Shown here piece after piece: positions 1 to 36,369 of a DNA stretch of 36,369 nucleotides. The stretch is from Bacteroidales bacterium. GTDB taxonomy: Bacteria; Bacteroidota; Bacteroidia; Bacteroidales; UBA932. The notes under the pieces are model-generated. The model made no database searches, was not told the origin of the DNA, and saw only the letters and a program-made list of their open reading frames with translations. The stretch's first letter is position 1; each line of letters begins with the position of its first letter. The stretch spans positions 1 through 36,369 of the forward strand of contig JAFURF010000029.1 in assembly GCA_017471965.1 (NCBI GenBank), given 5' to 3'. A program made the position numbers and the translations under genes.

Positions 1-2
1 AG

Positions 3-83
3 GGACGTTTATTTCAGCGCTCGGAAATGGACATGATGACCGGGAATGTTCCGGTATCAAAGAAAAATTCAACAAAAAATTAA
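3..83 (+). CDS. Possible 3' end of an unidentified upstream gene (partial)
   Basis: One plus-strand frame is open from the window edge to a TAA at 81-83. It would encode about 26 residues, beginning GRLFQRSEMDMM and ending in a lysine- and asparagine-rich tail. The composition looks more gene-like than the AT-rich sequence that follows, but no family can be recognised from so short a piece. The other two plus frames also have short open stretches here, so this is a weak call. Confidence 0.25.
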   Translation, partial: GRLFQRSEMDMMTGNVPVSKKNSTKN

Positions 84-343
84 AAATTACATATTGGATG
101 AAATGTGATATATATACTTTGACTTTATAAGTAAAATGGACTAGTTTTTGCTAAAATAATTCTGCTAAAACGAAATAACATAATCTAAATGTCATATATT
201 CAGGGTTTTGCGGCGTTTGCATTTTTAAAAAATGTTGTTGAACTTTGTAAGGGACGAGATAAAAACGTCCCTTTAAAAGTGCACATGATCCCGATGGCAC
301 AGAAAATGCGATGGCGAAATTGGAATTATTAAAATTTAAAGAA
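84..343 (+). promoter_or_regulatory. AT-rich leader and promoter region of the susC-susD pair
   Basis: This stretch before susC has no convincing gene. The best Bacteroidota-type promoter is TTTG at 216-219, a 20-base spacer, then GAACTTTG at 240-247, one mismatch from TAnnTTTG. It would give a leader of about 90 nt. A perfect 8-bp stem (AAGGGACG 249-256 with CGTCCCTT 266-273, 9-nt loop) lies right at the expected transcript start. A second TACTTTG-like site at 115-121 is poorer. The octamer TGCTAAAA occurs twice, at 149-156 and 163-170, and could be an operator. Confidence 0.45.
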
Positions 344-3300
344 ATGAAACCGTATTTCGCTACCCTGGCGGCCATGCTGGTCTGCACAGCCGCCCTCGCT
401 CAGGACATCCCCATTACGGTATCGGGAAAGGTTACGGACGCCGAAGATGGTCAGCCCGTCCCCTTCGCATCCGTACATCTTGAAGGCACAATGGTCGGGG
501 TCAGCACCGACTCTGAAGGAAAATACATTATCACCATCCCCGAAGACGGTATCCTTGTGTTTTCATCAATAGGTTACAAATCAAAAGAAGTTGCAGTCGA
601 AGGACGCAAGACCTTGAATGTGACATTGGAGCCGGACGCCGAATTCATAGACGAGACCATTGTCATTGCTTATGGAACCACGACAAGAAGTTCGTTCACC
701 GGTTCGGCATCCATGGTAGATTCTGAGACAATTGAATCACGTGTTGCCACCAACGTCACAAGCGCATTGGCAGGTACCACCCCGGGAGTGCAGGTGATAT
801 CATCTTCCGGCGACCCTGCATCGGGAGGTTCAACAATCCGGATCAGGGGTGTCGGCTCCATGAGCGCCAGCAATGCCCCGTTATATATCGTGGACGGAAT
901 GCCTTACGACGGCTCCATCTCGGACATCAACCCCAATGATGTGGAATCCATGTCAGTCCTCAAGGACGCATCGGCAGCGGCGATCTACGGAGCAAGAGGA
1001 GCAAACGGAGTCGTACTCATCACCACCAAGAGAGCAGGCGCATCATCGGACGCATCCATAAGGTTCGATGCGAAATGGGGGTCGAACTCCCGCCTGATTC
1101 CGCAGTATGACGTGATAACAGATCCTGCACAATACTACGAGACCCACTACCGTATGATGTACAACTCACAGGCATACGCAGGAAAGAGTCCTGCAGAGGC
1201 CTATGCATATGCCGATGCCAACATCTTCAACCAGAACAACGGAGGACTGGGATATCAGGTCTATACCATACCTGCAGGAGAGAAGTTCATAGGCGAGGAC
1301 TTCCGACTGAACCCTTCCGCCACCCTCGGGTACTCTGACGGAGAATATTTCTACACACCTGACGACTGGTACAAGGCCGCATTCCACAGTTCATTCCGAC
1401 AGGAATACAATCTGTCGGTAAGCGGGACAAAGGAGAGGCTCAACTACTACGGCAGCGTCGGCTACCTCAACGACGGAGGCATCGTCAGCAACTCAGACTA
1501 TGAAAGATACACTGCCCGCATCAATGTGGACTGGCAGGCAAAGCCATGGATGAAGGTTACCACAAGCATGAGTTATGCCCATTCGGATTCCAAGACAGCA
1601 TCCTATTCCGACACATACGGGTCGTCAGCCAACATATTCTATGTGACCAATATGATGGGCCCCATCTACCCTCTGTATGTACGCGACGCCTCAGGGCAGA
1701 TCATGATGGAGCACGGAATGAAGGTATATGACGCCAATCAGACCAATTTCGCACGACCTTCCTTCGTAGGCAATGCAGTCAGGGACAACGAAGTCAACAG
1801 CAGGCAGAACTATGCGGACATGCTAAACGGCAAATGGGGGCTGGTCCTCACCCCTGTGGAAGGGTTCACCCTCACAGCAAACGTCGGCCTGACAAATGAC
1901 AACTCAAGATACAATGCCCTATACAGCCAGTTCGGATCCCAGTCCGCAACGGACGGCCTCGCATATGTGAGCAGCGACAGGACCTTCGCCGTCAACAACC
2001 AGTATCTGGCGGAATACAAGACAGATTTCGGAGGGAGCATGCACAATTTCAACATCCTTGCAGGCTACGAACTCTATAGACTAAAGATACAGCATCTTGA
2101 AGGTCAGAACGACCACCTCTTCGACCCGTTCATAGGAGAACTCGGAAATGCAGACGGCACCAGTGCGAAACAGACGACATCCTACACCGCGGACTACATC
2201 ACTCAAGGATTCCTCTCCAGAATACAATACGAATATGACGGCAGATACTTCGCAAGTGCATCATACCGCAGGGACGGATCATCCAGATTCGCACCGGGAC
2301 ACAGATGGGGCAACTTCGGAAGCATAGGAGCGGCATGGCTCATAAGTTCCGAAAACTTCATGGAGGACGCATGGTGGATCGACATGCTGAAACTGAAGGC
2401 CAGTTACGGAGTGCAGGGAAACGACAACCTCTATCCGGGAGCCAACTACGCACGCCAATACTATCCGTATTCGGACAACTACACCCACTCTTACAATGAG
2501 GATACGGGTGAATACTCCACTACCCTTGCCTATAAAGGCAATCCTGAACTGACATGGGAATCATCTCATTCATTCAACGCCGGCGTCGACTTCGGTTTCC
2601 TCAGCGGTCTGGTGAGCGGAAGCATCGAATTCTTCTCGCGCAAGACCGTCGATCTCCTGTACAGCAAGGACGTGCCTCTTTCGTCTGGAAATCCTACAGG
2701 ATACTATCCGGTGAATGTCGGATCTATAGTCAACAATGGAGTAGAACTCAATCTTGACGGAATCATAATGAACCGCACCGACTTCCTGTGGACATGGAAC
2801 CTGAATCTGAGCCACTACAGGAACAGGATCGTCTCTCTGGACGAATCCGTAGCGGAGAGCGGAATCAAGGGCAGCAATTATATATATAAGGTAGGAGGTT
2901 CATTGTACGAAGCATATATGCGCAAATGGGCAGGGGTCAATCCTGAAAACGGAAAGGGCCAATGGTATAAGAAGGTCACAGACAGCGACGGCAACTGGAC
3001 CGGAGAATCCGTCGTAACCGAAGTATTCTCGGAATCATCCCAATATGAACTCGGCTCGGTGATGCCGAAGGCATACGGAGGGTTCGGCACATCCCTCAAG
3101 GCATACGGCATCGACTTCTCCGCACAGTTCTCATTCCAACTCGGCGGCAGATACTACGACGGCACATATCAGGCCCTGATGCACACCTCGTCAGGAGCAG
3201 GTACGGCATGGCACAAGGATGTCCTGAAGTCATGGACTTCGGAGAATCCGTCCTCGTCAATTCCAAGACTTGACGGAGACACGAGCGTAGGCCAGACAGC

Positions 3301-3571
3301 GGTCAGCAATTACCTGATAAGTTCGAATTACCTGAGCATCAACAACATCACCCTCGGTTACACCTTGCCTGAAGAAATATCGGAACTCCTTCATGTATCC
3401 GGAATCAGAATATACGTATCGGGGGACAACCTCGCGGTATTCTCTGCGCGCAAAGGAGTCGACCCGAGATATTCGATGGGACTCGGATCCCTCACATCCG
3501 GTTCCGGTCTCAGCAGCGGCTCCTATTCAGCCATGCGTACGGTCACCGGAGGAATCACCCTGACATTCTGA
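344..3571 (+). CDS. SusC/RagA-family TonB-dependent outer membrane transporter
   Basis: This is a TonB-dependent outer membrane channel that imports a nutrient, usually an oligosaccharide or peptide, together with its SusD partner. It is 1,075 residues from the chosen start. A signal peptide (MKPYFATLAAM... ending ALAQ) is followed by a carboxypeptidase-regulatory-like domain (roughly residues 25-105, with GKVTDAEDGQPVPFASV), a TonB box-like IVIAYG, a plug domain with the SusC hallmarks IRIRGVGS and PLYIVDGMPYDG, and a long beta-barrel ending GGITLTF with a terminal Phe. An in-frame ATG at 311 would add eleven charged residues before the signal peptide, so 344 is preferred. The substrate cannot be read from the sequence, and no carbohydrate-active enzyme, regulator or sulfatase is adjacent. 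Confidence 0.95.
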   Translation: MKPYFATLAAMLVCTAALAQDIPITVSGKVTDAEDGQPVPFASVHLEGTMVGVSTDSEGKYIITIPEDGILVFSSIGYKSKEVAVEGRKTLNVTLEPDAEFIDETIVIAYGTTTRSSFTGSASMVDSETIESRVATNVTSALAGTTPGVQVISSSGDPASGGSTIRIRGVGSMSASNAPLYIVDGMPYDGSISDINPNDVESMSVLKDASAAAIYGARGANGVVLITTKRAGASSDASIRFDAKWGSNSRLIPQYDVITDPAQYYETHYRMMYNSQAYAGKSPAEAYAYADANIFNQNNGGLGYQVYTIPAGEKFIGEDFRLNPSATLGYSDGEYFYTPDDWYKAAFHSSFRQEYNLSVSGTKERLNYYGSVGYLNDGGIVSNSDYERYTARINVDWQAKPWMKVTTSMSYAHSDSKTASYSDTYGSSANIFYVTNMMGPIYPLYVRDASGQIMMEHGMKVYDANQTNFARPSFVGNAVRDNEVNSRQNYADMLNGKWGLVLTPVEGFTLTANVGLTNDNSRYNALYSQFGSQSATDGLAYVSSDRTFAVNNQYLAEYKTDFGGSMHNFNILAGYELYRLKIQHLEGQNDHLFDPFIGELGNADGTSAKQTTSYTADYITQGFLSRIQYEYDGRYFASASYRRDGSSRFAPGHRWGNFGSIGAAWLISSENFMEDAWWIDMLKLKASYGVQGNDNLYPGANYARQYYPYSDNYTHSYNEDTGEYSTTLAYKGNPELTWESSHSFNAGVDFGFLSGLVSGSIEFFSRKTVDLLYSKDVPLSSGNPTGYYPVNVGSIVNNGVELNLDGIIMNRTDFLWTWNLNLSHYRNRIVSLDESVAESGIKGSNYIYKVGGSLYEAYMRKWAGVNPENGKGQWYKKVTDSDGNWTGESVVTEVFSESSQYELGSVMPKAYGGFGTSLKAYGIDFSAQFSFQLGGRYYDGTYQALMHTSSGAGTAWHKDVLKSWTSENPSSSIPRLDGDTSVGQTAVSNYLISSNYLSINNITLGYTLPEEISELLHVSGIRIYVSGDNLAVFSARKGVDPRYSMGLGSLTSGSGLSSGSYSAMRTVTGGITLTF

Positions 3572-3611
3572 TAAATCACAGACTATATGAACGATCTTAA
3601 CAGACAGCAAT

Positions 3612-5231
3612 ATGAAAACTTTACAAACAATACCACTCATGCTCCTGATCGTGGCATGCAGTCAGATGAACGAACTCCAGCCGCAGGGAGGCATCATCAT
3701 CACCGATCAGATGCAGGAGACCAATTCCATCATTCCGTCGCGCGCAGATGCATCCTTCAACGGAATGTTCACAAAACTCGGCGCCCCTGGCAGCGTTACA
3801 GGAGGTACCCGTCCAGATGACTTCGGATTCATCATGATGGCCTTCTCCAACGACATAGAGGCTGCTGACGTAGTGCTCGCCAACAGCGGCTACAACTGGT
3901 TCTCTACATGCGGAGCACTTACCTCCCGCAATGCGGACTATGCCAACCCATATATCCGTTATGCTGCACCATACAACACGATAGCGGCAGCAAACGATAT
4001 AATAAAGTCATATCCTGCCGACAGCGAAGACGAACAGATCAGATATAAACTGGCACAGGCGCGCGCGCTGAGGGCCTTCGCCTACCTCAACCTCGCACCA
4101 TACTTCCAGTTCGGATACATTGCCGGAGGGCAGAGTCTTCCATGCGTTCCTCTGGTAACAGAAGAGACGACCGACTTCACGAACAACCCGCGTGCGAGCG
4201 TGGAGGACGTATATGCACTTATCATCTCAGACCTTGACTACGCCATAGAGAATCTCGAAGGATATATGCGTACAGACAAGGCACGCATCGACAGGCAGGT
4301 GGCCTATGGTCTGCGCGCCAGGGCATTTCTGAACATGCAGGAATGGGCCAAGGCGGCATCGGATGCAGCCCTTGCAGCGGAAGGGTTCACCCCAGCCTCC
4401 ATGGCAGAAGTATCCCGTCCGTCATTCTACGACATCTCCGAGCACAACTGGATATGGGGATATGACATGACCACCGATGCGGCAATGTTCAATCCGTATG
4501 CCACATCGAGCGCCTGGATCAGATCCTTCTCAGGAGACGGATACTCGGCTGGCACTCAGGTCTACTCATGCATCAACTCCCTACTGTATGACAAGATTCC
4601 GGAAACGGACGTACGCAAAGGCTGGTGGGTCACTCCTGCCCTTGAATCACCCCTTCTGGAGAATGTCACATGGAACGGCGTGACAGGCAATGCCGTCGGA
4701 CCTCTCACCATAGACAATATCAAGATGGCCTTCCTCCCGTATACAAACGTGAAGTTCGGCATGACCACCGTCGGAGGCACCCTGAATGACGAGGACTGGC
4801 CTTTCATGAGGGTGGAAGAGATGATACTCATACAGGCGGAAGGACTCGCAAAAAGCGGATCAGAAGGTGCGGCACGCGAACTTCTGGAAAACTTTGTCAG
4901 GAACTACCGCGACCCGGCATACTCTTCAGAAGCGTCAGGAAGGTCTCTTGAGGACGAAATCTGGTACCAGCGCAGGGTGGAACTCTGGGGAGAAGGCTTC
5001 TCCAACAGCGACACCAGACGCCTCGGCAAGCCTCTGGTAAGGTTCCACGGCGGCACGGACAGCAATGTGCCTGAAGCGTTCAGGTTCAACATGACAGCAG
5101 ACGACGGGTGGTGGCTCATGAGGTTCACTTCGAGCGAGAAGAACACCAACCTCGCCATCACAGACAACACCGGCGGTACTCAACCGGTCCAGGATCAGAA
5201 CCCGGGTCTCCGCGACGGCGTCACCGACTGA
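3612..5231 (+). CDS. SusD/RagB-family nutrient-binding outer membrane lipoprotein
   Basis: This is the surface lipoprotein partner that caps the SusC channel and binds its ligand. It has 539 residues with a short signal peptide and lipobox ending LIVAC (Cys16). The SusD pattern is clear: an alpha-helical TPR-like half containing ARALRAFAYLNL around residues 150-160 and a later RRVELWGEGF segment that in this family sits near the C-terminal third. It starts 40 bases after the susC stop, so the two are surely cotranscribed. The tail after the family core (NTGGTQPVQDQNPGLRDGVTD region) is typical in its QNP motif with a few extra residues. Ligand unknown. Confidence 0.95.
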   Translation: MKTLQTIPLMLLIVACSQMNELQPQGGIIITDQMQETNSIIPSRADASFNGMFTKLGAPGSVTGGTRPDDFGFIMMAFSNDIEAADVVLANSGYNWFSTCGALTSRNADYANPYIRYAAPYNTIAAANDIIKSYPADSEDEQIRYKLAQARALRAFAYLNLAPYFQFGYIAGGQSLPCVPLVTEETTDFTNNPRASVEDVYALIISDLDYAIENLEGYMRTDKARIDRQVAYGLRARAFLNMQEWAKAASDAALAAEGFTPASMAEVSRPSFYDISEHNWIWGYDMTTDAAMFNPYATSSAWIRSFSGDGYSAGTQVYSCINSLLYDKIPETDVRKGWWVTPALESPLLENVTWNGVTGNAVGPLTIDNIKMAFLPYTNVKFGMTTVGGTLNDEDWPFMRVEEMILIQAEGLAKSGSEGAARELLENFVRNYRDPAYSSEASGRSLEDEIWYQRRVELWGEGFSNSDTRRLGKPLVRFHGGTDSNVPEAFRFNMTADDGWWLMRFTSSEKNTNLAITDNTGGTQPVQDQNPGLRDGVTD

Positions 5232-5247
5232 TGCCGTATATAAAAGA

Positions 5248-5280
5248 AAGAGACTGACAGTCATTTACTGCCAGTCTCTT
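5248..5280. terminator. Two-way terminator between susD and groEL
   Basis: AAGAGACTGACAG (5248-5260) pairs with CTGCCAGTCTCTT (5268-5280) across a 7-nt loop, with one A/C mismatch. It lies between converging genes. The A-rich 5' flank (TAAAAGAAAG) becomes a U-containing tract on the minus strand, and the plus strand continues with CTTGTCTGTTT. Confidence 0.75.
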
Positions 5281-5303
5281 GTCTGTTTCCACGAAGGAAC
5301 GGA

Positions 5304-6938
<1,635 letters not shown>

Positions 6939-6943
6939 TCACT

Positions 6944-7210
6944 TTAGAGAATTGCCAAAATATCCGACTGCTTCATGATGAGATAGTCCTTGCCTTCCAC
7001 CGACACCTCAGTTCCTGCATACTTGCCGTAGATGACTACATCACCCACCTTCACCTCCATCGGTTCATCTTTCTTGCCGGGACCTGCCGCCACGACGGTT
7101 CCCTGCTGAGGTTTCTCCTTTGCTGTGTCAGGAATGAAAAGTCCTGATGCTGTCTGAGTCTCGGCCGGCTTCGGCTCGATGACTACTCTGTCTGCTAATG
7201 GTCTGATCAT
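6944..7210 (-). CDS. groES: Co-chaperonin GroES (10 kDa)
   Basis: This is the heptameric lid that closes the GroEL folding chamber. It is 88 residues, within the normal bacterial range. The family landmarks are present: [16 protein letters not shown] at the N-terminus, a mobile loop around residues 20-32 ([16 protein letters not shown]), [24 protein letters not shown] and a C-terminal [13 protein letters not shown]. It leads the groES-groEL operon. No CIRCE element (the HrcA operator, TTAGCACTC with its inverted partner) lies in the 157 bases upstream, so control is probably by another route. A short repeat-like element sits 46-74 bases upstream of the start. Confidence 0.98.
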
Positions 7211-7255
7211 TTTTATTGTTATTTTAGTTTATTGTTTTCAACTGACAGACCCTCA

Positions 7256-7284
7256 TGTCACCCTTCGGGTTCCTCAGGATGACA
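7256..7284 (-). repeat. Short palindrome-ended repeat element upstream of groES
   Basis: On the minus strand it reads TGTCATCCTGAGG, then GGGTGACA at the far end. The ends ATGTCA/TGACAT (7255-7260 and 7280-7285) are perfect inverted repeats, and CCCTTCGGG forms an inner palindrome. The CTCAGGATGAC block is shared with the element inside the M23 gene at 12779-12803. Confidence 0.55.
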
Positions 7285-7320
7285 TACAAGGGACCTTCAG
7301 AATCATACTGGGACAAAAGA

Positions 7321-7346
7321 AATGCCAGTCCCGAAGGACTGACATT
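7321..7346 (-). terminator. Hairpin terminator after galM
   Basis: AATGCCAGTCC (7321-7331) pairs with GGACTGACATT (7336-7346) around a CGAA tetraloop, with one mismatch. Read on the minus strand it lies 22 bases after the galM stop and is followed by TCTTTTGTCC, a modest U tract. It probably separates galM from groES-groEL. Confidence 0.65.
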
Positions 7347-7367
7347 TTGTCATATTTCACGTTCAGC

Positions 7368-8492
7368 CTACTTGGTTCCGAACCTGTAGATGCAGACATG
7401 CTCATACTTCTCGCCAGGACGAAGAAGCGTGTCTGTAAAATTGTCATGATTTGGAGAATCCGGATACTTCTGCGTCTCCAGTGCAATAGATTCACGGTAC
7501 CTGAGCGGCCTGCCGTATTTTCCGCAGGTAGAGCCGTCGAAGAAGTTGCCTCCATAGAACTGAAGGGCCGGCTGATCGGTATACACTTCCATATATCGGC
7601 CGGTAGAAGGCTCATAAACTGATGCAGCAAGTTCCACATCGCAGCATGACTGCTTGTCAAGAACCCAATTATGGTCATAACCGGCTCCATTGCGAAGTTG
7701 CTGGTCATCCATATCGAGGTCGCGGCCGATCTCCTTCGGCTCACGGAAATCGAACGGCGTACCCTCCACATCCACGATCGTACCGTAAGGTATCAGCACC
7801 TCATCGACCGGAGTAGTCCTGGATGCGCGGATCATCAGGACATGGTCATTTACGGTACCCTTTCCTTCACCCTTGAGGTTGAAGAATGAATGATGGGACA
7901 TATTGACATGTGTCGCCTTGTCTGTCTCTGCCACATATTCCACCTTGAACTCATTGTCTGCAGTAAGCGTATATGTCATGTCGATCTTAAGATTGCCAGG
8001 CATTCCGTCCTGACCGTCCGGATGCAAGTATGAAAGCAGGATAGAAGAGTCCGTAACCGCCACGACATCCCATACAACCATATCCACTCCCTTCAGACCA
8101 CCATGAAGAGTCTGACCGTTATTGTTCTGCGGGAATGTATAGACCTGTCCGTCAATTGTGTAAGTTCCATTTGCGATTCTGTTTGCATACGGTCCCACTA
8201 CTGCACCAAGAAAACGCTCACCGGGATTATTGACATACTGGTCTATATTATTGTAGCCTAAGACTATATCCTCATGATTTCCATTTCTGTCAGGAGTCCA
8301 GAGGCTGACCACTCTGGCACCGAAATTTGTGACCTGCATTGTCAGGTCGGCATTCTTCAGCGTATAAAGGGCCACATCCTTACCGTCGACTACCGTGACG
8401 AAATCTTCAGCATGCATCAGATTGATCTCCGACTTGGGCGCACACGATGCAATAATGACACAAACCGCACATAATGCAAGAATTCTTTTCAT
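7368..8492 (-). CDS. galM: Aldose 1-epimerase (galactose mutarotase), predicted lipoprotein
   Basis: It interconverts the alpha and beta anomers of galactose, glucose and similar sugars. It has 374 residues: a signal peptide with a lipobox ending IIASC (Cys17), then the mutarotase fold. Visible landmarks are RFLGAVVGPYANRI, GQTLHGG, MSHHSFFNL, AGYDHNWVLD and the region RESIALETQ, in which Glu339 is the expected catalytic base. The lipobox suggests a periplasmic or membrane-anchored enzyme rather than the cytosolic form of enterobacteria, a common arrangement in Bacteroidales. It has its own promoter facing away from the DUF819 gene and a terminator before groES. The symbol follows family membership; the preferred sugar is not known. 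Confidence 0.92.
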   Translation of the reverse strand: MKRILALCAVCVIIASCAPKSEINLMHAEDFVTVVDGKDVALYTLKNADLTMQVTNFGARVVSLWTPDRNGNHEDIVLGYNNIDQYVNNPGERFLGAVVGPYANRIANGTYTIDGQVYTFPQNNNGQTLHGGLKGVDMVVWDVVAVTDSSILLSYLHPDGQDGMPGNLKIDMTYTLTADNEFKVEYVAETDKATHVNMSHHSFFNLKGEGKGTVNDHVLMIRASRTTPVDEVLIPYGTIVDVEGTPFDFREPKEIGRDLDMDDQQLRNGAGYDHNWVLDKQSCCDVELAASVYEPSTGRYMEVYTDQPALQFYGGNFFDGSTCGKYGRPLRYRESIALETQKYPDSPNHDNFTDTLLRPGEKYEHVCIYRFGTK

Positions 8493-8523
8493 ATTGGCAA
8501 TATACTTTAAGGTTAAATCTCTG

Positions 8524-8531
8524 CAAACTTA
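8524..8531 (-). promoter_or_regulatory. galM -7 promoter box (TAAGTTTG)
   Basis: An exact match to the Bacteroidota consensus TAnnTTTG on the minus strand, 31 bases before the galM ATG. No clear TTTG is seen at the -33 position. It faces the DUF819 promoter, with only 13 bases between the two boxes. Confidence 0.6.
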
Positions 8532-8544
8532 CAAATAATTATGG

Positions 8545-8552
8545 TAACTTTG
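8545..8552 (+). promoter_or_regulatory. -7 promoter box (TAACTTTG) of the DUF819 gene
   Basis: An exact TAnnTTTG match. The box ends 21 bases before the ATG at 8574 and overlaps the region just after another in-frame ATG at 8541, which argues that 8541 is not the start codon. Confidence 0.6.
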
Positions 8553-8573
8553 ACTGCACTAAAACCTTTATCA

Positions 8574-9740
8574 ATGAAAATATTCAATTGGATCATTCTG
8601 GTCTGCGGCTTCTGCCTCATTCCTGCAGGAGTCCTTGCCTTATGCAGACGTTACGCATGGCTCGGTAAAATAGGGCCCGTCCTCATCCTATATCTTATAG
8701 GTATCATCATAGGAAACGTCGGGCTGATGCCGGAACAACTGCCTGGCGTTCAGGACATTCTGTCAAACGCCATGGTACCTCTTGCCATTCCTCTGATGCT
8801 TTTCGGCTGCTCCTTCAACATGAAAGGAACGCGCTCGCAACTGCTCGCCTTGATAACGGGAATGGTTTCCGTGGTCATTGCAGTCATTGCCGGCTATCTC
8901 CTGTTCGGAAGTCACATATCGGACGCTCCTAAGATCGGAGGCATGCTTACGGGAGTATACACCGGAGGTACCATCAATCTCGCCGCCCTGAAGACAATGC
9001 TCGGAGTGGACGAGGAGACCTACCTCCTGATCAATTCATATGACATTCTTGTCAGTTTCCTTTACCTGAGTTTCCTTCTCACCATAGGAATCAGACTGTT
9101 CAGAAAATTCCTGCCGGTGGAAAGCGGACAGTTCACCAAAGAGGACGAGGCCACCATACAGAAGGAAATCGAAAAAGGCTCGGAAAATCCATACAAGGGT
9201 CTGTTCACCCGCAAGGGCATGGCTCAGGCAGGAAAACTTCTCGCGCTCACTGCCCTTATTGTGGGCGTATCTGCAGGAGTGGCACTGCTTCTGCCGGACG
9301 GTATGTTCATGACGGTATTCATCCTGTCCCTGACCACCTTGGGCATAGCATGCTCATTCATTAAGCGTGTACGTGAAATGAATTACAGTTACGACATAGG
9401 CATGTATTTCATATACATCTTCTGCATCGTGGTGGCTTCCATGGCAGACCTCAGCAAACTGGACTTCGCCGGAGGATTCTGGATGATGGGCTATCTCCTT
9501 GTGGCTGTTTTCGGTTCCCTTCTCCTTCAGATCATCTTTGCCAGGATATTCAGGATCGATTCGGACATGATGGTCATAGCGTCCGTGACATATATCAACT
9601 CGCCGCCGTTCGTTCCGATGATGGCGGCCGCCATGAAGAACAAGGATGTACTCATCCCCGGCCTTACAATAGGAGTGATCGGCTATGCCATAGGCAACTA
9701 CCTCGGCTTCCTGATATCTCAGTTACTGACTCTGCTATAA
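8574..9740 (+). CDS. DUF819-family multi-pass membrane protein
   Basis: This is an inner membrane protein of 388 residues with about ten to eleven hydrophobic segments; biochemical function is not established for the family. Glycine-rich membrane motifs typical of DUF819 are visible: IPLMLFGCSFNM, GGMLTGVYTGGTINLAAL around residues 125-140, and INSPPFVPMMAAAMKNKD near residue 345. One charged cytoplasmic loop (KEDEATIQKEIEKGSENPYKG) splits the two halves, suggesting an internal two-fold design like many transporters. The start at 8574 is chosen because the -7 promoter box lies at 8545-8552, downstream of the alternative ATG at 8541. It is probably monocistronic and ends at a strong terminator. 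A carrier role is an inference from topology only. Confidence 0.85.
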   Translation: MKIFNWIILVCGFCLIPAGVLALCRRYAWLGKIGPVLILYLIGIIIGNVGLMPEQLPGVQDILSNAMVPLAIPLMLFGCSFNMKGTRSQLLALITGMVSVVIAVIAGYLLFGSHISDAPKIGGMLTGVYTGGTINLAALKTMLGVDEETYLLINSYDILVSFLYLSFLLTIGIRLFRKFLPVESGQFTKEDEATIQKEIEKGSENPYKGLFTRKGMAQAGKLLALTALIVGVSAGVALLLPDGMFMTVFILSLTTLGIACSFIKRVREMNYSYDIGMYFIYIFCIVVASMADLSKLDFAGGFWMMGYLLVAVFGSLLLQIIFARIFRIDSDMMVIASVTYINSPPFVPMMAAAMKNKDVLIPGLTIGVIGYAIGNYLGFLISQLLTLL

Positions 9741-9845
9741 AAAATCCGACAGGCACTTTGCACCGGTGACCCCCGTCTCCCATTCGGGAGACACCCCCTT
9801 GCCGGGGGTGGCATGTCACCTATAGCAAAGTGCCTGTCTGATTTT
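9741..9845. terminator. Two-way terminator split by an inserted palindrome
   Basis: The outer arms, 9741-9761 (AAAATCCGACAGGCACTTTGC) and 9825-9845, pair over 21 bp with one mismatch. They are flanked by T-runs on both strands, as expected between the converging DUF819 gene and glyA. A separate palindromic element (9762-9820) occupies the loop, leaving TATA as the apparent original tetraloop. Confidence 0.85.
9762..9820. repeat. 59-nt palindromic element nested in the terminator loop
   Basis: A closing stem GGTGAC (9765-9770) / GTCACC (9815-9820) encloses two hairpins: GTCTCCC-ATTC-GGGAGAC (9775-9792) and CACCCCC-TTGCC-GGGGGTG (9792-9810). The result is a three-way cruciform that is markedly GC-rich beside its surroundings. 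It looks like a member of a short interspersed palindromic repeat family. Confidence 0.6.
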
Positions 9846-9854
9846 TATTTAATA

Positions 9855-11183
9855 TCAATATCTGTTGAGAGGCATTCCGTTGGTCTTCATGCGGACCTGC
9901 TTCCTTACTGCAGTAAGAACCTCCTCATAAGCCTCACGTCCTTCCTCAGTCTTGCCTGCGATAAGGTCGAGATTCGATGCCGCATTGGTAAGCACCTGAT
10001 CGATCAGGTTCACGATGAACTCCATATCCTTCTCGACGAAGCCTCGTGAAGTGATGGCAGGAGTACCGACACGGATACCTGAAGTCTGGAACGGTGTGCG
10101 CGAATCGAAAGGCACCATGTTCTTGTTGATGGTGATGTCTGCCTTACCGAGTTCCTTCTCCGCCACCTTTCCTGTCAGTTCCGGGAACTTGCTTCGGAGG
10201 TCGATGAGCATGAGATGGTTGTCCGTACCTCCGGAAACTATCTTATAGCCTCTTGAAGCAAACGCCTCCGCCATTGCCTGCGCATTTGAAGCAACCTGCT
10301 TCTGATATTCCTTGAACTCCGGCTGGAGGGCCTCATAGAATGAGACGGCCTTTGCCGCGATGCAGTGCTCGAGAGGGCCACCCTGAACGCCTGGGAAGAC
10401 GCTTGAGTTCAGTATCTGTGACATCTTCTTCACTACTCCCTTAGGAGTGGTAAGTCCCCACGGATTGTCGAAATCCTTGCCCATGAGGATGATGCCGCCA
10501 CGCGGACCACGAAGTGTCTTGTGGGTGGTCGAAGTCACGACATGTGCATATTTTACCGGATTGCTGAGAAGGCCTGCCGCAATGAGACCTGCAGTATGAG
10601 CCATATCTATCCAGAGTATCGCTCCCACCTTGTCGGCGATCTCACGCATTCTGGCGTAGTCCCACTCCCTTGAGTATGCTGATGCTCCTCCGATGATGAG
10701 TTTCGGCTTATACTCCAGAGCCCTCTGCTCCATCTGGTCATAGTCGATCATGCCCGTAGTCTCACTGAGACCGTACGCCACAGCATTATAAAGAATACCT
10801 GACATATTCACCGGAGAGCCGTGCGTCAGATGGCCGCCATGAGCAAGATCGAGACCCATGAATGTATCTCCTGGCTTGAGGCATGACATCATCACCGCCA
10901 TATTCGCCTGCGCTCCTGAGTGCGGCTGCACGTTGGCATATTCAGCCTCAAAGAGTTCACAGAGTCTGTCGATGGCCAGTTGTTCGATCTGGTCGACAAC
11001 TTCACATCCGCCATAGTACCTTGCTCCCGGATAGCCTTCCGCATATTTGTTGGTGCAGATGGAACCGAGCGCTTCTAGTACCTGCTCACTCACATAGTTT
11101 TCAGACGCGATCAGTTCGATTCCCGAAGTCTGACGGTCTTCCTCTTTTTTGATCAGATTGAAAATTTGGACATCCTGTTTCAT
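9855..11183 (-). CDS. glyA: Serine hydroxymethyltransferase
   Basis: This PLP enzyme converts serine and tetrahydrofolate to glycine and 5,10-methylene-THF, the main source of cellular one-carbon units, in the cytosol. It has 442 residues, slightly longer than the enterobacterial enzyme (about 417) but complete. Landmarks are [12 protein letters not shown] (21-32), [13 protein letters not shown] (47-59), the PLP-contacting [10 protein letters not shown] (191-200) and the lysine motif [14 protein letters not shown], with Lys222 forming the internal aldimine. The C-terminal [13 protein letters not shown] block is also present. It is transcribed alone, with an exact -7 box upstream and a strong two-way terminator downstream. 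Confidence 0.98.
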
Positions 11184-11205
11184 AGATTCTGTTTTTTAGC
11201 AACTA

Positions 11206-11213
11206 CAAATGTA
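11206..11213 (-). promoter_or_regulatory. glyA -7 promoter box (TACATTTG)
   Basis: An exact TAnnTTTG match on the minus strand, 22 bases before the glyA ATG. It is divergent from, and only about 20 bases away from, the box of the methyltransferase gene. Confidence 0.6.
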
Positions 11214-11232
11214 AGCATTTTTTGTTTTTTAC

Positions 11233-11240
11233 TACCTTTG
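11233..11240 (+). promoter_or_regulatory. -7 promoter box (TACCTTTG) of the SpoU methyltransferase gene
   Basis: An exact TAnnTTTG match in an AT-rich stretch with a T-run just upstream. It lies 40 bases before the ATG at 11281. No clear -33 TTTG at the usual spacing. Confidence 0.6.
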
Positions 11241-11280
11241 TGTTGAAAACTTTTTTCCTTTATAAGACAACAGGACCTCC

Positions 11281-11811
11281 ATGCACAACAGAAAACTCCT
11301 CAATATTGAACTCGGACGAGTATCGGCAGACCAGTACAAGACCCTTCCGGAGTCAGGTATCGTCGTAGTTCTTGACAATATACGCAGCGCCCATAACGTA
11401 GGCTCCGCATTCCGCACAGCAGACTCCTTCAAGATAGACAAGGTATGGCTCTGCGGCATATGCGCAGTTCCCCCTTCGGCAGAGATACACAAGTCTGCGC
11501 TCGGAGCAGAGGACAGTGTGGAATGGGAACATGTCGATGACACAATGGAAGCCATCAGACGTCTGAAGGATGACGGCTATACCATAGTGAGCGCAGAACA
11601 GACCGTCGGGTCCGTGATGCTCGACGGATTCGTCCCTGAGGCCGGAAACAGATATGCCGTAGTATTCGGGAATGAAGTTTCCGGGGTCCGTCAGGACGTT
11701 GTGGACGCATCCGACTTCTGTCTGGAGATACCTCAGTTCGGCACGAAGCACTCATTGAACGTATCCGTCAGCGTAGGTGTCATCCTCTGGCATTTCCGGC
11801 TTCACCTTTAG
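11281..11811 (+). CDS. SpoU/TrmH-family RNA 2'-O-methyltransferase
   Basis: This is a SAM-dependent SPOUT-fold methyltransferase predicted to methylate a ribose 2'-OH in tRNA or rRNA. It has 176 residues, a minimal SpoU domain without an N-terminal substrate-binding extension. The three family motifs are visible: motif 1 LDNIRSAHNVGSAFRTAD (around residues 31-48, with its conserved Asn and Arg), motif 2 VFGNEVSGV (around 123-131) and motif 3 LNVSVSVGVILWHF near the C-terminus, where the trefoil knot binds SAM. The target nucleotide cannot be assigned, so no symbol is given. A short repeat-like element begins within its stop codon. Confidence 0.93.
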   Translation: MHNRKLLNIELGRVSADQYKTLPESGIVVVLDNIRSAHNVGSAFRTADSFKIDKVWLCGICAVPPSAEIHKSALGAEDSVEWEHVDDTMEAIRRLKDDGYTIVSAEQTVGSVMLDGFVPEAGNRYAVVFGNEVSGVRQDVVDASDFCLEIPQFGTKHSLNVSVSVGVILWHFRLHL

Positions 11812-11836
11812 ATGTCCCGGCGACGTTCGACATGAC
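11810..11836 (-). repeat. Short repeat-like element overlapping a stop codon
   Basis: On the minus strand it reads GTCATGTCGAACG, then CGGGACATCT. The inner arms ATGTC (11812-11816) / GACAT (11829-11833) are complementary. It resembles, from memory, the dispersed bacterial motif GTCATGTCGAGCGAAGTC, with changes in the middle. It lies between the converging methyltransferase and M23 genes and may act as a weak terminator. Confidence 0.45.
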
Positions 11837-11847
11837 GGGCCAAGCGG

Positions 11848-13140
11848 CTACAGAAGTTCGAACAGTTCCGATGCGACAGTACGGGCCCGAATGGTGTCGA
11901 CTCTGGCCTTATATTCCTTATGTACAGCATTGAACGCATCCTTGCTGCTTTCTGCAATCGGTTCAGCAGGAGGCGACTCCATCTTCAAAGGATTGATAGG
12001 GGTACCGTTCTTCCACACCCTGAAATCCAGATGAGGACCGGTAGAGCGCCCGGTCGAACCCACATATCCGATGACCTCTCCCTGACGGACACGCTGTCCG
12101 GCCTTCAGGCCCTTGGCGTATCCAGACAAGTGAAGATATGCCGTAGAATATACTGAATTATGTCTGATTCTCACGGTATTGCCTCCTGCACCCTCATACT
12201 TGACGCTTGTCACAACACCATCTCCGATTGTCATCACCGGCGTTCCCTTAGGAGCGGCGTAATCGACTCCGGTATGAGGCTGGACACGACGTGTCACAGG
12301 ATGCCTTCTGGCATAAGAGAATCCCGAACTGATGCGGGAATAATTAAGAGGAGCCTTAAGGAAGGCCTTTCTCATGCTCTCGCCCTTTTCGTTCCACCAG
12401 ATGTTCCCTCCGTCGCCCTGATTGTACATGACCATGGGAAAATCTTCGCCGGCATGGCTGAACACGGCATATCTCACGGTATCCACCGCAATGACCTCCC
12501 CGTCACACACCTTCTCTTCATACAGGACACGGAAACGGTCACCCTTCTGAAGGGCGAAGAAGTCTACTGTCCATGCATAAATATCTGACAGACTTACGAT
12601 AAGAAGCGGAGAAACATCCGCCGCACGCATGTCCACCCACAAGGAACTGTTGATGGTAACATCCGCATACCGGCTCTCTATCTCCACGGGCTTTTCATAG
12701 ACCCACGCCTCATATGGCGGACGGCACGAAAAGACTATGCTGCTCGCCTTGTCGCGGTCGTAGACCAGATATAGAGGAGATCCTTCGCTTCGCTCAGGAT
12801 GACGTGAATAATAAGCACGATAGGCCTGACCGACACGTAGGGTCTTCACGTCAAAGACGGAATCGCATGCCTGCGTGAGATTGTATGCCTCCTGGGCAGA
12901 CATGCCAAGAGAACCAAGAAGAGAAGAAAAGAACTGACCGTTCTTCACCTTTCCCTCTACTACGGAAAGCGAATCGGGACAAAATCCAAGAGGATGCTCA
13001 ACACTCACGGTATCAGCGCATTCCGGACAAAGTGCCACATCTTCTCCACTCGTCCTGTTTCCACAGGAAACGAGCGACAGCACACACACTGCGACCGCTA
13101 TGGCAATAAAGCCATTCCTGATATTTCTCATTTTATTCAT
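11848..13140 (-). CDS. M23-family (LytM-like) peptidase-like lipoprotein with altered zinc site
   Basis: It is predicted to act on peptidoglycan or to activate another hydrolase from the cell envelope. From the chosen start it has 430 residues: a signal peptide with a lipobox ending LSLVSC (Cys26), a middle region of unknown fold, and a C-terminal LytM domain (about residues 275-380). His289 and Asp293 (PHTGVDYAAP) and His337 (YLHLS) match the canonical zinc and catalytic residues. The usual HLHF motif is HLDF, with His370 kept but Asp372 where the zinc-binding His is expected. Residues 113-121 (RHPERSEGS) come from a dispersed repeat. An upstream ATG at 13260 is rejected because it lies before the promoter; ATG 13131 is an alternative start. 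Confidence 0.88.
   Translation of the reverse strand: MNKMRNIRNGFIAIAVAVCVLSLVSCGNRTSGEDVALCPECADTVSVEHPLGFCPDSLSVVEGKVKNGQFFSSLLGSLGMSAQEAYNLTQACDSVFDVKTLRVGQAYRAYYSRHPERSEGSPLYLVYDRDKASSIVFSCRPPYEAWVYEKPVEIESRYADVTINSSLWVDMRAADVSPLLIVSLSDIYAWTVDFFALQKGDRFRVLYEEKVCDGEVIAVDTVRYAVFSHAGEDFPMVMYNQGDGGNIWWNEKGESMRKAFLKAPLNYSRISSGFSYARRHPVTRRVQPHTGVDYAAPKGTPVMTIGDGVVTSVKYEGAGGNTVRIRHNSVYSTAYLHLSGYAKGLKAGQRVRQGEVIGYVGSTGRSTGPHLDFRVWKNGTPINPLKMESPPAEPIAESSKDAFNAVHKEYKARVDTIRARTVASELFELL
12779..12803 (-). repeat. Dispersed 25-nt repeat inside the M23 coding sequence
   Basis: The minus strand begins GTCATCCTGAGCGAAGC and ends GGATC. Translated in the gene's frame it gives RHPERSEGS (residues 113-121). 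This motif is familiar to me as a repeat scattered through many unrelated bacterial genomes. It shares CTCAGGATGAC with the element upstream of groES. Confidence 0.75.
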
Positions 13141-13144
13141 GCTG

Positions 13145-13152
13145 CAAAGATA
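13145..13152 (-). promoter_or_regulatory. -7 promoter box (TATCTTTG) of the M23 gene
   Basis: An exact TAnnTTTG match on the minus strand, with only four bases between it and the ATG at 13140. The transcript would start at or next to that ATG, so the mRNA is leaderless, or translation starts at the ATG at 13131 with a leader of about nine bases. Confidence 0.6.
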
Positions 13153-13200
13153 GAAATAAAAACAGAGCCTGAAAGGGCTTACAGGCATGGTGTTGAAAAA

Positions 13201-13240
13201 TATGTGGAAAAAAATGTAAAAAAGTGTAACAAAGTGGGAA
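13201..13240 (+). promoter_or_regulatory. Four tandem 10-bp MraZ boxes upstream of mraZ
   Basis: Cut into tens, the sequence reads TATGTGGAAA, AAAATGTAAA, AAAGTGTAAC, AAAGTGGGAA. T and G are invariant at positions 5 and 6, and the consensus is AAAGTG(T/G) with a 10-bp period. This matches the MraZ operator described in Mycoplasma and Escherichia coli (tandem boxes one helical turn apart). The array covers the -33 region of the mraZ promoter, so bound MraZ should repress its own operon. Confidence 0.75.
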
Positions 13241-13248
13241 AATATTAC

Positions 13249-13256
13249 TACTTTTG
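13249..13256 (+). promoter_or_regulatory. -7 promoter box (TACTTTTG) of the dcw cluster
   Basis: An exact TAnnTTTG match, 25 bases before the mraZ ATG and eight bases after the MraZ box array. It is the only evident promoter for the start of the 15-kb division and wall cluster. Confidence 0.65.
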
Positions 13257-13281
13257 TCACACTCTAAACTAACATGGAGAA

Positions 13282-13734
13282 ATGGCAGGATTTTTCGGAA
13301 AATACAACGCAAAGATCGATGACAAGGGAAGACTCGTGATTCCTTCTGCCATCAAGAATTCCGTACCTGCCGACCAGATGGAATTCGTCATCAGGAAGGA
13401 CATGTATTCAAACTGCCTGGAGATGTACACCAGACAGGAATGGGCCAACATGTCACAGGCCGTAAGGGCAAAACTGGACCTGGCATTCGACGAAGACCAT
13501 ATGAAATACTGGAGGACCTACATGAGCGATACCGTGACCGTGGTTCCGGACGCGAAACTGGGAAGAATCACCATCCCTAAGGAGATCCTTGACAAGGCCG
13601 GCATCGGAAAGGAAGTCGTTTTCCAGGGTGTCGACTACAAGGTCGAAATCTGGGCGAAAGAAGAACTGGAGAGCGGATGCCTCAATCCTGAGGAGTTCCG
13701 CATGATGGGCAAGAAGATAGCAGGACGGATTTAA
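13282..13734 (+). CDS. mraZ: Transcriptional regulator MraZ
   Basis: This DNA-binding protein is first in the dcw cluster and controls the cluster's own promoter. It has 150 residues, made of two SpoVT/AbrB-like half-domains. The first begins with GFFGKYNAKIDDKGRLVIPSA (residues 3-23, carrying the DKGR signature); the second carries DAKLGRITIPKEIL (around residues 92-105). MraZ forms ring oligomers that read tandem boxes on one DNA face, which fits the four boxes at 13201-13240. The start follows the family's usual N-terminus; an ATG at 13274 is out of frame. rsmH follows after 15 bases. Confidence 0.97.
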   Translation: MAGFFGKYNAKIDDKGRLVIPSAIKNSVPADQMEFVIRKDMYSNCLEMYTRQEWANMSQAVRAKLDLAFDEDHMKYWRTYMSDTVTVVPDAKLGRITIPKEILDKAGIGKEVVFQGVDYKVEIWAKEELESGCLNPEEFRMMGKKIAGRI

Positions 13735-13735
13735 C

Positions 13736-13742
13736 AAGGAGG
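13736..13742 (+). promoter_or_regulatory. Strong Shine-Dalgarno (AAGGAGG) before rsmH
   Basis: The sequence sits seven bases before the rsmH ATG at 13750 and begins two bases after the mraZ stop. Full Shine-Dalgarno motifs are uncommon in Bacteroidota, where A-rich leaders usually suffice, so this supports the chosen start. Confidence 0.7.
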
Positions 13743-13749
13743 CCTGACC

Positions 13750-14658
13750 ATGTCCGAATATCACACACCAGTATTGCTGGATGAAAGCGTTTCCGCTTTG
13801 ATCGGCTCCACATCAGGAACATATGCAGATGCCACATTCGGAGGCGGAGGGCACACAGGAGAAATCCTGAGGAGACTCTCTCCGGAAGGACATGTCATCT
13901 CTTTCGACCGCGACAGCGATGCGATTGCGAACAAGCCTGACGACCAGAGGCTCACCCTTATAAGGAGCGATTTCAGATGGATTCACAACCACGTGATCCA
14001 TCAGGGATATCCAGAAGGGATAGACGGCATCCTCGCAGACCTGGGCGTATCTTCACACCAGTTCGATACTGCCGAGCGAGGCTTCTCATTCAGGTACGAG
14101 GCTCCTCTGGACATGAGGATGAACCAGGAGGCCTCGATGACTGCAGCAGACATCGTCAACGGATACGGACAGGAGGAACTCGAAAGGATCCTCAGACTAT
14201 ACGGAGAGGTGGACAACAGCAGAAGGATCGCCCAGATGATATGCAAGGCGCGAGAAGCATCCCCTATCGCGACGACCACCGGTCTGGGAAAGGCGATCGA
14301 GGCCGCGCTTCCGAAATTTGCCGAACACAAGTTCCTTGCAAAGGTATATCAGGCATTGAGGATTGAAGTGAACCAGGAGATGAGGTCTCTCGAGAAATTC
14401 CTTTATGGAGCGGCCAAGGCCCTGAAACCCGGCGGACGTCTGGTGGTGATAACATATCATTCATTGGAGGACCGCATGGTGAAGAACTTCATCAAGGCCG
14501 GAAACATAGAAGGAAAGGCCGTGAAGGATTTCTATGGAAACACCACGGCACCGCTGAAGGCCGTGAACAGAAAGCCGATCCTGCCACAGGAAAGCGAAAT
14601 AGCAGTAAACACCAGAGCACGAAGTGCCAAACTTAGAATTGCTGAGAAAGATGGGTAA
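13750..14658 (+). CDS. rsmH: 16S rRNA (cytosine1402-N4)-methyltransferase RsmH
   Basis: This SAM-dependent enzyme (formerly MraW) N4-methylates C1402 in the ribosomal P site. It has 302 residues, the normal length. Landmarks are YHTPVLLDESV (residues 4-14), the SAM-binding YADATFGGGGHTGEIL (24-39), FDRDSDA, the ILADLGVSSHQFD block around residues 97-109 with RGFSF, LDMRMN, and the C-terminal VITYHSLEDRMVK. It overlaps the start of ftsL by eight bases, so the two are translationally linked. Sequence is intact and standard. Confidence 0.98.
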   Translation: MSEYHTPVLLDESVSALIGSTSGTYADATFGGGGHTGEILRRLSPEGHVISFDRDSDAIANKPDDQRLTLIRSDFRWIHNHVIHQGYPEGIDGILADLGVSSHQFDTAERGFSFRYEAPLDMRMNQEASMTAADIVNGYGQEELERILRLYGEVDNSRRIAQMICKAREASPIATTTGLGKAIEAALPKFAEHKFLAKVYQALRIEVNQEMRSLEKFLYGAAKALKPGGRLVVITYHSLEDRMVKNFIKAGNIEGKAVKDFYGNTTAPLKAVNRKPILPQESEIAVNTRARSAKLRIAEKDG

Positions 14659-15004
14659 AAGATTTGACATCGACTGGAAAAAGATAGGCATAGCCGTCAA
14701 GGAGTTCTTCATCGCCCTGGGGCGTGGAGAACTTCTGACGCGTATGAGAGTGGACAAACTGTTCCCTTATATCCTGTACCTCTTTCTTCTGGGATGCGTA
14801 AGTATCTGGATGAGTTACAAGGCAGAACAGACGATGCTCAGGGTGCAGCAGAACAACCGGACCATCAGAGCGCTCAAGATATACAATGCTCAGAAGACAT
14901 ACAGGATAGTAGGGCTTGACAGGATATCCACAGTGGAAAAGATGCTGGAAGAAGCAGGCTCAGAGGTAAAGGCGCCGGAGAAGCCGGCAGATGTAATCAG
15001 ATAG
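14651..15004 (+). CDS. ftsL: FtsL-like bitopic division protein
   Basis: This small septal protein bridges the FtsQ/B/L module to FtsW-FtsI. It has 117 residues from ATG 14651: an N-terminal cytoplasmic stretch of about 38 residues, one membrane helix (LFPYILYLFLLGCVSIWM), then a coiled-coil-prone periplasmic segment (EQTMLRVQQNNRTIRALKI). FtsL proteins diverge fast, so the call rests on size, topology and position between rsmH and ftsI. An in-frame ATG at 14624 would add nine residues from within rsmH; the MGKRFD start is preferred because it is the shorter overlap. The gene is intact. Confidence 0.82.
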   Translation: MGKRFDIDWKKIGIAVKEFFIALGRGELLTRMRVDKLFPYILYLFLLGCVSIWMSYKAEQTMLRVQQNNRTIRALKIYNAQKTYRIVGLDRISTVEKMLEEAGSEVKAPEKPADVIR

Positions 15005-15009
15005 GAGAC

Positions 15010-17157
15010 ATGGCAGAGAACAGAGACATACAACCGGAGAACAGACATAGGATCAGCAAGATTCTGTGGTTTCTGTATTGCCTGTTCCTTGTGGGTTCAG
15101 TCATACTTATCGGAAGGATAATCCATATCCAGTTCGTATGGGAACCGGACCCTCAGACGGTCAGATACTTCCAGCCTAAACGCTATGAAAACAGGACAAG
15201 TCCTGACAGAGGTGCGATCATGGACATGAACGGCAGGCTTCTGGCCCTCTCCATTCCGATGTACAATATAAACATGGACTGCGCTGTCCTCAAGGACGAA
15301 TACAGACGAGGACATACAGCCAGAGAGACAGACTCTCTTGAAAGGATATGGAGACAGAAGGCAAGACTTCTGTGCAACGAACTTCCGAAGGTTCTTGCCA
15401 AAGACGGCAGGACATCGCAATACTACTACGACCTGATCATGCGCAACCGCGAGTCAGAGTCTCTTCCTGGAAGAAGGAATGTCCCTATCACCCGGAACAT
15501 AGATCACGAGACATATCTGCGCCTGTGCGAACTGCCGCTCTTCAATGAAGGCCGCTACAAAAGCGGAATGATAAGGACCGAGGTCGAAACCAGGCAATAT
15601 CCTTATGGGACTCTGGCAGGAAGGGTCATAGGTGACGTAAGGATAAACACGGAGAATCCGGAAGAGAGCAGATTCCTCGGCATCGAGGGACAATACGACT
15701 ACATCCTTCACGGAACAGAGGGTTCTCAATGGATGAAACGCACAGACAGGGGAAGCATAGTGGATCCTGACAGCACGGAAGTAAAGGTTGAGCACGGAAA
15801 GGATATCCGCACCACTCTGGACATCGACATCCAGGACATTGCCGACCGCGCCCTCAGAACCAATATCGGTGACGACGAAGAGATTGCCGGGGGATGCGTC
15901 GTTGTAATGGATGTGAAGACGGGAGCCGTAAGGGCAATGGTGAACCTTCAGAGAAACAGGAAGGGCGAACTTGGAGAAAACTTCAACATGGCGATAGGCC
16001 GTCCCGGTGAACCAGGATCCATCTTCAAGGCCGTCACCCTTGCCATACTGCTTGAGGACGGAAAGGTGACACTCGGCAAGGAAATACCGACCAACCGCGG
16101 CCGCATAGACGAAATGCCGGAAATCGCTCAAGACAAATACATCACCAACTGGGAGAACAGATACAAGACATCCGTAATCAGCGTTCAGGACGGATTCAAG
16201 ATATCGTCTAACTATGTATTCCGCCGCCTTGTTCTGGACTATTACAAGGAGAAGCCGGAAAAATTCATAGACAAACTCTATGAATACAAACTTAACGACG
16301 CATACGAATTCGACCTTACTGAAAAAGGTGGAACACCTTCAAGTCTTCCTGATCCGGAATCGAAGGCATGGAGCCGCTCATCGCTTCCATCGGCAGCCAT
16401 AGGATATTCCGTAATGGAAACGCCTCTGAATATCGTGACCTTCTACAACGCCATAGCGAACAATGGCAAGATGATGAAGCCTTACCTCATAGAGTCACAT
16501 GAAAAGAACGGAAGGACAGTGAAGAAGTTCGGTCCTGAAATCCTGAACGGTTCCGTCTTCTCCAAAGCCACGGCAGACTCGCTGACCAAAGCCCTCACCA
16601 TGGTAACCCTTGAGGGAACCGGAGCGACAAAACTGAAGAATGCCAAATGCACAGTAGCGGGAAAGACCGGTACTGCAAGAATGGTACTTGAGCCGGGAGA
16701 ACTGAAGGGAAGCAAGGATCCGTACCACGACATAGACGGCAAAACGAAATATCAGGCTTCATTCGTAGGCTTCTTCCCTGCTGAAGATCCACAATACACG
16801 GCCATAGTCACGGTCTACACGAATCCGACATCGAAAAGCGTATATGGCGGTGTCATCCCGGCAATGACATTCAGGGAGATAGTGGACCATATCTGGTCAA
16901 TGGAGAGCAGATGGGGCGAGGAAGTGACAGAAAGCGCAGACATTCCGGACATGGATCCTCAGTATATCGCTACCAGAAGCGGAAGTGTGATACCTGTACC
17001 GGACCTGAAAGGAATGGGACTGAAGGATGCATTGTATGCGATAGAAAACAACGGATACAAATGCATCTATGAGGGAATCGGCCACGTAGTGAGCCAGACC
17101 CCGAAGGCGGGAACGGAATGCCGTAAAGGTGAAACCATAAAGATCGTGCTTGAATGA
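15010..17157 (+). CDS. ftsI: Septal peptidoglycan transpeptidase FtsI (class B PBP) with PASTA domain
   Basis: It cross-links septal peptidoglycan in partnership with FtsW. It has 715 residues, longer than the E. coli protein (588): an N-terminal membrane helix (about residues 18-42), a pedestal domain, the transpeptidase domain, and a C-terminal PASTA repeat (about 660-715, VIPVPDLKGMGLKDAL). All three active-site motifs are present: SxxK at Ser337 (PGSIFK), SxN at 399-401 (SSN) and KTG at 552-554 (GKTGTA). The PASTA domain is normal in Bacteroidota FtsI. A short GGAG lies upstream of the ATG, and the stop overlaps the murE start (ATGA). Confidence 0.95.
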   Translation: MAENRDIQPENRHRISKILWFLYCLFLVGSVILIGRIIHIQFVWEPDPQTVRYFQPKRYENRTSPDRGAIMDMNGRLLALSIPMYNINMDCAVLKDEYRRGHTARETDSLERIWRQKARLLCNELPKVLAKDGRTSQYYYDLIMRNRESESLPGRRNVPITRNIDHETYLRLCELPLFNEGRYKSGMIRTEVETRQYPYGTLAGRVIGDVRINTENPEESRFLGIEGQYDYILHGTEGSQWMKRTDRGSIVDPDSTEVKVEHGKDIRTTLDIDIQDIADRALRTNIGDDEEIAGGCVVVMDVKTGAVRAMVNLQRNRKGELGENFNMAIGRPGEPGSIFKAVTLAILLEDGKVTLGKEIPTNRGRIDEMPEIAQDKYITNWENRYKTSVISVQDGFKISSNYVFRRLVLDYYKEKPEKFIDKLYEYKLNDAYEFDLTEKGGTPSSLPDPESKAWSRSSLPSAAIGYSVMETPLNIVTFYNAIANNGKMMKPYLIESHEKNGRTVKKFGPEILNGSVFSKATADSLTKALTMVTLEGTGATKLKNAKCTVAGKTGTARMVLEPGELKGSKDPYHDIDGKTKYQASFVGFFPAEDPQYTAIVTVYTNPTSKSVYGGVIPAMTFREIVDHIWSMESRWGEEVTESADIPDMDPQYIATRSGSVIPVPDLKGMGLKDALYAIENNGYKCIYEGIGHVVSQTPKAGTECRKGETIKIVLE

Positions 17158-18629
17158 GACTTGACAAGATAATAAGGAACAGCGGATGCACTGTCGTGAA
17201 AGGATGCGGACACATCGACGTGAGCGCAATCTGTGACGACTCCAGAAAAGTGAGCCACGGCTCGCTTTTCACTGCTGTCAAGGGGTTTGCAGCCGACGGA
17301 CATGAATACATATCCAGAGCCATCGGCAAAGGGGCACGCGTGATCGTCTACGAAGACCAGGAGGCTCTGGACACTCAGATCGAGGCAATGGATACAGATG
17401 GGATCGTACTGGTCAAGGCAGAATCGTCAAGACACGCCCTGGCCATCATGGCCTCGAACTTCTACGACAATCCGTCTGAAAAACTGACTCTTGTCGGCAT
17501 TACAGGCACAAACGGCAAGACAACTACAGTCACCCTCCTTCACAGGATGTTCACTGCGCTCGGATACAGTTGCGGACTTCTTTCCACCATAGCGAACTAT
17601 GTGGGCACAAAAGGTACAGAGGCAAAGAACACGACTTCCGATCCGCTGACCATAAACTCTTTGCTCAGCGATATGGTGAAGGCGGGCTGCGAGTACTGCT
17701 TCATGGAGGTAAGTTCGATAGGTGTAGAGCAGGAAAGGATTTCCGGTCTGAAATTCAAGGCGGGAATCTTCTCGAACCTGACTCACGACCATCTCGACTA
17801 CCACAAGACCTTTGCTGAATATCTCAGATGCAAGAAACTGTTCTTTGACAACCTTCCTGCAGATGCATATGCGATCACCAACATCGATGACAGGAACGGA
17901 ATGGTGATGATGCAGAACACCAGGGCACAGGTAGTGACATACTCTCTCAGAAGCATTGCCGACCATACATGCCGTGTGATCGAGCAAAGTTTTGAAGGAA
18001 TGCTCCTGAAGATGGACGGCACAGAAGCATGGAGCACCCTCGTCGGTCAGCACAATGCATATAACCTCCTTGCAATATATACCACCGCCGTGACGCTGGG
18101 CGCAGACCCGGAAGAAGTGCTGGTAGCCCTGAGCACCCTCAGACCCGCACCGGGCAGACTTGAAAACCTGAGAGGGCCAAAAGACATATCTGTGATCATC
18201 GACTATGCACACACTCCGGACGCCCTTGAGAACGTACTCAAGACATTGAGAGGAATAGCACCTGACAGGGAACTCATCTGCATTTTCGGATGCGGAGGTG
18301 ACAGGGACAGGAGCAAGAGGCCGGAAATGGCAGCGATAGCACAGAAACTTGCAGACAGGATAATCGTGACCTCGGACAACAGCAGGACTGAGAAGACTTC
18401 TGACATCATGGCCGACATAAAGGAGGGATTTGACTTGAGCGGAAAGGCCCGGTCACTCTTCATCGAAGACCGCGAACAGGCAATCCGCACTGCGTTGATG
18501 ATAGCGTCGCAGGGTGCAACGGTCCTTCTTGCAGGAAAGGGACACGAGACCTATCAGATCATAGGCACCGAAAAGAAGCATTTTGACGAAAAGGAAATTG
18601 TAACTGAAATTTTTGAAACACTAGGATAA
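17154..18629 (+). CDS. murE: UDP-MurNAc-L-Ala-D-Glu ligase MurE (tripeptide synthetase)
   Basis: This cytosolic Mur ligase adds the third, diamino, residue to the UDP-MurNAc-dipeptide using ATP. It has 491 residues. The P-loop GTNGKTTT is at 118-125, and the central NLTHDHLDYH motif holds the catalytic His region. The amino-acid specificity loop reads DNSR (408-411). Enzymes that use meso-diaminopimelate usually have DNPR and lysine users lack the Arg, so mDAP is the likely substrate, with Ser replacing Pro. It overlaps ftsI by four bases, and mraY follows after eight bases. Confidence 0.95.
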   Translation: MRLDKIIRNSGCTVVKGCGHIDVSAICDDSRKVSHGSLFTAVKGFAADGHEYISRAIGKGARVIVYEDQEALDTQIEAMDTDGIVLVKAESSRHALAIMASNFYDNPSEKLTLVGITGTNGKTTTVTLLHRMFTALGYSCGLLSTIANYVGTKGTEAKNTTSDPLTINSLLSDMVKAGCEYCFMEVSSIGVEQERISGLKFKAGIFSNLTHDHLDYHKTFAEYLRCKKLFFDNLPADAYAITNIDDRNGMVMMQNTRAQVVTYSLRSIADHTCRVIEQSFEGMLLKMDGTEAWSTLVGQHNAYNLLAIYTTAVTLGADPEEVLVALSTLRPAPGRLENLRGPKDISVIIDYAHTPDALENVLKTLRGIAPDRELICIFGCGGDRDRSKRPEMAAIAQKLADRIIVTSDNSRTEKTSDIMADIKEGFDLSGKARSLFIEDREQAIRTALMIASQGATVLLAGKGHETYQIIGTEKKHFDEKEIVTEIFETLG

Positions 18630-18637
18630 GACGGGAA

Positions 18638-19936
18638 ATGATATATCATCTTGTAGAATACTTTAAGGAAACCGGGATAGACATCCCGGGACAGGGACTG
18701 TTCAACTACCTGTCCTTCAGAGCCATCGCTGCATTTACCACTGCTCTTCTGATATCAATCTTCGCAGGAAAGAAGATCATACGATGGATCCAGAAGAAGC
18801 AGATCGGAGAAGAGATACGCGACCTCGGACTCGAAGGGCAGATACAGAAGAAAGGCACCCCTACGATGGGAGGAATGATCATCTTTCTGGCCATCATCGT
18901 GCCTGTACTTCTCTTCGGTGACCTGACCAACATATACAACATACTGCTGATTGTCAGCACCGTATGGTTCTTCCTCGTCGGATTTGCAGACGACTATATC
19001 AAGGTATTCAGAAAAAACAAGGAAGGTCTCAGTGAGAAGGCGAAACTGGTTGCCCAGGCAGCAATGGGACTCGCCATAGGACTGGCCGTATGCTTCAGCG
19101 ACCAGATTGTGGTCAGAGAGGAAGTGAACATAGAAGACACCGTCGCAGTCGAAGCACTTGCAGACAGTGTCAGTGTGGATGCAGCCATCGCCGCAGCACC
19201 GACAATGAAGCACGACGTCATCAAGAGCACAAAGACCACGATACCGTTTGTAAAGAGCCATGAGTTCGACTACAAATGGCTCTCGCCGTTCAAAGGCACC
19301 TTCGGATGGTACTGCAAATGGGCGATATATGTGCTGATGATCGTGATCGTCATCACAGCATGCTCGAACGGAGTCAACCTCACCGACGGGATGGACGGAC
19401 TCGCAACCGGTTCATCAGCGATCGTGGGAGTAGTGCTGGGCATCTTCGCATGGCTGTCCGGAAACATAGTGAACGCGGAATACCTCAACATAATGTATAT
19501 TCCGGGAAGCGGTGAGATTGCGGTATACATGTCTGCATTTGTAGGAGCCCTGATCGGATTCCTCTGGTACAACTCATTCCCTGCCCAGGTATTCATGGGC
19601 GACACGGGAAGCCTCATGCTCGGAGGCGTGATAGGAGTCTGTGCGATCCTTATCAGAAAGGAACTCCTTCTCCCGATCCTGTGCGGAATCTTCTTTGTCG
19701 AGAGCCTTTCGGTCCTCATCCAAAGATTCTATTTCAAATACACGAAGAAGAAATACGGTGAAGGACGCAGGGTGTTCAAGATGGCGCCGCTCCATCATCA
19801 TTACCAGAAGGAGGGCATACCTGCCCTCATAAAGAAGCCTCTGAAAGCAATGCCTGAGGCTAAGATAGTAGGCAGATTCTGGATCATAGGGATGATCCTG
19901 GCAGTGGTCACCATGGCATTGCTGAAAGTAAGATAA
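18638..19936 (+). CDS. mraY: Phospho-MurNAc-pentapeptide transferase MraY
   Basis: This integral membrane enzyme transfers phospho-MurNAc-pentapeptide to undecaprenyl phosphate to make lipid I. It has 432 residues against about 360 in E. coli; the extra length is a hydrophilic loop (roughly residues 165-215, rich in Glu, Val and Ala) after the fifth membrane segment. Catalytic-site motifs are all visible: TPTMGG, FADDYIKV (the Asp pair), GVNLTDGMDGLA, FMGDTGSLMLGG and the histidine motif MAPLHHHYQKEG near residue 385. Longer loops here are common in Bacteroidota. Neighbours murE and murD lie within a few bases. Confidence 0.97.
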   Translation: MIYHLVEYFKETGIDIPGQGLFNYLSFRAIAAFTTALLISIFAGKKIIRWIQKKQIGEEIRDLGLEGQIQKKGTPTMGGMIIFLAIIVPVLLFGDLTNIYNILLIVSTVWFFLVGFADDYIKVFRKNKEGLSEKAKLVAQAAMGLAIGLAVCFSDQIVVREEVNIEDTVAVEALADSVSVDAAIAAAPTMKHDVIKSTKTTIPFVKSHEFDYKWLSPFKGTFGWYCKWAIYVLMIVIVITACSNGVNLTDGMDGLATGSSAIVGVVLGIFAWLSGNIVNAEYLNIMYIPGSGEIAVYMSAFVGALIGFLWYNSFPAQVFMGDTGSLMLGGVIGVCAILIRKELLLPILCGIFFVESLSVLIQRFYFKYTKKKYGEGRRVFKMAPLHHHYQKEGIPALIKKPLKAMPEAKIVGRFWIIGMILAVVTMALLKVR

Positions 19937-19939
19937 TAA

Positions 19940-21292
19940 ATGGAACAACATACGGAAATGTCTAGATTAGTAGTATTGGGTGGAGGAGAAAGCGGAGTCG
20001 GATCCGCTGTTCTCGCAAAAGTAAAGGGATTTGATGTGTTTCTTTCAGATATGGGAAAGATATCGGAGGACTATGCGGCCATGCTCGACAAATGGGAGAT
20101 TCCATACGAGCAGGGCAAGCATACCGAAGAACTTATCCTGAACGCTGACGAGGTAGTGAAGAGTCCCGGAATACCGTCGACTGCACCGATGGTCAGGAAG
20201 ATTGCGGAGAAAGGCATCGGGATCATATCTGAAATCGAGTTTGCCGGCAGATATGACTCGGCAAAGAAGGTATGCATCACCGGTAGCAACGGAAAGACAA
20301 CCACGACCTCACTCATTTACCATCTTCTGAAGCAGGCTGGCCTCAATGTAGGCCTCGGAGGCAATATAGGCAAGAGTTACGCCCTTCAGGTCGCGACAGA
20401 AAACTTTGATATCTATGTACTGGAACTGAGCAGTTTCCAGTTGGACAACGTATACGACTTCAAGGCAGACATAGCGATAATCACCAATATTACACCGGAC
20501 CATCTGGACCGCTATGACCACAAGATGGAGAACTATGTAAGGTCCAAGTTCCGCATCACAAGAAACATGTCAAGCGAAGACTGCTTCATATTCTGCTCGG
20601 ATGACGAGATCACCATCAGACATCTTGACCAGATAGTGATGAAGGCTCAGAAACTTCCTTTCACCCAGAAGGAGGAAGTCCCTCAGGGTGCGTTCGTCAG
20701 GGATGACAGGATGATAGTCAGGTACAAGGAGGACGAGTGTGACATGTACCTGCAGGAACTGGCGCTCGGAGGAAAGCACAATGTATATAACTCTATGGCT
20801 GCCGCACTTGCAGCCAAGGCTATGGACATCGACAACGAGGCCATACGCAACGGCCTTGCGACTTTCAAGGCAGTGGAACACCGGCTCGAAAAGGTATTGA
20901 GCATAAAGGATGTCCTCTATATAAATGACTCGAAAGCCACCAACGTTGATGCCGCATGGTATGCTTTGGAATGTCAGACAAGACCTGTGGTATGGATCGT
21001 AGGAGGCACAGACAAGGGTAACGACTACACCAGCCTGGTACCGCTTGCTCAGGAAAAGGTGAAGGCAATGATCTGTATGGGGCTTGACAACGCTAAGTTC
21101 CACGAGTCATTTGAAGGCGTGGTTCCGGAAATACACGATGTGACATCGGCAAAGGATGCGGTCAGACTGGCTCACGATCTTGCAAAAGCAGGAGATGTGG
21201 TGCTTCTCTCCCCATGCTGCGCAAGTTTCGACCTTTTCAAGAATTACGAAGACAGAGGACAGCAGTTCAAGGAGGCGGTCAGAAACCTTTAG
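19940..21292 (+). CDS. murD: UDP-MurNAc-L-alanine:D-glutamate ligase MurD
   Basis: It adds D-glutamate to UDP-MurNAc-L-Ala in the cytosol. It has 450 residues with the three Mur-ligase domains: an N-terminal Rossmann-like UDP-binding domain (VVLGGGESGVGSA), a central ATPase domain with P-loop GSNGKTTTTS (around residues 114-123) and NITPDHLDRYD (around 182-192), and a C-terminal domain with EHRLEKV, NDSKATNVDAAW, GGTDKGNDY and LLSPCCASFD. A second in-frame ATG at 19958 (MSRLVVLG) is a credible alternative start, giving a typical MurD N-terminus. It begins three bases after mraY ends. Confidence 0.97.
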   Translation: MEQHTEMSRLVVLGGGESGVGSAVLAKVKGFDVFLSDMGKISEDYAAMLDKWEIPYEQGKHTEELILNADEVVKSPGIPSTAPMVRKIAEKGIGIISEIEFAGRYDSAKKVCITGSNGKTTTTSLIYHLLKQAGLNVGLGGNIGKSYALQVATENFDIYVLELSSFQLDNVYDFKADIAIITNITPDHLDRYDHKMENYVRSKFRITRNMSSEDCFIFCSDDEITIRHLDQIVMKAQKLPFTQKEEVPQGAFVRDDRMIVRYKEDECDMYLQELALGGKHNVYNSMAAALAAKAMDIDNEAIRNGLATFKAVEHRLEKVLSIKDVLYINDSKATNVDAAWYALECQTRPVVWIVGGTDKGNDYTSLVPLAQEKVKAMICMGLDNAKFHESFEGVVPEIHDVTSAKDAVRLAHDLAKAGDVVLLSPCCASFDLFKNYEDRGQQFKEAVRNL

Positions 21293-21295
21293 GAT

Positions 21296-22738
21296 ATGGA
21301 AACAGCAAAGAAGAAAAAAGACGGAGCCTCAGGAAATGGGTTCTGGCACTTCATCGACAACATTGAAGGAGACAAGGTGGTATGGATAATAGTGTTCCTG
21401 CTCATCATGATCTCCATTCTCGCCATATTCTCATCCACATCTCTCCTCAGGGAAGGCAGCAAGGACAGAATGGATTTCATCCTGGACCATATCCTCATAG
21501 CGGGAATAGGACTGATGTTGATTTTCGGACTATATAATATAAAGAGTCTGAAGTTCTTCAGGGTACTGTCCAAGTTCGGATTCGCCTTTTCCCTCCTGCT
21601 CCTCCTGTTGCTTGACCTTCACGTAAGGATACCGGGGGTCATCATGGCAGAAAGGATCAACGGTGCATGGAGAACTCTCAGGATCGCAGGACTTCAGATG
21701 CATGTATTTGAAGTTGTCAAAGTCGCAATGGTCATGTATCTTGCCTGGGCCATCAATGCATACAAGGAAGACCAGGATGCCATCGGCAGGAAAAAACCGA
21801 GCGGTCATTTCCGTCTGGCAAACAGTCTGGCCAAGTCACGGAATCTGTCATCATTCGCACAGCCGTTCTGGAAAAGGGTCATATACATGTACTTGCCGAT
21901 ACTCATCGTATGCCTGCTCACGCTGGTCGGAAGCGGTTCGAGCGCCATATTCATCGGAGTGATTCTGATCGCTACCGTCATGATAGGAGGAATGCCTGTC
22001 AAGGAAATCGCTATCACCGGTGCTGCAGGCATCACAGGTCTGCTGCTGATATTCGGAATATATACGGCGACAGACGGCAAGGTGTTCGGAATATTCGAGC
22101 GTTTCGAGACTATGGAGAGCAGAATAGGAGCAGATTACGATGCCGAGCGTCTTCATGACGTACGTGTGCACTCCAACGAATTCTATCAGATTCTGGACGA
22201 GATCAAACAGCCGTACAGCGCAAAGATCGCGGTACATGAAGGAGGAATCCTAGGTAAAGGCAGCGGCAACAGTACACAGAAATACGTCGTATCCAACATA
22301 TACGGAGACTACATGTTCAGTTTTCTGGTCGAGGAATACGGACTCATCGGAGGAATACTCGTCATATTCCTCTATGTCAGTCTGCTGGCCAGAGGCTCGA
22401 CCATAGCACGTCTGTGCAACGATGAATACGCAAAGATCACCGTAGGAGGTCTGAGCATCCTCATAACGGGCCAGGCATTCATGCACATGTTCGTAAACGT
22501 AGACATCGGTCCGATGACAGGACAGACCCTGCCTCTGATCAGTCACGGAAGTTTTGCATTCCTCGTATTCTGCATAGCGTTCGGAGTGATACTTTCGATA
22601 AGCAGGATCGCACGAAACAGGATCCGGGAAGAAGAAGAGGCCGCTATACCTATCTACGACAGCGACAAAGACGACATCCAGTCAAGCATGGACATACTTG
22701 AAGACATAGACAACCTTGAAGACATACCGCAGAGATGA
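21296..22738 (+). CDS. ftsW: Septal peptidoglycan polymerase FtsW (SEDS family)
   Basis: This multi-pass glycosyltransferase polymerises lipid II at the septum with FtsI. It has 480 residues and about ten hydrophobic segments. SEDS landmarks are INGAWRTLRI in the fourth loop, the large extracytoplasmic loop between residues about 250-350 (with the RVHSNEFYQ and GGILGKGSGNSTQKYV blocks), EEYGLIGGILVIFLY and TGQTLPLISHGSFAFL near residue 415. There is a charged cytoplasmic N-terminus of about 30 residues and an acidic C-terminal tail. It sits three bases after murD, and its TGA overlaps the murG ATG by four bases. Confidence 0.96.
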   Translation: METAKKKKDGASGNGFWHFIDNIEGDKVVWIIVFLLIMISILAIFSSTSLLREGSKDRMDFILDHILIAGIGLMLIFGLYNIKSLKFFRVLSKFGFAFSLLLLLLLDLHVRIPGVIMAERINGAWRTLRIAGLQMHVFEVVKVAMVMYLAWAINAYKEDQDAIGRKKPSGHFRLANSLAKSRNLSSFAQPFWKRVIYMYLPILIVCLLTLVGSGSSAIFIGVILIATVMIGGMPVKEIAITGAAGITGLLLIFGIYTATDGKVFGIFERFETMESRIGADYDAERLHDVRVHSNEFYQILDEIKQPYSAKIAVHEGGILGKGSGNSTQKYVVSNIYGDYMFSFLVEEYGLIGGILVIFLYVSLLARGSTIARLCNDEYAKITVGGLSILITGQAFMHMFVNVDIGPMTGQTLPLISHGSFAFLVFCIAFGVILSISRIARNRIREEEEAAIPIYDSDKDDIQSSMDILEDIDNLEDIPQR

Positions 22739-23865
22739 AGTACAGAAAGATAAGGGCAATAATAAGTGGCGGGGGTACGGGAGGACACATCTTCCCGGCC
22801 CTCTCCATCGCTAATAAACTTAAGGAACTCAACCCTGAAACAGAGATTCTTTTCGTCGGAGCAGAGGGAAGGATGGAAATGGAGAAGGTTCCAGCAGCAG
22901 GCTACAGAATCGAAGGCCTGCCCATTGCCGGACTCCAGAGGAGTCTGAACCTCTCTAACCTGGCACTTCCTTTCAAGGTGATCAAAAGCGTGAGAATGGC
23001 GAGAAGGCTCATAAAGGAGTTCAAGCCGGACATCGCGATAGGAGTAGGCGGTTATGCAAGTGCCCCCCTCCTCTGGGCTGCAGGCCGCCTTGGAATACCG
23101 ACCCTGATCCAGGAGCAGAACGGCTACGCAGGACTGACCAACAAGATTCTTGGTAAAAAAGCCAGAAGCATATGTGTGGCCTATGAAGGCATGGAAAAGT
23201 TCTTCCCGGCAGACAGGATAGTCATTTCCGGAAACCCCATCAGAAAGGAAATAGCACCTGCAACCGCACAGACAAAGGCAGAGGCCATGCAGTTCTATGG
23301 TCTTGATCCTGAAAAGAAGCATATATTCATTGTAGGCGGAAGCCTGGGGAGCGGCACCTTGAACAATGCCATGAAGAAATGGATAACGGACGGATGTCCC
23401 GGAGGTGAGGACATAGAGGTGATCTGGCAATGCGGGAAATGGTACAAGGCTTCGACGGACAGATTCATGGAGGAAGCAAAGGCCTCAGGAAAGAACGTCA
23501 CCGGCATTCGATACTCCGACTTCATCATGAGGATGGATCTGGCCTACGCTGCTGCAGACGTGGTCATATCGCGTTCAGGGGCAAGTTCCGTATCAGAATT
23601 GTGCGCGGCACGCAAGGCCACCATATTTGTCCCTTCCCCTAATGTGGCCGAAGACCACCAGACACACAATGCGATGGCGCTCGTAAGAAAGGATGCGGCA
23701 ATGATCGTAAAAGACAGCGAAGCGGACGAAAAACTCATGAAGACCGCATGTGACCTGATAGAAAATCAGGAAAGGATCACTCTATTGGAAGAGAACATCG
23801 GCAGACTCGCTCTCAAGGATGCGGCAATGACTATAGCAGAAGAAATCTACAGAATCATAGGATAA
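22735..23865 (+). CDS. murG: UDP-GlcNAc:lipid I transferase MurG
   Basis: This GT-B glycosyltransferase adds GlcNAc to lipid I to form lipid II on the inner face of the membrane. It has 376 residues. The N-terminal G-loop SGGGTGGHIFPAL (about residues 12-24) is complete, followed by GVGGYASAPLLWAA, the IQEQNGYAGLTNKIL block, the second G-loop VGGSLGSGTLN (around 200-210), and the UDP-GlcNAc site SRSGASSVSEL with PSPNVAEDHQTHNA. It is translationally coupled to ftsW (ATGA overlap), and murC follows immediately. The sequence is intact. Confidence 0.98.
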   Translation: MKYRKIRAIISGGGTGGHIFPALSIANKLKELNPETEILFVGAEGRMEMEKVPAAGYRIEGLPIAGLQRSLNLSNLALPFKVIKSVRMARRLIKEFKPDIAIGVGGYASAPLLWAAGRLGIPTLIQEQNGYAGLTNKILGKKARSICVAYEGMEKFFPADRIVISGNPIRKEIAPATAQTKAEAMQFYGLDPEKKHIFIVGGSLGSGTLNNAMKKWITDGCPGGEDIEVIWQCGKWYKASTDRFMEEAKASGKNVTGIRYSDFIMRMDLAYAAADVVISRSGASSVSELCAARKATIFVPSPNVAEDHQTHNAMALVRKDAAMIVKDSEADEKLMKTACDLIENQERITLLEENIGRLALKDAAMTIAEEIYRIIG

Positions 23866-23866
23866 G

Positions 23867-25246
23867 ATGGCTGAATACAGACACATATATTTCATCGGCA
23901 TCGGCGGAATCGGGATGAGTGCCATTGCGCGCTACTACCATGCCAAAGGTTACAAGGTCAGCGGATACGACAAGACTCCGTCGCCTCTGACCCATGAACT
24001 TGAATCGGAAGGTATCGAAGTGCACTATGAAGACAACATAGCGTTCATACCTGAAGACATCGGATCCACCCTGGTAGTATACACTCCGGCCATTCCAAAG
24101 GACATGGGAGAACTGGTATACGTCCAGAAGAACGGATACAGAGTGGTCAAGCGTTCAAGAATGCTCGGGGAAATAACTGCCGGGCAAAGATGCATGGCTG
24201 TAGCCGGCACACATGGGAAAACGACCACCAGCACGCTTGTAAGCCATATATTCACATCTGCTGGAGAAGGCTGTTCTGCCTTTCTCGGAGGCATATCGAA
24301 GAATTACGGAACAAATCTTCTTATAAGCCAGAATGACGTAGTGGTGGCTGAAGCCGACGAATTCGACCGCTCCTTCCTCCAACTGTTCCCGGAGATCGCT
24401 GTCATCACCTCGATGGACGCAGACCATCTCGACATCTATGGAGACGAATCCCATATACGCGAAGCATTCAAGGCCTTCGCGTCACAGGTGAGTGGAACCG
24501 TCATAGCGAAACATGGACTTGACATCACTTCTGATGACACAAAGGCAGACATAAAGACATATTCATACGATGATCCTGATGCGGATTTCCACGCCGTAAT
24601 CACAGACGGAGACGGCAACGGATTCTCCCGCTTCGACCTCCATTACCCTGGCGGAATCATCAAGGACTGCACAGTAGGCATTCCCGGATGGGTCAACATA
24701 GAGAATGCGGTAGGTGCAGCGGCAATCGGCCTTACATACGGACTGGATCCGGAGAAGATCCGCGAAGCACTGGCCACATTCGCAGGTGTGAAGAGAAGGT
24801 TCGACATTCAGTTGAAATCTGACCGATGCATATACATCGACGACTACGCCCACCATCCGAGGGAAATAGAGGCATCACTTACGTCCATCCGAGGCAACTT
24901 CCCTGACTACAGACTGACAGGAATCTTCCAGCCTCACCTCTACACCAGGACCAGAGACTTCGCTGACGGATTTGCGGAATCACTCAGCAAGGCAGACCGG
25001 GTCATTCTTCTGGACATATACCCTGCCCGTGAAGAACCGATTCCGGGAGTGACATCACAGATCATATTCGACAACATCACCGCCCCCGAAAAAGTCCTGT
25101 TGAAAAAGGAAGAACTGATGGACTATCTGGAATCGCTGGAATCGGGAGACAAAGATGTATTCATGACTATCGGAGCAGGAGACATAGACAGATTTACCGG
25201 AAAGATCAAGGAACTCCTTGAACAAAAATACAACGGCAATGAATAA
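23867..25246 (+). CDS. murC: UDP-N-acetylmuramate:L-alanine ligase MurC
   Basis: It performs the first amino-acid addition to UDP-MurNAc in the cytosol. It has 459 residues. The UDP-binding Rossmann motif is FIGIGGIGMSAIARYY (residues 9-24), the P-loop is AGTHGKTTTST (around 113-123), and the catalytic-domain EADEFDRSFL and DADHLDIYGD motifs follow. The C-terminal domain has VKRRFDIQ, YIDDYAHHPREI and FQPHLYTRT. It starts one base after murG and its 3' end overlaps ftsQ by eight bases. murB and ddl, which often follow murC elsewhere, are absent here, as is usual in Bacteroidales clusters. Confidence 0.98.
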   Translation: MAEYRHIYFIGIGGIGMSAIARYYHAKGYKVSGYDKTPSPLTHELESEGIEVHYEDNIAFIPEDIGSTLVVYTPAIPKDMGELVYVQKNGYRVVKRSRMLGEITAGQRCMAVAGTHGKTTTSTLVSHIFTSAGEGCSAFLGGISKNYGTNLLISQNDVVVAEADEFDRSFLQLFPEIAVITSMDADHLDIYGDESHIREAFKAFASQVSGTVIAKHGLDITSDDTKADIKTYSYDDPDADFHAVITDGDGNGFSRFDLHYPGGIIKDCTVGIPGWVNIENAVGAAAIGLTYGLDPEKIREALATFAGVKRRFDIQLKSDRCIYIDDYAHHPREIEASLTSIRGNFPDYRLTGIFQPHLYTRTRDFADGFAESLSKADRVILLDIYPAREEPIPGVTSQIIFDNITAPEKVLLKKEELMDYLESLESGDKDVFMTIGAGDIDRFTGKIKELLEQKYNGNE

Positions 25247-26018
25247 GACAATAAGACACATAATCACAGGAACCGCCAGCGTAATGCTTGCTGTAGCGAT
25301 GATTCTTGCTTTCACTGCAGGTGTGTCTTCACGAAGGACCATCCTATGCAAAGACATCGAGATCAACATCGTCGACAGTCTTCAGAACAGTTTCGTGACC
25401 AAGGATGACATCAAGTCCTTCATCGACAAAGAGTACGGAATATATATCGGACAACCTGTCGACAGCATCGACCTTGTAAGGATCGAGGACATCGTAGACG
25501 GGAGGAGTGCTGTAAGAAAGAGCGAAGCCTACGTCACAAAGGACGGCATCATACACATAGATGTCACGCAGCGCAAGCCTGTAGTGAGGTTCCAGAAGAA
25601 AGACGGCGGCTTCTATGCAGACTCGGAAGGATACATATTCCCTCTCCAGAGAAATTATGCGTCCCATGTCCAGGTCATAGACGGCTACATTCCTCTGGCA
25701 GCGAACAGCGGTTACAAAGGGGCCATCGAGGACCCCGAAGAGATGGAATGGTTCACAAGGATGATGAATGTAGTGAATCATATGGAAAAGAGCAGGACCT
25801 GGAAGGACAAGATAGTGCAGATATCTGTTGACAAAGGAGGAGACATCATCCTGGTGCCCAGGGAAGGAAACGAGCTGTTCGTGTTCGGACAGCCGGTGGA
25901 AGTCGCCGAGAAGTTCAGGAAGATGGAAAAATACTACACCCACATTCTGCCTGCCAAGGGTGAAGGACACTACAAGAGGGTCGACCTCAGGTTCAAAGGA
26001 CAGATAGTCTGCAGATAA
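25239..26018 (+). CDS. ftsQ: FtsQ/DivIB-like division protein
   Basis: This bitopic divisome scaffold sits between FtsA/FtsZ and the FtsL-FtsI-FtsW synthase. It has 259 residues from ATG 25239: a short cytoplasmic tail, one membrane helix (ASVMLAVAMILAFTAGV), then a POTRA-like region (INIVDSLQNSFVTKDDIKSFI, IRKSEAYVT-like segment, VTQRKPVVRFQ) and a beta-rich domain. Low sequence conservation is normal for FtsQ, and position before ftsA supports the call. An ATG at 25218 inside murC would add seven residues; 25239 gives a more natural N-terminus (MNKTIRHII). Confidence 0.88.
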   Translation: MNKTIRHIITGTASVMLAVAMILAFTAGVSSRRTILCKDIEINIVDSLQNSFVTKDDIKSFIDKEYGIYIGQPVDSIDLVRIEDIVDGRSAVRKSEAYVTKDGIIHIDVTQRKPVVRFQKKDGGFYADSEGYIFPLQRNYASHVQVIDGYIPLAANSGYKGAIEDPEEMEWFTRMMNVVNHMEKSRTWKDKIVQISVDKGGDIILVPREGNELFVFGQPVEVAEKFRKMEKYYTHILPAKGEGHYKRVDLRFKGQIVCR

Positions 26019-26038
26019 GTAGAAAAACAGAAAAGAAT

Positions 26039-27469
26039 ATGGAGATACAGGACAGACACATTGTAGCGATCGATTTAGGAACATCCAAGATAGCCCTTAC
26101 CGTAGCGAAGGCGGAGGGTGAGAATGTCCAGATCGTATATTACAAGGAAACACCGTCAGCGGGCATCAGGTACAGCAGCGTATTCAATCCGTCACACGCC
26201 GGAGAGCCGCTTTCAGAAGCGATACGTCAGGCTGAGAGCGCCTTAGGGATAAGGATCACCCAGGCTGTTGTAGGAATGCCGAAATATCCTATCCGCCTTG
26301 AAAGCAACACAGGAAAGATCGAAGGCAGAGGGGACGACGCGGACATCACAGCAGAAGACATCGCGGAACTGAAGAAGTCGGCACAAGTATATCCTCTTGA
26401 GAATCAGAAACTCGAGGCCGTCTACGGAGCCGTCGCGCAGTCATTTTCCGATGGTGAGAACTTCCAGATCATCGAGAACGACATCATCGGCATGTCCAGT
26501 GACGTACTTGAAGGCAACTTCAAGATATTCATCGGAAAGAAAGGACCTCTCACGAAAATCGACTCTGCACTCAAGAAGGCGGACGTGGTAGCGATCAGGA
26601 AGTACTTCACTGCAGACACCACAGCGAAGGCAGTATTGAGCGAAAGTGAAATGGAGAACGGAGTGGCACTGATTGACTTCGGTGGAGGCTGTACATCCGT
26701 TGCGGTATACTGCGGAAACATCATGCGTCACTATGCATCTATCCCCTTCGGAGGTAACAACATCACCAACGACATTCAGATAGAATCGGAAGGTACGATA
26801 AGCAGGGAACTTGCCGAGAACATCAAACTGGCCTTCGGAGCATGCATGCCTGAGAAACTCCAGAACATGGGAGACAAGATCATCCACATCACCAGCAGCA
26901 GCGGCGAGGCTGAAAGGAAACTGCCGGTCAAGTACCTCTCGGAAATAATAACCGCGAGAGTGGAAGAAATCATGATGGCCATCCTTTATGAAATCCATAA
27001 GAGCGGATATGCCGACAAACTCAGAAGCGGAATCGTTGTGACCGGTGGAGGTGCGCAACTCACCAACCTAGGAAACTTCATCTTCGACCTCTCGGGATAC
27101 AGGGTAAGGACAGGCTATCCGAGAAACCAGTTCTCATGTCAGGACTGCGACGGTCTCACCGACACCACGGCAACGACCTCTCTTGGTCTCATAATGACTG
27201 CCGCCCAGGACAAGACCCTGAACTGTGCATTCAGCAATGACAGCCCTATGCCGGAAAAGGTGACACCGGTTGAAACGGAGACGGAAGACAATGCCGGGAA
27301 CGGTGAATTGTTCAAACCAGAAGAGATCGAGGTAAAGATCGCCGACGACAAGCCTCAACAGACGAAGGAACCGAAGAAGCACAGGGTCACATGGTCTCCA
27401 TTGGAAAAACTCGGGAAACTCTTCGACGACATGTATGAAACCGTCAATCAAGAACCAAAGAAAGACTGA
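26039..27469 (+). CDS. ftsA: Cell division protein FtsA
   Basis: This actin-like ATPase tethers FtsZ to the membrane and recruits later division proteins. It has 476 residues, longer than E. coli FtsA (420). The phosphate-1 motif VAIDLGTSKIALTV (residues 9-22) and phosphate-2 motif ALIDFGGGCTSVAVY (around 213-227) are present, as is the adenosine motif VVTGGGAQLTNL. After an acidic, proline-rich linker (about 395-445), the C-terminus WSPLEKLGKLFDDMYETV forms a plausible amphipathic membrane-targeting helix. It precedes ftsZ by two bases, so the two are probably made in a fixed ratio. Confidence 0.97.
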   Translation: MEIQDRHIVAIDLGTSKIALTVAKAEGENVQIVYYKETPSAGIRYSSVFNPSHAGEPLSEAIRQAESALGIRITQAVVGMPKYPIRLESNTGKIEGRGDDADITAEDIAELKKSAQVYPLENQKLEAVYGAVAQSFSDGENFQIIENDIIGMSSDVLEGNFKIFIGKKGPLTKIDSALKKADVVAIRKYFTADTTAKAVLSESEMENGVALIDFGGGCTSVAVYCGNIMRHYASIPFGGNNITNDIQIESEGTISRELAENIKLAFGACMPEKLQNMGDKIIHITSSSGEAERKLPVKYLSEIITARVEEIMMAILYEIHKSGYADKLRSGIVVTGGGAQLTNLGNFIFDLSGYRVRTGYPRNQFSCQDCDGLTDTTATTSLGLIMTAAQDKTLNCAFSNDSPMPEKVTPVETETEDNAGNGELFKPEEIEVKIADDKPQQTKEPKKHRVTWSPLEKLGKLFDDMYETVNQEPKKD

Positions 27470-27471
27470 TT

Positions 27472-28749
27472 ATGGAAGAACTCGTAAATCTTGAAGTAGT
27501 TCCGGACACATGGGAACTGGAACCATCAATAATAAAGGTGATCGGTGTAGGCGGCGGTGGATGCAACGCTGTCAACTACATGTACAACCAGAAGATCGAA
27601 GGCTGTACCTTCATTGTCTGCAACACAGACTCGCAGGCACTTGAAAAGTGTGACGTACCGTTGAAGATACAACTTGGGGATGAAGGACTCGGGGCAGGAA
27701 CAAATCCGACAGAAGGACGCAAGGCCGCACTCAACTCCCAGGACGAAATCGAGCAGAAGGTGCTTGACAGCGACACCAAGATGCTGTTCATTACAGCAGG
27801 AATGGGAGGAGGAACCGGCACCGGAGCCGCTCCCGTGATAGCGGCAATGGCAAAGAAGAAGAACATCCTTACCGTCGGTGTCGTGACCATTCCTTTCCGC
27901 AACCAGGGAAACGAGACCATGTCCAAGGCAATAGACGGCATTACCGAACTCGAGAACAATGTGGACAGTCTCCTTATCATCGATAATGAGAAACTGTTTG
28001 ACGTCTACGGAGACCTTCTTGCCAAGGATGCCTTCCCTAAGGCTGACGAAGTCCTTGCAACTGCTGTAAGGGGCATCACTGAAATCATCAAGAAGAGGGG
28101 CTACATCAATGTGGACTTCAAGGACGTATGGACAATGATGAAGAACGATGACGGCACAAGCAGCAGATATGCCCTCATGGGATGCGGAACCGGTACCGGT
28201 GAGAACAGGATCGAGGATGCCGTCAAGAGTGCTCTCGAATCCCCTCTTCTGAACGACTTCGACCTCAGCACTGCAGAGAAGGTCCTCATCAACATCACCA
28301 CCGGCGACAACCCTGAAGGCCTCACCATGAGCCAGTACGGAGAAGTGACCAAGATGATAGAGCAGCACACCGGCAAGGCAGACAACTTCAAGAGCGGACT
28401 CGTCTTCGACGAAAGTCCGGAATTCGGAGACAGACTCAATGTCACAGTAATCGTGACCGGCATCAACATGACCATGGTGCTCCCGCAGACCGGACTCGGA
28501 AACATGATAATGATAAACAGCAATTTCCGGTACGAAAGGGACAAGGCAGCCTCTTCGGAAGGCATCGATCTCCCACAGGTAAAGGTACATAAGATAGGAT
28601 ACAACAGTGCTCCAGTGAGAAAAATCCTGTTCACAGAAGGCTGTCCGACACCTTCATTACTGATCTCCGATGACCAGAACATGAGCGAACTTGAGAATGT
28701 TTCCGCACTCAGACGCAAGGCAATGTACGGACAATCCAAGGACGAATGA
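27472..28749 (+). CDS. ftsZ: Cell division GTPase FtsZ
   Basis: This tubulin homologue polymerises into the Z ring at midcell. It has 425 residues. The N-terminal GVGGGGCNAVNYM (25-37), tubulin signature GGGTGTG (112-118), the T7-loop region with NVDFKDVWTMM and the conserved GTGTGENR follow in order. The core ends near residue 345 and is followed by a linker of about 65 residues and a C-terminal SALRRKAMYGQ, which probably serves as the FtsA-binding tail although it departs from the usual IPAFLR form. It is the last dcw gene; gltX has its own promoter eleven bases after the stop. Confidence 0.98.
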   Translation: MEELVNLEVVPDTWELEPSIIKVIGVGGGGCNAVNYMYNQKIEGCTFIVCNTDSQALEKCDVPLKIQLGDEGLGAGTNPTEGRKAALNSQDEIEQKVLDSDTKMLFITAGMGGGTGTGAAPVIAAMAKKKNILTVGVVTIPFRNQGNETMSKAIDGITELENNVDSLLIIDNEKLFDVYGDLLAKDAFPKADEVLATAVRGITEIIKKRGYINVDFKDVWTMMKNDDGTSSRYALMGCGTGTGENRIEDAVKSALESPLLNDFDLSTAEKVLINITTGDNPEGLTMSQYGEVTKMIEQHTGKADNFKSGLVFDESPEFGDRLNVTVIVTGINMTMVLPQTGLGNMIMINSNFRYERDKAASSEGIDLPQVKVHKIGYNSAPVRKILFTEGCPTPSLLISDDQNMSELENVSALRRKAMYGQSKDE

Positions 28750-28759
28750 TAATTTTTCG

Positions 28760-28767
28760 TATTTTTG
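28760..28767 (+). promoter_or_regulatory. gltX -7 promoter box (TATTTTTG)
   Basis: An exact TAnnTTTG match between the ftsZ stop and the gltX ATG, 25 bases before the latter. There is no evident hairpin terminator before it, so read-through from the dcw cluster may add to gltX expression. Confidence 0.6.
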
Positions 28768-28792
28768 CAGGTTGAGATAAAGTTTATTTGCA

Positions 28793-30430
28793 ATGACAAG
28801 GAAAACACGTGTAAGATTTGCGCCATCTCCGACAGGGCCGCTGCATATGGGCGGTGTCAGGACGGCGCTATACAATTACCTCTTCGCAAAGCAGCGCGGA
28901 GGAGACTTCATCATCAGAATCGAAGACACAGACTCGCAGAGATTCGTCCCTGGAGCCGAAAAATATATAATCGAAGCACTGAACTGGTGCGGAATCGTGC
29001 CTGACGAAGGCGTTGACACAGAAGGGAATGTAGTCGAGACCGCATCTGAGCGTCATCCTCATGCCCCATACAGGCAGAGTCAGAGAAAACCTATCTACAG
29101 GCAGTATGCAGAACAGCTCGTAGCAGACGGATATGCATATTATGCTTTCGATACGGCAGAGGAACTCGGAGCGAAGAGGGCTGAAATGGAGGCAGCAGGC
29201 CAGACATTCATCTATGGCCAGACCACACGTATGGGTCTGCGCAACTCGCTTTCAATGCCTGAATCCGAATGGAAGGAACTCCTGGAGACACGCACGGACT
29301 GGACCATCCGCTTCAAGATGCCGGAGAACAGGGTCGTGAAGATGGATGACCTTATCCGCGGTCATGTGGAAGTCAACACCTCCACACTCGACGACAAGGT
29401 GCTCTGGAAAAGGGCTGACGAACTGCCTACATATCACCTTGCAAACATCGTGGATGACCACCTCATGGAGATTACCGAAGTGATCCGTGGCGAGGAATGG
29501 CTTCCGTCACTTCCGCTCCACTACCTCCTTTACGAGGCATTCGGCTGGACAGAGACCCAGCCGAGATTCGCCCACCTCTCCCTTCTCCTGAAGCCTGACG
29601 GAAAGGGCAAACTCAGCAAGCGTGACGGCGACCGCCTCGGCTTCCCTGTATTCCCTCTTCAGTGGGTCAACTCTGAAGGAGAAGTTTCCCGCGGATACCG
29701 CGAGGACGGTTACTTCCCTGAAGCATTTGTGAACCTTCTCGCCATGCTCGGCTGGAATCCTGGCACTGAACAGGAACTTTTCACCCTTGAAGAACTGACA
29801 GGGGCATTCTCTCTTGAAAGGGTAATCAAGTCAGGAGCACGATTCAACGCAGAAAAGGCGAAATGGTACAACAAGGAATATCTCCGCATGAAGTCTGTCG
29901 AAGAACTGACCGGACTGTACATTCCTGTACTGGAGTCCCATGGAATGCAGATTGTCGACTGCCCTGTATGCGCAATCACAGCAGGTGCAGATATGACTGC
30001 AACTGGAGCAGATTTTGAAAACAGGATCTTCTCGCGCCAGTACGTGGAAAGAATCGTAGCCCTGATACAGGAAAGGGCGACATTCGTTGCAGACTTCTGG
30101 GACATCGCATCATATCTCTTCGTGGCACCGACAACCTTTGTCGAGAAGGACGCAGCGAAATTCTGGAAGGAAGAGAACTACACCCTCGCACTTCAGGCAG
30201 CAGGATTCATTCTTGATTTCAAGGGAGAGTTCACCAAAACAGCACTGGAAGGCCCTCTTGAAGAATACATCCGAAGCAATGAATGGCCTATGGGCAAGGT
30301 GATGAACTGCCTGCGTCTGGCACTCGTCGGAGCATCAAGCGGACTCGGAATCGCAGACATCGTCACCCTCATCGGAAAGGATGAATTCGCAAGAAGAATC
30401 GAATACATAAAGGCGACATTAGGCTGTTAA
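28793..30430 (+). CDS. gltX: Glutamyl-tRNA synthetase
   Basis: This class I aminoacyl-tRNA synthetase charges tRNA-Glu. It has 545 residues. The HIGH-type motif appears as PSPTGPLHMGGVRTALYNYLFA (residues 11-32, HMGG variant), followed by IRIEDTDSQR. The KMSKS-type loop is KLSKR at 273-277. The C-terminal anticodon-binding region continues to GKVMNCLRLALVG near residue 505. The length is somewhat above the E. coli enzyme (471), with extra residues around 155-180, and this is usual for Bacteroidales. It begins a gltX-rpiB-truB operon with its own promoter. Whether it is discriminating cannot be told by reading; no GatCAB genes are in view. Confidence 0.97.
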   Translation: MTRKTRVRFAPSPTGPLHMGGVRTALYNYLFAKQRGGDFIIRIEDTDSQRFVPGAEKYIIEALNWCGIVPDEGVDTEGNVVETASERHPHAPYRQSQRKPIYRQYAEQLVADGYAYYAFDTAEELGAKRAEMEAAGQTFIYGQTTRMGLRNSLSMPESEWKELLETRTDWTIRFKMPENRVVKMDDLIRGHVEVNTSTLDDKVLWKRADELPTYHLANIVDDHLMEITEVIRGEEWLPSLPLHYLLYEAFGWTETQPRFAHLSLLLKPDGKGKLSKRDGDRLGFPVFPLQWVNSEGEVSRGYREDGYFPEAFVNLLAMLGWNPGTEQELFTLEELTGAFSLERVIKSGARFNAEKAKWYNKEYLRMKSVEELTGLYIPVLESHGMQIVDCPVCAITAGADMTATGADFENRIFSRQYVERIVALIQERATFVADFWDIASYLFVAPTTFVEKDAAKFWKEENYTLALQAAGFILDFKGEFTKTALEGPLEEYIRSNEWPMGKVMNCLRLALVGASSGLGIADIVTLIGKDEFARRIEYIKATLGC

Positions 30431-30440
30431 AGTTCATATT

Positions 30441-30872
30441 ATGAAGATAGGAATATGCAATGACCACGCTGGCGTGGACTACAAGAACCGACTGGTTGAA
30501 TACCTGACCGGCAAAGGATATGAAATCGTGAACTTCGGAACAGACACCACCGACAGCATGGATTACCCGGATGTGGCACACCCTCTTGCATCGGCGGTAG
30601 AAAACGGAGAAGCAGACCTCGGCATCGCATTCTGCGGCACAGGCAACGGCATGGCCATGTCCCTGAACAAACATGAAGGCATACGCGCAGGTCTATGCTG
30701 GTCTGCAGAGATCGGCAGGCTCATCAAACAGCACAACAATGCAAATGTGCTCGTCATGCCGGCACGTTTCATACCATTTGAGACAGTTGTCGAGATCACT
30801 GATGCATGGCTCACAGAGGAATTCGAAGGTGGCCGTCATCAGAAACGCATCGACAAGATACCTTGTAAATAA
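30441..30872 (+). CDS. rpiB: Ribose 5-phosphate isomerase B
   Basis: It interconverts ribose 5-phosphate and ribulose 5-phosphate in the non-oxidative pentose phosphate pathway. It has 143 residues, the normal RpiB length. Conserved features are the N-terminal KIGICNDHAGVDYK with Asp8/His9, NFGTD, DYPDVAHPLA and the catalytic CGTGNGM loop with Cys65, then the Asn- and Arg-bearing NANVLVMPARF. The CGTGNG form (rather than CGTGIG) is seen in RpiB-type enzymes, and a LacAB-like role is less likely without lac genes. It is ten bases after gltX, and truB follows at once. Confidence 0.96.
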   Translation: MKIGICNDHAGVDYKNRLVEYLTGKGYEIVNFGTDTTDSMDYPDVAHPLASAVENGEADLGIAFCGTGNGMAMSLNKHEGIRAGLCWSAEIGRLIKQHNNANVLVMPARFIPFETVVEITDAWLTEEFEGGRHQKRIDKIPCK

Positions 30873-31781
30873 TTGATTTTGGAAGCATTCATACTCAATC
30901 CGGGTTCAGGTCCTCTTTCAAGGAACATCGAGGACTATCCGGAAGGGATAATAATCCCGATTGACAAACCATACAGATGGACATCGGCGGACGTGATCAG
31001 AAAGGTCAAGTTCGCCGCTATCCGTCATTTCGGCAAGAAGAATCTGAAAGTAGGACATGCAGGCACCCTCGATCCTCTCGCCACAGGAATCCTTCTGGTG
31101 TGCATAGGCAAAGCAACCAAACTTGCAGAAACACTTCAGTCGCATGACAAGGAATATGTGGCAGGAATCACCTTCGGTGCCACTACCCCGTCCTACGACC
31201 TTGAAAAGGAAATCGACAGGTTCTTCCCATATGAACACATAACAGAGGACTCTGTCCGCGAGGCACTGCCGGCCTTCGTAGGTGAGCAGGACCAGATAGC
31301 CCCCCTCTTCTCAGCGAAGTCCGTCGACGGAGTCCGTGCCTATGAACTCGCCCGCAGACTGCACAAGGAGGGCAAGACACTGGATGACGCAGCAGAAGAA
31401 CTGATCCGCATATCCCGAATAACCATCAGCGCTCTGGAACTGCTCCGTTTTGAGTGCAGGAATGAGGGACTCGAGGACCGTGCCACCCGCAGCACGGAAG
31501 CGGGGGGATCACAAGCGGAGAGTGGTGGGGTGAGCGAAGCAGTTCATTCTGCATCGTGCAGAATAAACGTGACGGACAACTCGGCCCTCGGCCTGCCTCG
31601 CGCATCTGTACGTATGGTATGCAGCAAAGGCACCTATGTCAGAGCCTTCGCCCGTGACCTCGGAGAAGCGCTCGGCACAGGAGCCCACCTGGACAGTCTG
31701 CAACGTAGCAGAAGCGGCATATTCCGCATAGAAAACGCCCTCACGGTCGACCGGACCATCTCCCTGCTCTCCCACCCGTGA
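30873..31781 (+). CDS. truB: tRNA pseudouridine-55 synthase TruB, with an internal insertion
   Basis: It makes pseudouridine 55 in the T loop of tRNAs. It has 302 residues from a TTG start that directly abuts the rpiB stop; a second TTG at 30879 is possible, and no ATG is available upstream of the core. The catalytic motif KVGHAGTLDPLATG holds Asp67, followed by YVAGITFGATTPSYD, the PLFSAKSVDGVRAYELAR block and the C-terminal SKGTYVRAFARDLGEALG. Between LLRFE (about residue 194) and ASVRMVCSKGTY lies an insert of about 48 residues, low in complexity and rich in Gly, Ser, Ala and Glu, absent from typical TruB. The rest looks functional. Confidence 0.95.
   Translation: MILEAFILNPGSGPLSRNIEDYPEGIIIPIDKPYRWTSADVIRKVKFAAIRHFGKKNLKVGHAGTLDPLATGILLVCIGKATKLAETLQSHDKEYVAGITFGATTPSYDLEKEIDRFFPYEHITEDSVREALPAFVGEQDQIAPLFSAKSVDGVRAYELARRLHKEGKTLDDAAEELIRISRITISALELLRFECRNEGLEDRATRSTEAGGSQAESGGVSEAVHSASCRINVTDNSALGLPRASVRMVCSKGTYVRAFARDLGEALGTGAHLDSLQRSRSGIFRIENALTVDRTISLLSHP
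31455..31598 (+). repeat. Repeat-like GC-rich insert within truB
   Basis: The stretch encodes NEGLEDRATRSTEAGGS and onward to about residue 242. It contains short inverted pairs (GTGC..GCAC at 31480-31495, CTGCA..TGCAG at 31550-31562) and G-rich runs (GCGGGGGGATC) unlike the flanking coding sequence. Its frame is kept. It has the look of an inserted dispersed repeat, but no second copy lies in the window. Confidence 0.45.
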
Positions 31782-31820
31782 CATACAACACACTGAACAC
31801 CAACACTTTAACATGAGCAC

Positions 31821-31842
31821 CCTGCCTGCTTCAGCAGGCAGG
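31821..31842 (+). repeat. Perfect 9-bp hairpin between truB and the MATE gene
   Basis: CCTGCCTGC (31821-31829), loop TTCA, GCAGGCAGG (31834-31842). No T-run follows (ACAAAACATC), so it is at best a weak terminator. It could equally be a short palindromic repeat or an mRNA structure element before the MATE gene. Confidence 0.5.
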
Positions 31843-31891
31843 ACAAAACATCAACTAACTATCAATCAGGTAGTTACAGCACACGGATATT

Positions 31892-33229
31892 TTGAAGGAA
31901 AACCTCACATATTCATACAGGAACATCTGGAAGGTCGCCTACCCTATCCTGATAAGTCTCGTCATGGAGCAGATGATCGGTCTGACCGACACCGCCTTCC
32001 TCGGAAGAGTCGGAGAAGTCGAACTGGGCGCATCAGCCATCGCCATAGTCTACTACATGGTCCTGTTCATGATAGGATTCGGCTTCAGCATCGGTGCCCA
32101 GATCATCATCGGAAGACGCAACGGAGAAGGCAACTTCAAGGACACAGGCAAGATATTCTGGAACGGACTCTACTTCGTCCTGGGCTTGTCCGGCATACTG
32201 ATCTTCCTTTCAGAAGCATTCACGCCATGGCTCATGAAGTTCATGGTTTCTTCAGAAGCGATATATAATGCCGCACTCAGTTACGTAAGATGGCGACTTC
32301 CGGGAATGGTCTTCGCCTTCGTCACGGCAATGTTCCGCGCGTTCTACGTCGGCACTACCCAGACCAGGACGCTGACTCTTAACTCAGTAGTCATGGTCCT
32401 GTCCAATGTAATCTTCAACTGGATCCTGATCTTCGGGCATTGCGGATTGCCGGCCTTGGGGATCACAGGAGCGGCTATAGGCTCCAGTCTGGCAGAACTT
32501 GTGTCACTGATCTTCTTTGTCATATACACGAAGATCGCATGTGACAAGGCCAAGTACGGACTGGACAAGCCGGATAGACCTCAGGCCGCAGTACTGAAAT
32601 CCATGATGCCGACATGTTCATGGACCATGATACAGCACACCATCTCGGTAATGACATGGTTCATATTCTTCCTGTTCATAGAGCATCTTGGAGAAAGGGC
32701 TCTGGCAATATCAAACATAACGCGAGGCGCATCCGGACTTATATGGGTAGTCCTGCAGGCATTCTCGTCCACATGCAGCACCCTGGTCAGCAACATCATC
32801 GGAGAAGGTCATCAGGACAAGGTGATGTCCCTGATAAAACGTATACTGAAACTCTCATACGGCATCGTGAGCGTGATGATACTGCTGTTCTGCATCTTCC
32901 CGGAGGCAATAGCCCGCATATATACCGACATTCCGGATCTTGTAGCGGCATCTGTTCCTGCCCTGATCGTCATGAGTTCATCCTATCTGCTGAATGTCGG
33001 AGGACAGGTATTCTTCCTCGCAGTATCAGGAACAGGAAGCACGAAGACGGCATTTCGTCTTGAACTCGTGGCACTCGCAGTCTACATGGTCTACTGCTAT
33101 GTCATCATCGGATACATAAAGGCAGATGTAGCAATATGCTGGACAGCAGAACATGTTTACGCAGGAATGCTACTGCTTTGCAGTTGGCTCTATATGCGGA
33201 GCGGCAGATGGAAGAACCGCCAGATCTAG
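31892..33229 (+). CDS. MATE-family multidrug/metabolite exporter
   Basis: This inner membrane antiporter of the MATE (DinF/NorM-like) family exports drugs or metabolites in exchange for Na+ or H+. It has 445 residues with about twelve hydrophobic segments in two homologous halves. The N-terminal signature MEQMIGLTDTAFLGRVGEVELGAS (about residues 25-48) is typical of the Bacteroidales branch. A TAG at 31871 blocks any upstream start in this frame, and no ATG precedes the conserved SYRNIWKVAYP; the start is therefore TTG at 31892 (MKENLTYSY). The substrate is not predictable. Its stop is 11 bases from the stop of the converging metallopeptidase gene. Confidence 0.93.
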   Translation: MKENLTYSYRNIWKVAYPILISLVMEQMIGLTDTAFLGRVGEVELGASAIAIVYYMVLFMIGFGFSIGAQIIIGRRNGEGNFKDTGKIFWNGLYFVLGLSGILIFLSEAFTPWLMKFMVSSEAIYNAALSYVRWRLPGMVFAFVTAMFRAFYVGTTQTRTLTLNSVVMVLSNVIFNWILIFGHCGLPALGITGAAIGSSLAELVSLIFFVIYTKIACDKAKYGLDKPDRPQAAVLKSMMPTCSWTMIQHTISVMTWFIFFLFIEHLGERALAISNITRGASGLIWVVLQAFSSTCSTLVSNIIGEGHQDKVMSLIKRILKLSYGIVSVMILLFCIFPEAIARIYTDIPDLVAASVPALIVMSSSYLLNVGGQVFFLAVSGTGSTKTAFRLELVALAVYMVYCYVIIGYIKADVAICWTAEHVYAGMLLLCSWLYMRSGRWKNRQI

Positions 33230-33240
33230 CGCTACCCGCG

Positions 33241-33924
33241 TCAAATCGTGCGATATTGTCTGATGGCACGGGTGAAGACATGGTCCATAGGATATTTTGC
33301 CTTTGAGGTCGCAGCCTTGCGGGCAATTTCGGCAGCGTCGCTGCAAATATCCATCATACGTACCACGTGATCGGTGCAGAGGTGCTCCAGAAGAAGATGG
33401 AAGGCATGACCGTGATCCTGATGGCGCAGATGACACAATTCATGAAGGAGGACATAGTCCTGAAGGATCTGCGGAAGAGTCATTATCTTCAGATTAAGGT
33501 TGATGTTGCCCTTTGCCGAACAACTTCCCCAGTTGCTGACATTATTCTTTATGGTAACACGGTTATATACGAATCCGTATCTCGCTGCGAGTTCTGCTAA
33601 CCTTGGAGGAAGTTCGGCCTTGGCCTGCCTGCGCAGAAGTTCGATATGAGCTTCTGAAGGAACCGGAACATCCTTATACTTAGCCTTCTGACGGGCAATC
33701 GTCTGTATCACCCAATCACGACGGAGCCTGAAGAAGGCTATTGCCGCAGAATAAGGGACAATATATGGCACAGATACACTGACCCCTTTGAAGGGATGGA
33801 CACGTATGCCTATACTCCTGCTTCTGGTGCTCTTACGGAACACCACCTCTCCGATTTCCGGATCAACATAAATCTTTCCTGCGTCTCTAGCCATATGATT
33901 CACGTCTGACACAAAGGTAATCAT
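33241..33924 (-). CDS. YgjP-like zinc metallopeptidase domain protein (DUF45, SprT-like)
   Basis: This is a small putative metallopeptidase of 227 residues, or 217 from an internal ATG at 33894 (MARDAGKIYV). The zinc motif is HELCH (161-165), with additional candidate ligands in HGHAFH (171-176). Upstream is the family's NNVSNWGSCSAKGNINLNLKI block (128-146), typical of YgjP/DUF45 proteins. The N-terminal third carries an arginine-rich RKSTRSRSIGIRV strand. The cellular substrate is unknown. It converges with the MATE gene, with only 11 bases between stops and no clear terminator. Confidence 0.88.
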   Translation of the reverse strand: MITFVSDVNHMARDAGKIYVDPEIGEVVFRKSTRSRSIGIRVHPFKGVSVSVPYIVPYSAAIAFFRLRRDWVIQTIARQKAKYKDVPVPSEAHIELLRRQAKAELPPRLAELAARYGFVYNRVTIKNNVSNWGSCSAKGNINLNLKIMTLPQILQDYVLLHELCHLRHQDHGHAFHLLLEHLCTDHVVRMMDICSDAAEIARKAATSKAKYPMDHVFTRAIRQYRTI

Positions 33925-34192
33925 AAAAATGTCAACCTATGATACATCACGACTCGGAAATTTGCCTCAGTTTAACATGATTCACCTTGATATTATGAGG
34001 AAAAACCTTTCCGTCATTGTACAACATGGGTGACTACGACAACATAATCCAGACGGCGGCAGCAAATGCGCATGCGAGAGACCTTGCGAAGGGACTGTGA
34101 TTTTTCTGGCATGACAAACTGCAGGGCGGTACCTTCCGGTATCGCCCCGCATCAGTAATATTTATGTTAACAGGTTATGAATTACCTTGCTA
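33925..34192. other. Gap between the metallopeptidase and fimbrillin-like genes
   Basis: No confident gene is present. It holds a 5-bp hairpin (GGAAA-AACC-TTTCC, 33999-34012), a short plus-strand frame of 24 codons (34026-34100, MGDYDNIIQTAAANAHARD onward) that may be a gene remnant or chance, and a GC-rich hairpin at 34124-34147. No tRNA-like fold was seen. Confidence 0.5.
34124..34147 (-). terminator. Hairpin after the fimbrillin-like gene
   Basis: GGGCGGTACC (34124-34133) pairs with GGTATCGCCC (34138-34147) around a TTCC loop, one G-T pair included. It lies about 45 bases beyond the stop of the minus-strand lipoprotein gene. It lacks a good U tract, so efficiency is uncertain. Confidence 0.5.
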
Positions 34193-35230
34193 CTATTTCT
34201 TGACAAGAGTTGCTGCCATACGATACATTTTACCGTTTTCAAGAATGACATCCTTTTTGAACTCCTTGTCGTCAAGGAAATATTCACCGCTTTGTGTCGC
34301 TACCAAGAAGGACACTTTGTCTCCAGTTCTGAGTTGGGTCTGAATGGTCTCCTCAAGTACCTCATCATAAAATTCACATGCATACAATGTGAAATATGCA
34401 ACGAGAGTATTGCCGTCAAGTGTAATTCCAGTTCCAGTTCCACTATCAACATCATCGCCAAAACACAAGTAAGGATCTTCTTCTTGTGAACCACCGGCAA
34501 AATTATTCATATGATCATATGTGTATGTCCATCCATAACCACCAAGGCATGTCTCACGACCAGCGGACTCAAAAGTCATACGCATGCTTCTTACTTGGAG
34601 ATTATCATCAGGGAAAGTGACAGTGGCCTTGATGACATATGACTTATGAGCAAGAGCAACATTCATATTGCCTTCAGACAATGACTCCATATCTGCCTTT
34701 CCAGCCATCACAGCATATTGGCAAATATCAGAAGGATCGTTATTTTTTTTCTGAAGAGGATATTGACAGCAAAAACTTATAAATTGCTTGCCTTTGGTGA
34801 CTCCGTATATTACACCGTTAGCCTGATCATATGTGTGAGGTCGTGGTACACGATATTGATTATCCTCGGCACCGGTTCCTTCCGTCAATGCCGGATAAAA
34901 AACCCACACCTCCGCCGTGTTGGCATCGTTCGTAAATTCTCCTTCGAATACTGCCGTCTTTCCATCATTTTGTGCTGTAAAGATGTCGTTTGACAAGACA
35001 TTACCGGATACATCCAGAGCAAGCAGGGACACCTTATTAAACTTTTGCCAAGCAGTCTTCAGAACATTATCCTGATCAACAAAGGATACTTTTGTATCGG
35101 CACCGATGGTTGCCGTAAGGGTCATTTTAACAGGATTTGACTCAGATGGAGCCTCGGCAGGGCTTTCATTCTTGTTACATGCAACAACTGCAGCACATGC
35201 AACCATAAGTATAAACAGATACTTTTTCAT
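34193..35230 (-). CDS. Fimbrillin-like surface lipoprotein
   Basis: A predicted lipoprotein of 345 residues from ATG 35230, with lipobox AVVAC (Cys18). Just after the signal, the pattern MTLTATIGADTKVSFVDQD and WQKFNKVSLLALD, plus a C-terminal LENGKMYRMAATLV strand, matches fimbrillin-family proteins of Bacteroidales (FimA/Mfa-like type V pilins and relatives). It may be a pilus or adhesin subunit or another cell-surface protein. Two upstream in-frame ATGs (35245 and 35236) are rejected because GGAGG lies eight bases before 35230. Its base composition looks more AT-rich than its neighbours. A 42-residue ORF lies directly upstream in the same direction. No other pilus genes are in view. Confidence 0.75.
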   Translation of the reverse strand: MKKYLFILMVACAAVVACNKNESPAEAPSESNPVKMTLTATIGADTKVSFVDQDNVLKTAWQKFNKVSLLALDVSGNVLSNDIFTAQNDGKTAVFEGEFTNDANTAEVWVFYPALTEGTGAEDNQYRVPRPHTYDQANGVIYGVTKGKQFISFCCQYPLQKKNNDPSDICQYAVMAGKADMESLSEGNMNVALAHKSYVIKATVTFPDDNLQVRSMRMTFESAGRETCLGGYGWTYTYDHMNNFAGGSQEEDPYLCFGDDVDSGTGTGITLDGNTLVAYFTLYACEFYDEVLEETIQTQLRTGDKVSFLVATQSGEYFLDDKEFKKDVILENGKMYRMAATLVKK

Positions 35231-35238
35231 TTCCATTT

Positions 35239-35243
35239 CCTCC
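35239..35243 (-). promoter_or_regulatory. Shine-Dalgarno (GGAGG) that decides the fimbrillin-like start
   Basis: GGAGG on the minus strand lies eight bases before ATG 35230 but only two bases before ATG 35236, and it overlaps ATG 35245. This favours 35230, which also gives the best signal peptide (MKKYLFILM). Confidence 0.6.
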
Positions 35244-35248
35244 ATAAA

Positions 35249-35377
35249 TTAAGATGGGTCACCAAAAAGATCTCCACCGTCATCAAAGTCCAATACACTG
35301 TTCTGCAGAACCGCTCCTTCCAGGTTCAGTTCCATCTCTTCGCACAAAGGCGAAACATAGTCAATAATCTTTACCAT
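35249..35377 (-). CDS. Short 42-residue peptide upstream of the fimbrillin-like gene
   Basis: An uncharacterised peptide starting MVKIIDYVSPLCEEMELN and ending in acidic, glycine-rich DFDDGGDLFGDPS. It has no signal peptide or membrane segment and one cysteine. It stops 18 bases before the lipoprotein's Met at 35230, and a TAnnTTTG box lies 19 bases upstream of its ATG, so it would be first in a two-gene unit. From memory, Bacteroidales genomes hold many short ORFs with a Y..P..E pattern and an acidic or glycine-rich end next to lipoproteins, but their role is unknown. A longer reading of this frame extends into pnp and is not supported. Confidence 0.55.
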   Translation of the reverse strand: MVKIIDYVSPLCEEMELNLEGAVLQNSVLDFDDGGDLFGDPS

Positions 35378-35396
35378 ATACTGCAAATATTTTTTA

Positions 35397-35412
35397 CAAA
35401 GGTACCCCCCCC
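35397..35412 (-). promoter_or_regulatory. -7 box (TACCTTTG) abutting an 8-nt G tract
   Basis: An exact TAnnTTTG match on the minus strand (35397-35404) stands 19 bases before the short-peptide ATG. Immediately upstream, inside the promoter spacer, are eight consecutive G (35405-35412). The nearest -33-like sequence, TTTC (35429-35432), is 24 bases from the box, longer than the usual 19-21. Confidence 0.5.
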
Positions 35413-35463
35413 GACCATTTCTTGTTTGGAAATTTGTGACTTCGTAGTTGAAAAAAGTGACAA

Positions 35464-35497
35464 AGGGCGGTAAGACATTGGTTTGCCTTACCGCCCT
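35464..35497 (-). terminator. pnp transcription terminator
   Basis: AGGGCGGTAAG (35464-35474) pairs perfectly with CTTACCGCCCT (35487-35497) over 11 bp with a 12-nt loop. On the minus strand it is 25 bases beyond the pnp stop and is followed by TTTGTCACTTTTTTC, a good U tract. Confidence 0.85.
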
Positions 35498-35522
35498 CGG
35501 TATCATCTGAAGATGTATGTTA

Positions 35523-36369
35523 CTAGAACATCTCCGGTTCGTTGTTTGACTCGTTGTTCTCGACCGGACGCTCACGACGTGGACCTCTTGGGCCGCGGTC
35601 ATCGCGACGTGGACCACGGTTGTCGTCACGACGTGGGCCGCGGTTGTCACGACGGTCGTTGTCACGGCGTGGACCTCTGTCTCCGCGTGGCTTGCGCTCA
35701 GGCTCAACATATCCCTCAGGCTTCTCGATGAGAGCCTTGCGTGAAAGCCTCATCTTTCCTGTCTTCTCGTCGATCTCGAGGAGTTTCACATCCACCTCGT
35801 CTCCGATAGCGAGTACATCCTCAACTTTCTCGGTCTTCTTCCAGTCGATCTCAGAGACATGGAGAAGGCCTTCCTTACCAGGAAGAATCTCTACGAACGC
35901 ACCGAACTCGAGGATAGAAACCACCTTTCCGTGGTATACTGTACCTGCTTCAGGAACTGCAGTTATGCCGTTGATCCAGTTCAGAGCCTTGTCCATAGAC
36001 TCCTTGTCAAGACCGAAGATATCAACAACACCCTCTGATACGCCGTTGACCTGCTCCTCAGTGATTGTGATGGTAGTGCCGGTCTCGCGCTGGATCTTCT
36101 GGATGGTCTCGCCGCCCTTTCCGATGATTGCGCCGATGAACTCGCCTGCAACACGGATCTGAACCATACGAGGGACGAACTCCTTGTACTCTGCACGCGG
36201 CTCGCTGATGGTCTTCATCATCTCGCCCATGATGTGGAGACGACCCTGACGTGCCTGCTCGAGAGCCCTCTCGAGAACGTCATATGAAAGACCGTCCACC
36301 TTGATGTCCATCTGAGTGGCAGTGATACCGTCCTTGGTACCAGTCACCTTGAAGTCCATGTCTCCGAGG
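35523..36369 (-). CDS. pnp: Polyribonucleotide nucleotidyltransferase (PNPase), 3' part
   Basis: This phosphorolytic 3'-5' exoribonuclease is the central RNA-decay enzyme. Only the last 281 or so residues are in view; the gene runs off the right end. The window begins inside the second RNase PH-like domain at LGDMDFKVTGTKDGITATQMD. It then shows a KH domain with GxxG loop IIGKGGETI (about residues 85-93 of the part seen), an S1 domain (GTVYHGKVVSILEFGAFVEI and GLLHVSEIDW), and a C-terminal Arg/Gly/Asp-rich tail of imperfect RGPRRDD repeats ending NNEPEMF. Such tails occur in Bacteroidota PNPase and probably bind RNA or partner proteins. Confidence 0.95.
   Translation of the reverse strand, partial: LGDMDFKVTGTKDGITATQMDIKVDGLSYDVLERALEQARQGRLHIMGEMMKTISEPRAEYKEFVPRMVQIRVAGEFIGAIIGKGGETIQKIQRETGTTITITEEQVNGVSEGVVDIFGLDKESMDKALNWINGITAVPEAGTVYHGKVVSILEFGAFVEILPGKEGLLHVSEIDWKKTEKVEDVLAIGDEVDVKLLEIDEKTGKMRLSRKALIEKPEGYVEPERKPRGDRGPRRDNDRRDNRGPRRDDNRGPRRDDRGPRGPRRERPVENNESNNEPEMF
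35577..35690 (-). repeat. Imperfect tandem repeat coding the PNPase RG-rich tail
   Basis: Variants of GGACCACGGTTGTCGTCACGACGT-like 20-odd-base units recur and encode RGPRRDDN/RRDNRGPRR. The repeats also open long frames on other strands and frames, which are artefacts of the repetition. Confidence 0.75.

Follow-up and report, generated by a model that had tools for sequence, protein, structure and literature searches.

A dispersed nested palindrome of Bacteroidales with a fixed branched core and a free outer stem, a putative RAYT-mobilised element

Positions 9740–9846 of the window (the whole 36,369-nt stretch of DNA analysed here, from a Bacteroidales bacterium, contig JAFURF010000029.1) hold one copy of a small palindromic element of gut Bacteroidales that is dispersed in many copies. 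A conserved branched core is enclosed in most copies by an outer stem (P1) of about 20 bp, which is unique to a copy or common to few and is usually self-complementary. Such a free, locus-specific stem around a fixed core is a new feature, since it is as a rule the conservation of the stem that defines a palindromic repeat. We consider it probable that the unit of about 100 nt is a non-autonomous mobile palindrome, moved by a REP-associated HUH/tyrosine transposase (RAYT), with the pairing of its stem kept by template switching.

The two arms of P1 in the window copy are 22 nt long, 95% complementary with one mismatch, and separated by 63 nt; the stem encloses the branched core of 59 nt and a TATA linker (Table 1). 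The nesting reported in the initial annotation is real, and TATA is the loop left once positions 9762–9820 are deleted, but the stem, described there as perfect, has 22 bp with one mismatch. In the centre, P2 closes two hairpins (P3 and P4) and an unpaired GGCAT. The minimum free energy of the element is −65.9 kcal/mol versus −30.8 ± 3.3 kcal/mol for shuffled sequences (z −10.7; none of 200 shuffles as low), and the opposite strand folds with a z of −9.6 (0/200 shuffles). An Rfam scan of the window returned no family at gathering score, and with E raised to 5 two matches only, both far below gathering. The neighbours, identified by Pfam, form a convergent pair: DUF819 (8541–9740, + strand) and glyA/SHMT (9855–11183, − strand). 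By sequence, a T-run lies beside the stem on both strands, and the 3′ arm with its T-run may terminate the + strand and the 5′ arm with its A-run the − strand; among copies, a T- or A-rich stem base is seen in 8 of 96. Two short hairpins elsewhere in the window (5248–5280 and 35464–35497; 14-bp arms, 5–6-nt loops) look ordinary.

Table 1 Parts of the nested palindrome in the window, with their variation among copies.
Feature	Position	Sequence	Remarks
P1 outer stem, 5′ arm	9740..9761	AAAAATCCGACAGGCACTTTGC	Overlaps the DUF819 stop codon by one base, its last; same stem family in the own genome (G000) at C7:3494, C9:39807 and C83:59054 (without core)
5′ linker, P1–P2	9762..9764	ACC	Commonest linker among copies TCC (51/127)
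P2, 5′ strand	9765..9770	GGTGAC	GAC nearly invariant; first three base pairs covary among copies
Unpaired, conserved	9771..9774	CCCC	From copy alignment
Hairpin P3	9775..9792	GTCTCCC-ATTC-GGGAGAC	Length and sequence variable, covarying
Hairpin P4	9793..9809	ACCCCC-TTGCC-GGGGGT	Stem invariant in 26 aligned copies
Unpaired, conserved	9810..9814	GGCAT	From copy alignment
P2, 3′ strand	9815..9820	GTCACC	
3′ linker	9821..9824	TATA	Commonest among copies TCC (31/127) and TAC (18/127)
P1 outer stem, 3′ arm	9825..9846	GCAAAGTGCCTGTCTGATTTTT	

A small mobile palindrome had been proposed in the initial annotation, and the further copies sought in the source genome were found: the 105-nt unit, searched in the window's own genome (2.3 Mb, 64% complete, the window being its contig 69), has copies on many contigs. 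With one mismatch allowed in the core, 20 of 250 sampled genomes of the genus were positive, with 15 matches in the own genome, 21 in G063, 16 in G237 and 14 in G021; a backward-pattern control gave no match across the same 250 genomes. The exact core pattern was present in at least 113 stretches of public genome contigs, the titles of the 113 matches listed being all Bacteroidales, Bacteroidaceae or Bacteroidia, and had no match in viral contigs. Plasmids gave one match, at chance level (E 0.9). Mobility itself is inferred. From 16 own-genome and 113 public loci, 127 distinct copies (15 of them own) were parsed, identical copies being merged; nine matches (contig edge or no recognisable 5′ half), L007 (pattern misfit), L017 and L024 were left out. 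Variants with a much longer P3 region were seen in L142 (at ~1037 and ~5420) and in L024. In L004 (1461–1714), a copy near a contig end, the palindrome extends by over 60 bp in both directions, which may reflect a fold-back in the assembly.

Across copies, GAC/GTC of P2 is kept and the other three pairs vary, and a 3 × 3 internal loop lies between P2 and P1 in 45/127 copies by the fitting used. P1 has a median length of 20 bp among the 102 copies scoring at least 8; its sequence varies among copies and stays self-complementary, a score of 9 being reached by 113 of 127 copies versus 97 of 2517 mismatched arm pairs. In 26 copies, picked for stem scores of 8 or more and a 3 × 3 linker (a selection that favours pairing, not change), the covariation score was 0.664; shuffled pairings gave 0.166 (0/500) and slid registers no more than 0.13. 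Every one of the 14 pairs of P1 varies on both sides. Conserved terminal inverted repeats in all copies, by which MITEs are recognised, were not found, P1 varying by copy. A free stem around a fixed core separates possible recognition by a transposase from the upkeep of hairpin pairing.

Copies favour gene 3′ ends. Both neighbours were resolved by a simple ORF rule for 80 of the 127 copies, in 43 convergent, 37 co-directional and no divergent contexts; 31 of the 127 lie inside an open frame, some of these frames being spurious. Twenty of the 31 frames were translated and ten run against Pfam, with MurB/FAD-binding, PrmC, TruB, SufBD and radical SAM proteins among the results; in this Pfam set, the L082 copy lies at the N-terminus of a SufBD protein and the L091 copy in a ddl–prmC spacer, outside PrmC. 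The in-frame insert is read as a peptide of the type ..DPR..HPLAGGGMS.., and in-gene copies occur in both orientations. The MurB and PrmC copies lie in linkers that several relatives have in a short form. Empty MurB linkers have 10–13 residues (L202, L195, L198, L201); of 30 PrmC loci fetched, 10 have linkers of 13–16 residues and 11 others linkers of 26 residues. Different inserts occupy the linkers of both proteins in other relatives, the own-genome PrmC retains a 3′ remnant of the element (L212), and the MurB 5′ arms appear native by eye. At the MurB linker where relatives hold the core, the own genome (L181, on C34) has a large nested palindrome of another kind, whose long stem pairs imperfectly. 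In the MurB genes of two species (L189, L190), similar arms seem to flank another core that faces opposite ways in the two, as though it had flipped inside its stem (protein level, by eye); a further repeated coding insert, with the peptide CHSERS/CHFERS.., occurs in MurB and PrmC (L072, L135, L178, L226).

Filled and empty sites were compared between RGIG5188, a near sister, and the own genome. At the dUTPase–Mur ligase and the FNT-type transporter/DUF2147 junctions the element is present in RGIG5188, and the own genome has neither core nor stem, with the genes abutting; the polarity (gain versus loss) at both sites is read from the abutting genes. At the dUTPase site the 5′ arm takes in the end of the dUTPase gene, which the empty site also has; an inverted copy of that gene end lies in the 3′ insert (23 of 20000 decoys as good), and the outer stem there looks like an inverted copy of host sequence. 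Inverted host copies were tested on both sides of three sites, and the match was strong in this one of six comparisons; none was seen at FNT/DUF2147. No target-site duplication is evident at these two junctions. A third site, L048, has a 6-bp repeat and was first taken for a recent insertion that had duplicated 6 bp of its target; this reading was dropped, as relatives share the element there. The own spacer at L048 is 31–35 nt longer than the compact state, and the own genome has probably lost the element here, the repeat probably marking a deletion. L099 had no flanking match in the own genome. It is conceivable, though we hold it only tentatively, that the stem is self-built: the core would move with a short inner stem, and the polymerase would snap back and copy adjoining host DNA into the other arm. 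If true, every insertion would be wrapped in a long stem from its own target, coding sequence included. A neighbour's stop codon falls in an arm in 17 of 96 copies, which fits target-derived arms and is no proof of them.

The core had initially been seen as inserted in the loop of a pre-existing terminator. Such structure-guided insertion, with the core entering the loop of a terminator or other hairpin that was already in place and both arms of the outer stem being host DNA, is in our estimate improbable. It would agree with the long two-way hairpins, differing in sequence by species, that form the glyA terminators of several relatives, with the preference for gene 3′ ends, with the T-rich stem bases of 6 of 96 copies, few but above background, with an 8-bp hairpin seen by eye at the empty MurB site L202, and with a 12-nt palindrome (ATCAATATTGAT) at the insertion point of the empty FNT/DUF2147 site. 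Stem families, however, recur at loci judged non-orthologous. The window stem family (GACAGGCACTTTGC) accompanies the core at C7 and C9 and stands alone at C83 and, in degenerate form, at C38; the stem is therefore carried along. In 38 of 96 copies an inner 12-nt arm also occurs in another copy judged non-orthologous, versus a mean of 0.6 for shuffled arms, with a filter that may admit some true orthologues. The one bare stem seen, at C83 (L018), looks like a product of core deletion, because L094 of RGIG5188, orthologous by eye, keeps the core.

Spacing also speaks against insertion into a host hairpin. Of the 34 ddl–prmC rows, in which the own genome counts twice, 26 could be resolved; ddl was identified by Pfam. 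In 19 of the 26 the genes abut, the stop lying ~0–20 nt from the next start, and a terminator would not fit between them. Four rows have the core or a variant of it, and the spacers of the own genome and G024 are of intermediate length. In MurB, the two arms of a filled linker exceed the length of the empty linkers; in PrmC, the two 31-nt arms of L111 exceed the linkers of 13–16 residues, which would about fit other PrmC copies. At the empty dUTPase site the insertion point itself lacks a hairpin, the one seen there lying upstream in coding sequence, and the own genes abut at both empty junctions. Comparison of the glyA site itself was advised in the initial annotation: none of 29 other glyA 3′ ends (one locus per genome) has the core within 170 nt, and RGIG5188 shares it (L109, judged by eye).

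We regard as equally unlikely a functional structured RNA or 3′-UTR/terminator element, with a fold under selection, ordinary compensatory evolution and vertical inheritance. The strong covariation, the lack of divergent contexts among 80 copies and an apparent vertical inheritance with stem changes at ddl–prmC (by eye) would be expected of it; in-frame copies in both orientations within protein genes, the patchy presence in 20 of 250 genomes and the lack of an Rfam match would not. Template switching, moreover, has been inferred for RNA genes and is described as able to create and maintain perfect stems (PMC8794818), and compensatory-looking changes in such elements should not count as proof of a functional RNA.

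The Y1-transposase gene looked for elsewhere in the genome was also found: the own genome has three Y1_Tnp matches, two above cut-off, and three genes of one RAYT lineage. Y1_Tnp is present in 20/20 element genomes versus 161/230 others. Genes of the RAYT lineage were found at E ≤ 1e-20 in 15/20 element genomes versus 65/230 others (p 5e-5, without phylogeny correction) and at E ≤ 1e-80 in 15/20 versus 8/230 (a cut picked after the data were seen, again without phylogeny correction); the five element genomes without such a gene at E ≤ 1e-20 are among incomplete MAGs. In L092, and in the identical stretch L244 of G242, the core lies ~100 nt upstream of a RAYT-lineage gene, the only genome among 33 RAYT rows in which core and RAYT adjoin. 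The L092 protein has no Pfam or NCBIfam name; its relative in L031 matches Y1_Tnp just above cut-off and REP_Tyr_transpos well below cut-off, and HxH and Tyr are present in 32/32 aligned RAYT proteins. Stems of 14 bp or more are present no further than 350 nt away in 24/33 RAYT rows, as against 45/150 for control genes. By co-occurrence, and by adjacency in one genome, a RAYT is the likeliest mobiliser. Downstream of an own-genome RAYT gene (L031:320–413) there is a nested palindrome of like layout with a different core, which suggests that cores form several families, possibly a separate one for each RAYT lineage. Another own-genome RAYT-like gene (L030) lies between inverted repeats, as if in the loop of a giant hairpin (by eye).

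A passive palindrome, spread and kept paired by replication template switching and recombination only, would fit the stem upkeep, the stem end apparently copied from the dUTPase gene and the position of most RAYT rows of the lineage, which are not beside this core, but is hardly probable given a core conserved over many genomes and loci and its co-occurrence with one RAYT lineage, which point to a recognising enzyme.

The preferred reading is a RAYT-mobilised, or formerly mobilised, nested palindrome of which the core would be the recognised part. A HUH/Tyr transposase of the RAYT lineage may recognise the core as single-stranded DNA and move it with the stem, or with the inner stem; stem pairing would then be upheld through template switching at the hairpin, and the stem may sometimes be lengthened as flanking host sequence is copied in inverted orientation by the same process. 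In the window, the unit would have inserted between DUF819 and glyA, and its T/A-flanked stem could there also serve as the two-way terminator. Because filled, empty and scar sites can be compared at orthologous loci, birth and upkeep of a stem by template switching become testable from sequence.

In searches by topic of one open literature library, no listed title or abstract start describes the core. The closest precedent appears to be the 'atypical secondary structures' that are reported to flank TnpA-REP subclass 2.6 (= RAYT group 5) genes in Bacteroidetes and to have copies elsewhere in the genome (PMC6006769). These structures and the element share the Bacteroidetes host, non-canonical folded repeats near a Y1/HUH gene, and HxH + Tyr proteins; the former are given in words only in that source, and the outer stem of the element is variable and locus-specific. 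The HUH motif is NH[LIV]H in the table of PMC6006769 and THxH in 21/32 of the RAYTs aligned here. Long inverted repeats in coding sequence, with arms kept identical and template switching proposed, are described from nematomorph mitochondria (PMC6649704), where, unlike here, a dispersed family with a conserved core does not form part of the description. Rickettsia palindromic elements (RPE; 105–146 bp) resemble the element (about 100 nt) in being palindromic, of similar size, and intergenic or fused in frame in conserved protein genes (PMC2229807); by their description they are set apart by another host, whereas the stems of the present element differ among copies and a candidate transposase lineage is at hand. 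With this family, RPE-like protein-coding palindromes become available in a group that has a candidate transposase. REP/REPIN with their RAYT (PMC6006769, PMC3733652) are, like the element, short dispersed palindromes, and RAYT genes of the genus are, REP-like, more often flanked by inverted repeats than control genes, with several gaps of 70–90 nt. The element differs from REP/REPIN as these are described in being conserved inside and variable outside; a conserved GTAG/CGTC foot (GT[AG]G or CGTC) was not found in the invariant alignment columns, read by eye, and because this foot is absent the element is not filed as a canonical REP. We would call it a variant of the RAYT/REP kind.
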